This document shows positions 1 through 64,000 of a stretch of DNA of 64,000 nucleotides, in pieces (the first letter of the stretch is position 1; the number at the start of each line of letters is the position of its first letter). This stretch comes from Chitinophagales bacterium (GTDB taxonomy: Bacteria; Bacteroidota; Bacteroidia; Chitinophagales; Chitinophagaceae), in NCBI GenBank assembly GCA_021323755.1, contig JAJPKJ010000009.1, forward strand, positions 62,001 through 126,000, in the 5' to 3' direction. Below the pieces are notes generated by a model. That model was given only the letters and a program-made list of their open reading frames with translations, searched no databases and was not told where the DNA came from. A program made the translations under genes and the position numbers.

Positions 1-386
1 GCAGCGTTTTTTGGGCAGATCTTTTCATTTCATTATTAATAATCCTGATTGAGATCGGCCCGATTTTATCCAAGCTGATAATGACTGTAGGCCCTTATGA
101 TATTGCATTGGCAAAGACCGAATTATTGCAAATGGCGACAACGGTAAATGAAATGCGTCGGGATAAGGAATTGTTATTCGACAAAATGAATGGACTGTAT
201 GAAAAGAAAAAGGAAATGTCGGATGAATTGACGCAAAGAATTTCTTCACTGCAACAAAAACACATTAACAACGAACTAGACCGATGGGAAAGAGGGGAAA
301 GAACGAGCAATGATAAGATGGCAATTGATGAGCTACTGAAGAAAATAAAAAATCAATACGATTTTAAAGAGGAAAATATTTTATAA
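1..386 (+). CDS. DUF4407 domain protein, C-terminal part (5' end outside window)
   Basis: The reading frame is already open at base 3 and ends with TAA at 384-386. The visible part starts with a hydrophobic stretch (FISLLIILIEIGPILSKL) followed by GPYD, then a long charged, probably coiled-coil tail rich in Lys and Glu. A transmembrane helix with an IEIGP-type end followed by a charged cytoplasmic helix is typical of DUF4407 membrane proteins, whose function is unknown. The in-frame ATG at 81 is internal, because the helix before it is clearly coding. The gene converges on the outer-membrane protein at 447-3110, with a strong hairpin between the two. Confidence 0.7.
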   Translation, partial: SVFWADLFISLLIILIEIGPILSKLIMTVGPYDIALAKTELLQMATTVNEMRRDKELLFDKMNGLYEKKKEMSDELTQRISSLQQKHINNELDRWERGERTSNDKMAIDELLKKIKNQYDFKEENIL

Positions 387-400
387 CTAACCGATCAGGC

Positions 401-440
401 AATTACTCAATGGTCCGGCTGAACCATTGAGTAATTTTGA
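401..440. terminator. Bidirectional intrinsic terminator between convergent genes
   Basis: A perfect 14-bp inverted repeat (401-414 with 423-436, arms AATTACTCAATGGT/ACCATTGAGTAATT) encloses an 8-base loop and is followed by TTG on the plus strand. It sits between the stop of the DUF4407 gene and the stop of the minus-strand outer-membrane gene, where a shared terminator is expected. Confidence 0.75.
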
Positions 441-446
441 AATTAG

Positions 447-3110
447 TTACTGTACACCCTGCATGCTGTTTTGCATGCTATCTGAATCTGCTTTTATGTT
501 TTTACGTTTGAATAATGATGCATCAAATTTTCCAAAACGATAATTGAATTGCAAACGGAAAAATTGCGGATCTCTCCTTCTGTTATATTCTTGCGTAAAA
601 TAGGGAGATGAGGTATAAACATCAGCTACTCTGCTGCGAAAAATATCATTTACACTCAGTGTCAATGAAGCCACTTTGTTTTTCAGGAATTCATATTTAA
701 GCGCAGCATCCACACCGCCATTGGGTTTTGTATATCCCTGGGCATTTCCACTCACCGCAACGCCAAAACCTCTTCCGCTTGTATTACTGCTTGAGCCGGC
801 ACTTCCGCCGGGAGGCAATACTGTTTTAGAAGTATAGTCACCGCTTACCTGGAGTGTAAAATGTTTTGATACTTTGAAGGAATTATTGATTTTGCCAAAC
901 CAGCTGTATGTTTGCCCGATTGTTGGAATACTGATATTATTCGCATTGATCTTCGATGTAAAAATGTTGATGTTGCTGGTAATGTCCCACCATTTGGTAA
1001 TGCTGTTCCTCCCGATCAATTCAAACCCACCGACAAAACTTGAATTGGCATTTACAAAAGTGCTTAATATAACTGTCGAGTCATTGAGTGGATTTTTAGT
1101 GGTGTCAGAAAATCCGGTGATCAGATCGGTGGTGTGCTTGTAATATACAGAAGCAATGAAAGTGTTATTCCCGGGAAATGTTTTTTGATAGGTCAATTCA
1201 AATGAATTGGTGAATTGCGGTTTCAAATTCGGATTGCCCTGTGTTAAATTCAAAGAATCTGAATAATTGGTAAAAGGAAAAAGCTGAAAGAAATTCGGAC
1301 GATCAATTCTTCTTGTGTAACTCAACTGCAATTCCTGTTCACCGCCTAATTTTTGGGTCAAGAATATACTGGGAAAAAGATTGATTGGATATTTGTTGCT
1401 GAAATTTCCAACTGTATCCGGGTTATCTTTCACAGCATAATTTGAAGTTCCGTTATATGTTGAGCCTTCTGCGCGTAATCCCAATTGATAATTAAAATCT
1501 TTTATTGCATTGGTGTAAGTCACATAACCTGCATAAACCTTATCATGATAGGTATAATTGGAAGACAACAGCGGTTCAGGAATAAAAGTATTGCTTGCAG
1601 GATCGTATACGTTAATATCATTCAGGCTCGATACATTTCTAGCTGCGATGCGCGCACCGGTTTCAAATTTTGATTTATCTGAGATCGGATTGGAGAAATC
1701 AGTTTGCGCGGTGATAAATTCATTGTTGCCGCTTCCAATCTGTTGTTGTGTATACACACTGCTTAAGCTTCCGCCTTTTTGCTCATATATATTTGAGGCA
1801 ATGAGATTGTCGTTTTGATTGGTTCCTTTACTGTAATTAGCATTGGCGGTCCATTCTTCGCCGGCTCTTGGAAAAGTATGTTTGAAACTGAGCATTGCTC
1901 CGTGATTATTAAAAACCGCATCGGTTGTTGAATACCGGTTTGTATAAGAAGAAACCGTTCCGGAAGGATAGAGTGTGTCAACATACAAATCGCTGTTAAT
2001 ATAAGGGGAGAATTTTCCGTGAACCAGGGTTCCTGAAACGGAAATGGTATTTCTGTTGTCGAGAAAGAAATCAATTCCGGCTCTTCCAAAAGCAAAATAA
2101 CCCTTGCTCACGCTATTATCGAATTGTTGCAAACTATCAAAAGGTTGCGAGAAGAATGAATACCGGCTTGTAACTCCAGGCGATATTGATTTACGTTGGC
2201 CAAAATTTCCGGCTGCAAATACATTGAATTTCCCCTGCTTTACGTTAATGTCTCCACCCAGATTCACTTTTCCCCGCTCATCAATTCCTGCTCTTACATT
2301 TCCGTTATAGCCTGCTTTCCTGTTTTTCTTCAGCACGATATTTAAAATTCCTGATGTTCCGCCGGATGCATCATATTTTGCACCGGGGTTAGTGATGATC
2401 TCCACACTTTGAATGGCGTCCGCTGGAATTTGATCAAGCGTTAATGTCGTAGGTAGCCCATCGACCAAAATAGTTGGAGAGGCATTGCGCAAGGTTACGT
2501 TGCCATCTATATCCACTGCAACGGAAGGGACATTTTTCATTACATCGGTAGCCGTACCGCCTTGTGCGGAAATATCTTTTTCTACGTTGTAAATTTTTCT
2601 GTCTGCGCCAAGTTGTATCAATGGTTTGGATGCCACGACAGTGACCTCACCTAAAGTTTGAGCATCCGCTTCTAATTTTATATTTCCCAAATCTTTATCC
2701 ACTCCGGCTAAAGCTTGCTGAATGTCGCCACCCTGACTAAATTTTAGATCGAAGTTTACTTTTTGATCATATGGTTTATACCCTATCGCTGTTATCTTCA
2801 AATGGTAACTACCCATGATGGCCAAATTCTCGAAACTGAAATTGCCCTTGGCAGCGGTGATCATCCCGGCAACAGGAACATCTTTTCTTTTTTTGGTTGC
2901 TGTATCAAACTTACTTCCGATCAGTTGAACAGAAACTCCGTCAATTCCTTTATTGGTTTTAGAGTCCACAATTCTACCATAGAAATGGCCAATACTGGGC
3001 GCCTGCCCGCCACCTTGTCTTCCACCCGCCGGAAACTGTGCATAAACTCCTGTAATTAAGCCAGTCAGTCCAATTATCAGCAATAACTTTCTCATGTAAA
3101 AAAATTTCAT
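447..3110 (-). CDS. Outer-membrane beta-barrel protein with carboxypeptidase-regulatory domain (TonB-receptor-like)
   Basis: About 887 residues. Order: signal peptide ending at VYA-QF; a carboxypeptidase-regulatory-like/Cna-B fold (about 45-150) opened by GHFYGRIVDSKTNKGIDG; a plug-like domain (about 170-270) with QIPADAIQSVEVITNPGAKY; then a long barrel of alternating aromatic strands ending in NYRFGKFDASLFKRKN. This is the outer-membrane beta-barrel family abundant in Bacteroidota, distantly related to TonB-dependent receptors; the ligand is unknown. No obvious TonB box or SusD partner is present. The longest frame begins with TTG at 3122; the ATG at 3110 or 3095 (MRKLLLI) gives a normal signal peptide, and 3110 is used here. 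A close paralogue lies at 27197-29878. Confidence 0.88.
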   Translation of the reverse strand: MKFFYMRKLLLIIGLTGLITGVYAQFPAGGRQGGGQAPSIGHFYGRIVDSKTNKGIDGVSVQLIGSKFDTATKKRKDVPVAGMITAAKGNFSFENLAIMGSYHLKITAIGYKPYDQKVNFDLKFSQGGDIQQALAGVDKDLGNIKLEADAQTLGEVTVVASKPLIQLGADRKIYNVEKDISAQGGTATDVMKNVPSVAVDIDGNVTLRNASPTILVDGLPTTLTLDQIPADAIQSVEIITNPGAKYDASGGTSGILNIVLKKNRKAGYNGNVRAGIDERGKVNLGGDINVKQGKFNVFAAGNFGQRKSISPGVTSRYSFFSQPFDSLQQFDNSVSKGYFAFGRAGIDFFLDNRNTISVSGTLVHGKFSPYINSDLYVDTLYPSGTVSSYTNRYSTTDAVFNNHGAMLSFKHTFPRAGEEWTANANYSKGTNQNDNLIASNIYEQKGGSLSSVYTQQQIGSGNNEFITAQTDFSNPISDKSKFETGARIAARNVSSLNDINVYDPASNTFIPEPLLSSNYTYHDKVYAGYVTYTNAIKDFNYQLGLRAEGSTYNGTSNYAVKDNPDTVGNFSNKYPINLFPSIFLTQKLGGEQELQLSYTRRIDRPNFFQLFPFTNYSDSLNLTQGNPNLKPQFTNSFELTYQKTFPGNNTFIASVYYKHTTDLITGFSDTTKNPLNDSTVILSTFVNANSSFVGGFELIGRNSITKWWDITSNINIFTSKINANNISIPTIGQTYSWFGKINNSFKVSKHFTLQVSGDYTSKTVLPPGGSAGSSSNTSGRGFGVAVSGNAQGYTKPNGGVDAALKYEFLKNKVASLTLSVNDIFRSRVADVYTSSPYFTQEYNRRRDPQFFRLQFNYRFGKFDASLFKRKNIKADSDSMQNSMQGVQ

Positions 3111-3204
3111 GTTTGAACGCAAAGGTCGTTCAAATATTCACTAATGGAATTCATTATTTATTAGCGGCATAATTTAGCTATGAGAGGGCGAGCTTTTTAG
3201 CGGT

Positions 3205-3810
3205 TTATTTCATTAATAAAGTCAGCAGGATTTGTAAAACGCCAATAAAAAAACCCAATGCTGCACCGATGATCTCTACAAACCGAAATTCCTTTGTCAA
3301 TATCTGGTTTAACATTTTTTCTAGTTTCTCTGATGAAAATGCAGCCACTTTTTCAACTACTATTTTCTCAAGATCAAGATCATTTTTCAAGTTGTTGATA
3401 TAACTCTTCATTATCACCGGAAATAGTTCTGCCAATTCCTGCATAAAAACTTCCTTCAGCTGATTGATCGTTTTATCTCCGATAAACATGGAAATCACCG
3501 GCATATTCTCTTTTAAGCGAACCCGTAAAAAATGATCGACATGTTGCTCGGCAGCTGGTAGAATTTTTTGAACGTTTTCAGGATGCGTAATGGTTTCTTC
3601 AATATCCTTGAATGATAATAATTCCTGCCCCACAATTCTTCCCAGACTTTCTGCTATTTGTTTTTGACGTTTGGGAAAAATTCCCTGCAGACGAAACCAT
3701 AATATTCTTCGGGGCACACGGGGATGAAATAATAATTTCAAAGCCATCCAAATGGTAAGCCAATGAATGAAGGCAGAAATAAATGGGATCGTATATAACC
3801 ATGGGTTCAT
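3205..3810 (-). CDS. DUF445 family membrane protein
   Basis: 201 residues from the ATG at 3810 (MNPWLYTIPFISAFIHW). Longer frames upstream lack a hydrophobic start typical of the family. An N-terminal membrane segment (about 5-25) is followed by RVPRRILWFRLQGIFPKRQ, an amphipathic helical middle and a C-terminal hydrophobic helix (ALGFFIGVLQILLTLLMK). Two terminal membrane helices, an inner helical domain and the xxGxFPKRQ motif match DUF445 proteins, which have no established function. The gene reads away from the tRNA-His gene. The assignment is by motif and topology only. Confidence 0.72.
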   Translation of the reverse strand: MNPWLYTIPFISAFIHWLTIWMALKLLFHPRVPRRILWFRLQGIFPKRQKQIAESLGRIVGQELLSFKDIEETITHPENVQKILPAAEQHVDHFLRVRLKENMPVISMFIGDKTINQLKEVFMQELAELFPVIMKSYINNLKNDLDLEKIVVEKVAAFSSEKLEKMLNQILTKEFRFVEIIGAALGFFIGVLQILLTLLMK

Positions 3811-3905
3811 AAATGATGCATTATACAGGTTGTAAAGAAACGGTAAAGAGTTGTAAATATAGTTTTGATGAAAAAAAGATTTCAACTATTTTTGCCGCTT
3901 AATCG

Positions 3906-3979
3906 GTGACTGTAGCTCAGTTGGTTAGAGCATCAGATTGTGGTTCTGAGGGTCGAGGGTTCGAGACCCTTCAGTCACC
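3906..3979 (+). tRNA. tRNA-His (GTG anticodon)
   Basis: A complete cloverleaf is visible. The acceptor stem GTGACTG (3906-3912) pairs with CAGTCAC (3972-3978). The D-arm contains GCTCAGTTGGTTAGAGC. The anticodon stem TCAGA/TCTGA (3933-3937 with 3945-3949) encloses loop TTGTGGT with anticodon GTG at 3940-3942. The T-arm is GAGGGTTCGAGACCCTT. The base before the acceptor stem is G (3905) and the discriminator is C (3979), the extra G-1:C73 pair diagnostic of tRNA-His. CCA is not encoded. An intrinsic terminator follows at once. Confidence 0.97.
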
Positions 3980-3983
3980 CTGG

Positions 3984-4013
3984 ATCCCGGAGTAAATCCG
4001 GGATTTCTTTTTT
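3984..4013 (+). terminator. Intrinsic terminator of tRNA-His
   Basis: An 8-bp stem, ATCCCGGA (3984-3991) with TCCGGGAT (3997-4004), and a 5-base loop are followed by TTCTTTTTTT. It begins five bases after the tRNA. Confidence 0.85.
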
Positions 4014-4168
4014 TATTCCCTCCTTGATAATGTGTTTGGAAATTTTCTGATTACTGATTTACCAACACCCGGAAAAATCGGTTGTTTTCAAAAAACGACC
4101 TTAATGACCATCCATCAAAATAGCTCGTTAAAAGTGTAAATCGTGCAACAACACACCTGTTTTATCGT

Positions 4169-4176
4169 TATTTTTG
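4169..4176 (+). promoter_or_regulatory. Putative -7 element (TATTTTTG) of the tail-specific protease gene
   Basis: TATTTTTG matches the Bacteroidota consensus TAnnTTTG exactly. Initiation about 7 bases downstream would fall near 4183, just after the ATG at 4182 and before the ATG at 4203, which favours 4203 as the start. No good TTTG is present at the expected upstream spacing, so the call is tentative. Confidence 0.35.
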
Positions 4177-4202
4177 GAAGCATGTTAAAAGTTTTAAATC
4201 AT

Positions 4203-6338
4203 ATGTTCAATAAAAGAAATCTGCCCATCATCCTGATGGTATTGGGATGTGGAATTTTTGTCGCGTTTCGCTCGCTTGGTTTTGGAGGAAATCCGCCCGC
4301 CACTAAATACGAAAAGATTTTACGCAATGTTGGTGTGATGTTAGAAGACGTTCATTACAGTCCCAAAAACATTGATGATAAATTTTCAAAAGAGGTCTTC
4401 AATAAATATCTTGGCGAAATTGATGATGAAAAAGATATTTTGCTCAAATCGGATATTGATCTGCTGAGCAGCAAGTATTCAACAAAAATAGATGATGAAA
4501 TTCTGGGTAAAGCGCCTGTTCAGTTTGAACCTGCAGTTGCTGAAATATTGAAAAAAAGAATCCCGGAGACAGAACTTATTTATAAAGAAATATTATCTCA
4601 TCCTTTCGATTTTTCAAAAGATGAATCCATTAATACCGATTACGACAAAATGGATTTCCCAAAAAATGACACCGAGAGAAAAGAAGCCTGGAGAAAAAGG
4701 CTGAAATATATCACCCTGCAACGTTATTCAGATTTGCTGGAACAACAGGAAAACAGCAAGGGCAAGGAAGGCTATGTAGAAAAAACAAACGCCCAATTGG
4801 AAAAAGAGGCCCGCGATAAGGTCTCCAAATTGATGGACAGGTTTTACGAAAGATTGAAATTTAAATACAGTGATGATGATCGTTTCAACATGTTCGTAGA
4901 AACGATAGTTCAGGCAATGGATCCGCACACAGATTATTTTCCGCCTGTTGACAAAAGATATTTTGATGAACAAATGAGCGGCCGCTTTTTTGGAATCGGT
5001 GCAACGCTGAGAGAAGAAGATGGAAATATTAAGATAGGAGAGTTAATAACAGGTATGCCCGCATGGAAATCCGGTCAGATTGCAAGTGGTGATATCATAT
5101 TAAAAGTGGGGCAGGGTAACCAGGAACCGGTAGATCTAACGGGTTATGAAACTGAAGATGCAATTAAATTGATTCGTGGCGGGAAGGGAACTGAGGTCCG
5201 TCTTACGATCAGAAAACCGGATGGATCAATAAAAGTTGTTCCGATGATGCGTGATGAAATCGTGCAGGACGAAACTTTTGCAAAAAGTGTTATCGTGAAT
5301 GAGGCCAAAGGAAAGATCGGCTATATCTATTTACCTGAGTTCTATGCCGACTTTGATAATCAAAAAGCAAATCGCTGCTCCATTGACGTGGCAAATGAAC
5401 TTATTAAATTAAAAAATGAAAAAGTTGACGGCATCGTAATTGATCTTCGCAACAATGGGGGCGGATCCCTGTACGATGTTGTTCAAATGGTTGGATTATT
5501 TGTAGATCAGGGTCCGGTTGTCCAGGTTCGTGACAGAGATGGTAAACCACAAATACTAAGCGATCACGATAAAACGGTTTTGTATGATGGACCCCTGGCG
5601 GTAATGGTGAATGAATATAGTGCATCTGCTTCTGAGATCTTTGCGGCGGCAATTCAGGATTACAAAAGAGGAGTAATTATTGGAAGCAGTTCTACTTATG
5701 GCAAAGGGACCGTACAACGAAATATTGACCTGGACAAAACACTTGGTTTTGCGGATGCAAGTAATGATCTTGGGACCATCAAACTTACCCTGCAAAAATT
5801 CTATCGCATTAATGGAGGCTCGACACAATTACGCGGAGTTGCCTCAGATGTTGTGCTTCCCGATATTCTTGAATATTCTAAAGTGCGTGAAAAAGACAAT
5901 CCGGATGCGTTGCCATGGGATGAAATTCAAAAAGCGAATTATACGCCTTGGAAATATGCGTATAATCTTAATCCGATCATCAGTGCAAGCGAACAACGCC
6001 TGAAGAATGATTCAGTCTTTAATATTATCCGCGCTGACGCCGCCATCTTGAATCAGCAAACAGATAAGCCCGTACATTCATTGAATGTTGACAAATACCG
6101 CGAAGAACAAAAAAAATTCAGAAGTAAAATAAAAGAAATTGAGACACTTAGTAAATCATCGAAAGAATTAAAAGTTGAAACGATGGAAGTGGACGCCCAT
6201 AAATATGATAATGATAAAGACAAAGCTGATCGTTATGCAAAATGGACGAAAAGTTTGCAAAAAGATATTTGGCTAGGTGAAGCAGTGAAAGTGGTTGATG
6301 ATATGGTCGCCTCAAAGAGTCTTGTTTACAATAAATAA
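4203..6338 (+). CDS. prc: Carboxy-terminal processing (tail-specific) protease, peptidase S41A
   Basis: 711 residues from the ATG at 4203 (MFNKRNLPIILMVLGCG); longer starts are GTG 4143 and ATG 4182. A signal/anchor helix is followed by the helical TSP N-terminal domain (about 35-230, containing FVETIVQAMDPHTDYFPP), a PDZ domain (about 235-325, FFGIGATLREEDGNIKIGEL), the S41 protease core with the RNNGGGSLYDVVQMVGLF loop, and a DUF3340-type C-terminal tail. Catalytic Ser475 lies in YSASASEIFAAA and Lys501 in TYGKGTVQ, the serine-lysine dyad of Prc. In this family it degrades periplasmic or envelope proteins from their C-termini. A single-gene unit with its own terminator. Confidence 0.93.
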   Translation: MFNKRNLPIILMVLGCGIFVAFRSLGFGGNPPATKYEKILRNVGVMLEDVHYSPKNIDDKFSKEVFNKYLGEIDDEKDILLKSDIDLLSSKYSTKIDDEILGKAPVQFEPAVAEILKKRIPETELIYKEILSHPFDFSKDESINTDYDKMDFPKNDTERKEAWRKRLKYITLQRYSDLLEQQENSKGKEGYVEKTNAQLEKEARDKVSKLMDRFYERLKFKYSDDDRFNMFVETIVQAMDPHTDYFPPVDKRYFDEQMSGRFFGIGATLREEDGNIKIGELITGMPAWKSGQIASGDIILKVGQGNQEPVDLTGYETEDAIKLIRGGKGTEVRLTIRKPDGSIKVVPMMRDEIVQDETFAKSVIVNEAKGKIGYIYLPEFYADFDNQKANRCSIDVANELIKLKNEKVDGIVIDLRNNGGGSLYDVVQMVGLFVDQGPVVQVRDRDGKPQILSDHDKTVLYDGPLAVMVNEYSASASEIFAAAIQDYKRGVIIGSSSTYGKGTVQRNIDLDKTLGFADASNDLGTIKLTLQKFYRINGGSTQLRGVASDVVLPDILEYSKVREKDNPDALPWDEIQKANYTPWKYAYNLNPIISASEQRLKNDSVFNIIRADAAILNQQTDKPVHSLNVDKYREEQKKFRSKIKEIETLSKSSKELKVETMEVDAHKYDNDKDKADRYAKWTKSLQKDIWLGEAVKVVDDMVASKSLVYNK

Positions 6339-6359
6339 AATTCTTATTGAAATAATGCG

Positions 6360-6391
6360 AATCCGGATTAATAAACTGATCCGGATTTTTT
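6360..6391 (+). terminator. Intrinsic terminator after the tail-specific protease gene
   Basis: AATCCGGAT (6360-6368) pairs with ATCCGGATT (6379-6387) over a 10-base loop and runs into TTTTTTATTTT. It lies 22 bases after the protease stop and before the OmpA gene. Confidence 0.8.
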
Positions 6392-6410
6392 ATTTTCATT
6401 TCTTTGCACA

Positions 6411-7220
6411 ATGATGCTGCGCCAATTTATACAACTGATTTTATTTTCGCTGTTAATCGTTTCTTCCGTTTTTGCCCAGAAAGAAAAAGACACCACCCTT
6501 ATTGTATATTTTGATAATAACCAATTCGCATTAAATAAAATTGAACAGGCGAGGTTGGATTCTTTTTTTATTAACTCCCGGTACTTGATAATAAAGAATA
6601 TCTCAGGATTTACAGATACGGTAGGTTCCACAAAAAGCAATATCCTCCTTTCAAAAAAAAGAAGCCTGTCGATCGCCCGTTATTTCAAAAAGAATACTCA
6701 ATTTAATCAGGATTATTCTGTTAAATATTTTGGAGAATCAAACACCGTGAGCCAAACAGATAATTTTTTGAATAGAAGGGTAGAGATCTCTATTCAGGTA
6801 GTAACGCCTCATGCGGATAGTGTAAAGAAAAGCCCTCAACCGGCTATAATCAAAAAACTTGTTCTTGATAAACTCTATTTCAAGCCTGATCTTGCTATTT
6901 TGGAAGGTTACTCTCTTGATTATTTGAAAAAAGTGGTGGCAATTTTAAAAAACTATACAAACGCAAGATTTGAAATCCGGGGTCATGTAAATTGTCCCTT
7001 AAATGTTCCTGCCGGTTCCGGTTATATGAACGCGATGAATAAACTATCCGATGACAGAGCAAGAGTCGTATATGAAATACTGAGCGATAATGGAATTCCA
7101 AAAGAAAAGATGACATACCGAGGAATGGGCAATTCAGAAATGATAAACCCTTATGCCCGAACAGAAGATGAAGCCAGAAAAAATATGCGTGTTGAGATTT
7201 TTATTATGCAGGATGACTAA
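6411..7220 (+). CDS. Secreted protein with two tandem OmpA-like domains
   Basis: 269 residues. A signal peptide (LILFSLLIVSSVFAQ) is followed by a first OmpA-like module (about 27-125; GFTDTVGSTKSNILLSKKRS ... NRRVEI) and a second (about 145-267; FEIRGHVNCPLNVPAG, LSDDRARVVYEIL, ARKNMRVEIF). There is no beta-barrel domain, so this is likely a periplasmic peptidoglycan-associated or cell-envelope protein. The second module has GHVN where the family usually has GHTD, so classical diaminopimelate binding through that Asp may be weakened. Two ATGs (6411, 6414) are possible starts. The 3' end overlaps the convergent MFS gene by four bases. Confidence 0.82.
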   Translation: MMLRQFIQLILFSLLIVSSVFAQKEKDTTLIVYFDNNQFALNKIEQARLDSFFINSRYLIIKNISGFTDTVGSTKSNILLSKKRSLSIARYFKKNTQFNQDYSVKYFGESNTVSQTDNFLNRRVEISIQVVTPHADSVKKSPQPAIIKKLVLDKLYFKPDLAILEGYSLDYLKKVVAILKNYTNARFEIRGHVNCPLNVPAGSGYMNAMNKLSDDRARVVYEILSDNGIPKEKMTYRGMGNSEMINPYARTEDEARKNMRVEIFIMQDD

Positions 7221-8356
7221 TCGAACTTTGTACGAGTAGATATTACCGTTATACCGATGCCCAGAATCGCTATTAAGCCCAGTGAGACACGCAAACTGCT
7301 CACTTGTGCGATAAAACCAATAAAAGGCGGACCAAATAAAAACCCCAAATATCCAATCGTAGAAACTGCAGCTAAAGCAACTCCGGGTGAAAGAATTTTT
7401 GATTTTCCTGCTGCACTGTAAACAAAAGGAATAACCGACGATACGCCGGCCCCAACAAATAAAAATCCAATTATTGCAGTAAAAAAGTAAGGAAATATTA
7501 TCGCTGTAAATAAACCAACAGCAGTAAGCGCTCCGCTGATCTGTAATATTTTTTTAACCCCCACGCGGGTCGCAAACCAATCGCCAACAAATCGACCGGT
7601 CGCCATTGTTGCCATGAACGCTGTATACCCTGCGGCAACCAATTCCTTCGGCGGTTGAATAACTTTTTGGAAATACACTCCACTCCAGTCGAACATCGCA
7701 CCCTCACAGATCATGCTGCATAATGCAATAAAGCCAAGACTGATAAGCGATCGATCCGGTATGGCAAAAATGGGTTGTTGTTCATTTTTATTGATATCCG
7801 TCACCAGCAAATGGCGTGAGGCAGAGATCATAATCATTGCAGCGAGGAACATGATGATCAAAAAATGCTGATAGGGAAGCAGTTTAAGCCCAATCATCAA
7901 TGTCCCGATCGCGGCGCCGGTGAACCCCGCCAGACTCCAAACACCATGGTATGACGCCATAATGGATCGACCATAAATAGCTTCTGTGCTTACTGCCTGG
8001 GTGTTCACAGAAATATTAAGCATGTTTCCGCCAAATCCAAAGATGAACAAACAAATGACTAACTGCCATGTATAGGCGACAAGTCCTAAGAGGGGCAATG
8101 TAAATGAATACAAAACAGCAGCGCCCATTAAAATGTGTTTGCTTCCAAATTTGGCAACCAATAGCCCTGCAAATGGTAAAGATATCATCAGGCCGGTCGG
8201 CAATCCTAATAAAACTGCTCCCAGCGCTGCATTCGTTAAGTGTAGTTTTGTTTGAATGTCAGGAATGCGTGAAGCCCAGCTTGAAAAACACAAGCCGGCT
8301 AAAAAAAAGAAACTACTTACCGCGAGCCGATGAATTTTTTTCTGACGATCTTCCAC
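7217..8356 (-). CDS. MFS transporter, YbjJ-like
   Basis: 379 residues with about 12 predicted membrane helices. The N-terminus (FFLAGLCFSSWASRIPDIQTKLHL) carries the SWASRIPDIQ signature of the YbjJ-type major facilitator subgroup, followed by LGLPTGLMISLPFAGLLVAKFGSK, an MFS loop-2-like motif. The substrate is not known. The start is GTG at 8356, since no ATG lies near the first helix. It overlaps the end of the OmpA gene by four bases (7217-7220) in convergent orientation with no terminator between. The DinB gene lies 53 bases upstream on the same strand and may be cotranscribed. Confidence 0.85.
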   Translation of the reverse strand: MEDRQKKIHRLAVSSFFFLAGLCFSSWASRIPDIQTKLHLTNAALGAVLLGLPTGLMISLPFAGLLVAKFGSKHILMGAAVLYSFTLPLLGLVAYTWQLVICLFIFGFGGNMLNISVNTQAVSTEAIYGRSIMASYHGVWSLAGFTGAAIGTLMIGLKLLPYQHFLIIMFLAAMIMISASRHLLVTDINKNEQQPIFAIPDRSLISLGFIALCSMICEGAMFDWSGVYFQKVIQPPKELVAAGYTAFMATMATGRFVGDWFATRVGVKKILQISGALTAVGLFTAIIFPYFFTAIIGFLFVGAGVSSVIPFVYSAAGKSKILSPGVALAAVSTIGYLGFLFGPPFIGFIAQVSSLRVSLGLIAILGIGITVISTRTKFD

Positions 8357-8409
8357 AACAGTTTATTCTTAAGTTGAATCAAATGCTACTTAAATTAAGG
8401 GTGAGCAAA

Positions 8410-8919
8410 TTACAAATATCTATCCTTAATAACGTTAATATGATGGGCTGCATGCCCGGCACAAATAAAACCCAATGCAACAACATTGATGTTCTTTTCA
8501 CTGGCAATTCCTACGGATAATAATTGTTCATCGTCAAATGATTCGAACAGTAATTCGGTAGCACTGCGCAAGGACTTAAATTCTTCAACCAGGTCTTTCC
8601 ATTTCCGGTTTTTAATTTTTGCATTAATCGCCCAACTGTTTTCATCAAAACTTGGTAGATGTGCAAGATCCTTTCGTGCGAAAGTCAACGCACGATAGCT
8701 GAACACACGTTCTGCATCAATTATATGTTGCAGCAGTTCTTTGATAGTCCATTTGCCTGCTGCATAAGCATAATTGACTTTTTTTTGTGGGATCGTTTTT
8801 AAAAATTTTTTGAATTGCTCCGTATTTTTTTTAATTGCTTTTACAGGAGTTTCTTCTTTTGGAAGATTGATATAGTTCTTGTAAAAATCGGCAGCAACGC
8901 AATCTTTTCTGGTTACCAT
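8410..8919 (-). CDS. DinB-fold (DinB_2) protein
   Basis: 169 residues, the usual length for DinB/YfiT four-helix-bundle proteins. AAGKWTIKELLQHIIDAERVFSYRAL holds the first metal-binding His region. GHAAHHINVIKDRYL at the C-terminus supplies the other two His ligands. Family members are metal-dependent thiol transferases or unknown hydrolases; none has a reaction that can be read from sequence here. The ATG at 8919 is preceded by a T-rich leader typical of Bacteroidota. Confidence 0.85.
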   Translation of the reverse strand: MVTRKDCVAADFYKNYINLPKEETPVKAIKKNTEQFKKFLKTIPQKKVNYAYAAGKWTIKELLQHIIDAERVFSYRALTFARKDLAHLPSFDENSWAINAKIKNRKWKDLVEEFKSLRSATELLFESFDDEQLLSVGIASEKNINVVALGFICAGHAAHHINVIKDRYL

Positions 8920-8935
8920 TTTTTTGTGTAAATGT

Positions 8936-8967
8936 AAAAAAGAATGCCGGACAAATTGTCTGGCATT
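8936..8967 (-). terminator. Intrinsic terminator after the subtilase gene
   Basis: An inverted repeat ATGCCGGACAA (8944-8954) / TTGTCTGGCAT (8957-8967) with one wobble lies downstream of the minus-strand subtilase. On that strand it is followed by TTCTTTTTT. Confidence 0.7.
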
Positions 8968-8988
8968 TTATTAATTCTGCAAAATGAA

Positions 8989-10698
8989 TTATTCGCTTTT
9001 GCTTTTCAATGTTGACCTAGGAAGATCGTCTTTCTTTTTTGGTTCATTGCTTAATGTATAGGCAAGCTTTACGGCGCCGTATGCATTAATGATGCCACCC
9101 GATGAACTGAGATCAGAGAGATTAACCAATTCATCTTCACTTCCTGGTTTTTTTACTTTACTGGGAAGGGGTGTTGCTGATTTTTCAATACAATATTTTA
9201 CCTGCTGCACGGTAAGGTTGGGAAAATATTCCATGATCAACGCTGCGACTCCCGTGACAATTGGCGCTGACATGCTGGTGCCCTGGAGGTTCCCGTAATT
9301 GTTGCCTCCAGGCAGAGTGGAATAAATTTTTGTCCCGGGTGCAAAAACATCAACTTCTTTTTTTCCATAATTGGAAAAAGACGCGGTATAACTTTTAAAT
9401 CCAGCCTCTGCTGCCGGGTCACTACTTGCCCCAACGGTTATCCAGTTACCCGCTCTTTGTTTTGAATCTTTAAAAACAGGGGTTGGAAAATTGTCAACAG
9501 AATCCACATTTTCTGCATCATTGCCGGCGGCATGAATTAATAATACCCCTTTTTTCTCCGCATATTTCACGGCATCATCAACCCATTGTTTGTCCGGAGA
9601 AAGATCTTTGCCAAAACTCATGTTCACCACTTTTGCGCCGTTATCAACCGCATACCTGATCGCTAACGCAATATCCTTATCGTGCTCATCACCGTTAGGC
9701 AATGCGCGGATCATCATGATTTTCACATTATCGGCAATGCCGTCAATTCCTTTTCCGTTATTTCTTTCTGCCCCGATGATTCCCGAAACATGCGTACCAT
9801 GCATCGGATCGCCTGCCATTACATTGTTATTTCCATAATAACGGTCATCAATATTTGTTTCATCATCCTGAACTATTTTTTTGCGAATATCTTCCGGCGC
9901 TTTTTCCCTTGCTTCGGATTTCTTTTCCTGCATATCGACATATTCATTAAAGTCGTTCAAAAATGCTTTATTGGTTACGTCCATGATTTTATTTTCACGA
10001 AAAGAGAACATCATCACTTCCTTTGCTCTTCTCGTCTCTGTCGATTTCACAGAAAAAGTATCCAACTCATTGCCGGTATATTCTCTTTTGCCCATCGCAT
10101 TTTGCAAAACGCTATCGCTGATGATTGATGCTTTCAATACCCTTTTTAATAGAACAAGATCAATTGCATTATCACTGCCATCACCCATCACTCTTTTTTT
10201 TGCCTTGGTCCACATCTTATAATCTTCGAGATCATCACCGGTCAGTTTTTTAGGATCGAAGTCAGCAGCTTCAAATCTTTTTTTGAATTTGTAATAAACT
10301 CGTGGGTCTTCACCGGAATCATCATTAACATTTTCTCCATTTTTTCCGCCAAGAAAATTCCACCCATGCACATCATCCACATAACCATTATGATCGTCAT
10401 CAATGCCATTCCCAGGAATTTCTTTTGGATTGGTCCATAAGATATCTTTAAGATCTTCATGTAAGGTATCAACACCGGAATCGATCACTGCAACCAGGAC
10501 ATTTTTACTTTTTAGATTCTTTGAATGCAGAAATTCGTAAGCTTTGTTCAAACTGATCCCGTAAAAACCATCCTGCTGCTTATCCAATAAATACCAATTA
10601 TTTGGCAGTTCTTGTTTTGCTGAAGTTCCCTGTGCAAAAATGGACGGACTAAGGGCAAGCATGAATATCACCAACAACACCAATTTCGAAATGCGCAT
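8989..10698 (-). CDS. Secreted S8 (subtilisin-like) serine peptidase with a large insertion
   Basis: 569 residues. A signal peptide ends near IFAQG. The catalytic triad is Asp73 (VAVIDSGVDTLHEDL), His300 (DPMHGTHVSGIIGAE) and Ser475 (QGTSMSAPIVTG); the oxyanion Asn lies in HAAGNDAEN. Asp and His are about 227 residues apart, against about 32 in subtilisin. The extra ~190 residues are charged and Lys/Glu/Asp-rich, beginning after an NGIDDDHNGYVDD stretch that resembles a calcium loop. No Por-type C-terminal sorting domain is seen, so it is probably periplasmic or secreted by another route. Confidence 0.92.
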   Translation of the reverse strand: MRISKLVLLVIFMLALSPSIFAQGTSAKQELPNNWYLLDKQQDGFYGISLNKAYEFLHSKNLKSKNVLVAVIDSGVDTLHEDLKDILWTNPKEIPGNGIDDDHNGYVDDVHGWNFLGGKNGENVNDDSGEDPRVYYKFKKRFEAADFDPKKLTGDDLEDYKMWTKAKKRVMGDGSDNAIDLVLLKRVLKASIISDSVLQNAMGKREYTGNELDTFSVKSTETRRAKEVMMFSFRENKIMDVTNKAFLNDFNEYVDMQEKKSEAREKAPEDIRKKIVQDDETNIDDRYYGNNNVMAGDPMHGTHVSGIIGAERNNGKGIDGIADNVKIMMIRALPNGDEHDKDIALAIRYAVDNGAKVVNMSFGKDLSPDKQWVDDAVKYAEKKGVLLIHAAGNDAENVDSVDNFPTPVFKDSKQRAGNWITVGASSDPAAEAGFKSYTASFSNYGKKEVDVFAPGTKIYSTLPGGNNYGNLQGTSMSAPIVTGVAALIMEYFPNLTVQQVKYCIEKSATPLPSKVKKPGSEDELVNLSDLSSSGGIINAYGAVKLAYTLSNEPKKKDDLPRSTLKSKSE

Positions 10699-10760
10699 CG
10701 CTTTTGTTTTTTGTTAGAAATTTTTATTTAGTAGAAAAATCAATTAGCGAAAATAATTAA

Positions 10761-10800
10761 ACAAAAACCATCCCTGCAGGATATTTTACATGGATGGTTT
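10761..10800 (-). terminator. Terminator of the OmpA/TSP3 gene
   Basis: AAACCATCC (10765-10773) pairs with GGATGGTTT (10792-10800). On the minus strand the stem is followed by a TTTTTGTTT tract. It lies about 36 bases after the stop of the OmpA gene. Confidence 0.6.
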
Positions 10801-10835
10801 AATGAAGTTGTTAAAATTATTTTGTGGAATTATTC

Positions 10836-12284
10836 CTAATGGTTCGAAACTCTCATTTCAACTCTTCTGTTCATTGATTTTCCTATGGCAGTATTATTAT
10901 CTGCAACGGGATGTGCTGCGCCAAATCCGGTCGCTGTGATATTTCTTTCGTTCACTCCTTTGTTAATAAGATAATTTTTTACAGCGTCTGCTCTCATCTG
11001 CGATAATGTAAGGTTATGCTCATCCGTTCCCACGTTATCCGTGTGCCCTTCAATCATCAAATGCAACTCTTTATGTGCTATCAGCATTTTCGCGAGGTCA
11101 TCCAGTGCTGCGTAAGAGGTTGGAGATAATTTATCGCTGGCGGTCGCAAACAAAATGTTTTTGGCTGTATAATTCACTTTTTCTTTGATCTCTTTTTTAA
11201 TTTCCGGACATCCGTTATTGGCAGCAGTTCCCGGAACATCCGGGCATTTATCTTCTTCATCATTGATACCGTCCCCGTCTCTGTCGGGAATTGGGCAGCC
11301 ATGATATTTTGCAACACCAGGAACAGTTTTGCAAGAATCATGTTCATCATCAATGCCATCATGATCGGTATCCGGAACGGGACAACCATGGTATTTTGCC
11401 AAGCCCGGAATGGTCTTGCAAGAGTCGTGTTCATCATCGATACCATCGTGATCTGTATCCGGAACAGGGCAACCATTATATTTTTTCAATCCGGGTATAG
11501 TTGGGCAAAGGTCCTGGTCATCCGGCACTCCGTCTTTATCAGTGTCTTTCACGATCGGCTTTTGCGGAATGGGTGATGAGGTTTTCGCAAGCCATATGCC
11601 TAATGTAACACCCATAACCTGATGGTGAAAGGTTCCCGTATAAGGCGCCGTATAAAAATTACTTAATCCCCTGCTTATATAGCCACTCAGCGTTACGCTT
11701 CCAAATTCAAAACCAGCTTTTGCATTCACGCCAAAATCAAATGTCTTGTATTTATTTGTCGCATTACCTACATCCAGTTTAGTGGTTTGAGTTGAAAATG
11801 AATTCACGGTATCCTGCGCTGTAAGCATTTGATTTGTCAATGATCCGTTGTATATAAAAGAAAAATACGGACCTGCACCGATAAAGAAATTATTTTTATG
11901 ATTTGCGCTAAGCGGGATTTTGTAAAGGAGATAAAAAGGAATTTCAATATAACCGATACTCAGTGTGCTTTTTGAATAAACCGTATCAAAGGAAACATTG
12001 CCAACTGTATCATTATTCTTTAAGTACTGACGGCCTTTTGATGTATAATTGATCGCCGGTTGAAAAAATAATCTTCTGCTTAAAGGGATTTCCAAAATAA
12101 TACCTGCGTGTATGGCGGTCCGGGATGAATAAAAAGGTTTGTATGCAGTATCCCATCCGGGCAGATTATTATTTTCAATGACACTTGCAGAATGAAAACC
12201 TATTTCCGCACCTAATTTGATTTGGGCATTTAGTTTAAGAAATCCGGAAATGAAAAGAAGTATCAGCAGTAAATTTTTTCTCAT
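10836..12284 (-). CDS. OmpA-family outer-membrane protein with thrombospondin type-3 repeats
   Basis: 482 residues. A signal peptide ends at LNA-QIKLGAEIGF. An eight-strand-like barrel (about 21-235) resembles PorT/OMP_b-brl domains. Four 29-residue calcium-binding type-3 repeats (247-362, DxDxDGxxDxxDxC) follow, then a C-terminal OmpA domain (about 370-482) with LMIEGHTDNVGTDEHN, LSQMRADAV and MNRRVEMRV. The conserved Asp and Arg for diaminopimelate contact are present, so it should tether the outer membrane to peptidoglycan. It is monocistronic, with terminators on both sides of neighbouring genes. Confidence 0.92.
   Translation of the reverse strand: MRKNLLLILLFISGFLKLNAQIKLGAEIGFHSASVIENNNLPGWDTAYKPFYSSRTAIHAGIILEIPLSRRLFFQPAINYTSKGRQYLKNNDTVGNVSFDTVYSKSTLSIGYIEIPFYLLYKIPLSANHKNNFFIGAGPYFSFIYNGSLTNQMLTAQDTVNSFSTQTTKLDVGNATNKYKTFDFGVNAKAGFEFGSVTLSGYISRGLSNFYTAPYTGTFHHQVMGVTLGIWLAKTSSPIPQKPIVKDTDKDGVPDDQDLCPTIPGLKKYNGCPVPDTDHDGIDDEHDSCKTIPGLAKYHGCPVPDTDHDGIDDEHDSCKTVPGVAKYHGCPIPDRDGDGINDEEDKCPDVPGTAANNGCPEIKKEIKEKVNYTAKNILFATASDKLSPTSYAALDDLAKMLIAHKELHLMIEGHTDNVGTDEHNLTLSQMRADAVKNYLINKGVNERNITATGFGAAHPVADNNTAIGKSMNRRVEMRVSNH
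11199..11546 (-). repeat. Four tandem 87-bp repeats encoding thrombospondin type-3 units
   Basis: The repeats encode four consecutive 29-residue units ending in GCP(V/I)P. Units 2 and 3 are almost identical (DTDHDGIDDEHDSCKT), which suggests recent duplication. The Asp-rich pattern is a calcium-binding spacer between barrel and OmpA domain. Confidence 0.9.
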
Positions 12285-12410
12285 AATTTGGCTGTTTTCA
12301 TAGAATCTCTTCCTGAATGATTATGGTATATAACGTTAGAAAACAGCTATTATTTTGGGTCGAATTAGTTAATTCAACTCAACATTATTGAAAAATCAGG
12401 TTTGAAAGAA

Positions 12411-13934
12411 TCAAAGATCGAACTTGATTCCCTGGGCTAAGGGCAAATTTGTAGAATAATTGATTGTATTTGTTTGTCTGCGCATATAGGCTTTCCATGC
12501 ATCGCTGCCACTTTCACGACCCCCACCTGTTTCTTTTTCACCTCCAAAAGCGCCGCCAATTTCAGCCCCGGAAGTGCCGATGTTTACGTTTGCAATTCCA
12601 CAATCGCTGCCAGCCTGTGAAAGAAATTTTTCAGCCTCACGCAAGTTGAGTGTCATAATAGATGAAGACAAACCTTGAGGGACATTATTTTGAATGGTAA
12701 TTGCTTCATCGATGGTTTTGTATTTCAACAAATATAGGATCGGGGCAAAAGTCTCGTGCTGAACAATTTTGAATTCAGGTTTGGCTTCAGCAATACAGGG
12801 CCTGACATAGCAACCACTTTCATAACCATCGCCCTGCAAGACGCCGCCTTCAACAATAAAATTTCCACCTTCTTTTTTGCAAGCCTCAATCGAATTAAGA
12901 TAAAGCTGCACCGCATCTCTGTCAATTAAAGGACCAACATGGTTCTTTTCTTGCAACGGATCCCCGATTCTTAATTGTTTATAGGCTGCAATTAATTTTT
13001 CTTTTATTTTTTCATAAATACTTTCATGAATGATCAATCTGCGTGTTGTTGTGCAGCGTTGTCCGGCTGTTCCCACAGCGCCGAATATCGAACCACGAAC
13101 GGCAATGTCCAGATCTGCATGTTCAGAAATAATTATCGCATTATTACCGCCGAGCTCCAATAAGGATCTTCCCAAACGCGCACCAACAGCAGTTCCAACA
13201 GCTTTGCCCATTCGCGTTGATCCGGTTGCGGAGACCAATGGAATCCGCACATCCTTGGCCATCCATTCGCCAACTTCTCTGTTGCCGACTATTAATCCGC
13301 TGACCCCTTCCGGAACATTATTGTTTTCAAAAACTTCTGCAACAATTTGCTGGCAGGCAACTCCGCATAAGGGCGTTTTTTCAGACGGCTTCCAAACACA
13401 TACATCACCGCAGACCCAGGCCAACATGCTATTCCAGCTCCATACTGCAACGGGGAAATTAAAAGCGGAAATAATTCCAACAATTCCCAATGGGTGCCAC
13501 TGTTCGTACATGCGGTGTGCAGAGCGCTCACTGTGCATGGTCAATCCATGCAGTTGTCTGGATAAACCGACTGCCAGATCGCAGATATCTATCATTTCCT
13601 GAACTTCGCCATAACCTTCCTGCAAACTTTTTCCCATTTCATAAGAGACCAGTCTGCCAAGAGACTCCTTGTTTTTTCTTAATGCTTCTCCTATTTGACG
13701 AACGACTTCACCACGTTTTGGCGCCGGCCACAATCGCCATTCAACAAAAGCTGACTGTGCTTTTGCAATTACGGTCTCATAATCCTGCTTTGAAGTGGTG
13801 CCAACGGACCCGATGAGTTTCCCATCAACAGGAGAGAAGGACCCGATCACTGATGAGGAAGAATCCATCCAACTTTTTCCTGTTGAAGTTCCAGGATTGG
13901 TTTCGCTTATTTTTAGTTGTTTGAGTATATCCAT
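12411..13934 (-). CDS. amaB: ALDH7-type aldehyde dehydrogenase (alpha-aminoadipic semialdehyde dehydrogenase-like)
   Basis: 507 residues from the ATG at 13934 (MDILKQLKISETNPGTSTG). Catalytic Glu260 lies in LLELGGNNAIII and Cys294 in GTAGQRCTTTRRLIIHE; NAD contacts lie in ISAFNFPVAVWSWN and SATGSTRMG. The GNNAI and GQRCTTTRR patterns are those of the ALDH7/antiquitin group, which oxidises L-2-aminoadipate 6-semialdehyde in lysine breakdown. That substrate is inferred from family membership. An upstream in-frame extension to 13970 merely reads through a hairpin and a T9 tract, so it is not counted as protein. The leader is unusual (see the hairpin at 13935-13967). Confidence 0.88.
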   Translation of the reverse strand: MDILKQLKISETNPGTSTGKSWMDSSSSVIGSFSPVDGKLIGSVGTTSKQDYETVIAKAQSAFVEWRLWPAPKRGEVVRQIGEALRKNKESLGRLVSYEMGKSLQEGYGEVQEMIDICDLAVGLSRQLHGLTMHSERSAHRMYEQWHPLGIVGIISAFNFPVAVWSWNSMLAWVCGDVCVWKPSEKTPLCGVACQQIVAEVFENNNVPEGVSGLIVGNREVGEWMAKDVRIPLVSATGSTRMGKAVGTAVGARLGRSLLELGGNNAIIISEHADLDIAVRGSIFGAVGTAGQRCTTTRRLIIHESIYEKIKEKLIAAYKQLRIGDPLQEKNHVGPLIDRDAVQLYLNSIEACKKEGGNFIVEGGVLQGDGYESGCYVRPCIAEAKPEFKIVQHETFAPILYLLKYKTIDEAITIQNNVPQGLSSSIMTLNLREAEKFLSQAGSDCGIANVNIGTSGAEIGGAFGGEKETGGGRESGSDAWKAYMRRQTNTINYSTNLPLAQGIKFDL

Positions 13935-13967
13935 AAAAAAAAACTTGCGGTTTAAAAAAACCGCAAG
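13935..13967 (-). promoter_or_regulatory. Terminator-like hairpin directly upstream of the ALDH7 start codon
   Basis: On the minus strand a perfect 10-bp stem (CTTGCGGTTT/AAACCGCAAG, 13944-13953 with 13958-13967) with a 4-base loop is followed by nine T residues (13935-13943) and then immediately by ATG. This is the layout of an intrinsic terminator or attenuator in the 5' leader. Next to it, GTTAGGAAATTAA (13971-13983) and TTAATTCCTAAC (13994-14005) form a second inverted repeat with a one-base bulge that could compete or stack with the first. Function is inferred from structure only. Confidence 0.6.
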
Positions 13968-14161
13968 CAAGTTAGGAAATTAACTGCTAACCTTAATTCC
14001 TAACCTAAACTTAAAATCTACTATGAAAAAAGCGTACTAATTGTACGAAAAAAACACCTTATCTGTTGCCCGTTGAACAAATCCAGGTTAAAGATATTTA
14101 CATGTCATTTATACACGAATTAATTTAGGCGAATAAGAAAAAAATGTCGGAGTATATCAGA

Positions 14162-14860
14162 TTAGTTCATTTTCTTGTCCATTTCCGCAAAGAAACTTTC
14201 ACTATAGCTGATGCCGATCGGGATTTCCTTATCAGCGATTTTGATCTTGCTCTTGCTTACATTAACGATCTTACTTATCGGAACAATATAGGAGCGATGT
14301 ACCCGAATGAATTCTTTCGGAGGTAGTTTTTGGGTGATGGTTTTAAGGGTCATTAAGGTGAGCACCGACTTTTGCTGTAAATAGATTTTTATATAATCAT
14401 CCAGACCTTCGATATACAAAATATCTTTTAAATTTATTTTCACCATTTGATAATCTGATTTTACAAAAATGTAACCTTCCGCCAATTCCTGGCTGTTTGC
14501 ATAATCAAGATATTCTTTGGCTTTATAAACTGATTTCAAAAAGCGATCATACTCGATAGGCTTTAATAAATAATCTATCGCATCAACGGTAAATCCTTCA
14601 ACTGCATATTCACTGAACGCAGTTGTAAAAATAACGGCTGTTGTTTTCTTATTAATGAGTTTGGAGAATTCAATTCCATTGATGTCGGGCATTTGAATAT
14701 CGAGAAAAACCAAATCAACCGGACTTGTATCCAATAATTTTTTTGCTTCGAATGCATCGGTGAAAGTGCCCTTCAATTCAAGAAAATATATTTTCGCAAT
14801 ATATTTTTTTATTAGTTCCAATGCGAGGGGTTCGTCGTCGATGGCTATACAGGTGATCAT
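14162..14860 (-). CDS. LytTR-family response regulator
   Basis: 232 residues. A CheY-like receiver (1-120) has the acidic pair Asp8/Asp9, phospho-acceptor Asp54 in VFLDIQMPDING, a Thr in FTTAF and Lys in LLKPIEYDRF. A LytTR DNA-binding domain (about 130-230) contains DILYIEGLDDYIKIYL and EFIRVHRSYIVPISKI. Its start overlaps the stop of the upstream histidine kinase by four bases (ATGA), so the two are translationally coupled. Targets are unknown. It is the first of two such pairs in the window. Confidence 0.93.
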   Translation of the reverse strand: MITCIAIDDEPLALELIKKYIAKIYFLELKGTFTDAFEAKKLLDTSPVDLVFLDIQMPDINGIEFSKLINKKTTAVIFTTAFSEYAVEGFTVDAIDYLLKPIEYDRFLKSVYKAKEYLDYANSQELAEGYIFVKSDYQMVKINLKDILYIEGLDDYIKIYLQQKSVLTLMTLKTITQKLPPKEFIRVHRSYIVPISKIVNVSKSKIKIADKEIPIGISYSESFFAEMDKKMN

Positions 14861-15918
14861 TGTAAATGGATATTTAATTTAACGGTAAAATCGTTCTCGG
14901 CGTTTTTGATATCAAGTGCATAATGGTCGTGATACAATAATTCAAGCCTTCTGCGACTATTATTAATGCCGATGCCTGTGTTGTCTGCGGGCTTCAATAT
15001 AGAACTGTTATGCTTATTATTTTTTACAAAGAAGAAGAACTCATTTGTTGATACATCTAATTTGATAATGATGGGAGAGACTTCTCTCGTGCTTATTCCG
15101 TATTTAAAGGCATTTTCAACAAAAGGCAAAAGTAATAAAGGAGAAATTTTTTTACCAAAGGGATCGCCGATTACGGAAAAGTCAACCGTCGATTTATCCG
15201 TTAATCTTAATTTTTGCAGTTCAATATAGTGAGTGATGAACTGGATTTCCTTTTCAACCGGAACGGCGTCGTTTTTTGCTTCTGTCAAAACATAACGCAT
15301 AATACTTGAAAGTTTCATTACCGCTTCTGCTGTATGTCTGGAACCGTCCGCTGCCAGCGAATAAATATTATTGAGCGTGTTGAATAAAAAATGCGGATTG
15401 ATCTGTGATTTAAGAAAAGATAATTCTGTATTTAATTTTTCATTCTCAATTTCTTTATTTCTTCTTTCTGTTTCAAACCATTGTGTGATCACCCGTAATC
15501 CTGTACTAATGGCAAAGACCATGGAAAAAATAGCGATGGATCCTGGTGAAAGGAGGGGTGGAAGAAGATTTCGCGGGCGAAGGGAGCGTCTCAAAATTGG
15601 CGGAAGTATTTGCAATGTGTCGCTGAGATAATGATACAATCGCGGGAATAAACCGAAGAAAAGAAAGAAAGCGATACTAATCAAAATATACGGAAGGACT
15701 TTTTTTCGGGTGAGTAATTTTGGAATAAGAAAATAAAAATTGAAGTAATAAAACCCGATATAAAAGCAATTGATCAAAACGAAATAAAAAGAAAAACTTT
15801 GTTCGGGAATAAATGCACCATCTTTTGGTCTTGGTAAAAAGGCGAATGGCAGCAGTAAAAAACATCCCCATGCTGCGATGTGAATAATGATCTGTAAAAT
15901 GAATTTATTTGATTTCAT
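14857..15918 (-). CDS. LytS-type sensor histidine kinase (His_kinase family)
   Basis: 353 residues. Four membrane segments lie in the first ~145 residues (IIIHIAAWGCFLLLPFAF; FYFVLINCFYIGFYYFNFYF; PYILISIAFFLFFGL; IAIFSMVFAISTGLRV). The cytoplasmic kinase has phospho-acceptor His176 in LKSQINPHFLFNTLNN and a HATPase domain with PLLLLPFVENAFKYG and GIGINNSRRRLELLY. It has no extracellular sensor domain. It precedes the LytTR regulator with a 4-base overlap, so they are cognate partners. Confidence 0.92.
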   Translation of the reverse strand: MKSNKFILQIIIHIAAWGCFLLLPFAFLPRPKDGAFIPEQSFSFYFVLINCFYIGFYYFNFYFLIPKLLTRKKVLPYILISIAFFLFFGLFPRLYHYLSDTLQILPPILRRSLRPRNLLPPLLSPGSIAIFSMVFAISTGLRVITQWFETERRNKEIENEKLNTELSFLKSQINPHFLFNTLNNIYSLAADGSRHTAEAVMKLSSIMRYVLTEAKNDAVPVEKEIQFITHYIELQKLRLTDKSTVDFSVIGDPFGKKISPLLLLPFVENAFKYGISTREVSPIIIKLDVSTNEFFFFVKNNKHNSSILKPADNTGIGINNSRRRLELLYHDHYALDIKNAENDFTVKLNIHLQ

Positions 15919-15947
15919 AAAATAATTCGCCGGTTATCAAATCACAG

Positions 15948-15976
15948 GAAATGTAATGAAATAATATTACATCAAA
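15948..15976 (-). promoter_or_regulatory. Putative promoter of the first histidine kinase/LytTR operon
   Basis: On the minus strand TTTG (complement of 15973-15976) is followed after 17 bases by TACATTTC (complement of 15948-15955), a 7/8 match to TAnnTTTG, about 30 bases before the kinase start. Confidence 0.3.
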
Positions 15977-16083
15977 ACTATTGTACTTTCAAAAATGGCA
16001 AAGTTAAAACGGATAGGAACATTCGTTTTTATTATGGAATTAGATGAATTCGGTTTTATAATCGGTGAATTCAATTTTTTAAT

Positions 16084-16117
16084 AAAAAAAGCCGAGGCAA
16101 AATGCTTCGGCTTTTGA
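16084..16117 (-). terminator. Terminator after the TonB-dependent receptor gene
   Basis: AGCCGAGGC and GCTTCGGCT (about 16090-16112) form a 9-bp stem with one mismatch/wobble over a 5-base loop. On the minus strand it is followed by TTTTTT. It lies just beyond the receptor stop codon. Confidence 0.65.
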
Positions 16118-16134
16118 TTATTGATTATAAGAGT

Positions 16135-19017
16135 TTAGAAATTAAATGCAAGTTTGGTAAACAATCGCATGCCATTATAACCCATTTGCACTGCATCAAA
16201 GGGACCGCCAGATTCACTATCATACGCGGATGATAATCTTGCGCCCGTAGTTACCGATTGATCAGGATGTACATTGAAGATATTGTCTACGCCCGCAAAG
16301 AGAGTAAAGTTCTTACAGAATTTGTATGACACATAAATATCCGTCGTCATTTTTGGATGAAAAATAAAATTCTCCGGTACGGAAGAATTGCCATTATCTG
16401 TTCCAACATAAGGGTCGTAACCAGCAGCAGCATCAGAAATACCAGTTCCACCAGGTCCTCCCGGAGCCGCTCCTGCCAGTGTATCATATCCAAAGCCCTG
16501 GGTTCTCAATTTTCCGAAATAAGTAAAGTGAACGCCTACTCCAAAATCCTTGATCGTGTAATCCAGCGACAGGGCAAATTTAAAGGTAGGGGCAGATGCC
16601 AATAGGAATGCCTGTTCTCTAGTGCTGTAAAATTGTTGTTGATTCAGATATGAATTATTCAATGCTGCAGGAATATTGATCTTATCAATATTCATATGTT
16701 GAATATTCCCGGCTAACAAAACTTTAAAAGATTGCTTGTTCCATCTCTTGGTGTAATCTGCTACAATGTCAACCCCAAGGTTTGTGGTGTTCACGGCATT
16801 GGTAAAGAATTCCGCATTGCTGATATTTAATTGAGTCAGAATATTGGTCAATGCAGGTACAGTTGCATCAAATTCTCCGGATAATACAACACGGTTCTTG
16901 ATCTTCACCATATACCCATCAGTGGTTATCGTTAGTCCGCTGACTGGTTTCCAGGCAAAACCAATGCTGGCATTAACTGAGTTTTCCTGCTTTAAATTGG
17001 GGATGCCAACGGCCTTGGCAATAGGACCATAGTTCGGTGCAATTTTTACATAACTTATTCCTGCAACACCGGCTGTTGTAAAGGTGTTGCTAAAATTAAT
17101 TTGTTGTAATGATGGAGCCCTGAATCCAGTACTTGCAGATCCGCGGAGGTTGAAATTGTCGCTTACCTTATATCTTGTTGCAAATTTATAAGTGCTCAAA
17201 AATCCAAAGTCATTATAGTTCTCAGCGCGCACTGCAAGATCAACCAGCCATTCTCTGGTAACATCCAGTTCCAGATCCGCATAAGCCCCAATATTGGACC
17301 TGTTTGCGTTTACGGCATCGCCGGGTATATTACTTCCTGGAATCGTCGCGGGGGTGAAGCCCGGGAATCCCTGTGCCCCTGAAACTTTAAATGTGGTATC
17401 TCCTCCGGAAACAAAATAAGAACCGAAATTTTTCCACGAAGCGTCTTCGCCAGCATAAATTTTATACTGCTCGAAACGATATTCTGCTCCAAATGCAAGG
17501 GTCATTCCTTCTGCAACCGTTGCGAAATGTTTACTTATATCCGCGTTGAAAGTATTTTGAAGAAACGAAAACCCTCCGTCATCAAAATGCGTTTGGGCTG
17601 TCTGTGAGCCCACCGGGAACGAAGCATTAAAAGTTTTTTCTCCGAAATAATGAAAATTATTGTAACCAATGGTATTACTGATATCCCAATCCCATTTGCT
17701 GTCTGTGCTGCCGCGCAGCCCAGCGGCTAATGACAAGTCAGTAATATGAACATCTTCAATAGGGTTGTAGAAAGTGACTCCATCGCTTGTTGTATGCATT
17801 ATTCCGGGAACTGAAATAATATTACCACTGCCATCCGTCGGAAATTTTTCAGGAGCCGCATCGGAGTTTCTGGAAAAGGCGTAAGCATTTGAGTTTTTAT
17901 AATTGTATCCGCCAAAAGAATAAAAAGTTGTTTTTGTGCCGGCAATTGGAATTTCTGCGTTGAACATTCCGCCGCCTTCTGTTACAGAAGCATCACCAAA
18001 AGCCCTTCGTACGGAATTTATAGGCAATGCTTGCGTGTTCTTGGAAATATTGGTATCGGGCTCTTCCCTAAAAGTCTTTCCCTGCGATAAGAAGTTGCCT
18101 CCAAAATTGATAAACCCACCATTTTTTCCAATCGGCAGTCCATAATTTAATCCTACTGTAACCGCATTGCCGTCCAATTTGTGGCCGGTGACATATTGAG
18201 AGGGGTCTGCAGCATCAAGCGAATTGTATTTATGATCATAATATCCGCTCCAGCCTGTGTTTAAGGTAAGATGATTCACATCTTTTTTTAGCACGATATT
18301 GATGACGCCGGCGATCGCATCAGAACCATATTGCGCTGAAGCCCCATCACGCAATATCTCTATATGGTCAATTTCTGACTCGGGAATAGCATTCAGATCT
18401 GTTCCTGAATTCCCACGACCACGCGTTCCAAATAACGCAACAAATGCCGTTTGGTGCCTCCGTTTCCCATTGATCAACACCAAGGTCTGATCTGGGCCAA
18501 GGCCTCTTAGTGTGCCTAGATCTATCGCGTCGGCCCCATCGGCACCACTCTGTTTATTATAGTTAAATGAAGGTGCAGCTACATTTAGAATTGAGGTTAG
18601 ATCCATTCTTGCTGTAGTTTGCCCAACCTGGTTGATTTTGATGACATCAACAGGTACGGGGCTCTCTGTTTTTACCCTCGACCCTCCACGTGTACCAACA
18701 AAAACAATTTCCTGTAATTCAGTGGAAGATGCTTCAAGGCTGAAATTTAGGTTAAGGTCAGAAGCGTTGCTTATCGTGTATGTTATCGTTTTATAGCCAA
18801 CACTGGTAATTTCTATCTGGTCACCAACATTAACCTGGAGTTTAAAAGCACCATCGTTGCCGGTGACAGTTCCCTTTTTGGTGGATTTTACGCGTATGGA
18901 TGCCGCTGAGAGAGCAGCTCCTGTTTTTGAATCTGTGATCTTTCCTGAAATTGTAGTTTGGGCAAATAGCATGCATGAAATAACCATAAAGCCCATAAGC
19001 AAGGCCAATTTTCTCAT
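16135..19017 (-). CDS. TonB-dependent receptor with carboxypeptidase-regulatory-like domain
   Basis: 960 residues. A signal peptide ends at MLFAQTTISG. A carboxypeptidase D regulatory-like domain (about 20-105; ISGKITDSKTGAALSAASIR) is followed by a plug (about 110-240; PVPVDVIKINQVGQTTARMD, ALRGLGPDQTLVLINGKRRH-like region, ILRDGASAQYGSDAIAGVIN) and a 22-strand-type barrel ending in an aromatic residue (LFTKLAFNF). The QTLVLINGKRRH and GASAQYGSDAIAGVINIVLK motifs are classic for TonB-dependent receptors. There is no SusD-like partner, so a polysaccharide utilisation locus is not supported; the ligand is unknown. A promoter and a terminator flank it as a single-gene unit. Confidence 0.93.
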   Translation of the reverse strand: MRKLALLMGFMVISCMLFAQTTISGKITDSKTGAALSAASIRVKSTKKGTVTGNDGAFKLQVNVGDQIEITSVGYKTITYTISNASDLNLNFSLEASSTELQEIVFVGTRGGSRVKTESPVPVDVIKINQVGQTTARMDLTSILNVAAPSFNYNKQSGADGADAIDLGTLRGLGPDQTLVLINGKRRHQTAFVALFGTRGRGNSGTDLNAIPESEIDHIEILRDGASAQYGSDAIAGVINIVLKKDVNHLTLNTGWSGYYDHKYNSLDAADPSQYVTGHKLDGNAVTVGLNYGLPIGKNGGFINFGGNFLSQGKTFREEPDTNISKNTQALPINSVRRAFGDASVTEGGGMFNAEIPIAGTKTTFYSFGGYNYKNSNAYAFSRNSDAAPEKFPTDGSGNIISVPGIMHTTSDGVTFYNPIEDVHITDLSLAAGLRGSTDSKWDWDISNTIGYNNFHYFGEKTFNASFPVGSQTAQTHFDDGGFSFLQNTFNADISKHFATVAEGMTLAFGAEYRFEQYKIYAGEDASWKNFGSYFVSGGDTTFKVSGAQGFPGFTPATIPGSNIPGDAVNANRSNIGAYADLELDVTREWLVDLAVRAENYNDFGFLSTYKFATRYKVSDNFNLRGSASTGFRAPSLQQINFSNTFTTAGVAGISYVKIAPNYGPIAKAVGIPNLKQENSVNASIGFAWKPVSGLTITTDGYMVKIKNRVVLSGEFDATVPALTNILTQLNISNAEFFTNAVNTTNLGVDIVADYTKRWNKQSFKVLLAGNIQHMNIDKINIPAALNNSYLNQQQFYSTREQAFLLASAPTFKFALSLDYTIKDFGVGVHFTYFGKLRTQGFGYDTLAGAAPGGPGGTGISDAAAGYDPYVGTDNGNSSVPENFIFHPKMTTDIYVSYKFCKNFTLFAGVDNIFNVHPDQSVTTGARLSSAYDSESGGPFDAVQMGYNGMRLFTKLAFNF

Positions 19018-19064
19018 AATTAATTAGTTTTTGTAATCTTCTAAAATTAGCAATAAAATGCTTA

Positions 19065-19095
19065 CAAAAATGCTAACCGATTAGAAAAAAGCAAA
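19065..19095 (-). promoter_or_regulatory. Promoter of the TonB-dependent receptor gene
   Basis: On the minus strand TTTG (complement of 19092-19095) and CATTTTTG (complement of 19065-19072, a 7/8 match to TAnnTTTG) are separated by the ideal 19 bases. The predicted start of transcription is about 40 bases before the ATG. Confidence 0.45.
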
Positions 19096-19229
19096 TGTTT
19101 TATCTGTGGTGGGATTAAATCCGGCTATGCAGAAAAAAAACTCAATTTTCTTTTACATATTATTAAAATACCTGATAAAATTATGAACTATTGATTTTTT
19201 TTATGTTCTTTGTTGCACATTATTCTATT

Positions 19230-19340
19230 TTAAGCTTCGCTGAGTTCTTCAGCAATTCTCCAATTTCTTACGCTCTGTTCATCATCCTGGATATAAACCT
19301 CCAATAATTCTGCAAAAACACCAGGATTGATTTGGTCTAT
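19230..19340 (-). pseudogene. Possible remnant: open 36-codon stretch with protein-like composition
   Basis: Within the 336-base gap between the TonB receptor and the next gene, the minus strand is open from just after a stop at 19341-19343 to a TAA at 19230-19232. It has no ATG. The translation looks like the C-terminal end of a helical protein (FAELLEVYIQDDEQSVRNWR then IAEELSEA). I do not recognise the family. It could be a decayed gene end or chance. The rest of this gap holds only the receptor promoter and AT-rich sequence. Confidence 0.25.
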
Positions 19341-19353
19341 TTAATTATTTTTC

Positions 19354-19776
19354 ATGAAAAGATCTATACTCTTTATTATTGTGGTGATCGCTCTGATCTG
19401 TGGTAATAAATCTTTTGCCTCGACTGCGGTTTGTTTGCCCAAATATGATTCTTCTTTATTAAGAGACAGTTTGAAACATGGTATGAAGATATGCGCTTGC
19501 CAGATTCTGGCATTTCAATCTGCAAATCATAAACCACGTAATTACGTGTTACTGGCTGAGCGCACCAATATGCGCAGTTATGCTTATGATGCGCATAAAG
19601 CAAAATGGATCATTGAAAAAGAAAAGAAGCATCTTTCCGATTTCTTTTACGACAAATTAGATGTGATCAATGATTTTGTAGAGGTCAGCGACTGTAGAAG
19701 TTTGTTCTTCAAGATGAAAAAAAAGCAAAGGTCGCTCATCTTATATGATATTCTTGACGCCGACGTAAGGCGTTAG
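19354..19776 (+). CDS. Hypothetical secreted protein
   Basis: 140 residues; family not recognised. An N-terminal signal peptide (MKRSILFIIVVIALICGNKSFA) indicates export. The mature part is mixed and basic, with four cysteines (CLPKY, CACQI, DCRSL) that could form disulfides, and a Lys-rich C-terminus (FFKMKKKQRSLILYDIL). It ends seven bases before the convergent panB stop. The start is the only ATG before the signal peptide. A real gene is supported by the clean signal peptide and length. Confidence 0.6.
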   Translation: MKRSILFIIVVIALICGNKSFASTAVCLPKYDSSLLRDSLKHGMKICACQILAFQSANHKPRNYVLLAERTNMRSYAYDAHKAKWIIEKEKKHLSDFFYDKLDVINDFVEVSDCRSLFFKMKKKQRSLILYDILDADVRR

Positions 19777-19783
19777 TTGCTCA

Positions 19784-20599
19784 TCAATATTGTTCGTGTT
19801 CATTGGGAAAATCTTTCTTCTTCACATCGGTAATGTATTGCTTCACTGCTCCGGTAACCAATTCCTCGAGCTTAAGATACTGACGCAAAAAACGAGGTTT
19901 AAATTCTGATGTCAGTCCAAGCATATCGTGCATTACCAACACTTGTCCATCACAATATTTTCCTGCGCCAATACCAATTGTCGGAATAGACAAGCTCTCC
20001 GAAACTTCTTTTGCCAGTGCTGCTGGAATTTTTTCAAGAACAATTCCAAAGCACCCTGCTTCTTCCAATAATTTGGCGTCTCGTCTCAGCTTTTCTGCTT
20101 CTTCTATTTCCTTTGCGCGAACGGTGTATGTACCGAATTTATAAATAGATTGCGGAGTTAATCCCAAATGTCCCATGACCGGAACACCAGCGGCGACAAT
20201 TCTTTTAACAGATTCCAACACTTCTTCACCACCTTCCAGTTTTACTGCATGCGCGCCGGTTTCTTTCATGATGCGAAATGCAGATATTAATGCTTCTTTT
20301 GAATTGGATTGGTAAGAGCCGAATGGCATATCAACAACAACAAGACTTCTGTTAACGCCCCGGATAACGGAAGACGCGTGGTAGATCATTTGATCCAACG
20401 TAATGGGCAAGGTTGTTTCATGTCCTGCCATTACATTGGATGCAGAGTCACCGACTAATATTACATCAATGCCGGCAGCATCAAAAATTTTTGCGAAAGA
20501 GAAATCGTATGCAGTGATCATACTGATTTTTTCTCCATTCTCCTTCATTTTCTGTAAAGTGTTGGTCGTAATTTTTTTTACTTCCTTATTGATTGACAT
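19784..20599 (-). CDS. panB: 3-methyl-2-oxobutanoate hydroxymethyltransferase
   Basis: 271 residues, standard length. It converts 2-oxoisovalerate plus 5,10-methylenetetrahydrofolate to ketopantoate, the first committed step of pantothenate and coenzyme A synthesis. Motifs: [20 protein letters not shown], metal-binding [56 protein letters not shown] and [21 protein letters not shown]. No other pantothenate gene lies nearby. It is separated from the desaturase gene by about 190 bases. Confidence 0.97.
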
Positions 20600-20792
20600 G
20601 ATATGCTTTTTTGGGTATGCAAGCGAAAGGGGAGAGAATATGGCTCTGCGTTAGAATAAAACATACCCAGGTTTCTCCTCGCTAGATTGTATGTTTGAAA
20701 GCGTGCGCTAAGATAGGAGAATGAAATGATAAAGTAAAAATGAAAATATAAATCTCCGAAATTCTTATTCCCGCATTAAGCGTCAACATTTT

Positions 20793-21530
20793 TTATGCAG
20801 TCGCCGCATGATTGATCCGCAAAATGCGAAGTCCTTGCAGCACTCTTGCAATTTGATAGGTTATATCAATCTCAAACCACTTTATTGCGTTGTTTGGTCT
20901 GCCTGGAAATTTGTGATGATTATTATGATATGATTCACCAACAAAGAATAGATCTACCGGAATGATATTTTTTGAAGTATTGTTCAAATGATAATTCTCA
21001 TATCCAAATTTATGCGCCCACCAATTTACTACCGTGCCCTGTAATGCGCCCATGGCAAATGTAATGGGTAAGAATAGATACATCCACCAAGCTGTCGCAA
21101 GGTTGAGGTAAATGACCAGGTAGATCAAACCCCAGGCCAGCCTGGAAACCCAAGTGTGCGCAAGTCGATCAAAAGCTTCCCATTCCGGCAAATCTTTTTT
21201 ATATTTTGAATCGTTGGTGGCATAGCTTTTATAAATTCTGTGATAATAATTTCTGGTCTTCCACATAAGCATAAATGGATTCGGGGTAAATTTGGGTGAA
21301 TGAGGATCATCTTCTTTATCGGTATGTGCATGGTGAAGCCGGTGCATGATACCATAGGAAGATGCGCTTATGTACGAAGATCCCTGGGTAAAATAACAAC
21401 ATACATGAAATATTTTTTCCCATGTTTTTGACATGGAGTACATGTTGTGCGCCGCGTAACGATGATGGAAAAATGATTGAAAAAACAAAGAGATATACCA
21501 ATGACAAATAAAGAAGATTAGCAGGGCCAT
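20793..21530 (-). CDS. Membrane fatty-acid desaturase (acyl-CoA desaturase family)
   Basis: 245 residues with four to five hydrophobic segments. The three histidine boxes that bind the di-iron centre are present: HHRYAAH (about 22-28), HRLHHAHTD (about 63-72) and SYHNNHHKFPG near the C-terminus; the WWAHKFGY segment holds an additional His. This is the short acyl-CoA desaturase type of Bacteroidota, which puts a double bond into membrane acyl chains. Regiospecificity cannot be read from sequence. Monocistronic, between panB and ppx. Confidence 0.9.
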   Translation of the reverse strand: MALLIFFICHWYISLFFQSFFHHRYAAHNMYSMSKTWEKIFHVCCYFTQGSSYISASSYGIMHRLHHAHTDKEDDPHSPKFTPNPFMLMWKTRNYYHRIYKSYATNDSKYKKDLPEWEAFDRLAHTWVSRLAWGLIYLVIYLNLATAWWMYLFLPITFAMGALQGTVVNWWAHKFGYENYHLNNTSKNIIPVDLFFVGESYHNNHHKFPGRPNNAIKWFEIDITYQIARVLQGLRILRINHAATA

Positions 21531-21671
21531 GTAGATGTTCGATTTAATTACTGAATGGGTTTTGTTCGAATATCAATTTCAATCACTCCGGGTTGATATT
21601 AATAGGCGCAGAAGGTAAGACTTATTAGGCTGCCGGTGAAATTTATTTGCCTTTAGGGTAAGTAATAATGA

Positions 21672-22562
21672 TTATTTAACCTTTTCATTTAGTTCGTTGT
21701 ATAGATGCTGGATCAATCCATCGGCTAAGCCGATTTTAGGGACATAAATTTCCTGGGCGTTTGCCCATCTCATAACGTTGATGTATATCTGTAAAGCGGG
21801 AATGATGACATCTGCCCGATCTTCGCGGAATTTGTACAATCGAATTCTGTCTTCAACAGAAAAACTTCCGATCTCCTTATAATAATCTTTTAAAAGCTCT
21901 ATTGGCAAAGGCTTACCGTCTTTTCGTTTTGACAGAGAGAATATTTTGTTGATGTTTCCGCCTGATCCGATGGCGATCAATTTGTCAGAAAATTCCTTGG
22001 TCTCTTTTTTTATAAAATCTTTCATTATTTCCCATTGCTTTTCGTTCACCTGGTCTTTGAGTAAACGAATCGTACCGATATTAAAAGATTCTTTGAACAC
22101 CAGTTTATTTTCAGCAAAAAAAGTAAGTTCTGTACTTCCGCCCCCGACATCAATGTAGAGATAAGCATGATCTTTATCCATGTTCTCCGCAATATGGTTT
22201 TCATAGATCAGCGATGCTTCGTCGCCGCCGCTGATCACCTCTATTCTAATTCCCGTTTCTTTCTGGACCATTTCAATTATTTCAGGCGCATTTATTGCAT
22301 CGCGCATGGCAGATGTAGCCGCGGCTTTTATATGCTTGACCTCATAGGCATCGAGTAAGAATTTATAAGCCTTAATGGTATTGATGATCATCTCTGTTTT
22401 CTCGGCAGAGATCCTTTGTTTATCAAAAACGTCAAAACCAAGTCGCAAGGGTACACGCACGAGATTTACTTTATTAAATTCCGGCTTATCGTCAACAATA
22501 CTAACGTCAGAAATAAGTAATCGTGCTGCATTACTTCCAATATCAATTGCTGCAAGTCTCAT
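21672..22562 (-). CDS. ppx: Ppx/GppA-family exopolyphosphatase
   Basis: 296 residues, the short actin-fold form without the C-terminal HD-like domain of E. coli Ppx. It begins MRLAAIDIGSNAARLLISDV (phosphate-1 loop) and contains AAATSAMRDAINAP, VISGGDEASLIYEN, DVGGGSTELTFF (phosphate-2) and AIGSGGNINKIF (adenosine motif). It hydrolyses polyphosphate or guanosine pentaphosphate. It starts 16 bases after the ppk1 stop and is almost certainly cotranscribed with it, so polyphosphate synthesis and breakdown share one operon. Confidence 0.92.
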   Translation of the reverse strand: MRLAAIDIGSNAARLLISDVSIVDDKPEFNKVNLVRVPLRLGFDVFDKQRISAEKTEMIINTIKAYKFLLDAYEVKHIKAAATSAMRDAINAPEIIEMVQKETGIRIEVISGGDEASLIYENHIAENMDKDHAYLYIDVGGGSTELTFFAENKLVFKESFNIGTIRLLKDQVNEKQWEIMKDFIKKETKEFSDKLIAIGSGGNINKIFSLSKRKDGKPLPIELLKDYYKEIGSFSVEDRIRLYKFREDRADVIIPALQIYINVMRWANAQEIYVPKIGLADGLIQHLYNELNEKVK

Positions 22563-22578
22563 TTAATGAATCAGGTTT

Positions 22579-24705
22579 TCAGTTTGCAACGGCTGTCTCG
22601 GCAGCCTGTTGCTGATTGATCGATTCTGTCGATCGCAAATTTTTCTGATGTAAGTAACTATAAATTTCTATTTGTGCGCGTATTTTTTTTTGAGATCGGT
22701 CTCTTTTATATTCATTACTCAGTTCATTATCGAGCCATCTTGCTTTCACATTGTCTGAGAGCTGAATGTTCAGAATATCTTTCAACTCTTTTTGAATGGC
22801 CACATCTAAAATCGGGCATGTTGCTTCCACGCGGTGATCGAGATTGCGGACCATCCAGTCTGCCGAAGAGATAAACACTCTTTCTTTTCCAGCATTATGA
22901 AAGATAAGAACTCTCGCATGTTCCAAATATTCGTCCAGGATACTGATCGCAGTGATGGGTTTCAGGAATTTTTTATTTTCTGAAAACATGCAGAATATGC
23001 CGCGGATGATCAATTTTATTTCCACCCCCGCGCGAGCAGCATCGTATAATTTATAGATCAGTTCTTCGTCAGAAAGGGAATTCATTTTCAAAGTGATGCC
23101 GGCCGGCTTTTTGCTTTTTGCGATTTTGATCTCTTTGGAGATCATTTTCATCAATTCCTTCCTCAATGATACCGGGCATGGAATAAGGGTCTTGCAGGAC
23201 TTTAACTGGGCGATCCCATCCTTCCATTTTTCGATATAGGTAAACATCCGGTTCACATCAGCCATAATGTTTCTGTTGGAAGTAAGCAAACAATGATCAC
23301 CATAGAACATGGCTGTGCGTTCATTCAGATTCCCTGTGCTTACAAACCCATAATGGATGGTTCTGTTATTAATCCTTTTCTTTATCAAACATATTTTCGC
23401 ATGTACTTTGACGTTAGGAATGCCGAATAACACTTTCACCCCGTCATCTTCCAATCTTGTTTTCCATTCGAGATTCGCTTCTTCATCAAAACGGGCACGC
23501 AGTTCCAGCATAACGGTGACACTTTTCCCGTTTCGCACAGCGTTAATAAGGGCATTGATGATCTTTGAATTGGAAGAAAGCCGGTAACAGGTGATCTTAA
23601 TTGCCGTAACGTTTGGATCTATTGCTGCTTCGCGCAACATATCAATGACAGGGTTAAAAGAATGATACGGAAAATGCAGCATGATATCCTGGTCCAGGAT
23701 AACATCGGTTACCCGCGGTGCTTTTACCAATAGCGGGTGAACAAATGGTCTTTTTCGTTGACCTTTTTTGGAAAACACATCGGGAAAATCCATGAAGTGC
23801 TTAAAGTTGTGAATTCTTCCCCCCGGGATCAGGTCTCCTTTTTTATCAATGTTGAGTCGTTTGATAAGATATTGCAACAAGCCTTCGTCCATTTCCTTAT
23901 CATAAACAAAACGCACGGGTTTCCCTTTTCTTCGGTTACGTAATCCCTTTTCAATTTTTTGAATAAAGGTGGTGGAAATATCATTGTCAATATCTATTTC
24001 TGCATCCTTGGTAACTTTAAAAATCCACGATTGATACCTGTCATAACCGAAATAGGAAAAAATATTGCGCAGGTTATAACGAATGATGTCTTCCAATAAA
24101 ATAATACTGTACTCATCGGGACTTGAAGGCAACAGTACAAATCTTCCCAATACCCTGCTTGGAATTTCAATAAGCGCATATTTTCTTTTCATTGCTCCGT
24201 CCCGTCTGGAAAGAACAACACCCAGATATATTGACTTGTCGCGTAAATAAGGAAATTGCGGAATGCTTTCGATCATCAAGGGGATAATGTTTGAGCGAAC
24301 TTCTTCTTCAAAATAGTTCTGAACAAATTTTTGCTGGTCTTTATTGAGCTGTCTCTCGTTTACCAGGTAGATCCTTTCTTTTTCCAATTCTTTCACTATG
24401 GATTCCCAGATATAGTTGAATTCGCCTTGTTGCTCCAGGACAATGGACTGAATTTCATCCAGGATCTTGTTCGGGGCCAATTCAAAATGCATATTTATCT
24501 TGGCTTTCCCCTCATATTCGATCATGCGTTTCAAAGTTGCCACACGAACCCTGAAAAACTCATCCATATTATTTGAAAAAATCCCAAGGAATTTTATACG
24601 TTCACGCAATGGAACTGATTGGTCTGCAGCTTCCTGTAAAACCCGTCCATTGAATGATAACCAACTGATATCCCTTGCAATTGTTTTGCGTTTCATGATT
24701 TTCAT
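22579..24705 (-). CDS. ppk1: Polyphosphate kinase 1
   Basis: 708 residues, the normal length. It reversibly polymerises the gamma-phosphate of ATP into polyphosphate. The N domain starts ARDISWLSFNGRVLQEA; the head domain carries FPYLRDKSIYLGV. The C1/C2 domains hold ITCYRLSSNSKIINALI, catalytic His435 in VKVHAKICLI, FVSTGNLNERTA and FISSADWMVRNLDHRVEA. ATG 24705 and 24696 are both possible; 24705 is used. It is followed by ppx in a two-gene operon. Confidence 0.97.
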   Translation of the reverse strand: MKIMKRKTIARDISWLSFNGRVLQEAADQSVPLRERIKFLGIFSNNMDEFFRVRVATLKRMIEYEGKAKINMHFELAPNKILDEIQSIVLEQQGEFNYIWESIVKELEKERIYLVNERQLNKDQQKFVQNYFEEEVRSNIIPLMIESIPQFPYLRDKSIYLGVVLSRRDGAMKRKYALIEIPSRVLGRFVLLPSSPDEYSIILLEDIIRYNLRNIFSYFGYDRYQSWIFKVTKDAEIDIDNDISTTFIQKIEKGLRNRRKGKPVRFVYDKEMDEGLLQYLIKRLNIDKKGDLIPGGRIHNFKHFMDFPDVFSKKGQRKRPFVHPLLVKAPRVTDVILDQDIMLHFPYHSFNPVIDMLREAAIDPNVTAIKITCYRLSSNSKIINALINAVRNGKSVTVMLELRARFDEEANLEWKTRLEDDGVKVLFGIPNVKVHAKICLIKKRINNRTIHYGFVSTGNLNERTAMFYGDHCLLTSNRNIMADVNRMFTYIEKWKDGIAQLKSCKTLIPCPVSLRKELMKMISKEIKIAKSKKPAGITLKMNSLSDEELIYKLYDAARAGVEIKLIIRGIFCMFSENKKFLKPITAISILDEYLEHARVLIFHNAGKERVFISSADWMVRNLDHRVEATCPILDVAIQKELKDILNIQLSDNVKARWLDNELSNEYKRDRSQKKIRAQIEIYSYLHQKNLRSTESINQQQAAETAVAN

Positions 24706-24720
24706 CCGGCTGCTTTCTTA

Positions 24721-24728
24721 CAAATGTA
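24721..24728 (-). promoter_or_regulatory. -7 element (TACATTTG) of the ppk1-ppx operon
   Basis: The complement of 24721-24728 is TACATTTG, an exact match to the Bacteroidota consensus TAnnTTTG, about 15 bases upstream of the ppk1 start. The -33 region has TTTA rather than TTTG at the right spacing. Confidence 0.4.
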
Positions 24729-24856
24729 TCTCCCGCCGGGGAGTCGGTAAATTAAGTAATTATTAAATGCTGCCGTTATTTCTTCCAGAACTAAATGGAA
24801 ACCGGAGGTTATTAACCATTGTGCATAAACGGGGGCTGAAAAAACTTATTTTTGTT

Positions 24857-24887
24857 TTTGATTATTAGCAGGATTTTACGACCTTTG
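24857..24887 (+). promoter_or_regulatory. Promoter of the rpmB-rpmG-DUF4295-ftsY operon
   Basis: TTTG (24857-24860), a 19-base spacer and GACCTTTG (24880-24887, one mismatch to TAnnTTTG) form a near-ideal Bacteroidota promoter, with transcription starting about 14 bases before the rpmB ATG. Confidence 0.6.
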
Positions 24888-24908
24888 CCGTCCTAAATTT
24901 TAATAGTC

Positions 24909-25145
24909 ATGGCTAGAGTATGTCAGATAACGGGTAAGGTTCCGGTGAGTGGACACAGCGTATCGCATTCAAATATCAAAACCAAACGCAGGTTTTTACC
25001 TAATCTGCAGACCAAACGTTTTTTTCTGGCAGAAGAAGACAGGTGGATCACATTAAAAGTGTCATCTGAAGGATTGCGTACTATTAATAAAAGAGGATTG
25101 TACACTGTGGTTAAAGAATTGAAAGCGAGAGGAGAAAAAATATAA
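24909..25145 (+). CDS. rpmB: 50S ribosomal protein L28
   Basis: 78 residues. It begins [22 protein letters not shown] and contains [20 protein letters not shown], both standard L28 motifs, and ends in a Lys/Arg-rich segment. It is the first gene of the operon rpmB-rpmG-DUF4295-ftsY, an order conserved across Bacteroidota. The spacing to rpmG is 23 bases. Confidence 0.98.
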
Positions 25146-25168
25146 TTTCATTTTTAAAGTAAGATAAA

Positions 25169-25351
25169 ATGGCAAAGAAAGGAAACCGAGTTCAGGTGAT
25201 TTTAGAATGTACCGAGCACAAAAAGACCGGATTGCCCGGCACTAGCAGATATATCAGTACTAAAAACAAAAAGAACACCCCTGAGCGCCTTGAATTAAAA
25301 AAATACAATGCGGTCTTAAAGAAATACACTGTTCATAAAGAAATTAAATAA
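25169..25351 (+). CDS. rpmG: 50S ribosomal protein L33
   Basis: 60 residues. Motifs [20 protein letters not shown] and [25 protein letters not shown] are diagnostic of L33. Only one Cys is present where zinc-binding (C+) forms have four, so this is a zinc-independent (C-) form. It is the second gene of the ribosomal protein operon. Confidence 0.98.
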
Positions 25352-25407
25352 CTGTCAGGTTGCTTAACAAGCTGGTTGAGCAATTCTAATATCTTCAAAA
25401 TAATCTT

Positions 25408-25581
25408 ATGGCAAAGCAAGCAAAAACGGCGATCAAGAGTAAAGATGCCAAAGCAGCAGCAGAAGCAAAAAACTGGACTAAAGTCATTCGCGCGGTTCGT
25501 AGTCCTAAAACGGGCGCTTACACATTCAAAGAAGCAATTGTACACAAGGATAAGATCAAACAATTCCTTGCTCAGAAATAA
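25408..25581 (+). CDS. DUF4295 small basic protein
   Basis: 57 residues from the ATG at 25408. It is highly basic (MAKQAKTAIKSKDAKAAAE) and ends KDKIKQFLAQK, followed by TAA at 25579-25581. DUF4295 proteins are short, Lys-rich and found almost only in Bacteroidota between rpmG and ftsY; their role is unknown, but the position suggests ribosome association. A hairpin follows before ftsY. Confidence 0.9.
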   Translation: MAKQAKTAIKSKDAKAAAEAKNWTKVIRAVRSPKTGAYTFKEAIVHKDKIKQFLAQK

Positions 25582-25602
25582 TTATTACGGGTTAGTAAAA
25601 TG

Positions 25603-25632
25603 AAAAGCTGTCCTATGTGGCAGCTTTTATTA
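25603..25632 (+). terminator. Hairpin/terminator between DUF4295 and ftsY
   Basis: AAAAGCTG (25603-25610) pairs with CAGCTTTT (25621-25628), extended by CC/GG, and is followed by ATTATTTT. It probably terminates part of the ribosomal protein transcripts and lowers ftsY expression. Confidence 0.5.
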
Positions 25633-25660
25633 TTTTAGTTAATCAATTGAATTAAAAAGT

Positions 25661-26626
25661 ATGGGGATCTTCAATAAAATTTTCGGTAAGAAAGAAAAAG
25701 AAACCTTGGACCAGGGTTTACAAAAGACCAGAGAAGGGTTTTTTGCGAAAATCACCAAGGCGATTGCGGGCAAGGGAACAGTAGATGAAGAAGTCCTTGA
25801 TAATCTCGAAGAAGCATTGGTAAGTGCAGACGTTGGAATTGATACCACCATTGCTATTATTAAAAATATCGAGGCTCGTGTTTCAAAGGATAAATACCTG
25901 GGTACCGGTGAACTCAATAAAATCCTTCAGCAGGAAATTGAATCCATTCTCACACAGCCCGAATCTCCAATCGCTTTCGAATCTGATCTTCCCAAAAAGC
26001 CCTACGTGATTTTGGTAGTAGGGGTGAACGGAGTTGGTAAAACGACGACAATTGGCAAGCTCGCATACAATTTTAAAAAAGCCGGCAAATCGGTTTTATT
26101 GGGCGCTGCGGATACTTTTCGTGCAGCAGCAGTGGATCAATTGACAATCTGGAGTGAACGCGTGGGTGTGCCCATTGTAAAGCAGGCCATGGGCTCTGAT
26201 CCCGGCGCCGTTGCCTTTGACACCATTCAAAGTGGAATTTCCAAAGGCAGTGATGTAATAATCATTGATACAGCCGGGCGATTGCATAATAAGGCGCATT
26301 TAATGGAAGAACTTGCAAAGATCAGTCGGGTAATAAAAAAAATAATGCCCGATGCCCCGCATGAGGTGTTGCTGGTCTTGGACGGTTCTACCGGACAAAA
26401 CGCATTGGAACAGGCAAAACATTTTACCACTGCAACCCAGGTCTCTGCATTGGCTATTACAAAATTGGATGGAACAGCTAAAGGCGGCGTTGTACTGGCG
26501 ATCGCCAGTCAGTTTAAGATTCCGGTAAAATATATTGGTGTTGGCGAAAAAATGGAAGATCTCTTGGTTTTTGATAAACATGAATTTGTTGACAGTCTGT
26601 TTAATTTAGAAAGAAAAGATCAATAA
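25661..26626 (+). CDS. ftsY: Signal recognition particle receptor FtsY
   Basis: 321 residues. It is the membrane-associated SRP receptor GTPase that docks ribosome-nascent chain complexes. The N domain (about 5-95) is followed by the NG GTPase: G1 GVNGVGKTTTIGKLA, insertion box DTFRAAAVDQL, G3 DTAGR, G4 TKLDGTAKGG and the closing GVGEKMEDLLVFD. It has only a very short basic N-terminus and no long acidic A domain, as is usual in this phylum. The next gene starts 10 bases later. Confidence 0.98.
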   Translation: MGIFNKIFGKKEKETLDQGLQKTREGFFAKITKAIAGKGTVDEEVLDNLEEALVSADVGIDTTIAIIKNIEARVSKDKYLGTGELNKILQQEIESILTQPESPIAFESDLPKKPYVILVVGVNGVGKTTTIGKLAYNFKKAGKSVLLGAADTFRAAAVDQLTIWSERVGVPIVKQAMGSDPGAVAFDTIQSGISKGSDVIIIDTAGRLHNKAHLMEELAKISRVIKKIMPDAPHEVLLVLDGSTGQNALEQAKHFTTATQVSALAITKLDGTAKGGVVLAIASQFKIPVKYIGVGEKMEDLLVFDKHEFVDSLFNLERKDQ

Positions 26627-26636
26627 ATTTATTTTG

Positions 26637-27086
26637 ATGAAAGATGCAAAATCAAAGTCCAAAATAGATATCGTCAATGAAATACTGGAAGAATGCATTT
26701 TGGCTTATCCTGTTTCTTCTTTTATCATTAGTCTTTACAAACAATACCTTCAGCGTGGAAGCCTAAGCAAAAAACAGTTACAGGGTTTGTATGGAAAAGC
26801 TTCCAAAATATCAACGCTTCCCCCCGGCAAACTGGCAACTTTAGAAGCGCTGATAAAAAGAATGCCGACAAGGTATAAATCAGAAAAGCCCGCTCCAAAA
26901 CCATTATACCAAAAGGATGAAAGCACGATTCATACCATTAATGAAATTCTGACCAAACTTCCTCAGCACAAGCGGGTTCTGTTTCTTAAAGCGAAATACG
27001 ATAACAATGAACCGCTTTCGGCAGCAGATATCTCCGATCTAAGAAAAATACAGGTCTTGGTAGATAAGAAAGCGAACAGCCAATAG
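26637..27086 (+). CDS. Conserved-looking hypothetical protein downstream of ftsY
   Basis: 149 residues from the ATG at 26637 (MKDAKSKSKIDIVNEIL); the longer frame uses TTG. I do not recognise the family. It is cytoplasmic, helical and basic, with no signal or membrane segment. An N-terminal region (SSFIISLYKQYLQRGSLSKK) resembles a helix-rich bundle. It is 10 bases from ftsY and so probably cotranscribed. Repeats of the HTINEILTKLPQHKRVLFL type indicate a helical hairpin. Confidence 0.65.
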   Translation: MKDAKSKSKIDIVNEILEECILAYPVSSFIISLYKQYLQRGSLSKKQLQGLYGKASKISTLPPGKLATLEALIKRMPTRYKSEKPAPKPLYQKDESTIHTINEILTKLPQHKRVLFLKAKYDNNEPLSAADISDLRKIQVLVDKKANSQ

Positions 27087-27164
27087 CCCTCTGGCAAACA
27101 TCCATTTCGTCGCAGCATTTTTCGATCTTGTCTCTTTTGCAAGGTATCATTAATCATAGCAGAA

Positions 27165-27172
27165 TATTTTTG
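27165..27172 (+). promoter_or_regulatory. -7 element (TATTTTTG) of the second outer-membrane beta-barrel gene
   Basis: An exact match to TAnnTTTG 24 bases upstream of the ATG at 27197. A TTTG at 27136-27139 lies 25 bases upstream, longer than the usual 17-23, so the -33 element is uncertain. Confidence 0.4.
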
Positions 27173-27196
27173 TGCCCGAAATAAAAAAGAATTGCT

Positions 27197-29878
27197 ATGA
27201 AAAAATTTTTATTAATAATCGCTGCTTCCTTTTTTACGATATGCGCTTCGGCACAATTTCCAATGGGCGGGAATGGTGGAAACCAGGCTGCGCAAAACAT
27301 CGGTCACGTTTATGGTAAGGTAGTAGATAGTGTCGGAAAACCAATTTCTGATGTATCTGTTGTCCTATTGCAAAACAAGTATGACTCCGTTTCTAAAAAA
27401 AGAAAGGACATTCTTTTCAAGGCTCTGATCACCAAAGCCAATGGTGAATTTAGTCTGGAAGAATTGCCTTTGTTCGGTGGACTCAAATTAAAAATTTCTG
27501 CAACCGGTTATAAACCTTACGAACAAGCGATCAGTTTTCAGATGAAGATGCCGGCCGCTAACGCGACCCCATCACAATCGCAATCATCAAATCCAATGGC
27601 AGCAATGTCAGGAATGATAAATGCATTTGATAAAGACCTGGGTAATATAAAACTGGCAACGGATGTAAAGCAACTGGAGGCGATAACTGTTACCGGAAGC
27701 AAGCCAACTTTAAAAATGGATATTGATAAAAAAACATACAATGTTGAAAAAGATATAGTGAGTCAGGGGGGCACCGCGTTGGATGTGATGAGAAATGTTC
27801 CTTCGGTGAATGTTGATATTGATGGAAATGTAACGCTGCGAAATGCGACGCCGCAAATTTATATTGAAGGAAGACCCACTACATTGACGCTTGATCAAAT
27901 TCCGGCTGATGCCATTGAAAGTGTTGAAGTGATCACCAATCCATCTGCAAAATATGATGCTTCTGGCGGAGGTTCGGGCATTTTAAATATAATTCTTAAA
28001 AAGAATCGTAAAGCCGGTTACAATGGTAATCTCCGTGCGGGCATTGACAAATACGGCGCCTTCAACGGTGGCGGCGATTTTAACGTTCGCGAAGGAAAGA
28101 TTAATTTTTCTGCAAGTGCTTTCATGAATCGGATGAATGGAAAAACGACCGGGACGACCGACAGAACAAATTTTGTGGATACCCCTCAAACTTCCATTAA
28201 TCAAACAAATCTTGACAGAAATAAAGGGGCCTTTGTTTTTGGCAGAGTTGGCATTGATTTTTTTGCAAGCAACCGAACCACATTTTCACTTGCCGGAATT
28301 AAAGTACACGGTGAATTTAAGCCAACCCAAATATTGAATCTTACCACCGATAGTTTATATAATACCGGAACAACATCAAGTTTTAGTCAACGATTATCAA
28401 ATACGGATCGAATCTTTAATGCCAATGGTGTGCAATTCGGATTCAAACATCTTTTCCCGACAGAAGGAGAAACCCTGACTGCCGATTTTAATTTCTTCTC
28501 AGGCAAGAACAGTAACAATTCTTTGTACACCACCAATTATTATGACAATGGAATTGGAAGCAATATTGATGGCACGACCTTTCAGAGAACATTGGGAAGC
28601 GGGAATAATCAGTTCATGACCATTCAAACAGATTATGTAAAACCCTTCAGCAGCAAGACCAAGCTGGAAACGGGTTTGCGCGCCTCCATGCAAAAGCTTG
28701 CCAACGTAAGCAATAACTATTTGTATAATGATTCGGCACAGGAATACCTGATCTCGCCATTAGCTTCAAGCAATTACAACAATAGCAATAATGTTTATGC
28801 TGCATATGTTTCATTGACAAGCGCTATTAAAAATTTTGGCTACCAGGTTGGGTTAAGAGCAGAGAGCTCCAATTACAAGGGAGAAGATCATTACATGACT
28901 CAGGAAAAAGATGGGTCATTCAACGATACGCTTGGAAATTTTAGCAACAAATACCCGGTAAGCTTATTTCCTTCAGTGTTCTTAAGCCAGAAATTGGGAG
29001 GTAAACAAGAATTACAATTGAGTTATACGCGTCGTGTCAATCGCCCGGGGTTTTTCCAGTTGATTCCCTTTGTTGATTATTCTGACAGTTTAAATATAAG
29101 AAGAGGTAATCCAAATCTTGTTCCTGAATTTACCAATTCCTTCGAGTTCTCTTATATGAAAACAATGAAAGGCAACAACACATTTTTGGCTTCGGTATAT
29201 TACAAATACACCACCAATCTTATCACCAGCACGATCGATACGTTTTTTAACCCGGTAGCGAATAAAGAAGATCTGCTAAACACTTTTGTAAATGCGAATT
29301 CAAGCAGGACAATGGGAGCCGAGCTGACGACCATAAACACCATTACCAGGTGGCTGGACATTACCGTGAATGTTAATCTTTATAATTCAAAAATCAATAC
29401 CAGTAATATTTCAACCGATGAGGTGCAGCCGGCACTATGGAGCTGGTTTGGAAAATTCAACAGTAATTTCAAGCTGCCCGGAAAATTCAAATTGCAACTA
29501 ACAGCAACTTACCAGTCAAAAACGAACCTGCCGGTCAATACCAATTCCGGACAAATGGGACCTCCTCAAATGACAGCTCAGAGCGCATCACAGGGGTATA
29601 TCAAGCCATTCTACGGGATTGACGCAGCCATCAGCAGAAGTTTTTTGAAAAAAGATGCTGCAACAATAAGTCTTAGCTTTAGTGATATTTTCAGAACGCG
29701 CATCAACGATCAATATTCTTCAAGCGAATTCTTTGTGCAGAATTACAGCCGTATCCGCGACCCGCAAATGATAAGATTGAATTTCACTTATCGTTTTGGG
29801 AAATTAGATGTATCCCTCTTTAAACGTAAGAACATGAACAGCAGCGGGACCGGTGATGCGACTCAGGGAATGCAATAA
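27197..29878 (+). CDS. Outer-membrane beta-barrel protein, paralogue of the gene at 447-3110
   Basis: 893 residues. A signal peptide ends at ASAQFPMGGN. The carboxypeptidase-regulatory domain (GHVYGKVVDSVGKPISDVSV), plug (QIPADAIESVEVITNPSAKY), ILNIILKKNRKAGYNGNLRA and barrel end (FRFGK-type NFTYRFGKLDVSLFKRKN) align residue for residue with the minus-strand paralogue over the whole length. The GDIQQALA-type loop is replaced by a Pro/Ser/Met-rich linker (ATPSQSQSSNPMAAMSGM). No partner lipoprotein is adjacent; GH3 and an esterase follow on the same strand. Confidence 0.88.
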   Translation: MKKFLLIIAASFFTICASAQFPMGGNGGNQAAQNIGHVYGKVVDSVGKPISDVSVVLLQNKYDSVSKKRKDILFKALITKANGEFSLEELPLFGGLKLKISATGYKPYEQAISFQMKMPAANATPSQSQSSNPMAAMSGMINAFDKDLGNIKLATDVKQLEAITVTGSKPTLKMDIDKKTYNVEKDIVSQGGTALDVMRNVPSVNVDIDGNVTLRNATPQIYIEGRPTTLTLDQIPADAIESVEVITNPSAKYDASGGGSGILNIILKKNRKAGYNGNLRAGIDKYGAFNGGGDFNVREGKINFSASAFMNRMNGKTTGTTDRTNFVDTPQTSINQTNLDRNKGAFVFGRVGIDFFASNRTTFSLAGIKVHGEFKPTQILNLTTDSLYNTGTTSSFSQRLSNTDRIFNANGVQFGFKHLFPTEGETLTADFNFFSGKNSNNSLYTTNYYDNGIGSNIDGTTFQRTLGSGNNQFMTIQTDYVKPFSSKTKLETGLRASMQKLANVSNNYLYNDSAQEYLISPLASSNYNNSNNVYAAYVSLTSAIKNFGYQVGLRAESSNYKGEDHYMTQEKDGSFNDTLGNFSNKYPVSLFPSVFLSQKLGGKQELQLSYTRRVNRPGFFQLIPFVDYSDSLNIRRGNPNLVPEFTNSFEFSYMKTMKGNNTFLASVYYKYTTNLITSTIDTFFNPVANKEDLLNTFVNANSSRTMGAELTTINTITRWLDITVNVNLYNSKINTSNISTDEVQPALWSWFGKFNSNFKLPGKFKLQLTATYQSKTNLPVNTNSGQMGPPQMTAQSASQGYIKPFYGIDAAISRSFLKKDAATISLSFSDIFRTRINDQYSSSEFFVQNYSRIRDPQMIRLNFTYRFGKLDVSLFKRKNMNSSGTGDATQGMQ

Positions 29879-29982
29879 TAAATAGTTGAGCATTTATAAT
29901 TCAGGCATCCGGAATTAAGCATTTCGGATGCCCTATCTGGTCATCGCATAATAAAACTTTTCATTTCCAAAAAACAATTGCA

Positions 29983-32400
29983 ATGAAACATTCAAGACTA
30001 TTGATTTTTCTCTCGCTTCTTTGTTTTTCAGCAACAGCACAACAAACACTTCCGCAATTAGGTAAGAATTCGATTAAAGAGGTCATTGCCGCAATGACGG
30101 TGGAAGAAAAAGCAAAATTGGTGGTGGGTATGGGGTTTAAGTTTCCCGGAGCGCCCGCCAATAATAGGAGAAATGATTCAACCAATAAAAAAAGAGACAC
30201 AACACTGGTAACTGCTGGATTTAAGCTACCCCCTTCAGATCCGGATGCGGATAAATTTCCCGAAAAGGTTCCGGGCGCTGCGGGAAGAACTCATCCGATC
30301 CCGCGTTTAGGAATTCCTTCCATCACCGTTTCTGATGGACCAGCCGGAGTTCGCATTTCACCTATAAGAAATGGAGATAGCTCTAAGACCTTTTATGCTA
30401 CCGCATTTCCTGTTGCCACATTACTGGCATCATCGTGGGACACCGCACTGGTAAGAAAGGTCGGAGTCGCATTCGGCAGTGAAGTGCATGAATATGGAAT
30501 TGACATCTTACTCGCACCTGCATTGAATATTCATCGCAATCCGCTTGGCGGAAGAAATTTTGAGTATTATTCTGAAGATCCGTTGGTTGCTGGCTATATG
30601 ACTGCAGCCATCGTGAATGGCATTCAATCCAATGGTGTGGGCACTTCTATAAAACATTTTGCTGCAAACAACCAGGAAACAAACAGAAATTCGGTGAATA
30701 CAATCGTCAGTGAACGAGCGATGAGAGAGATTTATTTGAAAGGATTTGAGATCGCGGTAAAAAAATCACAACCCTGGACAGTGATGTCTTCTTACAACAA
30801 AGTGAATGGAATATATACTTCCGAACGCCGCGATCTGCTGACTTCCATATTGCATAATGAATGGGGTTTTAAAGGGTTTGTAATGACGGATTGGTTTGGG
30901 GGAAAGGACGCCGTTGCTCAAATGAACGCCGGCAATGATCTGCTCATGCCCGGAAATCCAAATCAGATAAAAGCGGTAACCGATGCAATCAATAACGGCA
31001 CCATAAGCAAGGAACAGATCGATAAGAATGTTGAACGAATCTTAACGATCATTCTCAAATCGCCATCATTCAAGAAATATAAGAATTCTGATAAACCCGA
31101 TCTCAAGAAAGACGCTCAAATAACGCGCACGGCAGCAGCTGAAGGTATGGTTCTTTTGAAAAATGAATCAAACACGCTTCCTTTTAAACAGGCAAAAAAC
31201 ATCGCGTTGTTTGGAAACACCTCTTACGATATAATTGCAGGTGGCACCGGCAGCGGCGATGTTAATAAAGCCTATAAAATTTCTTTGGAAGAAGGTCTGA
31301 TAAATGCCGGGTATAACGTTAATGCCTATCTCAAAAATGCCTATACGACATATATCAACGAGCAAAAATCAAAAAGACCAAAGCCGCGGTTCTTCTTCAT
31401 GCTTCCGCCGCCGATTCCTGAATTGATCATCGATCATAATAATCTGCAACAGCAGGTCAATGATGCAGATGTAGCAATCATTACTTTAGGAAGAAATGCC
31501 GGGGAAGGGGCAGACAGAAAACTGGAAAACGATTTTAATATTTCCGATACAGAGCATATTTTAATTAAAAATATCGCCACTGCTTTCCATGCAAAAGGAA
31601 AAAAGGTTCTGGTAGTATTGAATATTGGCGGGGTGATCGAAGTTGCAAGTTGGAAAGATGATGTGGATGCGATCCTCCTTGCCTGGCAACCCGGATTAGA
31701 AGCGGGGAATTCAATTGCCGACATTATCAGCGGAAAAATAAATCCATCTGGTAAATTGGCAACAACTTTTCCAGTTGCATACACGGATGTCCCTTCTGCA
31801 AAGAATTTTCCCGGAAAAGAATTGCCGCAAACAGGTAATCAACCGGCGAATGCTGGACCCTTTTCCAGCAAGCCTTCTGAAGTGATCTATGAAGAGGGAA
31901 TTTATGTCGGCTACCGCTATTATTCTACATTCAACATAAAGCCTGCTTATGAATTTGGTTATGGATTATCGTATACTGATTTTGGTTACGGTGATCTCAA
32001 ACTCAGCTCTTCAGCCTTTATCAATAAAATAACGGCAACGATAACCATTACCAATAAAGGAAATGTCGCGGGAAAAGAAGTCGCCGAATTATATATCAGC
32101 GCACCATCAAAAAAATTAGATAAACCTGCAGAAGAATTAAAGGCATTTGCAAAAACCAGATTATTAAAGCCGGGGGAATCACAGACACTGACATTTACCA
32201 TTGATGCAGCCGATCTTTCTTCTTACGACACGAGATCTGCGTCATGGATCGCAGAGTCCGGAAAATACACAGTAAATCTGGGCGCCTCTTCTGTCAATAT
32301 CAAACGAACGGCTTCATTTGATCTTGCCAAAGACATCGTTACTGAAAAAGATAAAAATCAATTGTCACCACAGGTTGACATTAATGAATTGAAAAAATAA
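29983..32400 (+). CDS. Glycoside hydrolase family 3 beta-glucosidase
   Basis: 805 residues with a signal peptide (LIFLSLLCFSATAQ), so periplasmic or outer-membrane associated. The GH3 N-terminal domain holds the KHFAANNQETNRNSVNT motif (Lys224-His225) and nucleophile Asp303 in GFVMTDWFGG; the C-terminal GH3 domain follows, with fibronectin type III-like sheet at the end (KEVAELYISAPSKKLDKPAEEL). A Gly/Pro/Asn-rich stretch (about residues 50-105) interrupts the first domain before the ITVSDGPAGVR motif. Linkage specificity cannot be read from sequence. A terminator follows. Confidence 0.93.
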   Translation: MKHSRLLIFLSLLCFSATAQQTLPQLGKNSIKEVIAAMTVEEKAKLVVGMGFKFPGAPANNRRNDSTNKKRDTTLVTAGFKLPPSDPDADKFPEKVPGAAGRTHPIPRLGIPSITVSDGPAGVRISPIRNGDSSKTFYATAFPVATLLASSWDTALVRKVGVAFGSEVHEYGIDILLAPALNIHRNPLGGRNFEYYSEDPLVAGYMTAAIVNGIQSNGVGTSIKHFAANNQETNRNSVNTIVSERAMREIYLKGFEIAVKKSQPWTVMSSYNKVNGIYTSERRDLLTSILHNEWGFKGFVMTDWFGGKDAVAQMNAGNDLLMPGNPNQIKAVTDAINNGTISKEQIDKNVERILTIILKSPSFKKYKNSDKPDLKKDAQITRTAAAEGMVLLKNESNTLPFKQAKNIALFGNTSYDIIAGGTGSGDVNKAYKISLEEGLINAGYNVNAYLKNAYTTYINEQKSKRPKPRFFFMLPPPIPELIIDHNNLQQQVNDADVAIITLGRNAGEGADRKLENDFNISDTEHILIKNIATAFHAKGKKVLVVLNIGGVIEVASWKDDVDAILLAWQPGLEAGNSIADIISGKINPSGKLATTFPVAYTDVPSAKNFPGKELPQTGNQPANAGPFSSKPSEVIYEEGIYVGYRYYSTFNIKPAYEFGYGLSYTDFGYGDLKLSSSAFINKITATITITNKGNVAGKEVAELYISAPSKKLDKPAEELKAFAKTRLLKPGESQTLTFTIDAADLSSYDTRSASWIAESGKYTVNLGASSVNIKRTASFDLAKDIVTEKDKNQLSPQVDINELKK

Positions 32401-32416
32401 ATCCAGATTACCGAAG

Positions 32417-32456
32417 GCTGTAGTACTGTTTTTAGAACATACTGCAGCTTTTTTAT
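32417..32456 (+). terminator. Terminator after the GH3 gene
   Basis: GCTGTAGTA (32417-32425) pairs with TACTGCAGC (32440-32448) with one wobble, then a TTTTTT tract. Confidence 0.75.
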
Positions 32457-32505
32457 TTATTTCAACTGAAAGTCTTTTTTAAATATTTTCTTCCTGATAT
32501 TTTTC

Positions 32506-32513
32506 TACATTTG
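32506..32513 (+). promoter_or_regulatory. -7 element (TACATTTG) of the carboxylesterase gene
   Basis: An exact match to TAnnTTTG about 20 bases before the ATG at 32534. A T-rich stretch, but no TTTG, lies at the -33 position. Confidence 0.45.
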
Positions 32514-32533
32514 AAGGTTTCAAAATAAAATTT

Positions 32534-34102
32534 ATGATGGGTATTCTTCAACCAAAAAAAATTACGTTCCTATTTTTTTTATTGATCACAACAATTTGCT
32601 ATGGGCAGCACGAAAGATTTCCGGACATTATTAAGGTAGATGGTGGATTTATTTCCGGAGTTGAAAATGCGGGTGATGATGATATTCATGTTTATAAGGG
32701 CATTCCTTTTGCTGCACCACCTGTTGGCTTTTTACGTTGGAGAGAACCACAGCCTGTCAGTCCATGGAAGAAAATAAAAAAGTGCGACGTTTTTTCTGCT
32801 AGCCCCATGCAAAATAAGCCTGTTCCCTTTGGAGTTTATACTCCGGAATTTTTAATTCCTGATACGCCGATCAATGAAGATTGTCTGTATTTAAATGTTT
32901 GGACAGGTGCAAGGACGGCTAAAGAAAAAAGACCGGTTATCGTTTGGATCTATGGGGGAGGTTTTGCCAGCGGCGGAAGCGCATGCCCAATTTATGATGG
33001 AGAGGCGATGGCAAGAAAAGGAGTCGTGTTTGTGAGCTTCAATTATCGGGTTGGTGTCTTTGGATTTTTTTCGCATCCTGAATTGTCCAAAGAATTTGGT
33101 CGCAATGCTTCAGGAAATTATGGACTGATGGATCAGATCGCCGCAATAAAATGGGTAAAAAGGAATATTGCTGCATTCGGTGGGAACCCGGATAACATAA
33201 CGATTGCCGGGCAGTCTGCCGGAGCGGTCAGTGTAAATTGTTTGGTGGCATCACCACTTTGTGAAGGATTATTTCAACACGCCATTGCAGAAAGCGGAGC
33301 GATGTTTCTCAATGGAATGATCAGATCCAATATTACCTTGAGCCAGGCAGAAAAAAATGGCGAGCGTTTGATGCAGTCCTTTAATGTTTCTACCATTAAT
33401 GATCTGAGAAGGGTCTCTGCAGATGAATTACTAAAAAAAGCACAAGGATTCAACAATGTCATTATCGATGGATATGTTTTGCCTGATCAGGTTGCCAATA
33501 TTTTTGCTGCCGGCAAACAAAATGATGTTGATGTGATAACAGGCTGGAACGCCGATGACGGGTTTCTATTCAGCGGGCCTAAAACGGCCACAGAATTTAA
33601 AAAACAAATTGAAGAGCAGTACGGAGCCGACGCGCCAACTGTATTAAAATATTATCCATCTTCCACAGATGATCAGGCTTATACATCGCAAATTAAAATG
33701 AGTCGCGATTTGCTTTTCGGAATTCAGAACTATACCTGGGCCATTACGCAAAGCGAAAAAGGGAAAAAGAAAATTTATGTTTATAATTTCAACCGTAAGG
33801 TCCCTGCATTGGGTGATTTTGTAAAATACGGAGCCTTTCACACGGGCGAGGTTGTTTATGCTTATGATAATTTAAAATATGAAAATCGCCCCTGGGATCC
33901 CTTAGATAATGATCTTTCTAAATTAATGTCTTCCTATTGGGTAAATTTTGCGACGCGCGGAAACCCCAATGGCAGCGGACTTCCCGACTGGCAGCCATAC
34001 AACACCAAAGACAATAAAGTAATGTTATTTGATGAAAAATCGAAACTACAATCTTTACCTACAAAACAGCAATTGGATTTTTTGATCGGGAAGATGAAGT
34101 GA
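32534..34102 (+). CDS. Secreted type-B carboxylesterase
   Basis: 522 residues. A signal peptide ends at CYGQHERFPD. It has an alpha/beta-hydrolase fold with the type-B patterns EDCLYLNVWTG, oxyanion hole GGGFASGGS and nucleophile Ser228 in GQSAGAVSV. The catalytic His lies in FHTGEVVYAYDN (about 429) and the acid probably in NADDGFLFSG. Hydrolyses carboxylic esters; the substrate is unknown. It lies between GH3 and LolA-like genes with its own promoter and a bidirectional terminator. Confidence 0.9.
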   Translation: MMGILQPKKITFLFFLLITTICYGQHERFPDIIKVDGGFISGVENAGDDDIHVYKGIPFAAPPVGFLRWREPQPVSPWKKIKKCDVFSASPMQNKPVPFGVYTPEFLIPDTPINEDCLYLNVWTGARTAKEKRPVIVWIYGGGFASGGSACPIYDGEAMARKGVVFVSFNYRVGVFGFFSHPELSKEFGRNASGNYGLMDQIAAIKWVKRNIAAFGGNPDNITIAGQSAGAVSVNCLVASPLCEGLFQHAIAESGAMFLNGMIRSNITLSQAEKNGERLMQSFNVSTINDLRRVSADELLKKAQGFNNVIIDGYVLPDQVANIFAAGKQNDVDVITGWNADDGFLFSGPKTATEFKKQIEEQYGADAPTVLKYYPSSTDDQAYTSQIKMSRDLLFGIQNYTWAITQSEKGKKKIYVYNFNRKVPALGDFVKYGAFHTGEVVYAYDNLKYENRPWDPLDNDLSKLMSSYWVNFATRGNPNGSGLPDWQPYNTKDNKVMLFDEKSKLQSLPTKQQLDFLIGKMK

Positions 34103-34136
34103 AATTTCGATCATTGAATATTAGATCTTTAAAATC

Positions 34137-34170
34137 AAAAAGCATGGACTTTTTTGTCCATGCTTTTTTT
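34137..34170. terminator. Bidirectional terminator
   Basis: AGCATGGAC (34141-34149) and GTCCATGCT (34156-34164) form a perfect 9-bp stem with a six-T loop, with A-run upstream and T-run downstream. It serves the esterase (+) and the LolA-like gene (-). Confidence 0.85.
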
Positions 34171-34190
34171 GTAGATGAAAATTTTAGAAA

Positions 34191-34919
34191 TTATTTTGAT
34201 GGCATATCAAATGCTTTTGGATCCACTGGCTGATTGATCTCCACTTTCTTTACTGTTGCAGATAATTGAAACTGCCCGCCAAAATCTGTATCAATGGTAT
34301 TGGCCATTGTGTAACCGAAATCTGTTTTCTTGAAATCAGAATAAGTTACCGAAATCTCTACATCCTGTCCCATCGCGTTTCCATGTCTGACAGCCTTGAT
34401 AAGATAGTAAGTGGTGGGATCAATATAATAATTTGTGGCTATTCCATCAGGAGAAGTGAGTTTTATTTTATAAGCGTTTACGTTCCCAACTTTTTCCTGT
34501 CCTTGCAATTCAGCTTTGTAGCCGAGCGCAGCATAATTTAAAATAGGCCCGCCAATGTATAATTGTTCTTTAAAATTTTTTAACTCATCTGCCTGCATTG
34601 CCGTGGCATCAGCTGCACCAGCCATTGGATTTACCATCCAGCCGCCTTTATCGGTAACACATTGAATGATCTTTTGTCCCTGGAAATCACTTTCGCTTTT
34701 ATATCCTTTTCCATTTACGATCGTAACGGAATTAGGAGCTTCATTTCCCATTACCGTCATGGTTGCATCCAAATGAATTGAATTTAGTTTGCTTACCAGA
34801 TCTTTGCCCCCGACCGCACTTATATGCTTTGCAATAATGTCGTCAACCGATTGAGCGCTGGCAGAAAATATGGCAAAGACAGCGATCATTGACAACAGAT
34901 AAAACTTTAAGGTTTTCAT
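34191..34919 (-). CDS. LolA-like secreted protein
   Basis: 242 residues with a signal peptide (LLSMIAVFAIFSASAQ). The mature part (SVDDIIAKHISAVGGKDLVSK; GKGYKSESDFQGQKIIQCVT; YYIDPTTYYLIKAVRHGN) shows the beta-sheet pattern of LolA/LolB-like outer-membrane lipoprotein-sorting proteins used across Bacteroidota. A direct role in lipoprotein traffic is not shown. Its gene lies 55 bases downstream of a small membrane protein and YceI, all on the minus strand. Confidence 0.6.
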   Translation of the reverse strand: MKTLKFYLLSMIAVFAIFSASAQSVDDIIAKHISAVGGKDLVSKLNSIHLDATMTVMGNEAPNSVTIVNGKGYKSESDFQGQKIIQCVTDKGGWMVNPMAGAADATAMQADELKNFKEQLYIGGPILNYAALGYKAELQGQEKVGNVNAYKIKLTSPDGIATNYYIDPTTYYLIKAVRHGNAMGQDVEISVTYSDFKKTDFGYTMANTIDTDFGGQFQLSATVKKVEINQPVDPKAFDMPSK

Positions 34920-34974
34920 TTTTTAATATTTAAGAATTACAAATTGTGATTTAAAAAATTTTGATGAAGATAAA

Positions 34975-35364
34975 TTATTCTTTTATAAAAAGCTCTTTTA
35001 ATGCCAACCATGAAACCGCAGGAAAAAAATGCATGGGTATCACCAATCCATAAAAGAGTTCAGGGTTCTTAATATCAACCGGGATATCTACATAAAATGG
35101 AACAATGATACTGGCAAATGAGAGCAGAACAAATACGAGGTTGAAGACTGCTTTGCCTTTTTTCAAAAACCATTTCTTGATAAAATAGTATAAAGTACCG
35201 GCAAGTATACAAGCAATCAAACATACGCTTATCATACTACCGGGATTCACGATTTTTGAAAAATCTGTTTCCAAGGCAAAATAATATACTTTATAATAGA
35301 CAATGCAGGCAACAGATGAAAAGATGCCTGCACTGATACTTAATAAAAATATTTTCTTAAACAT
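34975..35364 (-). CDS. Small four-helix membrane protein, function unknown
   Basis: 129 residues with about four hydrophobic segments (IFLLSISAGIFSSVACIVYY; MISVCLIACILAGTLYYFI; AVFNLVFVLLSFASIIVPFYV; FYGLVIPMHFFPAVSWLAL). I do not recognise a named family. It starts five bases after the YceI stop, so the two are almost certainly translated from one transcript. Confidence 0.7.
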   Translation of the reverse strand: MFKKIFLLSISAGIFSSVACIVYYKVYYFALETDFSKIVNPGSMISVCLIACILAGTLYYFIKKWFLKKGKAVFNLVFVLLSFASIIVPFYVDIPVDIKNPELFYGLVIPMHFFPAVSWLALKELFIKE

Positions 35365-35369
35365 CCAAT

Positions 35370-35909
35370 TTATGCTTTGGTAACTGGAATATTCAAATCA
35401 ACCTTGAGTGTACTTGCACCGTGGTTGGGTTCTGCGGTGTTGATGTTAAAATCAAGCCTGTTGATATCAAAGCTTGCAGTAAATACACCACCCGTTGCCG
35501 AAGGGGTAAATGTGAAAGGAATAGTGAAGTCTTTTGTAACTCCGTGGATCGTTAAACTTCCCTTTGCATCATAACCGCTTGCTGATTTTGTAATCGATGT
35601 CGATGTAAAAGTGATGGTTGGGTATTTTGTTACATCAAACCATTTTTCACTTTTGGCGTGCGTATTCTTCATACCATTACCGGTATTGATCGTAGAAGCA
35701 TCAACCGAAACATCAAATTTTGACGCTGCGAGGTTTGCAGGATCAAAACTAACCGTTCCTTTTAACCCTTTGAACTCACCTGATGGATCGCCGCTGGTGA
35801 ATTTGATGGCGTAATCGTCACCGAATTTCCAGTCCTGTGATTTTACAAAGGTAAAAGCAGAGGCAACAAGGATTATCAATGCTGCAATTGGATAAATACT
35901 CTTTTTCAT
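35370..35909 (-). CDS. YceI-family secreted protein
   Basis: 179 residues with a signal peptide (IAALIILVASAFTFVKS). The YceI lipocalin-like fold is supported by NTGNGMKNTHAKSEKWFDVT, KYPTITFTSTSITKS, GSLTIHGVTKDFTIPFTF and a C-terminal VDLNIPVTKA. Related proteins bind polyisoprenoids or other amphiphiles in the periplasm. It is the first gene of a minus-strand unit with the membrane protein at 34975-35364. Confidence 0.92.
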   Translation of the reverse strand: MKKSIYPIAALIILVASAFTFVKSQDWKFGDDYAIKFTSGDPSGEFKGLKGTVSFDPANLAASKFDVSVDASTINTGNGMKNTHAKSEKWFDVTKYPTITFTSTSITKSASGYDAKGSLTIHGVTKDFTIPFTFTPSATGGVFTASFDINRLDFNINTAEPNHGASTLKVDLNIPVTKA

Positions 35910-35972
35910 GAAGTTTTAATTTTTAAATTTAAAGTAAATTGAATAGATATTTAATAGGGAATAAGATGGAAG

Positions 35973-36007
35973 CAAATCTATAAGCAAACTCAATACCAGT
36001 TTTCAAA
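35973..36007 (-). promoter_or_regulatory. Putative promoter of the YceI operon
   Basis: On the minus strand TTTG (complement of 36004-36007), a 23-base spacer and TAGATTTG (complement of 35973-35980, exact match to TAnnTTTG) precede the YceI start by about 65 bases. Confidence 0.35.
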
Positions 36008-36053
36008 TTTGCGACAAAACAACAAAATAATGAGACATACGGCAATTTTATCA

Positions 36054-36773
36054 TCAGGACGGCTTACCAGTTAAAGTATTCACAATTTCACGATAATTTT
36101 CGCCCACCGGCAATTCCAGCTCTTTAATAAAAATGCTGTTTTTCCGAACGGCGGTTATCTGCTCAATGGAAACGATATATGATTTATGAATACGTAAAAA
36201 TCGGGAAGATGGTAGTTGTTCTTCTATTGATTTCATGCTAATTCTTGTAATAATAGATCTGCTGCTGCTTTTTAAGTGGATCTTCACATAGTCTTTCAGT
36301 CCTTCGATCCAGATGATATCGGAAAAATTAACCTTCAGCAAACTATAATCTACGTTCACGAAAAAATAATCAGGTGTGGTGGAGGCAGCCAGGTTATTTC
36401 CTGCTGGCTTCGCTTTTAGTTGATGTAATTCCCAAGCTTTGTTACAAGCTTTTACAAAACGGTCCAGGGAAACGGGCTTAACCAGGTAATCTGTTACATC
36501 AAGATTAAATCCCTGCAATGCATATTTTTCATAGGCAGTGATTAAGATGATCATCGGTTTGTTAGCCATGCTCTGTATGAATTGCAAACCGGTCAACCCC
36601 GGCATTTGAATGTCGAGGAAGATAAGATCAACAGATTGCTGTTGCAATACTTTCATCGCTTCCATCGCATCGGAGCATTTTGCCACCAACTGCAAATAGG
36701 GAACCTTGCTGATATTATCTTCCAGTAATTCAAGTGCCAGCGGCTCATCATCAACAGCGATACAACGAAGCAT
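36054..36773 (-). CDS. LytTR-family response regulator (second pair)
   Basis: 239 residues from the ATG at 36773 (MLRCIAVDDEPLALELLEDN). Receiver domain with Asp8/Asp9, phospho-acceptor Asp54 in LIFLDIQMPGLTGL and a LVKPVSLDRF lysine; then LytTR domain with DIIWIEGLKDYVKIHLKSS and SRFLRIHKSYIVSIEQI. Its start codon overlaps the upstream kinase stop by one base (TAATG), so translation is coupled. It is a distinct protein from the regulator at 14162, with the same domain order. Confidence 0.93.
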   Translation of the reverse strand: MLRCIAVDDEPLALELLEDNISKVPYLQLVAKCSDAMEAMKVLQQQSVDLIFLDIQMPGLTGLQFIQSMANKPMIILITAYEKYALQGFNLDVTDYLVKPVSLDRFVKACNKAWELHQLKAKPAGNNLAASTTPDYFFVNVDYSLLKVNFSDIIWIEGLKDYVKIHLKSSSRSIITRISMKSIEEQLPSSRFLRIHKSYIVSIEQITAVRKNSIFIKELELPVGENYREIVNTLTGKPS

Positions 36774-37819
36774 TAATGAAGAGTTAATTGTAATGAAACA
36801 ACGAACCAATCGTCTTTTTTGGTAATAAGCAGACCATGGTTTCCTCCGTATAATAAATTTAGCCTTCTTTTTACATTTGTCAATCCAATTCCGGAAGTTT
36901 TGTCTTTCACTTCACTTGACGCTTCATTATATTTATTGCGAACCATAAATTGTAAGACATTGTTTTTGGCGCGCAGATCAATATCAATTTGAGCATCTTC
37001 AATCAACCCTGTCCCATGTTTGAAAGCATTTTCAACAAAAGGTATAAGTAACATCGGTTCGATTTCCAATGAATTGTCTGGCGCATCAACCGTTACATTC
37101 ACTTTTACTTTTTTACCAAACCGCTGTTGTTGCAAGTCAATATAACTCTGCAAATATTCAATTTCTTTTTCCAGCGGTACTTTGTCTTCATCTGCCTCAT
37201 ATAACATGTAGCGCATCAATGAAGATAATTTTATCAGGGAAGGCTCGAGTTGATCAGATTGTTTTCTTGCCAATGCCACCATATTATTCAATACGTTGAA
37301 CATAAAGTGTGGACTTACCTGCGAACGCAATAATGATAACTCGGTTTTTAAATTTTCATTTTCTTTTTCAGAAGCAAGCTTATCGGTTCTTACTTTTTCG
37401 TTGATCAGCTGGTAGGCGGTACTTAATGCCAAAAAGAAAAGATAAATGAAAAAGTTAATGAATACTAAGCCTCTCGGATTAAAATGCTGGGGGGAAATGA
37501 ACAGTTTAAAAAATAAAGTGGCGACCGTGACCAGGAAGGCAACAGAAAATAATTGCAATAATGCAAATCTCCAGTACTTTTTTTGATAAATGAATTTGGG
37601 AACAAGAAAGTATGCATTGAAATAGAAAAAAGAAACCCAGATTAAACTCATTACTACCTGAAAGTAAATTCCTGCATTGCTGTTATTTGAATCTCTCGGC
37701 GGCGCTTGTTTTTCGTTTCCCGAAGAACTGAGCAGATGTGGTAAGGAAAATAATAATGCCCAAGCTGCAACATGAATTAAAATGATCACCCATTTTTTTG
37801 AATACCATGAACGTTTCAT
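36773..37819 (-). CDS. LytS-type sensor histidine kinase (second pair)
   Basis: 348 residues from the ATG at 37819 (MKRSWYSKKWVIILIHVAAW). Four membrane segments occupy residues about 10-140, followed by a short coiled linker. The kinase has His171 in LLRSQVSPHFMFNVLNN, PMLLIPFVENAFKHG and SGIGLTNVKRRLNLLYGG. Longer starts begin before the first helix without adding conserved sequence. It is the cognate partner of the regulator at 36054. Confidence 0.92.
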   Translation of the reverse strand: MKRSWYSKKWVIILIHVAAWALLFSLPHLLSSSGNEKQAPPRDSNNSNAGIYFQVVMSLIWVSFFYFNAYFLVPKFIYQKKYWRFALLQLFSVAFLVTVATLFFKLFISPQHFNPRGLVFINFFIYLFFLALSTAYQLINEKVRTDKLASEKENENLKTELSLLRSQVSPHFMFNVLNNMVALARKQSDQLEPSLIKLSSLMRYMLYEADEDKVPLEKEIEYLQSYIDLQQQRFGKKVKVNVTVDAPDNSLEIEPMLLIPFVENAFKHGTGLIEDAQIDIDLRAKNNVLQFMVRNKYNEASSEVKDKTSGIGLTNVKRRLNLLYGGNHGLLITKKDDWFVVSLQLTLH

Positions 37820-37943
37820 ACCGCTAAAATAAGCAGGATTTTGGCGCAAAAGCCGCAACGGCAAAAATGTTGAGACGAACTAAAATTTTTCTGCGACGAA
37901 ATCATCTCTATTTTTTCTTCTTCGCCGTTAGTCCCCAATTGGC

Positions 37944-37974
37944 TTGCATTCGCTCTATACGGACCATACTTTTG
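37944..37974 (+). promoter_or_regulatory. Strong Bacteroidota promoter
   Basis: TTG (37944-37946), a 20-base spacer and TACTTTTG (37967-37974), an exact match to TAnnTTTG. Transcription should begin about 40 bases before the ATG at 38023. Confidence 0.6.
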
Positions 37975-38022
37975 TGTCGTTAATTTTTTTATTCAATTTA
38001 TCAATCCTTAAAAAATATAATT

Positions 38023-38475
38023 ATGAAAAAGACATTTTTGGCAATCGCACTCATTCTTAGCGCAGGCATCAGCGTTTCATTGGCAAACGACAATGACAAC
38101 ATTACAAAAAGTGTAAGATCTTCTTTTACTCACGATTTTCGCAGCGCAAAAAATATTCAATGGGAAAAGGAAAAAGATTTCAGCAAAGCAACATTTAACA
38201 TCAATGATCAGATCATGTTTGCCTATTACGATCCTTCCGGAATGCTGGTTGCAGTTGCGCGCAATATCACTTCAGATAATTTACCGATCAATTTACAAGT
38301 TGATTTGAAAAATAATTACAGCGATTATTGGATCTCGGATCTGTTTGAAACTGCTGCACACGGACAAACTCATTATTATGTAACACTTGAAAATGCAGAT
38401 CAAAAATTGATATTGAACGCTACAGACTCCAATGAATGGAGTGTATATAAGAAAACAAAAAAAGACATTAAATAA
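38023..38475 (+). CDS. PepSY-like (beta-lactamase-inhibitor-like) secreted protein
   Basis: 150 residues with a signal peptide (LAIALILSAGISVSLA). The mature part (FTHDFRSAKNIQWEKEKDF; FNINDQIMFAYYDPSGMLVAV; YVTLENADQKLILNATDSNEW) follows the PF11396-type fold, in which short secreted proteins of unknown role carry a repeat of about 70 residues. It has its own near-consensus promoter and ends in a bidirectional terminator. It lies directly downstream of the divergent second LytTR pair. Confidence 0.7.
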   Translation: MKKTFLAIALILSAGISVSLANDNDNITKSVRSSFTHDFRSAKNIQWEKEKDFSKATFNINDQIMFAYYDPSGMLVAVARNITSDNLPINLQVDLKNNYSDYWISDLFETAAHGQTHYYVTLENADQKLILNATDSNEWSVYKKTKKDIK

Positions 38476-38503
38476 GATTTTTGAAGCATACCGTAGTAGT
38501 GTG

Positions 38504-38533
38504 AAAAATGTCCCGCCAAAAGCGGGCATTTTT
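38504..38533. terminator. Bidirectional terminator
   Basis: AAAAATG/CATTTTT plus CCCGC/GCGGG (38504-38516 with 38522-38533) around a short A-rich loop. It separates the PepSY-like gene (+) from the gamma-glutamyltransferase (-). Confidence 0.8.
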
Positions 38534-38553
38534 GTATTTAAAAATGAAAGGAT

Positions 38554-40272
38554 CTAGTAGCCTGCGGCCATTCCATCTTTTCGCGGATCAGACGCGCCAA
38601 AATAAATTTTATGATCAGCATCGAAACGAATGCATTGATATCCTCCATAATTCCCCGGAGTCTGAAAACCAATTTTATGCCCCATTTCGATTAATCGTCG
38701 TATTGTTTCTGGAGAATATCCTGATTCCATATAAATCATTCCTGTCCCGTTTCTTTTTTCGCCAATTGGTTCAGAAGAACCCTGGTGATCGATTCGCGGA
38801 GCATCGCCGGCTTCCTGTTCATTCATTCCAAAATCGATCATATTCATTAAAACCTGTACTTGACCAATCGGCTGAAAGCCTCCACCCATCACGCCAAAAC
38901 TCAAATACGGTTTTCCATTTTTTGTAACAAACGCAGGAATGATGGTATGAAACGGACGCTTGTGGGGAGCATAAGAGTTATTTTGTCCTTCTTGTAATGT
39001 AAATAACCTGCCCCGATTTTGCAGGACAAAACCCAGTCCATCAGGAGCCATTCCAGAGCCAAATACCGAATAATTGCTTTGAATGAGGGAAACCATATTC
39101 CCTTCATCATCTGCAACGGTGAGATAAACTGTTTCTCCTGTTTTTAATAATGAATCGCCGGCATTAAAATTATCCGAAGCATGATTAACGTCAATCAGTT
39201 TTCTCCTTTCTGCTGCATATTCTTTTGATATCAATCGCTGCACCGGGATTTTTGCAAAGTCCATATCAGCATAATATTTCGCGCGATCCTCATAAGCCAG
39301 TTTTTTTGCTTCCACAAATAAATGGATATGCTCTGCGCTTCCATACTGGATCTTGCTAAAATCAAAACCTTCTAAAATATTAAGCATTTGCAGAACAGCT
39401 ATCCCTTGTCCGTTTGGTGGCAATTCCCAAACATCATAACCACGATAATTTGTTGAAACAGGTTCTACCCAGGTAGAAGAATGTTCTGCCAGATCTTTAT
39501 AAGAAAGAAATCCGCCATTCTTTTTCATGAATGCGTCGATGGATTTTGCTATCTCGCCTTTGTAAAAATAATCACGTCCATTCGTTGCAATTTTTTCCAG
39601 TGTATTGGCGAGCAAAGGGTTTTTAAAAATTTCACCCCGTTGGAGTGCATGGCCATTGGGTAGGTAAACGTTTTCAATATTTGGATTATTGCCGTACCTT
39701 TTTTTAAGATCGGCCCAATAAAAAGCAGCTTCATCAGCAACTGGAAAACCATTGCGGGCATAATCGATGGCATACGACAGTATTTGTTGCATGGAAAGTT
39801 TACCGAATTTTTTATGCAACTCAAACCAGCCATCAACACAACCGGGTACTGAAACAGCAAGCGGCCCATTTTGCGGGATATAATTCAATCCGCGTTTTTT
39901 AAATTCATCAAGCGTTAAACTAAAAGGCGAGCGACCAGATCCATTTAGTCCATATAGTTTTTTTGTTTTTGCATCATAAACAATGGCAAAAATATCTCCG
40001 CCAATTCCATTCATTTCCGGTTCAACAACGCCCAGCACAGCATTTGCCGCAATCGCTGCATCAATAGCATTCCCCCCTTTTTTCAAAACATCGATGGCCG
40101 CCTGTGTAGATAATGGATGGCTGGTGCATGCCATTCCATGTTGCGCAATCACCGCAGACCTGGTAGCAAAATTTTTCCCTGTCAACCGATCTTGCGAATG
40201 CACATGCATTGATAAAATGAAAATAAAAAGCAGGAGAGAAGGAATTATTTTTACAGAAAATTTATGATTCAT
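38554..40272 (-). CDS. ggt: Gamma-glutamyltransferase
   Basis: 572 residues with a signal peptide (SLLLFIFILSMHVHS). It cleaves gamma-glutamyl bonds, as in glutathione. It shows AVIAQHGMACTSHPLSTQAA, GGNAIDAAIAANAVLGVVEPE, GIGGDIF, ELPPNGQGI and the autoprocessing nucleophile Thr381 in GETVYLTVADDEGNMVSLI. Residues after the Thr (VYL) differ from the TTH of classical enzymes but are as seen in other Bacteroidota homologues. The C-terminal GGGFQPIGQVQVLMNMIDFG is intact. It is monocistronic and faces the PepSY-like gene. Confidence 0.93.
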   Translation of the reverse strand: MNHKFSVKIIPSLLLFIFILSMHVHSQDRLTGKNFATRSAVIAQHGMACTSHPLSTQAAIDVLKKGGNAIDAAIAANAVLGVVEPEMNGIGGDIFAIVYDAKTKKLYGLNGSGRSPFSLTLDEFKKRGLNYIPQNGPLAVSVPGCVDGWFELHKKFGKLSMQQILSYAIDYARNGFPVADEAAFYWADLKKRYGNNPNIENVYLPNGHALQRGEIFKNPLLANTLEKIATNGRDYFYKGEIAKSIDAFMKKNGGFLSYKDLAEHSSTWVEPVSTNYRGYDVWELPPNGQGIAVLQMLNILEGFDFSKIQYGSAEHIHLFVEAKKLAYEDRAKYYADMDFAKIPVQRLISKEYAAERRKLIDVNHASDNFNAGDSLLKTGETVYLTVADDEGNMVSLIQSNYSVFGSGMAPDGLGFVLQNRGRLFTLQEGQNNSYAPHKRPFHTIIPAFVTKNGKPYLSFGVMGGGFQPIGQVQVLMNMIDFGMNEQEAGDAPRIDHQGSSEPIGEKRNGTGMIYMESGYSPETIRRLIEMGHKIGFQTPGNYGGYQCIRFDADHKIYFGASDPRKDGMAAGY

Positions 40273-40441
40273 GATGCAGCAATTTATGTCAAATTGAAAT
40301 CAACTTAATATTTGTCCAGTAATATCTGCAAATAAAGCGAAGCATGCTAAAACTTATGCCATTCTTTTGATTTTTTCTTGCTATTTTTATTTTTTGGCCG
40401 TCAATTTATCATACAAATCGTTCATTAAATTGGATTATAAA

Positions 40442-42286
40442 TTGTCTAAAACGAAATTGCGAGCCGCTTTAATCGTACTTTTTATTTTGTGTTGTTTGTT
40501 CTCGCAATCACAAAATGCAGATTCCGCTAATGCCACTCCCAAAAAAAATAATGATATTTTTAAACTGGCGCTCAATGCGATCACCATCGGGCATTCTTCA
40601 GATACAACCACTCCAATAAACGGATTAAGTGAAGCGCCTTTTCTTCCCTATTACGGAAAGATTATAAGGCATATTTTCATCAACCGTTACACTTTTGAAA
40701 AAGTTTTTAGTGACACATCTACGGGGATCAATTATGCCGGAACCAAACTTTTGAATCTTTTCCATACTGACTCCCGGGAATGGGTCATTCGGGACAACTT
40801 ATTTATTCAAGAAGGAAAACCTGTTGATGCCTATAGAATGGCCGATAATGAAAGATATTTACGTTCGCTGGAATTCATACAAGATGCGCGCATATTAATA
40901 AAGACAATTCCCGGTGATAAGGATTCTGTTGATGTTCTTGTCATCACAAAAGATCTGTTCAGTCTTTCCGGCGAGATCAGCGATCTTGAACCATCTACTT
41001 CGAAAGCGGGAGTCAGCGAGTCAAATCTCGGAGGTTTAGGACAAAAGCTTGCATTCACTGCATTATGGAATAAATTCCGTGACCCCGTTTTTGGATTTCA
41101 ATCATTATATTCAAAAACAAATATTGCACATAGCTTTATTAACGGCTCTACTTATTATTCTACGATCAACCCTGATCTGTACAATTCCGCTCCCGATGAA
41201 AAGGCATGGAATATCAAACTGGATAAGCCACTTGTATCGCAGTACTCGCGGTTTGCCGGAGATATTACCTTTGGAAGAAATCAATCCTTCAATACCTATC
41301 TTGTTCCCGACACTAATTTTTATAAATATAATTACAACATTTTTGATACCTGGATCGGATATAATTTTGGGGCAGATAAGACGCTAAATAATAATTCAAA
41401 AGGAATGCGTGAGTTTTTAAGTTTGCGCTATTTCCGAAATGATTTCATCATAAAGCCCTTTCAAATAGGAGATGAGTTCAATTTCAAATTTAATAACAGG
41501 CAGGCAATACTTGCGCAGTTTGTTTTCTTCCGGCAAAATTATTTTAAGACAAATTACATTTATAATTTCGGGACAACAGAAGATGTTCCTTATGGGTATA
41601 ATATTGCTCTAACCGCCGGCTGGTACAAACAATTATATTTAGGAAGACCTTATGCCGGTATCGAAGTGTATAGATATATTGGAACAAGAAGAGGCGATTT
41701 CATAGAATATTTCTTACGCAGTGGAACTTTCTTACATGATGGACAATTTCAGGATGCGAGTATTTTATTTGGAACAAGTATGTTCAGCAGATTATTTACA
41801 TTGGGATCTGTTCATGTGCGACAATACCTGCGCCTTAGTTATACTCGTCAGTTCAATCGTATTGGCCTGGACGCTTTGAGAATTGATAATCCTTTTGGCA
41901 TTCGCTATTTCAGTTCGGATTCTACGATTGGAAATCAACGAATAAACATCAGTACCGAAACTTCATTCTTTTTAAAATTCAAATTGCTCGGTTTTAAATT
42001 CGCTCCTTTTGTTTTTGGGGATGCTGCCGTTCTTACTCCCGAAAATGAAAGCTTTACAAAATCCTCCCTTTATTATGGTATCGGTTTTGGATTACGTGCG
42101 CGCAATGAAAATTTTATTTTCGGAACCATAGAACTTCGTTTTGTCTATTTTCCCAACAATGTAGCACAAAACGAACCGTTCAAAAGTATCTATAACAATA
42201 ACCTATTGTTTAAGTACAACAATAATTATGTAAATGCTCCGGATATTGTTCAGCTAAACCAGGATCCGAATAATAATATTTATTAA
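40442..42286 (+). CDS. Outer-membrane protein with POTRA-like domain (Omp85-related)
   Basis: 614 residues if translation starts with TTG at 40442 (MSKTKLRAALIVLFILCCLF), which gives a normal signal peptide; the frame extends to a TTG at 40367 and contains no ATG before about residue 130. After the signal comes a POTRA-like region (about 65-155: GKIIRHIFINRYTFEKVF; REWVIRDNLFIQEG; LRSLEFIQDARILIKTI; DSVDVLVITKDLFSLSG), then a 16-strand-type barrel. The pattern is that of BamA/TamA-like outer-membrane insertases, but the protein is short, with one POTRA domain. Role inferred from fold only. Confidence 0.7.
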   Translation: MSKTKLRAALIVLFILCCLFSQSQNADSANATPKKNNDIFKLALNAITIGHSSDTTTPINGLSEAPFLPYYGKIIRHIFINRYTFEKVFSDTSTGINYAGTKLLNLFHTDSREWVIRDNLFIQEGKPVDAYRMADNERYLRSLEFIQDARILIKTIPGDKDSVDVLVITKDLFSLSGEISDLEPSTSKAGVSESNLGGLGQKLAFTALWNKFRDPVFGFQSLYSKTNIAHSFINGSTYYSTINPDLYNSAPDEKAWNIKLDKPLVSQYSRFAGDITFGRNQSFNTYLVPDTNFYKYNYNIFDTWIGYNFGADKTLNNNSKGMREFLSLRYFRNDFIIKPFQIGDEFNFKFNNRQAILAQFVFFRQNYFKTNYIYNFGTTEDVPYGYNIALTAGWYKQLYLGRPYAGIEVYRYIGTRRGDFIEYFLRSGTFLHDGQFQDASILFGTSMFSRLFTLGSVHVRQYLRLSYTRQFNRIGLDALRIDNPFGIRYFSSDSTIGNQRINISTETSFFLKFKLLGFKFAPFVFGDAAVLTPENESFTKSSLYYGIGFGLRARNENFIFGTIELRFVYFPNNVAQNEPFKSIYNNNLLFKYNNNYVNAPDIVQLNQDPNNNIY

Positions 42287-42349
42287 AGGAGTTATTTGCG
42301 AAGACTGCAACGATTATTTTTTCATTCCGGCAGTTGAACTTTCTTTACA

Positions 42350-43618
42350 CTATTTACGTATTATGCTATGCAGCACCTTCAATTTACCATCAATTTTATC
42401 TGTCACCTCCAATCCTAAAATTTTTGCGATCACTGGATATACATTAACGTTTTCAAAACCCTCAATTGTCCGATGTTTCTGAAAAGCCGGTCCCCATGCA
42501 TAAAACGAAGCGCGCATTTCAGGGATAGCCGGATCAAACCCGTGTTCCCCAATTGGCACATGCCCATTACCAATATTAAAAACCTTAGGCAGATGCGGCA
42601 CCAAAATAATATCGCCGATCCTATCATATCTATCATCTTTTTTGCTGTAATGCCATCTCTTTGGCATCTTTGAAGCCAGGTAAACATCATAATCTTTCGC
42701 TTCACTCTTCAGTGCCTGATAGGTGGGCTGAATATCTTTTTTATCTTTTGCATATAAATGCAGTAATGCAGCTCCAAATGGAACAATGAATTTATTGGTG
42801 TCGACCGCTGCAGGCAATGATAATGTATTCTTATTATCAACTTTTATCATGCCATGATCGGCGAGAAAAATAAAACTGACGTTCAATCCAAGAGAATCCA
42901 CGGTGCGAACCAATTTTCCGACGCTTTCGTCAATCAAATGAACGGCTTCCTCCGCTTCTTTTGAATCCGGCCCAAAACTGTGTTCCTGATGATCTACCTG
43001 TGGAAAATAGAATGTAATAAAATGCGGGCGTCTGTCTCCTGGCAACTGCAGCCAGTTCTTTACTGTTTCAATTCTTTGATCTATTGGAATAAGATCATTA
43101 AACACGTAATAATAAGTCGGGCGAATACCTTGAATTGCGCTTTCAGAAGCGACCCAATAAAAACTGGCAGTTACCATTTGTTGCTTTTCAGCAAGAACCC
43201 ACAGCGGCGTTCCGCCATACCATGAACTGTCGCCCACTGCTTTTTTATTTCTGATTGCGTAGGTCTCATTTTTTTGTTTATCGTAAAATGTATTGTCAAC
43301 GATCCCATGATGGGAGGGGTAAAGCCCCGTTATTATGCTATAATGATTGGGAAAAGTGAGGGATGGATAACTTGGTTGCATGTAAGCGGCATTTACTCCT
43401 TCGCTTCGTAAACGCAACAAATTAACAGCATTATATTTTTCAGCAAGATCATAACGGAAACCATCAGCCGAAATTAAAATGATGTATGGTTTGGTTTGTT
43501 GTTCAACGCTGTTAAAACGACCAGGAATGATATGTTGGGCGGTGTCCTGTGCAATTACAGATTTTGCAGCGAACACAACGATCAACAAAATGAGTTTTGT
43601 GTTACGATGAAGAAGCAT
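42350..43618 (-). CDS. Nucleotide pyrophosphatase/phosphodiesterase (alkaline phosphatase superfamily)
   Basis: 422 residues with a signal peptide (ILLIVVFAAKSVIAQ). The NPP-type active site is present: Asp52 in LISADGFRYD, nucleophile Thr88 in PSLTFPNHYSIITGLYPSHHGIV, metal ligands in FPQVDHQEHSFGPDS and FLADHGM, and HVPIGEHGFDP. Ectonucleotide pyrophosphatases cleave phosphodiester or pyrophosphate bonds of nucleotides or phospholipids. Convergent with the Omp85-like gene with only about 60 bases between. Confidence 0.9.
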   Translation of the reverse strand: MLLHRNTKLILLIVVFAAKSVIAQDTAQHIIPGRFNSVEQQTKPYIILISADGFRYDLAEKYNAVNLLRLRSEGVNAAYMQPSYPSLTFPNHYSIITGLYPSHHGIVDNTFYDKQKNETYAIRNKKAVGDSSWYGGTPLWVLAEKQQMVTASFYWVASESAIQGIRPTYYYVFNDLIPIDQRIETVKNWLQLPGDRRPHFITFYFPQVDHQEHSFGPDSKEAEEAVHLIDESVGKLVRTVDSLGLNVSFIFLADHGMIKVDNKNTLSLPAAVDTNKFIVPFGAALLHLYAKDKKDIQPTYQALKSEAKDYDVYLASKMPKRWHYSKKDDRYDRIGDIILVPHLPKVFNIGNGHVPIGEHGFDPAIPEMRASFYAWGPAFQKHRTIEGFENVNVYPVIAKILGLEVTDKIDGKLKVLHSIIRK

Positions 43619-43705
43619 GGTTTAATAATTTAAAATCTGAGGTGAAAATAAACCTTGTATATGATCCAGATATTATTTCTTTTTAAGATTAATCACCAGG
43701 TCAAT

Positions 43706-44164
43706 TCATCCGTTTTCTTCCACGAGCTTTTTTATTTGGATCAAGATAGGATTCCAGCCCTCCCCATTATTATAAGTGTCTTTATATCTTTTCTCGCCAT
43801 CTGCGGCACCTTCAAAACCATCCTGAACAACAGTCAATAAGGTTTCTGCATTTTTCTGGCTGAGCGTGTAAGTAACATCAAGATAATTTTGGGGAATGTC
43901 CTCCATATCTGCGTTTGGGTCGATGACTGTAAATTTTAAGAGTTTTTCGGGTTGAATGTCTACAATATTTCCTTTCACAAAAACCATTTCTTTTCCTGCG
44001 TAGGTTCCTTTCCACAATAGAGCGCTGCCAGGTTTCCAGTCCGAAATCGCTTCGCAACCAAACATGTATTTTTTTGTTTGTTCAGGATTAACCAATGCAT
44101 CCCAAACTTTATGTGCAGCAGCATTGATGGCAATCGTATTTGTTACCACTAACTTGTTGTCCAT
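43706..44164 (-). CDS. SRPBCC/AHSA1-like protein
   Basis: 152 residues from the ATG at 44164 (MDNKLVVTNTIAINAAAHKVWDALV). The helix-grip motifs AAHKVWDALVNPEQTKKYMFG and LTVVQDGFEGAADGEKRYKD place it in the AHSA1/SRPBCC group of hydrophobic-ligand-binding proteins. It begins 20 bases after the stop of the DHFR-like gene, so the two are probably cotranscribed. Function unknown. Confidence 0.85.
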   Translation of the reverse strand: MDNKLVVTNTIAINAAAHKVWDALVNPEQTKKYMFGCEAISDWKPGSALLWKGTYAGKEMVFVKGNIVDIQPEKLLKFTVIDPNADMEDIPQNYLDVTYTLSQKNAETLLTVVQDGFEGAADGEKRYKDTYNNGEGWNPILIQIKKLVEENG

Positions 44165-44184
44165 TCCCAAATTTTTTGAACGAA

Positions 44185-44754
44185 TTATTTTTTTCTTTCG
44201 TAATGCAGACAAACAACTCCGGATGAAAAAGCCCGGGTTTTTATGAGTCTTAAATTTATTCTTTCTTCATTGCCTCTGAACAGTGTTATGCCTTTACCTA
44301 GAATAATGGGGTTGACGAAGAACCAATATTCGTCAATCAGATCCTGCAGCATCAACGAATGCGTAGCCCCGGGACTCCCAAATATTACTATTTCTTTTCC
44401 CTCCTGATTTTTTACAGCATTTATATTTTCCGCAAGGCTGTTGCTGATAATGGTTGTGTTCGGGATTTCTCTTCCCTGCCATGTGCGCGACAAAATAACT
44501 TTCTTGACTTTGGCATACCATTTCGCATGTTCGATATCATGTTTGGATGCGTCTGGCGCATCAGCCGCCGTCGGCCAATAATCTTGCATGATCTGGTAGG
44601 TTGCTCTTCCATATAAAGCAGTGTCAGACTGGCTTGTGCGATCTTGAGCATAATCAAAGATTTCTCCGCCATGCGTAATCCAGTCAAGTTCACCATTTAG
44701 TCCCCCAACAAAACCATCTAAGCTTATATGCATGAATGAGACCAATTTTCGCAT
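44185..44754 (-). CDS. Dihydrofolate reductase/RibD C-terminal-like protein, copy 1
   Basis: 189 residues from the ATG at 44754 (MRKLVSFMHISLDGFVGGLN). The pattern SLDGFVGGLNGELDW, TALYGRATYQIMQDYWPTA, KKVILSRTW, EIVIFGSPGATHSLMLQDLI and ILGKGITLF matches the RibD C-terminal/DHFR-like reductase family, which may reduce flavin precursors or act as a general nitro/keto reductase. It has a second, clearly related copy at 47962-48528. The start ATG before the conserved VSFMHISLDG is chosen over the longer frame. Confidence 0.88.
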   Translation of the reverse strand: MRKLVSFMHISLDGFVGGLNGELDWITHGGEIFDYAQDRTSQSDTALYGRATYQIMQDYWPTAADAPDASKHDIEHAKWYAKVKKVILSRTWQGREIPNTTIISNSLAENINAVKNQEGKEIVIFGSPGATHSLMLQDLIDEYWFFVNPIILGKGITLFRGNEERINLRLIKTRAFSSGVVCLHYERKK

Positions 44755-44872
44755 AATACAATTTAATTTATTTGAGTTAAATGTTGATTGCAATAAATTG
44801 AGAACGAAGCTAAGGATGTTGAAGAAAATAAAATAATTCTTTAGTAATTATTATTTCGCTGTTTGTTAACGC

Positions 44873-45328
44873 TCATTTATTTTTTAATTGCTGAATCACT
44901 TTGGCAATATTTCTTAAAAGTGCGTCTTTGGTTTTTAAATGATTCAGGTATTTTAAAATTTCTTTCTGGCGGTATTCTGTCTGGTTTCTAAACGCCTGGA
45001 TCAGTTCGTTTTCTTCTAGTTGCTTTTGAAATTCTTTCGGGATCCCAAGCCGGTCCACCGTTCGCGGAGTTTCATCTTGTTCGATGATAAATTTGATACT
45101 GTCTCCGATTTTTGCATTGGCGCCTTTCAACATTAAACCATTGACATAAAGACGATACTCGGCATTGCTTATTGGGACGAGTGTTTGACTAAATAAGTGA
45201 TTTTTTATTTTCCCTTTTATGGGAATATATCCCTTTCTGGCTGTCATTTTACTGGTGATGCGAAATGGAACCGCGACGCAGGGATTAATACCCACCTTAT
45301 AAATTATGGCAGTAAAGGAAAATTTCAT
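44873..45328 (-). CDS. YdeI/OmpD-associated family protein (DUF1905)
   Basis: 151 residues. An N-terminal DUF1905 domain (about 1-90; MTARKGYIPIKGKIKNHLFS; YRLYVNGLMLKGANAKIGDSI) is followed by the YdeI C-terminal helical part (LGIPKEFQKQLEENELIQAF; YLNHLKTKDALLRNIAKVI). Members are linked in some reports to bacteriocin and peptide resistance; a direct role is not shown here. It begins 20 bases after the trypsin-like protease stop, so the two probably form one unit. Confidence 0.85.
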   Translation of the reverse strand: MKFSFTAIIYKVGINPCVAVPFRITSKMTARKGYIPIKGKIKNHLFSQTLVPISNAEYRLYVNGLMLKGANAKIGDSIKFIIEQDETPRTVDRLGIPKEFQKQLEENELIQAFRNQTEYRQKEILKYLNHLKTKDALLRNIAKVIQQLKNK

Positions 45329-45348
45329 AGCAATAAAATGAAACTGTT

Positions 45349-46242
45349 TTATTGATCGGATTCCGAAAATTCAATATTGTGTTCTGTAAGAAATTCTTTT
45401 ATTTTTTCTGCATGAACACAAATACCAACGTGTAAAAATGGATAATTGGAAACCGAAGTTTCTTTCCCGTTGTTTATGATTTTTTTGTTCTTGATATCAA
45501 ATCCCAAATGAAGATGATTGGTGGCCGATTGCATCCCGTAAATATTTCCATCCACGTCAAAAAGAGGTCCGCCGCTTTGTCCCCTTAATCCTGGCGTGCT
45601 CATTTCGATTCCGGTAATTGCGCCATTGACAGGATCGCCGACAAAACGCGTTAGAATTCCATCAATGGGGAATGAAGGTGAATTTTGATTTCCGCTATTG
45701 GTCCATTCAATGTCATCGGTATTTGGATTATGTTTGAAATTGTTAAACTCCGGAAACGGAAAACCAGTACGGCACAAATATTTTCCCTGCTTAATATTGC
45801 TCGTGTTTTTTACAAACTTCGCGTGGGATGTGTAAAATATTTTATTAAAGCCCTTAAATTCCAATATCGCCAAATCCAAACTCGGATGCTCATGAAAAGT
45901 TATTGCTTCAATCTTATCAAAGCAATTTAGAAAATTATTTCTTTGCTGAACAGTCGTTTCTTTTGTGTATTGATATTTTCTCTCTAGTTGTAATAGGGTT
46001 TGTTTGTATTTGTTATCCCTGGGCAGCTTATCTCGCTCTGCTTTGAACTTTAGAAAATGCTGATTGATGTTTTCTGTTGCCGGAATAAGTTGGGAAACAT
46101 GTTTGCAGGTAATGGCCACTCCTGAATCATTAACGAAAAAAAAAGTTGCAGTTCCTGGTAATACAAGCCCGGAGTAAGTTCTGGAGATCGTATGAAGCGG
46201 ACGGGTAAATTCCAATATTTTTTCGATGGCTGACTGAAACAT
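45349..46242 (-). CDS. Trypsin-like serine protease without signal peptide
   Basis: 297 residues. A chymotrypsin-type triad is visible: His48 in VAITCKHVSQ, Asp123 in HPSLDLAILEF, Ser223 in GLRGQSGGPLFDVDG. The GIEMSTPGLRGQSGGPLF segment is the standard oxyanion-hole region. The N-terminus (MFQSAIEKILEFTRPLHTIS) has no signal peptide or membrane segment, so the enzyme is predicted to be cytosolic, unlike most bacterial trypsin-like proteases. A charged helix (about 55-110) separates His from Asp. It starts 26 bases after the GNAT stop and precedes DUF1905 by 20 bases. Confidence 0.82.
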   Translation of the reverse strand: MFQSAIEKILEFTRPLHTISRTYSGLVLPGTATFFFVNDSGVAITCKHVSQLIPATENINQHFLKFKAERDKLPRDNKYKQTLLQLERKYQYTKETTVQQRNNFLNCFDKIEAITFHEHPSLDLAILEFKGFNKIFYTSHAKFVKNTSNIKQGKYLCRTGFPFPEFNNFKHNPNTDDIEWTNSGNQNSPSFPIDGILTRFVGDPVNGAITGIEMSTPGLRGQSGGPLFDVDGNIYGMQSATNHLHLGFDIKNKKIINNGKETSVSNYPFLHVGICVHAEKIKEFLTEHNIEFSESDQ

Positions 46243-46268
46243 GGTGTTGAATGATTTTTAATTGTACC

Positions 46269-46721
46269 TTATTGCATTGCCTTTTCAAAACAGATGCTGT
46301 TCTCCATTTCAGCATATTGACCGTAATTGGCAATTAATTCATAACCGTTTTTTTTGTATAACTCAATGGCTTCTGGTTGACGTTTCCCTGTTTCCAAAAC
46401 GCATTTACCATAATTCAATTCCTGGGCCCATTTTTCCAATTCTTTTAAAATGGCTGTTGCAATGCCTTTACCTCTTTTTTCGGGCAGGGTGTACATCCGT
46501 TTTACTTCCATGATGCCCGGCAGGTATGGACGAATAGCCCCGCAACCAACCGCTTGATCATTTTCATAGGCGACAAGAACATGATTCAATTTATCTGTTT
46601 TGTTGAATTGATGATAAAACTCATGCTCGTCTCCATCCAATACAGCCAAATAAGCGTCGAGCAGCACAACCAGATCAGTGAAATCCTTATTATCCGAATT
46701 CGTTCTGAGTAATTGTATCAT
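46269..46721 (-). CDS. GNAT N-acetyltransferase
   Basis: 150 residues from the ATG at 46721 (MIQLLRTNSDNKDFTDLVVL); the longer frame starts with TTG. It has the GNAT pattern: acceptor region GCGAIRPYLPGIMEVKRMYT, pyrophosphate-binding RGKGIATAILKELEKWA, and LETGKRQPEAIELYKKNGY. The acceptor is unknown. It may be cotranscribed with the protease downstream. Confidence 0.88.
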   Translation of the reverse strand: MIQLLRTNSDNKDFTDLVVLLDAYLAVLDGDEHEFYHQFNKTDKLNHVLVAYENDQAVGCGAIRPYLPGIMEVKRMYTLPEKRGKGIATAILKELEKWAQELNYGKCVLETGKRQPEAIELYKKNGYELIANYGQYAEMENSICFEKAMQ

Positions 46722-46964
46722 TTGTTTCAAAGTTATCAGAATTTTTATGAAAGCTGAAAATTGAAATCTGCCGAATGAACAGAGGTTTGAAAAACATTTT
46801 TTTACTTATTGATCTTAATAAATCTTGATCGCTTTACCGGGCTTTGGTTCTTGTCGAAAATAAGTTTCAATAAGTGCCTTGTGGGTTTTTTTGAATCCTG
46901 CTTATGAAAAAGGGCGATGGCAGTACTTAGCATCTCCATTTAACCATTTGCCACAACCATCATT

Positions 46965-47345
46965 TTATTTTGGGTAAACAAAATTTGTTTTTTCTTCTTT
47001 CGTCTTTATGGGCCTAACCTCAATACTTGCTGAAGGAACAAATTCAAATTCAGGATTCTGTTTTGCAATTTCAATGGCTTCATCCATATCATTTGCCACA
47101 ATATGATAGTAACCGACCTGCACTTCTTTTAAAGGGTCAACGGAGGTCTTACTCCATTCATTTTCATTTTTTTTGATCACGAAACCCTCCCTGACAATGG
47201 GTTGCGCGGCAATCAAACTCTCCCGAGATTTAAGCTGCGCAATATAAACCTCGCACTTTTTTATGAAGGCCAGATGTTGTTCTTCTGATAATGCAGCTTT
47301 TGCATCGCCGGCGTTTTTGATATACAACATGAATTCCTTTTTCAT
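46965..47345 (-). CDS. YCII-related domain protein
   Basis: 126 residues. The KKEFMLYIKNAGDAKAALSE and GYYHIVANDMDEAIEIAKQNP pieces are those of the YCII-like ferredoxin fold, in which the His-Asp pair is sometimes catalytic. No His lies near the first motif, so activity is uncertain. It starts 27 bases after the Tag stop and sits downstream of it on the same strand. Confidence 0.75.
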   Translation of the reverse strand: MKKEFMLYIKNAGDAKAALSEEQHLAFIKKCEVYIAQLKSRESLIAAQPIVREGFVIKKNENEWSKTSVDPLKEVQVGYYHIVANDMDEAIEIAKQNPEFEFVPSASIEVRPIKTKEEKTNFVYPK

Positions 47346-47372
47346 TTTCCTGAGTTTATGGTTAACGATCTA

Positions 47373-47924
47373 TTATTTTGTTTTCGCCCACATTGGTTTC
47401 GCTTTCAATATTCTTTTATAAATCTTACAATCGGTTGTGTGTGCACCGGGCAAAAAACCAATGCTCATTAAAAATTCATTCACGATCTCTCCGCCGGTGA
47501 ATTTGAAAGTCTGTTTGAACAATTTCACCCATTCATCTTTTGTTTTTGGATGATGATGTTCCAGCCATTTTTGAAAGGAACCAAATTCTTTTTGTAAAGC
47601 AACAATTGCTTTGGCATTTTCAATCGCTGCATTAACCTTTAGACGGTTGCGAATGATGTTTGCGTCTGCTAAAAGCCGCCCTCTGTCTTTCTCTGCATAA
47701 GCAGCCACTTTTCTTATATTGAAGTTGTGGTATGCTTTTCTAAAACCGTCTTCTTTCTTTAAAATAGTTTCCCAACTAAGCCCTGCCTGATTGATCTCCA
47801 TTATTAATCTGCCGAATAATTCATTATCATCATTGATCGGAAAACCATAATGATTATCGTGATAATTTTTATGCAGGATCTTTTTCTCGTCTGCCATGAA
47901 TTCTATTGCGCTGCAGTAGGACAT
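47373..47924 (-). CDS. tag: DNA-3-methyladenine glycosylase I
   Basis: 183 residues. It excises 3-methyladenine from alkylated DNA. Zinc ligands are visible: Cys4 (MSYC), His22 in KNYHDNHYGFPINDD and the GAHTTDC pair near the C-terminus (LPGAHTTDCKIY). The helical core contains INQAGLSWETILKKEDGFR. The usual Glu after HDN is His here, a common variant. The only DNA-repair gene in the block. Confidence 0.93.
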   Translation of the reverse strand: MSYCSAIEFMADEKKILHKNYHDNHYGFPINDDNELFGRLIMEINQAGLSWETILKKEDGFRKAYHNFNIRKVAAYAEKDRGRLLADANIIRNRLKVNAAIENAKAIVALQKEFGSFQKWLEHHHPKTKDEWVKLFKQTFKFTGGEIVNEFLMSIGFLPGAHTTDCKIYKRILKAKPMWAKTK

Positions 47925-47961
47925 AATAACATCGTATTAATGCTGAATTTTGACAATTGTA

Positions 47962-48528
47962 TTAATTAATTCTTTGATAATGTAATGCGATCTCTCCATT
48001 TCTAAATTCTTTTGAAGCCATCAGTTTAAGTTTTATGTTATTGGCTGTTGGGGCAAACAATGAAATACCTTTCCCGAAAATAGCCGGATTAATGAAGATC
48101 CAATAACTATCGATCAAGTCAGGCTGCACCAATTGAAAAATGGTCGGGCTTCCAAAGATCAATATATTTTTGCCTTCTTGTTCTTTGAGCTTAGCGATCT
48201 CATTTAATATGTCTTTTCGAATGATGATCGTGTTGGCAAGATTGTCATCCATTATTTTTCCAGAAATAACTATTTTGCGCGCGTTATTATACCAATTTGA
48301 ATATGCCACTTGTCCAACAGTTGCATGGGGAATATTCGCTGCAGTTGGCCAATATCCATTCAATAATTCATAGGTGACTCTTCCAAACAAAGCTGTATCT
48401 GCATCTTCAGTTAGTGTGCATACGAATTGCAAATTTTCTTCGCTGGCTTCAAAGCCGTCGAGCTCTCCATTCATACCAGCGACAAATCCATCGAGTGAGG
48501 TGTGAGCAACTAAAATTAGTCTTCTCAT
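47962..48528 (-). CDS. Dihydrofolate reductase/RibD C-terminal-like protein, copy 2
   Basis: 188 residues, paralogous to the gene at 44185-44754. Both share HTSLDGFV-G-NGELD, ALFGRVTYELLNGYWPTAAN, a KIVISGK strand, NILIFGSPTIFQLVQPDLI, IFGKGISLF and an HYQR-type end. The reaction is unknown; members use NADPH. The presence of two related copies about 3.2 kb apart suggests duplication within the block. Confidence 0.88.
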   Translation of the reverse strand: MRRLILVAHTSLDGFVAGMNGELDGFEASEENLQFVCTLTEDADTALFGRVTYELLNGYWPTAANIPHATVGQVAYSNWYNNARKIVISGKIMDDNLANTIIIRKDILNEIAKLKEQEGKNILIFGSPTIFQLVQPDLIDSYWIFINPAIFGKGISLFAPTANNIKLKLMASKEFRNGEIALHYQRIN

Positions 48529-48560
48529 AAAAGTATAACGGAAATTTAAAAATCAATAAC

Positions 48561-48983
48561 TCATTTTTTTTTTGATCCTTTACTTTTTTTCAAATGATCC
48601 TCGCGAATTTTAAGCAGATCAATAGTGGAACAATCAGCGATCAACTGCCGGGTGATATCTAAAGGCATTTCTTCGACTGTTTTAAAATTGATACACCCTT
48701 TTTGAAAATTGGCTTTGTCCAAAAGTGATTTGTATTTTGAAAATAAAGCCGCGGAACCATATATGGGCAGAACGTGTAAGGACATGTAATTTTTTACGCT
48801 GGAAAGTCCATACTTCATCAATCCGCGTCCTTTATAAACAATCATATCCTTTCCCATCATTTGTTCTACGGAAGCAGCAATTGTCATATCTTCTTCCATA
48901 ATTATTGAATGAATACCGGTCAAAATATTTTGTCTGTCTGCAGACTGATTTAAAATGTATTGTTTGATTTTCGCATCCTGCAT
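48561..48983 (-). CDS. DUF1801-like protein
   Basis: 140 residues from the ATG at 48983 (MQDAKIKQYILNQSADRQN). It ends in a Lys-rich tail (HLKKSKGSKKK). The segment KGRGLMKYGLSSVKNYMSLHVLPIYGS followed by NFQKGCINFKTVEEMPLDIT is typical of DUF1801/YdhG proteins, small cytosolic proteins of unknown role. Confidence 0.8.
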   Translation of the reverse strand: MQDAKIKQYILNQSADRQNILTGIHSIIMEEDMTIAASVEQMMGKDMIVYKGRGLMKYGLSSVKNYMSLHVLPIYGSAALFSKYKSLLDKANFQKGCINFKTVEEMPLDITRQLIADCSTIDLLKIREDHLKKSKGSKKK

Positions 48984-49086
48984 CAATTAAAAGTTTTGGT
49001 TTGCAAATGCCATGTCGTATATTAAGTGATTTTGGTCTTCTGTCTTTGGTGGGAATACCATGATGAAGATTTCATTTTTGCTAGTA

Positions 49087-49635
49087 TTAATGCGTGTGTT
49101 TTGATTTATACTGATTAAAGTAAGAAACCTTGCCATTATCAATTTTCCATTGTTCATGTATCAAAGACGTGTCCGCATTACCTTTCATAGGATATCTCCT
49201 TTCGACAGCCCATATATAAACCCAATCTTCATTTTTGTCATTAATATGTATATTTTGCCACATTGATATATCAAAACGTAATGAATCAAGACCCTCAATA
49301 TCTTGTTTGGCAAAACTCAAAAGTGAATCGGATTTACCATAAAATGTAAACCCGCTTGCGTCTTCATATTTTACCGTATCTGCATAATATTTTTTCATTG
49401 CGGCGATTTGCTTTGTTTCGAACATTTTCCAAATGGTTAATACTTCTTGCAAATTTTCCGCGTGGGCTGAAATGGCAACATCTGAAGAGTAAGTTGCTTT
49501 GAATGGATAAGAAGATGTATCGGGGCTATTGTGGTTAGCATTATTGGCCTCGGTTTTTGGATCTGACGTGCAGGACAATAAAAAGAATAATAGGAAAGTC
49601 AAAGATAGCAGTTGCACGGTTGGTATGTTCTTCAT
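49087..49635 (-). CDS. NTF2-like (SnoaL-type) lipoprotein
   Basis: 182 residues. A lipoprotein signal peptide (LLSLTFLLFFLLSCTSDP) has a clear lipobox LLSC. The mature protein begins with an Asn/Ser-rich linker and contains an NTF2-like fold of about 110 residues (EVLTIWKMFETKQIAAMKKY; FTFYGKSDSLLSFAKQDI; EQWKIDNGKVSYFNQYKS). Role unknown; it is tethered to the membrane. Confidence 0.78.
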   Translation of the reverse strand: MKNIPTVQLLSLTFLLFFLLSCTSDPKTEANNANHNSPDTSSYPFKATYSSDVAISAHAENLQEVLTIWKMFETKQIAAMKKYYADTVKYEDASGFTFYGKSDSLLSFAKQDIEGLDSLRFDISMWQNIHINDKNEDWVYIWAVERRYPMKGNADTSLIHEQWKIDNGKVSYFNQYKSKHTH

Positions 49636-49769
49636 TTTATTTTCTTTACAAGATTTTGGCAGTTGGTTTATATGGGTATATTGTTAAAGCGAAACTTTTC
49701 TCCAAATATATTACCAATACGTATGGGTAGAGAACAAATGCTTATCAAATTTATAGAAATTAATTGTTG

Positions 49770-50159
49770 CTATGACTTGGGGCGACCGAAAAATAAAACA
49801 TATCCATCGGCATCCTTGATTTCAAATCCACGCAAACCATCTCCATCATTTGTGATCGATTGATGGAAGGTCAGTCCACGAGACTTATATTCTTCAAATA
49901 ATGCGTCGGGATCCGAAGCAGAAATATAGGCGTCCCACCGTGCCCATGCATGACGAGTATGATTCGGGATAGGATTTACACCTGGAGCAATGGCTTTAAG
50001 AAAAATGGAAATATTATCCCGCCCGACTATTGCCCAAAAAGCATCTTCCTCCGGACCAATATGCCGGATTTCAAATCCCAGTTTCTCTTGATAAAAGGAT
50101 AGGGAATCTTTTAAGTTTGTAACGATAAAAGATGGGGATATGTAAGTTAAGTTCGGCAT
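49770..50159 (-). CDS. VOC-family (glyoxalase/bleomycin-resistance-like) protein
   Basis: 129 residues, one VOC repeat pair: LTYISPSFIVTNLKDSLSFY, QEKLGFEIRHIGPEEDAFWA, and FEIKDADGYVLFFGRPKS. Members bind metal or small molecules; the substrate is unknown. Confidence 0.88.
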   Translation of the reverse strand: MPNLTYISPSFIVTNLKDSLSFYQEKLGFEIRHIGPEEDAFWAIVGRDNISIFLKAIAPGVNPIPNHTRHAWARWDAYISASDPDALFEEYKSRGLTFHQSITNDGDGLRGFEIKDADGYVLFFGRPKS

Positions 50160-50326
50160 TGTTTACATTTTATGTTGTTACAAATCTGCGTATTGAATGT
50201 ACAAAAGTAACGCGTGTTTTATCATCTCTAAATTAATAACCTCAAACAAAGACCATCGTTGATGGGTAGATGATCTTACCAAAACAATGAGTTGACATTT
50301 TAGGAATGCAAAGAGGGAGAGCGGCT

Positions 50327-50896
50327 TTATATGCTTTGTTTCAAGAAAGATGTTGTGATTACGGTTGCAAATTCTTCGTTCAAACTGGCTAATGAGATTT
50401 CATGTATTAGTTCTGCAGTATAATTCATTCCGTCCATTCCTTTTTTGCTAAAAGTAGCGGTTGCGTCAGAAACTAAAAAAGTATCGAAGCCTAGATTTCC
50501 GCACATTCTGGTTGTTGTGGAAATGCAATGATCTGTTGTTAAACCTACAATAACCACTTTTGTGATTCTTAAATGGTGAAGTTGTTGCATTAAGTCGGTA
50601 CCGATAAAAGCGCTGTTTACCTTTTTTTTAATGATGATTTCCGTAGAAAGTGGTTTGACAATATCTATGAATTCGTTGCCAATATTCGTTTCATTTAACG
50701 GAGACCTTGGATTGGTTGAACAGTGTTGAATATGAAAAACAGGAAGCGCCATTTTTCTCCAGATCTTCAAAAGTTCACTGGCGTTTACTTCTGCGTTTGG
50801 ATTGTTTCGTTGTCCGCCCCAATAATCAATATCTTCAAAGCCTTTTTGAATGTCGATGAGTATCAACGCTGGTCTATCAGTTCTTGAAATATTCAT
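50327..50896 (-). CDS. Isochorismatase-family cysteine hydrolase
   Basis: 189 residues. Catalytic residues: Asp15 in LILIDIQKGFE, a Lys in the KKKVNSAFIGT segment (about 91) and Cys124 in VGLTTDHCISTTTR. This is the isochorismatase-like amidase/hydrolase fold; substrate unknown. It starts 33 bases before the M24 peptidase gene ends upstream of it and may share a transcript with it. Confidence 0.88.
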   Translation of the reverse strand: MNISRTDRPALILIDIQKGFEDIDYWGGQRNNPNAEVNASELLKIWRKMALPVFHIQHCSTNPRSPLNETNIGNEFIDIVKPLSTEIIIKKKVNSAFIGTDLMQQLHHLRITKVVIVGLTTDHCISTTTRMCGNLGFDTFLVSDATATFSKKGMDGMNYTAELIHEISLASLNEEFATVITTSFLKQSI

Positions 50897-50929
50897 GTTT
50901 ATTTTTCAAACATTAAAAAGCATTTTCAA

Positions 50930-51601
50930 TCAGCATAATAATTGCTCAAAATAAGCGCCGATTTTATTTTCCTGGTCAACAAACTGCAATTCTAAGATCC
51001 AATGCCTTTTATTCCCTTTTGAATCTGGCAGGAACATGTCATTATGATTTTCAGGATGAACATCCAATTCAACACTTTTTGGATCATCGGGTTGTTCGTG
51101 GGGGAACTCCCCAACGATATGCCCGGCAATTTCGCCGGTAAAGGTCCAGCCGTATTGTCTTGCTTTTTCAACTGCTGATCGATAGAGATCCGATGCTTTT
51201 ATAGTGGTCTGTTTATCAAACCATTCCTTTAATTCGTACCAGGCTTTTTCAACATCATTTTTTAATTTCATTTTTCTTTCATCGTTACCCAAGACATAGG
51301 TTCTTCCCAGATCCGCTTCATAGCCATCTACTATTGGTCCGTAATCAATAAATAGGATATCATTATCCTGTATCATCCTGTTTGGCGGATTCTCATTATA
51401 CACCGACAAAGTGTTAATACCGGTTCTTACAATTTTCTTGTGCCAATGTCTTTCAATCCCGAATTTTTTGAGTGCGAGATAATTGATCTCGGCATTAAGC
51501 TGTTCCTCTGATTTGCCCGCAACAATTAAATTATTCTTTTCAACAGCATCGAATAATTGAACCGCGATCTTTTCAGCATCGAAAAGTTTTGTCTTTGTCA
51601 T
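50930..51601 (-). CDS. M24-family (aminopeptidase P-like) metallopeptidase
   Basis: 223 residues, a minimal creatinase/prolidase fold. Metal ligands are suggested in DILFIDYGPIVDGYEADLGRTYV (two Asp) and GEIAGHIVGEFPHEQ (His), with WILELQFVDQENKIG near the C-terminus. The length is about two-thirds of a full Xaa-Pro aminopeptidase, with no separate N-terminal domain. Specificity unknown. It is followed by the isochorismatase gene. Confidence 0.85.
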   Translation of the reverse strand: MTKTKLFDAEKIAVQLFDAVEKNNLIVAGKSEEQLNAEINYLALKKFGIERHWHKKIVRTGINTLSVYNENPPNRMIQDNDILFIDYGPIVDGYEADLGRTYVLGNDERKMKLKNDVEKAWYELKEWFDKQTTIKASDLYRSAVEKARQYGWTFTGEIAGHIVGEFPHEQPDDPKSVELDVHPENHNDMFLPDSKGNKRHWILELQFVDQENKIGAYFEQLLC

Positions 51602-51662
51602 TTTCAGGTTGCTTTATAATAATTGTTTGCAACAAAAAAAATGAATCAAAATGATTTGAAAG

Positions 51663-52252
51663 TTAATCTACATTAATCCGTCGCAATTTTTTCTTTAAAA
51701 CGCTTAAAAATTGCGGAGTTATGCCAGGTAAGAGGCGATATCCTTTTGAGAGAATCTTTTTTCAGCGTATGGTTTCTTTTTTATAAAGGAAATATAGCGC
51801 TCTTCAGCAGAATCTGATAGTGTTGAATTAATTTGTTCGCGCTGCGCGATGTATGCATTTTGAAAAAGCAGTCTGAAAAAGCGCTCGAATTTGGGGATCT
51901 TTTGAAATAAGATCTCCAGGTTATTTTTACTGATCTGTAATATGTCAGCGTTTTCAATGGCTTTGATATATGCTCTTGATGATGTTTGGGTAAAAAAACT
52001 ATACAAATCATCGGCCCACCATTCTTCAATTGAAAAATCAATGATATGCTCCAGCCCATTTTTGTCGAGGTAATAGGTTATCAAGCATCCTTTGGTAACA
52101 AAAGTTTCGTACCGGCAAATATCTCCTTCGCGCAATAAAAATTCTCCAGCTTTTAGAGACCTAGGCTGCAAGAGAGAAATAAAGAATTCTTTTTCTTCCG
52201 CGGACAATGAAATATGTTTTGAAATGTTGGCGATCAGAATATCAGCGCTCAT
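51663..52252 (-). pseudogene. Crp/Fnr-family regulator with a C-terminal frameshift
   Basis: A cyclic-nucleotide-binding domain (about 1-120; LLREGDICRYETFVTKGCLI) is followed by the helical C-terminal region, ending in FSQKDIASYLA and TAA at 51719. In the other frame directly downstream the sequence reads GITPQFLSVLKKKLRRINVD and then a stop at 51663-51665. The usual family ending is ASYLGIT(P)xFLSxxRKKL. A single missing base after CT in the SYL-G codons therefore explains the break. Fused, the protein is 196 residues, normal for the family. Its start overlaps the upstream GNAT stop by four bases. It may be inactive or a sequencing error. Confidence 0.78.
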
Positions 52253-52785
52253 ATTTTGTATGTTGGATGCTTCTCTATTAATTTATCCGTTGAATTCCCA
52301 TAGACATGTAAAATTTCATTTTCTATTTCAATTTCTTTTTCAAAAACCAATCCGATTTTTTTGAGCAGTTTAATGGAATTCAGATTTTCAGGAATTGTTG
52401 TCGCAAGAATATGAGTGAGCTTTTGGATAGGGATCAATTTTTGCAAAACAGCGTGCGTAGCTTCAAAAGCATATCCCTTGTTACCAAAACCCGGCAAAAA
52501 AGCAAACCCGATATCATGATGTTCCAAATAATTTCTTTTAATGCAGGTTATTATTCCAATTTTATGGTTATTGTCCTTTAGTTGCACGACCCAATAAGAT
52601 ATGTTTCTATTTTCTAAAATTTTTTGGATGTAAGAACGTGCATCATCGCAAGAGGCTATGTTCCGGTTTCCAATAAACCTGATCCAGCCTTCTGTATTTA
52701 CCAATTCAAAAATGAACTGATCATCCATTATACTCAATGGCGTTATGAAAAGCCGGTCGGTAGTTATGAAAGGTTGATTGTTCAT
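52249..52785 (-). CDS. RimJ/RimL-type GNAT acetyltransferase
   Basis: 178 residues from the ATG at 52785 (MNNQPFITTDRLFITPLSIM); the longer frame begins before the conserved TDRL motif. GNAT motifs: FITTDRLFITPLS, GIITCIKRNYLEHHDIGFAF, LPGFGNKGYAFEATHAVL and IPENLNSIKLLKKIGL. The acceptor is unknown. It overlaps the Crp/Fnr start by four bases and starts 31 bases after the DoxX-like gene ends. Confidence 0.88.
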   Translation of the reverse strand: MNNQPFITTDRLFITPLSIMDDQFIFELVNTEGWIRFIGNRNIASCDDARSYIQKILENRNISYWVVQLKDNNHKIGIITCIKRNYLEHHDIGFAFLPGFGNKGYAFEATHAVLQKLIPIQKLTHILATTIPENLNSIKLLKKIGLVFEKEIEIENEILHVYGNSTDKLIEKHPTYKI

Positions 52786-52816
52786 CTGCAAAAGAATCAG
52801 TTTCGTTTGAATTGCA

Positions 52817-53644
52817 TTAATTAATCTCTTTTTTGGTATTATTTGAAAAGGCAATAACCAATGCAGTCCCGCTGAAAAGCAAAGCTTCCAAAGCACGTAC
52901 AGTTTCGTTCTGTTCAGCTCCAAAAGGTCTTGCAACAGCTAGAGGCACATGAACAAAAATAAAAAAAATAAAAAGCAGTATTGCCAACAGAAAGGAAACC
53001 GTCCTGATCCGGATTTTAAAAATAATAGCGATGCCTGAACAAATGAGTGCTAAGCCGCACAGATATGTCCAAAACAAAGGAGCCCCAAACCATTTGGGTA
53101 TCATTGCAGATACAAAATCAGTAATGATAAAATGACTGCATCCAAATAATATCATGAGTGCGGAGAAAAAAATTCTTCCAACTGGAATCAGTTTTTCCAG
53201 CATCAATTCAAAGAAATTAAAGTTGTCTCCACGAAGATCATTTGCTGAAAATGAACCTGCCATAACAAAAGCGCCACCGCAACAGGCCAATGCCTCCAGC
53301 GGCTCAATCCATGATTGCCAATCCGATATGTTACCAGGGCTAATGAATAAAGTGTAAGGCAGTTGACAGGTAATGACAAGTGCAAGTAAGCAAAAGCCTA
53401 AAAAAAGACATATCTTTTTGGTGCTGACCTTTATAAGTCTGATCAATCCTGAAATAACAGTTCCGGCAAATACCAAAGCAATCCCGGTTAGTATTGGGAA
53501 GATAGAATACCTATGCGCCCATGCGGGAAACGGAGGCAAAATTTCCGGGCGAAAATCTTTAATTATGATTTGTTCAATCCCGAAAGCAATAATGCCAATA
53601 CCATAAAAAAACCGACCGATCTTAATGAGTTGTTTGATTATCAT
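52817..53644 (-). CDS. Membrane protein with two DoxX-like halves
   Basis: 275 residues with eight hydrophobic segments. The first half (GRFFYGIGIIAFGIEQIIIKDF) and the second (GRIFFSALMILFGCSHFIITDF) are clearly repeats of a DoxX-like four-helix unit: both carry a pair of Pro-Trp-containing loops (LPPFPAWAHRY; IPKWFGAPLFW) and end in a VPLA-type or IEPLEALA-type helix. Single DoxX proteins are usually 130-150 residues. Function unknown; it heads a minus-strand unit with the GNAT and Crp/Fnr genes. Confidence 0.75.
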   Translation of the reverse strand: MIIKQLIKIGRFFYGIGIIAFGIEQIIIKDFRPEILPPFPAWAHRYSIFPILTGIALVFAGTVISGLIRLIKVSTKKICLFLGFCLLALVITCQLPYTLFISPGNISDWQSWIEPLEALACCGGAFVMAGSFSANDLRGDNFNFFELMLEKLIPVGRIFFSALMILFGCSHFIITDFVSAMIPKWFGAPLFWTYLCGLALICSGIAIIFKIRIRTVSFLLAILLFIFFIFVHVPLAVARPFGAEQNETVRALEALLFSGTALVIAFSNNTKKEIN

Positions 53645-53689
53645 TGATATCAGAAATGGGCATTTGCAGTGAAAATCAAAATCTATGCA

Positions 53690-54067
53690 TTAAACTTTGG
53701 GTTCCCAAAGTTGAATTTTGTTTCCTTCCAAGTCCGTAATGTGTACAAATTTTCCGTAATCAGAATCTTCGATATTGTCAACAATTGTCACCCCTTCTTT
53801 TTTTAGTCCTTCAACAAGCGAATCCAAATTCTCAACTATATAGTTTATCATATAGTCTTTTGTAGAAGGCTCAAAATATTTTGTTGTTTCAGAAAATGGG
53901 CTCCATGTTGTAGACCCTTTCTTGGATGGGTCGTCTGCTTCGCACCATTCAAAAGTGGCTCCGTACCCGTTATCGATTATACCAAGATGAGTATTATACC
54001 ACTCTTTCATTTTTTTGGGATCTTTGCATTTGAAAAAAATGCCGCCGATACCCGTTACTTTTTTCAT
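53690..54067 (-). CDS. VOC-family (glyoxalase-like) protein
   Basis: 125 residues. VOC patterns GIGGIFFKCKDPKKMKEWYN, NYIVENLDSLVEGLKKEGVT and VHITDLEGNKIQLWEPKV are present. The substrate is unknown. It begins 10 bases after the DUF4199 stop and is probably cotranscribed. Confidence 0.88.
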   Translation of the reverse strand: MKKVTGIGGIFFKCKDPKKMKEWYNTHLGIIDNGYGATFEWCEADDPSKKGSTTWSPFSETTKYFEPSTKDYMINYIVENLDSLVEGLKKEGVTIVDNIEDSDYGKFVHITDLEGNKIQLWEPKV

Positions 54068-54077
54068 TCTTATTTTT

Positions 54078-54602
54078 TTAATTGGTTGAAAATTTTGCTT
54101 TTTTTCTTTTTAGAATTAATGCACTGATAAGCGTTACGATCAGGCCGACAGGCAAAATCTCCACGTAGGTCATCAACGCATTAAACAGTGGATTTTTGTA
54201 CATCCTTACCTGTTCTGCCATTTCTTTTGCCTGTTTATCTATTTCTATCTGACTTGCTCCGCCTGCTTTCAGTCTGTCAAGCATGTGGGCCGCATATTTC
54301 TCTAAATAATCGGGCACGAAATAAAAATAGTCAATAAGCCATACAATCACATAAATAGTGGAAGCGATCAAAACAATCACTATCCCGATTTTGAATGCTT
54401 TGCCAAAACTGATGACCCCGTTATTATATTTATCCCTGTAATTGCGGATGCCGACAAATACCAGCGAAAAAGCAATCAGCATGGAAGCATATCCAACAAA
54501 CAGACTTATGTCATAATCCATTTTAATACTCATAGAAACCAACATCAAACCAGAAACCACAACGCCTGCAATGATTCCGTAGATGACAATATTTTTTTTC
54601 AT
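54078..54602 (-). CDS. DUF4199 membrane protein
   Basis: 174 residues with four membrane segments (IVIYGIIAGVVVSGLMLVSM; ISLFVGYASMLIAFSLVFVGI; IGIVIVLIASTIYVIVWLI; YVEILPVGLIVTLISALIL). The RNYRDKYNNGVISFGKAFKIG segment and the spacing of helices match DUF4199. Function unknown. Precedes the VOC gene. Confidence 0.82.
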   Translation of the reverse strand: MKKNIVIYGIIAGVVVSGLMLVSMSIKMDYDISLFVGYASMLIAFSLVFVGIRNYRDKYNNGVISFGKAFKIGIVIVLIASTIYVIVWLIDYFYFVPDYLEKYAAHMLDRLKAGGASQIEIDKQAKEMAEQVRMYKNPLFNALMTYVEILPVGLIVTLISALILKRKKAKFSTN

Positions 54603-54708
54603 TTTTTAATTATTTATTCATGCAAATCTGACTATTGCCAGCCTATTTTCACTCATACTTTCGGCTATTTTTTACTTTGACACTTATTTTCATACCAAAG
54701 TATCATTT

Positions 54709-55188
54709 TTAAGGAATGAGGTTTAAACGTTTCGCTTTTTCAATGGCCTGTGTGCGTCTTTTCACATCTAATTTTACGAAAAGATTTTGGTTATGCGTTT
54801 TTACGGTGCTCAAGGAAACGAAAATTTTTGCAGCTATTTCATCGTTGCTGAGTCCAAGTGCCATTAAGTTAAGAATTTCTAACTCCCTTTTGCTGAGTTC
54901 CAGTTCTGCGATCAGGGAGGTATTGAGAATAAAGTTTTCGCTCCGCGGTACAAATACTTCTTTTTCCACTACCAGGGTCTTGATTTTCGGTTTTGAAAGT
55001 TTCAATGCGAGCCATATTCCCAGACCAGTAAAAATAAAGGCAATGGCACCAATGTAAATTTCAAGTGAATAATCAAAAATGATGAAACGAAGCTCCAACC
55101 ATTTAAGAATTAACAGCAGCAATGCGAGGCTGATACCATAGATTATTATCGCCTTATGAATTTGTAAAAAAAATTTGAGCTTTGTCAT
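54709..55188 (-). CDS. Membrane-anchored LuxR-type transcription factor
   Basis: 159 residues. Two membrane helices (KAIIIYGISLALLLLILKWL; IYIGAIAFIFTGLGIWLAL) are followed by a linker and a C-terminal LuxR/NarL helix-turn-helix (LSKRELEILNLMALGLSNDEIAAKIFVSLSTVKTHNQNL). There is no receiver domain. Regulators of this type in Bacteroidota are thought to be controlled by partners or by release from the membrane. The target is unknown. The gene lies upstream of a plus-strand PliI-like gene. Confidence 0.82.
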   Translation of the reverse strand: MTKLKFFLQIHKAIIIYGISLALLLLILKWLELRFIIFDYSLEIYIGAIAFIFTGLGIWLALKLSKPKIKTLVVEKEVFVPRSENFILNTSLIAELELSKRELEILNLMALGLSNDEIAAKIFVSLSTVKTHNQNLFVKLDVKRRTQAIEKAKRLNLIP

Positions 55189-55359
55189 AGTCCTTTTTAT
55201 CCGGATTTAATAATGTAGGTTTTGGAGCGCAGGGCCTGCCAAGTCTCAACAATTAAAGAATGCAGTGTACGAAAATGCAAACATGATAAATTTACAAAAC
55301 AAAAAATAGTTCAGCACAAATGCTTCATGTTTAATTGTTTTTTCAATTAATTTTATTGC

Positions 55360-55935
55360 ATGAAACTCAATTTAGCCTTTTCGGTTTTCAGTGTCCTGAT
55401 TTTTTCTGCGAATGATACCAACGCGCAGAAAAGAACAGATACCACTTTGAAAATCGGCAAAGTAGGATACCATGTAATTTGCAGCAACAAAGATGCAGTA
55501 AGAAATGAATTGGATATTAAACCCCTGGGATTCGACAATGAAGCTCGCGAAACGATGGTATATATTAAAGGAAGAGTTACCACCTGTGAGATCGATGATT
55601 TAAATGGCGATGGTTTTCCGGATATGTTGATTTTTACGATGAGCGGCCCAAAAGGTGCTTACGGTGATGCATATGCTATAGTTTCCGCAGGAAATAAACG
55701 ATTCGTACCGGTAGGACTTCCCGATGTGCAACTCGATGCAAAATATAAAGAAGGTTATCGCGGCCAAGATGAGTTTTCATTAGTGGAAGGAACATTAATG
55801 CGCAAATATCCCATATACAAAGCCGAAGATACCGACAAGCCGACCGGAGGGAAAAGAGTGATACAATATCAATTATCAGGCAATGCGGAAACCGGATTCA
55901 AATTTTCGCCCTTACAATCCTTCGACATAAAGTGA
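55360..55935 (+). CDS. PliI-type lysozyme inhibitor
   Basis: 191 residues. A signal peptide (LAFSVFSVLIFSANDTNAQ) is followed by a compact domain with DDLNGDGFPDMLIFTMSGP, AYGDAYAIVSAGNKRFVPVG, YRGQDEFSLVEGTLMRKYPI and GGKRVIQYQLSG. These match the pattern of PliI, the periplasmic inhibitor of invertebrate (I-type) lysozymes (DLNGDG then SYG, GYxGxDEF, RRFPIY and GG-RQLQY). PliI in other bacteria protects against host lysozyme. Assignment is by motif; no structure was computed. Confidence 0.72.
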   Translation: MKLNLAFSVFSVLIFSANDTNAQKRTDTTLKIGKVGYHVICSNKDAVRNELDIKPLGFDNEARETMVYIKGRVTTCEIDDLNGDGFPDMLIFTMSGPKGAYGDAYAIVSAGNKRFVPVGLPDVQLDAKYKEGYRGQDEFSLVEGTLMRKYPIYKAEDTDKPTGGKRVIQYQLSGNAETGFKFSPLQSFDIK

Positions 55936-55988
55936 TCGCTGCGTTCAGCGGAAATGGTTTACTGTTCATAAAAAATCTGGAAATATTC

Positions 55989-58142
55989 TTATTTGTCGGG
56001 CAATGCGAAAGCTACATAAGCGTCACCAGACTGCGTTTTTAATTTTCCGCCGCCACAGGCAATAACGATATACTGTTTGCCATTCAACGCATACATTGCG
56101 GGCGTTGCAAATCCGGCAGAAGGAAGATCCGTTTCCCACAATAATTTCCCATTGCTTTTGTTAAACGCTCTGAATTTTCCATCGCGTGTCGCCGCAATGA
56201 ACACCAGTCCGCCGGCAGTGACAATTGCTCCTCCGTAATTTTCTGTTCCGGTAATAATCCCCCTTTGTTTGAATTCAGGATATTCACCAAGCGGAATGCG
56301 CCAGGCGATTTCACCAGTGTTCAAATTCACTGCATTCAATGTACCCCAAGGTGGCTTGATTGCCGGGTAGCCTTCTTTACTGACAAATTTATTATACCCG
56401 GTGATCGTGTATGGAAGATTTCTGAAACTGTCAACCGGTTTTGCCGGTGCAATAAATTTCTTTTGTTGTGATGAGCTGATGTTTAAAATGAATGATGCGA
56501 TGGCATTTTTTTCTTCATCACTTAATTGTTTAAAAGCGGGCATCATTCTGCGTCCTGTTGAAACAAGTTCTGTAAATCGTTGTTGATCATATTTTTTATT
56601 TACCTCTACCAATGAGGGATAGTTGCCGGAACCTTTTCTGTCGGGTCCGTGACAAGACATGCAGCTTGATTGATACAATCTGGTTCCTGCCTGGAGGTAT
56701 GTTTCATTTTTTGGACTTTCTGTTTTTCTTTCTGCAATAGATAGGATCCAGGGAATTTCATTTGCATTTACATATAGCAATCCCGTTTCAGGGTCAAAAG
56801 CTTCGCCTCCCCATTCCGCACCGCCATCCAGCCCGGGATAAACAATAGTTCCTTCACGAGAAAGTGGGTTGAACACGTTGCCTGTCTTATAGGATTCAAA
56901 TCTTTTTTTTAAATCCTGGTAGGAAGAATCTGGTAGCAGATCATTGATATCGGCTTCTGTAAAACTTTGTCGCATAAATGATCTCGGTAAAGTTGGAAAA
57001 GGTTGCGTGGGTAATATTTCTTCACCGACCAATTCTGAATTCGTTGGGACGTTTTTTTCTTCAATGGGGAAAATAGGTTTGCCTGTTTCTCTGTCCAATA
57101 AATAGACAAATCCGGTTTTACCGCATTGAGCAACGGCATCAACCAACTTACCCTCATGCATAACCGAAACTAATGCAGGTGGCGTAGGAAGATCTTTATC
57201 CCAGACATCGTGGTGAACATCCTGGAAATGCCATTTATATTTGCCGGTGGCCGCATCGATCGCTAGTAAGCAATCAGCGAAAAGCCCGGCGCCTTTTCTT
57301 TTTCCACCATAAAAATCATAAGATGCCGAACCTGTGGGCGCAAATAAAATTCCACGTTCTTCATCCAACGCAAATCCCGACCAGCAATTCGCACCACCGA
57401 TATTTTTATAGGCGACCGTGTCCTTCCAGGTTTCATATCCAAATTCTCCCGGCTGTGGAATGGTGTGAAATATCCATCGCAATTTACCTGTATGTACATC
57501 ATAAGCACGAATATGACCAGGAGCTGCGTCGCTTTCTTCCGATACCCGGGATCCCATGATGATCATATCTTTATAAATAATCCCTGGCGATGTTGCCGTG
57601 ACATACAAATTGTGCACGTCCCTTCCCAGGTCATCATGTAAATCAATGCGGCCACTATTTCCAAACGAAGTGATCATCTTCCCGGTATTCGCATCAATAG
57701 CATATAATAGTGAACCGGCAGTGTAAAATATCCTTTTGTCATTTCCATCTTCCCAATAGGTGACGCCGCGATTATTATTCATGATAAAATCTGCAAAGGA
57801 TCTATTTTGATTTGAATCCTGCGGATTGAAAACCCATTTTTCTTTTCCTGTCGAGGCATCTACGGCAAGCAATTTTAATCGGGGAGAAGTGGCATACATG
57901 ATGCCATCAATGATTATCGGGTTACATTGTATTTGAGAATGATTGGCAGTATCTGCATCTCCTGTATGATAAACCCAGGCAACCTGTAAATGATTTACAT
58001 TAGAGGTATCAATCTGGGTGAGGGTGGAATAATGAATGTTTTCCTTGCTTCCGCCAAAGACTTCCCACCGCGTATATTGCTTTTTTTGTTTACAGGAAAA
58101 AATAACAAGAACAAAAAAGGATGAAAAAAATAACTTATGCAT
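55989..58142 (-). CDS. PQQ-dependent dehydrogenase with inserted cytochrome c domain (glucose dehydrogenase-like)
   Basis: 717 residues. A lipoprotein-like N-terminus (FFVLVIFSCKQK) puts it in the periplasm. Beta-propeller repeats (WVFNPQDSN, ALVSVMHEGKL, GFVYLLDRETGKPIFPIEEK, WRIPLGEYPEFK, GGLVFIAATRDGKFRAFNKSNGK and others) form the quinoprotein fold. A c-type cytochrome domain (about 480-555; CMSCHGPDRKGSGNYPSLVE, MMPAF as axial Met region) is inserted between propeller blades. Such enzymes oxidise sugars or alcohols and pass electrons to the heme. No PQQ-synthesis gene is nearby. Probably the last gene of the MFS-Gfo/Idh-PQQ operon. Confidence 0.88.
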   Translation of the reverse strand: MHKLFFSSFFVLVIFSCKQKKQYTRWEVFGGSKENIHYSTLTQIDTSNVNHLQVAWVYHTGDADTANHSQIQCNPIIIDGIMYATSPRLKLLAVDASTGKEKWVFNPQDSNQNRSFADFIMNNNRGVTYWEDGNDKRIFYTAGSLLYAIDANTGKMITSFGNSGRIDLHDDLGRDVHNLYVTATSPGIIYKDMIIMGSRVSEESDAAPGHIRAYDVHTGKLRWIFHTIPQPGEFGYETWKDTVAYKNIGGANCWSGFALDEERGILFAPTGSASYDFYGGKRKGAGLFADCLLAIDAATGKYKWHFQDVHHDVWDKDLPTPPALVSVMHEGKLVDAVAQCGKTGFVYLLDRETGKPIFPIEEKNVPTNSELVGEEILPTQPFPTLPRSFMRQSFTEADINDLLPDSSYQDLKKRFESYKTGNVFNPLSREGTIVYPGLDGGAEWGGEAFDPETGLLYVNANEIPWILSIAERKTESPKNETYLQAGTRLYQSSCMSCHGPDRKGSGNYPSLVEVNKKYDQQRFTELVSTGRRMMPAFKQLSDEEKNAIASFILNISSSQQKKFIAPAKPVDSFRNLPYTITGYNKFVSKEGYPAIKPPWGTLNAVNLNTGEIAWRIPLGEYPEFKQRGIITGTENYGGAIVTAGGLVFIAATRDGKFRAFNKSNGKLLWETDLPSAGFATPAMYALNGKQYIVIACGGGKLKTQSGDAYVAFALPDK

Positions 58143-58178
58143 GATCGTTAGTTATTCTGTAATTTTCAAGTCAAGATT

Positions 58179-59372
58179 TCAGTTCAGCACCTTCTCAGAA
58201 ATTTTTCCTGTTTTCTTATTCTTGATAATGACTTTCTTGGCGCCATAATGCGTCACTTCTTCTTTTACCAAATAGTTGTCTGCATCATATTCCACTAAAT
58301 GGCTGTCTTTGGTCACGCCGATTTTTCCACGCCAGATATCTAATTTAACCGGCTCCCATAATTTTGATTTTGCAGAGCGGTAAGCAGCGTCGAGAATAGC
58401 ATTGACCACATAACCATCATAAAAAGTTTCTTTCGGCTGAATTCCTTTTTCCATTGAGTTGAACATATCGGTGAACATGTGATTGTATCCTAGATCATTC
58501 ATTTCATCCCCAACGGGGAAAAGCCAACCGGTGTTACTTTCTGCTTTTTCTGCAACATAATCCGCCCCTTTGCCGGTAGTGAACATTTCAAATCCGGTGC
58601 GTAAAAAATTATTGATCCAGATGGTGCCTTCGGTTCCCATCACTTCATCGCGCAGGTCGAGTCCGCCGCGAAAAGTCCAGCTCACTTCAAATTGCCCGAT
58701 GGCCCCATTTTCATATTTCACCAGTGCGATCGCGTGATCTTCGGCCTCAATTGGTTTAACCTGAGTATCTGCCCAACACATGACTTCAACGGGCCTAATA
58801 TCTTTACCAATAAAATTTCTTCCGATTTCGACGCAATGACAACCAAGATCCAAAATACATCCGCCACCTGCTTGTTCAATATCCCAAAACCAATCGCTGT
58901 GCGGTCCAGGGTGAGTTTCTCTGGATTTCGACCATAAGATTCTTCCAAGTGCGCCATTCTTTACACTTTCATGCGCTTTCAGGAATTTTGGCGTGTAAAC
59001 CAGATCCTCGAGATAACCGTTAAAAATACCGGCCGCTTCTACTGCTTCCAACATCCGTTTTGCTTCAACAGCATTTCTTCCTAATGGCTTTGTAGTAATA
59101 ACCGCTTTTTTGTGTTTACAACAGAGCATTACGGCGGCCTCATGCAAATTATTAGGCAATGAAATGCACACTACGTCTACACTCGGGTGCGCAATGGATT
59201 CTTCCATATTTAGTGTCCAATGCTGGCAATTATAATCCTGCGCAAACTTTTTTGCACTTTCTTCTCTGCGCGAATACACGCTTACGATTTTGTCCTTACT
59301 TCTCTGACCTTGTAATGAATCTGCATAAAAACGCCCGATAAAACCCGAGCCAAGCATAGCAATACGTTTCAT
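58179..59372 (-). CDS. Gfo/Idh/MocA-family oxidoreductase
   Basis: 397 residues. An N-terminal Rossmann fold (MKRIAMLGSGFIGRFYADSL) is followed by VVCISLPNNLHEAAVMLCC, KPLGRNAVEAKRML and the C-terminal domain (GGCILDLGCHCVEIGRNFIG). Such NAD(P)-dependent enzymes oxidise or reduce sugars and inositols. The EDLVYTPKF pattern carries the usual catalytic Lys context (KPLGRN). It lies 54 bases downstream of a permease gene and 36 bases upstream of the PQQ dehydrogenase. Confidence 0.92.
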   Translation of the reverse strand: MKRIAMLGSGFIGRFYADSLQGQRSKDKIVSVYSRREESAKKFAQDYNCQHWTLNMEESIAHPSVDVVCISLPNNLHEAAVMLCCKHKKAVITTKPLGRNAVEAKRMLEAVEAAGIFNGYLEDLVYTPKFLKAHESVKNGALGRILWSKSRETHPGPHSDWFWDIEQAGGGCILDLGCHCVEIGRNFIGKDIRPVEVMCWADTQVKPIEAEDHAIALVKYENGAIGQFEVSWTFRGGLDLRDEVMGTEGTIWINNFLRTGFEMFTTGKGADYVAEKAESNTGWLFPVGDEMNDLGYNHMFTDMFNSMEKGIQPKETFYDGYVVNAILDAAYRSAKSKLWEPVKLDIWRGKIGVTKDSHLVEYDADNYLVKEEVTHYGAKKVIIKNKKTGKISEKVLN

Positions 59373-59426
59373 GATTTGATGATGATTTTAGTTTTGAAAA
59401 TATTTTCTGATCTTTATTTATAGCTA

Positions 59427-60626
59427 TTACCTAACGACTATTTCTTTCTTTTCTCTAAAAAATAAAATAAAATAGATCAACACAGCAACGGCAATAAATG
59501 CAGGCACATACCAAATGCTGGTCCAGTTGTGCGATCCATCAGTCAATTTATATTTATCCACCACCACTCCTGAAACCCAGGTTCCGATGAACATTCCAAC
59601 CCCATAGGTGGCAAAAGTAAAAAGCCCTTGCGCTGCATTTTTGATTTTTTCTCCCGCTTTTTTTTCGGTGTACATATATCCTGTTACAAAAAAGAAATCG
59701 TAACAGACTCCGTGTAATATTATTCCGGCGTATAGCATCCATGCACCTGCTTCAATATTTCCATAAGCAAAGCAAATGTAACGTAGTATCCACGCAGTCA
59801 TTCCCATCAACAGCATTTTCTTGACACCGATACTGTTGAATAAAAATGGAATGGCAAGAATGAACAGTGCTTCACTCACTTGTCCCAGGGTCATTTTAGC
59901 TGCAGCATTTGGAAAATGGAGTTCGTTCAAAAACGGATTTGCAAATCCATAATAAAAAGACAAGGGGATACACACAAGAATTGCAGCAATAAAAAATATC
60001 AGGTAAGGTTTGTTTTTAAAAAGAACAAATGCATCCGTTCCCAATGCCTTTGATGCAGATGCATCGGATGATTTTCCTTTAGGCGGTGTATTGGGCAAAA
60101 TAAAACTGATCAATCCTAATCCTGCCGAAGCACCGGCTGCAATATGAAATGTCGTTGCTGTTTTTTCTAAGCCAAGATTCCCGATTATCAGTCCTGCAAC
60201 GATCCATCCAAGAGTGCCGAACACCCGGATCCAGGGAAATTGTTTTCCGGCATCCGTCATTTGATGAAATGCAACGCTATTGGATAATGCGATCGTTGGC
60301 ATGTACAATAATGAATAAATCAGGATCACCCAATAAAAAGCGGTATTGTCAACAATGGTGGTGGCAAGAAACAGTAATACGCCGCCAACCAAATGCAATA
60401 CGCCCATAATGCGCTGGGCTGCAAAAAAACGATCAGCGATCATGCCAATAAAAAACGGCGATATCATGGTAGCAATAGCCAATGCGCTGTATGCCGCGCC
60501 AATTTGCAACCCGGAAGATTGCAATTTTTCGCCCATATATGTGCCCATGGTCACATACCAGGAACCCCAGATGAAATATTCCAGGAACATCATCAATGAT
60601 AGAGAGACTCTTGTGCCGGTTTTCAT
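59427..60626 (-). CDS. MFS transporter, nucleoside permease (NupG)-like
   Basis: 399 residues with 12 predicted membrane helices. LSLMMFLEYFIWGSWYVTMG and YSALAIATMISPFFIGMIAD resemble the NupG/XapB nucleoside-H+ symporter family, with GVCYDFFFVTGYMYTEKKAG further in. In Bacteroidota such proteins are often adjacent to Gfo/Idh genes and may carry sugar or nucleoside derivatives. Substrate not determined. First gene of the likely three-gene operon. Confidence 0.88.
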   Translation of the reverse strand: MKTGTRVSLSLMMFLEYFIWGSWYVTMGTYMGEKLQSSGLQIGAAYSALAIATMISPFFIGMIADRFFAAQRIMGVLHLVGGVLLFLATTIVDNTAFYWVILIYSLLYMPTIALSNSVAFHQMTDAGKQFPWIRVFGTLGWIVAGLIIGNLGLEKTATTFHIAAGASAGLGLISFILPNTPPKGKSSDASASKALGTDAFVLFKNKPYLIFFIAAILVCIPLSFYYGFANPFLNELHFPNAAAKMTLGQVSEALFILAIPFLFNSIGVKKMLLMGMTAWILRYICFAYGNIEAGAWMLYAGIILHGVCYDFFFVTGYMYTEKKAGEKIKNAAQGLFTFATYGVGMFIGTWVSGVVVDKYKLTDGSHNWTSIWYVPAFIAVAVLIYFILFFREKKEIVVR

Positions 60627-60739
60627 GTTAATTGTTAGTTTAAGATTTGTTGCCGTTAGTTTTATTTGCAGGGCGAAAATTTACGAAAGAAAAATGTACC
60701 GGCTAAATATTTCTTAAAGCAATTATCTTGCACGCGAAT

Positions 60740-61399
60740 ATGAGAACATTTTCTGACACATACCGGCATAAAGGCTTACGCATGCAATTGGTTGAGACGA
60801 TTAAAGGCAAAGGCATTACCGACCAGCGCGTACTTGATGCGATCCTGCATTTGCCGCGACATTACTTTATGGATTCTGCATTCGACAAATTGGCCTATGA
60901 AGACAGGGCTTTCCCGATTGCCGAAGGACAAACGATCTCGCAGCCCTATACGGTCGCCTACCAATCACAATTATTGGAAGTGAAACCCTATGAAAAAATA
61001 TTGGAGATTGGAACGGGAAGTGCTTACCAGGCTTGTATCTTAGCCGAAATGGGAGCGCAGGTTTATACCATTGAACGACAAAAAAAATTGTTTGACCTGA
61101 ACAAGCAGTTCACGTTCCTGAAAAAATATCCGTCCATAAAAATTTTTTTTGGCGATGGGTATGAGGGATTACCAACTTATTCACCATTTGATAAAATAGT
61201 TGTCACGGCAGCAGCCCCGCATATTCCTCCCAAATTAATTGAGCAATTGAAACCGGGCGGCAAAATGGTTATCCCTTTGGGCGAAGGAAAAGTGCAAAGA
61301 ATGATCCGGCTTACAAAAAATGAAAATAATACGGTAACAGAAGAAATATTCGATAATTTTTCTTTTGTTCCCATGCTCGAAGGAAAAAATAATGTTTGA
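60740..61399 (+). CDS. pcm: Protein-L-isoaspartate O-methyltransferase
   Basis: 219 residues from the ATG at 60740 (MRTFSDTYRHKGLRMQLVET); a longer frame begins with TTG at 60728. Motifs: DKLAYEDRAFPIAEGQTISQPYTVA, SAM-binding KILEIGTGSAYQACILAEMG, VYTIERQKKLF, GDGYEGLPTYSPFDKIVVTAA and LKPGGKMVIPLGEG. It repairs isoaspartyl residues in damaged proteins. It starts the plus-strand unit with the SGNH hydrolase (8 bases between) and DUF2520 genes. Confidence 0.95.
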   Translation: MRTFSDTYRHKGLRMQLVETIKGKGITDQRVLDAILHLPRHYFMDSAFDKLAYEDRAFPIAEGQTISQPYTVAYQSQLLEVKPYEKILEIGTGSAYQACILAEMGAQVYTIERQKKLFDLNKQFTFLKKYPSIKIFFGDGYEGLPTYSPFDKIVVTAAAPHIPPKLIEQLKPGGKMVIPLGEGKVQRMIRLTKNENNTVTEEIFDNFSFVPMLEGKNNV

Positions 61400-61407
61400 T
61401 CAAGTCA

Positions 61408-62553
61408 ATGAAAAAATATTCAACAGCAAAAAAAATAGGATACGGAACAATAGCCGTAATTTTTTTTATTTTTTTGGTTGAAGCGATCGCAAGTATTGCG
61501 GAGTATCAAATTGACGGCAAATATGCATTAGCCACAATCGGTCTTTTTAAAGGTGCGGAGAAAACAGTTCATGATCAAAAAGTAAAAAAAAGAAATTACG
61601 AACATGAAGAATCGGTTCGTAAGGACTCATCACAAAAAACGAATCAGCAAATAAGCGATGAAAATGCAGATGCCAACCGATTGGTTTACGAGCCTTGGCT
61701 TGAATATCGAAATGCTGATTTTGCGGGGCAGTTTGTAAATGTAAAGGGATTGAACCGGTTGACCCAGCCATCCAAAGCTGGTAGCACTGATCGTCCAGAT
61801 GCGGTAACCATTTTCTTCTTCGGCGGTTCAACCATGTATGGATTTAATGTTGCTGATAATGAAACCATTCCTTCTTTTTTTACTGAGCTGTATCAACAAC
61901 AGTTTCCCAATGAACGACCCATAAAAGTTTTCAATTATGGGATTCCATATTATTACAGCTACCAAGAATTATTATTGCTTACTAATTTACTGTATAAAGG
62001 CAACCAACCTTCCCTGGTTATTTTTTTGGACGGGTTGAATGATTGTCTGCAGGCAAATTCATCCGTTAATCGCCAGCCATATTATACATCAGCATTTGAG
62101 CAATTGTTTTTGAATAACGATAAAGACACGCATTTCAATGATTCCTCCGTAATCATGTATGCGCCACCTGCGTCAACGGATATACCTGGTTTTTCAGAGA
62201 GGATTGTTGTTAATCTTCTGGAAAACTTTTCATCAATCAAAAAAATCAGCAGCGCATTTAACACAAAGCCTTTTTTCTTTATTCAACCTGTCCCATATTA
62301 TCATTATCCCAATCGCGCTAAAGATCCGATATGTATCAAGAATGATCTTCCGCAATTCAATTATGTTTATCCTGCCTTGCAGCAAAAAAGCAAAGAAGCA
62401 AATGATATGTTTTTTTTAGGTGACATGCTTCAGAACGAAAAAGACTATCCCTTTATTGATAACATTCATTACTCACCGATGATGAATAAAAAGATCGCCC
62501 AAAGTATCGCAGACAAAGTCTTTGACAAGATCATACATTTTTCAAAAAACTAA
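61408..62553 (+). CDS. Membrane-anchored SGNH/GDSL-like hydrolase
   Basis: 381 residues from the ATG at 61408 (MKKYSTAKKIGYGTIAVIFF). One N-terminal membrane helix (about 12-32) and a charged linker precede an SGNH domain: Ser141 in IFFFGGSTMYGFN, LVIFLDGLNDCLQ (Asn block) and Asp350/His353 in YPFIDNIHYSPMMNKK. These blocks suggest an esterase or deacetylase acting outside the membrane; substrate unknown. It follows pcm closely and is followed by DUF2520 (12 bases). Confidence 0.82.
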   Translation: MKKYSTAKKIGYGTIAVIFFIFLVEAIASIAEYQIDGKYALATIGLFKGAEKTVHDQKVKKRNYEHEESVRKDSSQKTNQQISDENADANRLVYEPWLEYRNADFAGQFVNVKGLNRLTQPSKAGSTDRPDAVTIFFFGGSTMYGFNVADNETIPSFFTELYQQQFPNERPIKVFNYGIPYYYSYQELLLLTNLLYKGNQPSLVIFLDGLNDCLQANSSVNRQPYYTSAFEQLFLNNDKDTHFNDSSVIMYAPPASTDIPGFSERIVVNLLENFSSIKKISSAFNTKPFFFIQPVPYYHYPNRAKDPICIKNDLPQFNYVYPALQQKSKEANDMFFLGDMLQNEKDYPFIDNIHYSPMMNKKIAQSIADKVFDKIIHFSKN

Positions 62554-62565
62554 ATTCCTTGTATT

Positions 62566-63339
62566 ATGAAAGTGGTAATCATCGGTTCGGGGAATGTGGC
62601 AACAATTTTGGGTAGAAGGATCTTAAAAGCCGAACATGAAATAATTCAGGTCATTAGCCGAAATGAGTTACATGCAAAACCACTTGCTGCTGAATTGGGG
62701 TGCGACTATGCAACCGATCTTTCAAAGATCAGTCTCTTGGCTGACCTTTATATTATCGCCGTTTCAGATAATGCAATTGAAGACATTGCCCATTCAATTT
62801 CATTATCGAACAAAATCATGGTGCACACTGCCGGTTCTGTTTCAAAAAATATTTTACAAAGAACAAGCAAGAATTATGGTGTTCTTTATCCATTGCAAAG
62901 TCTCCGGAAGGAGACAAACATCAATGTAAAAATTCCGCTACTGACAGATGCAAACACTGAAGAAACATTAACCTTCATCACTGATTTTGCGAAAACCATC
63001 TCTGCAGAAGTTCAGTTCGCCGATGATTATGCAAGGCTACAATTACATATTGCAGCCATTATCGTTAATAATTTCACCAATCATTTATATACACTCACAG
63101 CAGATTTTTGCAAACAACAAAATGTCGATTTTGGATTATTATTACCATTAATAAAGGAAACAGCCGACAGGCTTGAGCACTTTCGGCCAGCGGAAATGCA
63201 GACAGGTCCGGCGATCCGGCGTGATGAAAGAACCATTCAGACTCATCTTGAATTATTAAATGGCTTTCACGAATTAAAAAAAATATACCAATTGTTCACG
63301 GAAAGTATTCAATCTCAGCAGTCCGGCAAATCGATTTAA
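62566..63339 (+). CDS. DUF2520/Rossmann-like oxidoreductase
   Basis: 257 residues. An N-terminal Rossmann domain (MKVVIIGSGNVATILGRRIL) precedes LYIIAVSDNAIEDIAHSISL, MVHTAGSVSK, GVLYPLQSLRKET and a helical C-terminal DUF2520 domain (IAAIIVNNFTNHLYTLTADF; PAEMQTGPAIRRDERTIQTHL). The fold resembles NADP-dependent reductases such as ProC or F420-dependent oxidoreductases. Reaction unknown. It is probably cotranscribed with pcm and the SGNH gene. Confidence 0.88.
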   Translation: MKVVIIGSGNVATILGRRILKAEHEIIQVISRNELHAKPLAAELGCDYATDLSKISLLADLYIIAVSDNAIEDIAHSISLSNKIMVHTAGSVSKNILQRTSKNYGVLYPLQSLRKETNINVKIPLLTDANTEETLTFITDFAKTISAEVQFADDYARLQLHIAAIIVNNFTNHLYTLTADFCKQQNVDFGLLLPLIKETADRLEHFRPAEMQTGPAIRRDERTIQTHLELLNGFHELKKIYQLFTESIQSQQSGKSI

Positions 63340-63415
63340 GAAAAAGTTTACGCGGTTTTAATTTATTTCTTAAGGCGATAACTTATATTGCAGGTAGTAA
63401 TCTCCCAATAGCGCT

Positions 63416-64000
63416 ATGAAATTAATCGTTGCTTTTTTTCGCCTTATACGCTGGACTAATCTGATCTTCATTATTCTCACTCAATTTCTTTTTTATTTTT
63501 TCCTAATGATCCCTGCATTTAATGAAGAAAAGATTATTAATTATAAGAATGTGCTCACCCCATTTTATTTTTATCTGCTCTGCCTTTCGTCTGTTTTGAT
63601 CGCTGCAGCGGGTTATATTATTAATGACTATTTTGATCTTAATATTGATCGGGTCAATAAACCTGAAAAATTGGTGGTCGAAAAAATAATCAAGCGTCGT
63701 TGGACCATCGTATGGCATTGGATCCTGTCAGGACTCGGAATAATCATCGGCGCATATATCAGTTGGAAATTGCATAATCTAATCATAATACTTTCTCACA
63801 TCGGTTGCACATTTTTACTTTGGGTCTACAGCACGACATTCAAAAGAAAGATATTGATCGGCAATATCATTGTTTCATTACTCACTTCATGGACGGTCAT
63901 GGTTTTATATTTTTGCGAATTCAGGCGAACGATTTTCCTTGATCCCGTCTACCATCACGTGTTAGCAAGAATTTTCAAATTTGCTATTTTATATGCCGGC
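63416..64000 (+). CDS. UbiA-family prenyltransferase, N-terminal part (3' end outside window)
   Basis: The frame opens with ATG at 63416 (MKLIVAFFRLIRWTNLIFII) and runs to the window edge without a stop (195 codons). Membrane segments are visible throughout. The first Asp-rich motif, AAGYIINDYFDLNIDRVNKP, is the NDxxDxxxDxxN signature of UbiA prenyltransferases. Position after DUF2520 matches a Bacteroidota gene order that includes geranylgeranylglycerol-phosphate geranylgeranyltransferase, but substrate is not determinable from the visible part. Confidence 0.88.
   Translation, partial: MKLIVAFFRLIRWTNLIFIILTQFLFYFFLMIPAFNEEKIINYKNVLTPFYFYLLCLSSVLIAAAGYIINDYFDLNIDRVNKPEKLVVEKIIKRRWTIVWHWILSGLGIIIGAYISWKLHNLIIILSHIGCTFLLWVYSTTFKRKILIGNIIVSLLTSWTVMVLYFCEFRRTIFLDPVYHHVLARIFKFAILYAG

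Follow-up and report, generated by a model that had tools for sequence, protein, structure and literature searches.

The window analysed here, a stretch of 64,000 nucleotides from a Chitinophagales bacterium, raises the question of why a terminator-like hairpin should lie in direct contact with a metabolic gene's start codon. The gene, ALDH7 (12411-13934, minus strand), scores 836 bits with the NF050084 model of L-piperidine-6-carboxylate dehydrogenase, whose cut-off is 730. The hairpin preceding it can be read on the minus strand as the 5' arm CTTGCGGTTT (13967-13958), the loop TTTT (13957-13954), the 3' arm AAACCGCAAG (13953-13944) and a run of nine T, TTTTTTTTT (13943-13935), which ends at the ATG (13934-13932); the perfect 10-bp stem, four-base loop and nine T residues reported in a preliminary description of this locus are thus confirmed. 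An eleventh, closing G-U pair extends the hairpin, hereafter stem 2, to positions 13943-13968 (minus strand), and a consensus terminator scan lists it as a terminator of 11 pairs, an assignment to which folding and covariation also contribute. The second inverted repeat that had been noticed just upstream is real as well, and corresponds to a variable hairpin, hereafter stem 1 (13969-14006, minus strand; defined by folding and alignment), in which 14006-13993 pairs with 13983-13969 with one bulge. In the minimum free energy (MFE) structure of the 126-nt leader the two stems stand side by side, at -32.9 kcal/mol versus a mean of -18.5 for shuffled sequences (z -4.8; none of 200 shuffles equalled it). 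We also looked through 464 kb of the same genome, where 360 ORFs begin with ATG and encode 150 aa or more; ORFs less than 80 nt from the end of a stretch were left out, so that the scan covered at least 346. In two of them, ALDH7 and a prmA-like gene, a stem of 8 bp or longer with a T-rich tail lies no more than 16 nt from the ATG. The latter (L177:6742-7560, plus strand), whose product appears by eye to be ribosomal protein L11 methyltransferase, has a terminator-like hairpin with a T-rich tail reaching its ATG.

The preliminary description took the hairpin for an attenuator of ALDH7, or else for the terminator of an upstream transcript combined with a start made after it. Our comparison with related genomes suggests that the hairpin most likely closes a conserved small RNA gene, rather than being a switch inside the ALDH7 message. 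More specifically, the hairpin and its T run are probably the terminator of a separate gene for a small RNA resembling FopS and GibS, and the promoter of ALDH7, here called P2, would be nested within this terminator.

To define the distribution of the hairpin we considered the GTDB genus that holds Puia dinghuensis, for which 33 genomes were available; 30 of them have an ALDH match at E <= 1e-100, and 29 loci retain upstream DNA (one ALDH7 gene without its 5' end, L031, and three genomes without an ALDH7 match, G006, G008 and G021, were left out of the locus counts). Conservation in the ALDH7 leaders of relatives, a check proposed in the preliminary description, is evident: a conserved element ending in the same kind of hairpin precedes ALDH7 in 20 of the 29 loci. 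The exact core pattern of this element occurs as one copy per genome, at the ALDH locus, in 20 of the 33 genomes. Across the family it is found in 10 of 394 genomes, all 10 being among the 11 drawn from this genus, and it is absent from the 383 genomes of other family genera (0/383). A covariance model of the element, R1, recovers the same 20 genomes of the genus and nothing else below E 0.1. The genes of a histidine kinase (14857-15918, minus strand, in the window) and a LytTR response regulator (lytTR, the immediate upstream neighbour, 14162-14860, minus strand, with matches to the Response_reg and LytTR domains) lie upstream in the same direction at all 20 element loci. The lytTR orthologue is found upstream of ALDH7 in 25 of the 29 loci; at the nine loci lacking the element it is present in five, a gene for a TonB-dependent receptor occupying its place in the other four. 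Mapped on the ALDH tree, the presence of the element requires at least two changes.

Stem 2 shows clear covariation in the 20 species carrying the element, since both sides have changed in four of the 10 pairs and 95.5% of the cells remain paired; all of 500 shuffles scored lower on each of five measures, and sliding the stem out of register reduced the paired cells to 27.5-37%. At five of the 20 loci (L008, L010, L011, L013 and L027) the T run is short or broken by other bases, and in another (L021) it lies 11 nt away from the ATG, so that contact with the start codon is not itself strictly kept.

Upstream of the two stems, the element begins with a predicted promoter of the ECF type, P1, which in the window reads GCAACA-N16-CGTA (14044-14069, minus strand) and was recognised from the pattern in relatives. 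The general form RCAACH-N15/16-CRTW is present at 20 of 20 element loci and at none of the nine others, although it was drawn up after seeing the alignment and in three of those nine the gap from lytTR to the ATG measures only 54-55 nt. The spacing is 16 in 19 loci and 15 in one, and it holds while the sequence of the spacer varies. A genome-wide ECF regulon sharing the exact P1 pattern was considered and rejected, because GCAACM-N16-CGTA is not enriched in the window's own genome (16 sites versus 18 for the reversed pattern). A further inverted repeat, CGTACaattaGTACG, followed by TTTTTT (14033-14047), looks like another terminator; it overlaps the predicted -10 box of P1 and, in the alignment, is not common to most relatives.

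If P1 functions as a promoter, the gene lying between lytTR and ALDH7 would be transcribed separately into a small RNA of about 103 nt (13935-14037, minus strand), as deduced from the positions of P1 and of the terminator, with a nominal 5' end placed 6 nt past CGTA. Such an RNA would carry, in order, a conserved block rich in U close to the 5' end, the variable stem 1 and the terminator. The block, 24 nt long (TTTTTTCATAGTAGATTTTAAGTT, 14008-14031, minus strand), was delineated by alignment, core pattern and Rfam models and resembles the 5' seed of GibS and FopS. It is near-invariant across the element loci, with two variants, CATAGTAGA and, in the intergenic alignment, CATAAGTAGG. Its distance from P1 takes two ranges, 13-18 nt in eight species and 41-46 nt in 12. 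Stem 1 varies in sequence among relatives and its shape is not uniform. When longer stretches of several relatives are folded, part of the block is paired, and hence it is not plainly single-stranded.

The second promoter-like box of the locus is that of P2. In the window it corresponds to TAACTTGC (13967-13974, minus strand), a -7 box of the TAnnTTGY type that overlaps the 10-bp stem by a single base, the last of the box and the first of the stem. The form TAAnTTGC precedes ALDH7 in 27 of the 29 loci of the genus, the remaining two having one-base variants: TAATATTGC in L010, 41 nt from the ATG by eye, and TAAGTTTGC in L021, 53 nt from it. At the nine loci without the element the box is TAACTTGC or TAAATTGC and starts 25-30 nt before the ATG (25-26 nt in eight of the nine); 18 of the 20 element loci retain TAAnTTGC, 37-47 nt before the ATG. 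Its TTGC part is invariant in all 20 element loci, is found also in the nine others, and is retained even in L010 and L011, where the rest of stem 2 has been replaced. Among loci of other genera, represented by the 28 best-scoring of the 102 family genomes with ALDH7, 17 have, 23-36 nt ahead of the aligned start, a TAnnTTTG or TAnnTTGY box; of the other 11, two have it elsewhere and nine have none within 170 nt. One locus of another genus (L079, genome G088) also has a histidine kinase-lytTR pair upstream of ALDH7, and shows a long palindrome between the promoter-like box TAGATTTGC and the ATG, by eye with no T-run terminator. In the window's own genome, TAnnTTGC occurs 10-30 nt before 13 of 346 starts and 6, 6, 3 and then 1-3 times in the following bins of 20 nt, and TAnnTTTG occurs at 39 of 346, dropping upstream to 3-6 per 20-nt bin. 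Because the box is kept at element-less loci, recurs at 17 of the 28 loci of other genera and is over-represented shortly upstream of starts of the same genome, the P2 box is, as far as sequence comparison can tell, the inherited promoter of ALDH, onto which the terminator was built.

The position of this box has a direct bearing on termination. Placing the box at -12 to -5 puts the predicted start of ALDH7 transcription at 13962, within the 5' arm, and gives a 28-nt leader. Since the box abuts or forms the 5' arm, P2 transcripts would start within the stem and could not form it; half of the stem lies upstream of their start, and they would thereby escape termination. In agreement, the 28-nt leader folds into GGUUU/AAACC alone, at -4.3 kcal/mol versus -16.0 for the full hairpin. 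ALDH7 would then be transcribed from its own ancestral, short-leader promoter, its P2 transcripts lacking the terminator, while transcripts arriving from upstream would end before the ATG. The earlier idea of a terminator for an upstream transcript is thus retained in large part, inasmuch as it fits the data, though the transcript in question looks like a dedicated, conserved small RNA; the accompanying idea that the ALDH7 start is made after the terminator departs from the prediction, which puts the start inside the stem.

The alternative of a transcription attenuator, in which the transcript from P1 or lytTR would be the leader of ALDH7 and a signal would open the terminator for RNA polymerase, appears unlikely. 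It accounts well for a terminator that touches the start codon, and for the position of the element, which precedes ALDH7 in every one of the 20 genomes carrying it. However, it would require the RNA to choose between structures, and folding gives little indication of such a choice. The two stems, which the preliminary description thought might be mutually exclusive, form together in the window. In all 20 species, pairing of the terminator 5' arm with upstream RNA gains at most 0 to -6.3 kcal/mol, as against -13.2 to -17.7 for the terminator hairpin alone, so that sequestration of the arm never competes in energy, and we found no convincing antiterminator by folding in these species. The larger gains (-1.7 to -6.3) belong to the eight species of the window's type, in seven of which the weak alternative partner lies about 29-48 nt upstream; this recurrence speaks somewhat for attenuation, and suggests that a weak competing pairing may exist in species of this type. 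In nine of the 12 species outside the window's type the partner is about 10-21 nt upstream. The mean pairing probability of the 5' arm in the nascent RNA (0.16-0.78; the L029 row was left out of this survey) is uninformative, because pairing within the arm counts too. Moreover, the predicted 103-nt RNA of the window contains no ATG for a leader peptide, nine of the 29 loci have ALDH7 with its box and no element, and a separate, conserved promoter box of ALDH7 stands at the hairpin itself. A promoter with a start between 13934 and 13967 had been named in advance as evidence against attenuation, and the sequence predicts one (TAACTTGC at 13974-13967, start at about 13962). With coexisting stems, a weak antiterminator pairing and a separate ALDH7 promoter box, we find the attenuator unsupported by these comparisons; a terminator at a start codon, it would seem, need not be one.

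A simpler proposal holds that the hairpin is the ordinary terminator of the histidine kinase-lytTR operon, lying beside the promoter of ALDH7 and involving no regulatory RNA. Intrinsic terminators are common, and the two regulatory genes precede the hairpin in the same direction at every one of the 20 element loci. We nevertheless regard this proposal as quite improbable, for it leaves the near-invariant 24-nt block, P1 and the similarity to FopS unexplained, and five loci with lytTR upstream have no such hairpin. The least convincing possibility is that the block serves as a DNA operator, for instance for the adjacent LytTR regulator, controlling transcription into ALDH7, which seems very doubtful: lytTR adjoins it at all 20 element loci and its TAAGTTAAG resembles what we take to be the LytTR consensus, but the block is missing from five loci that have lytTR, finds no second site within three mismatches in 15 of the 20 element genomes (9 + 6), aligns with an RNA family model, and has a covarying RNA stem downstream of it. 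A gene on the opposite strand, starting with ATGAAAAAA in the block, was also discarded, as its frame ranges from 5 to 91 codons across the 10 element loci seen and in most of these the proteins share nothing past the first residues.

Returning to the favoured reading of a separate small RNA gene, the U-rich block would act like the seed of GibS and FopS, presumably by pairing near the start codons of mRNAs. No trans target within three mismatches of the block was found in the 15 genomes (9 + 6) searched. When the seed was compared with up to 414 start regions of the window's own genome, the best duplex energy was matched by 58 of 100 shuffled seeds and the mean by 84 of 100. The pattern CTACT(N)ATGAAAAA occurs at 48 places in the 33 genomes, 18 of these places being the element itself, and the reversed control at 26; of the 48, 30 were inspected, and long frames open at few of those outside the element. 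With neither near-matches nor duplex energies better than those of shuffles, no candidate trans target of the block was retained.

Some individual sites can be recorded here as observations. The second-best duplex energy in the window's own genome belongs to L189:2881-3252 (minus strand; no Pfam family), which has AUCUACUAU just before its AUG and is a lead only. In Pedobacter agri PB92, an exact 22-nt complement of the block (L139:2158-2179) spans the likely ATG of what appears by eye to be a PfkB-like sugar kinase gene, the placement expected of a target site; the ORF as listed begins at a TTG seven codons before that ATG. The start region of a gene that looks by eye like susD, in another genome (L119, G023), is complementary to a FopS-like seed (GTAACCTTTTAAATACTACTACTCATGAAAAA).

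The genus contains two other families of FopS-like, small RNA-like intergenic sequences, each with a terminator. Family B (TTTTTCATAGGATAAGGTTTAATGGTTAA... or TTTTTCATAGGATAAGGTTTAATGGTTAATGG..., with a GC-rich terminator) is highly conserved and scores up to 36 bits with RF04319, below the cut-off. It is represented in the window's own genome at G000:C66:147485-147563 (L153) and in relatives by L130-L136, L158, L162, L164, L165, L167, L170 and L171. Its site is mostly conserved, with an upstream neighbour common to 11 and a downstream neighbour common to 11 of 15 loci (one counted twice), and one genome (G001) has two copies. Family C (TTTTCATGTTGGTTGTTTTAAGGGTTAA... with its terminator) scores 33 bits with RF04319 in the window's own genome, where it lies at G000:C59:65472-65540 (L152) between genes resembling lon and bioB by eye; counting its relatives L163, L168 and L169, the upstream neighbour is common to four and the downstream neighbour to three of the four loci. 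Seeds of the FopS type are also present in 33 viral contigs from IMG/VR (L196-L228), in many of which an inverted repeat and a T run follow the seed by eye, and the FopS study mentions one phage (PMC11697453).

A bolder step can be taken, which we put forward as a tentative possibility: the terminator of an ECF-driven, FopS-like small RNA would be at the same time the promoter of ALDH7, and each round of small RNA transcription would pass over and pause on P2, hindering ALDH7 by promoter interference. Pausing on P2 would couple the output of a trans-acting RNA with the shut-off of ALDH7 in cis. If this were true, the arrangement would have been kept across much of the genus, selection holding terminator and promoter on top of each other and thereby allowing an RNA gene and the adjacent gene to be regulated against each other; the GibS/FopS seed family would then extend from Bacteroidia to Chitinophagaceae. 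Soil Chitinophagaceae would, in that case, harbour relatives of the seed-type RNAs known from gut Bacteroides, located at fixed positions of the chromosome and forming three separate families within a single genus. Among the open-access PMC papers listed for these subjects we found neither GibS/FopS-like RNAs of Chitinophagaceae nor an overlap of this kind between a small RNA terminator and a promoter.

How does the locus compare with known systems? The attenuators of amino-acid operons likewise place an intrinsic terminator ahead of a start codon, that of a gene of metabolism; unlike them, the present element shows no strong antiterminator and no leader-peptide ATG, and a promoter box belonging to ALDH7 stands at the terminator. 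For promoters, the closest precedent is in Flavobacterium psychrophilum, where the -7 box of sigma-A is TAnnTTTG and 'SM5' promoters have TAnnTTGY at -12 to -5 (PMC9723704). The box TAACTTGC conforms to TAnnTTGY, which is one base shorter than TAnnTTTG, but SM5 promoters have mapped starts whereas the P2 start is a prediction, and the P2 box abuts or enters a terminator stem.

Similarity to the small RNAs of Bacteroides emerged from a comparison with 4227 Rfam families, in which all matches were sub-threshold. Three Bacteroides small RNAs are among them, all below their cut-offs: FopS (RF04319) with 25.8 bits against a gathering cut-off of 56, short of the threshold for membership, GibS (RF04182) with 22.0 bits against 115, and BTnc231 with 21.1 bits. 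The best E-value for the stretch was that of ncr952 of Bacillus; this name, L20_leader, PyrR and others, equally sub-threshold, were attributed to chance or shared shape. The FopS and GibS alignments both begin at the block, the FopS one with a 3-nt gap, GibS GUGUUUUUCAUAGUAuUAGAU..AAG being set against GCUUUUUUCAUAGUA, three gap positions and GAUUUUAAG. Searching with FopS in the window's own genome places the element third, after two loci of the same build, which belong to families B and C (in relatives, ranks refer to the matches listed), and, given the TTTTTCAT core, it shares second place among 212 sites when these are ordered by likeness to the FopS seed. No match in the 33 genomes of the genus exceeds the FopS cut-off, a scan of the loci of 13 relatives gave nothing at E <= 2, and eight of 14 control genomes also have a match at E <= 10, so that single FopS hits are weak. 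In the reciprocal direction, R1 was run over the 33 phage contigs with FopS seeds (272,928 bases; some contigs near-duplicates), where 12 of 13 matches at E <= 10 fell on FopS sites, weakly (E 0.34-7.2), with 21 of the 33 sites missed and the best match (E 0.22) not a FopS site. Over 15 loci (37,888 bases), all six R1 matches at E <= 5 fell on copies of family B (best E 0.037), four of the 10 copies of this family, including that of the window's own genome, and all four of family C being missed. Similarity to FopS is thus present, and weak, in both directions of search.

Beyond scores, the likeness lies in the build. As described in PMC11697453, FopS RNAs of Bacteroides combine a single-stranded 5' seed with a terminator, and act close to the start codon to repress mRNAs of the susC type; a seed of the UUUUUCAUAGUA..AGAUUUAAG type near the 5' end is followed by an intrinsic terminator, as in our element. 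The Rho-independent hairpin at the 3' end of FopS has its equivalent here, with the reservation that the T run is imperfect in the five loci listed above. In the same way, the 5' end of GibS from B. thetaiotaomicron, GUGUUUUUCAUAGUA..GAU, aligns with the block. FopS is bound by the RRM-1 protein RbpB, and the genome of the window encodes four RRM_1 proteins. There are also differences: the seed core of the element is about 3 nt shorter, stem 1 is additional, and in some relatives pairing reaches into the block. FopS forms a multicopy paralogous family; the element is a single copy at a fixed site, with B and C as further FopS-like families in the genus. Its promoter is ECF-like, while a figure legend in PMC11697453 names sigma-ABfr and PM2 motifs for FopS, and its terminator is shared with the promoter of another gene. 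We therefore do not file the element as a member of either family; it may well work like a FopS or GibS RNA, by homology or by convergence on the pairing of start codons.
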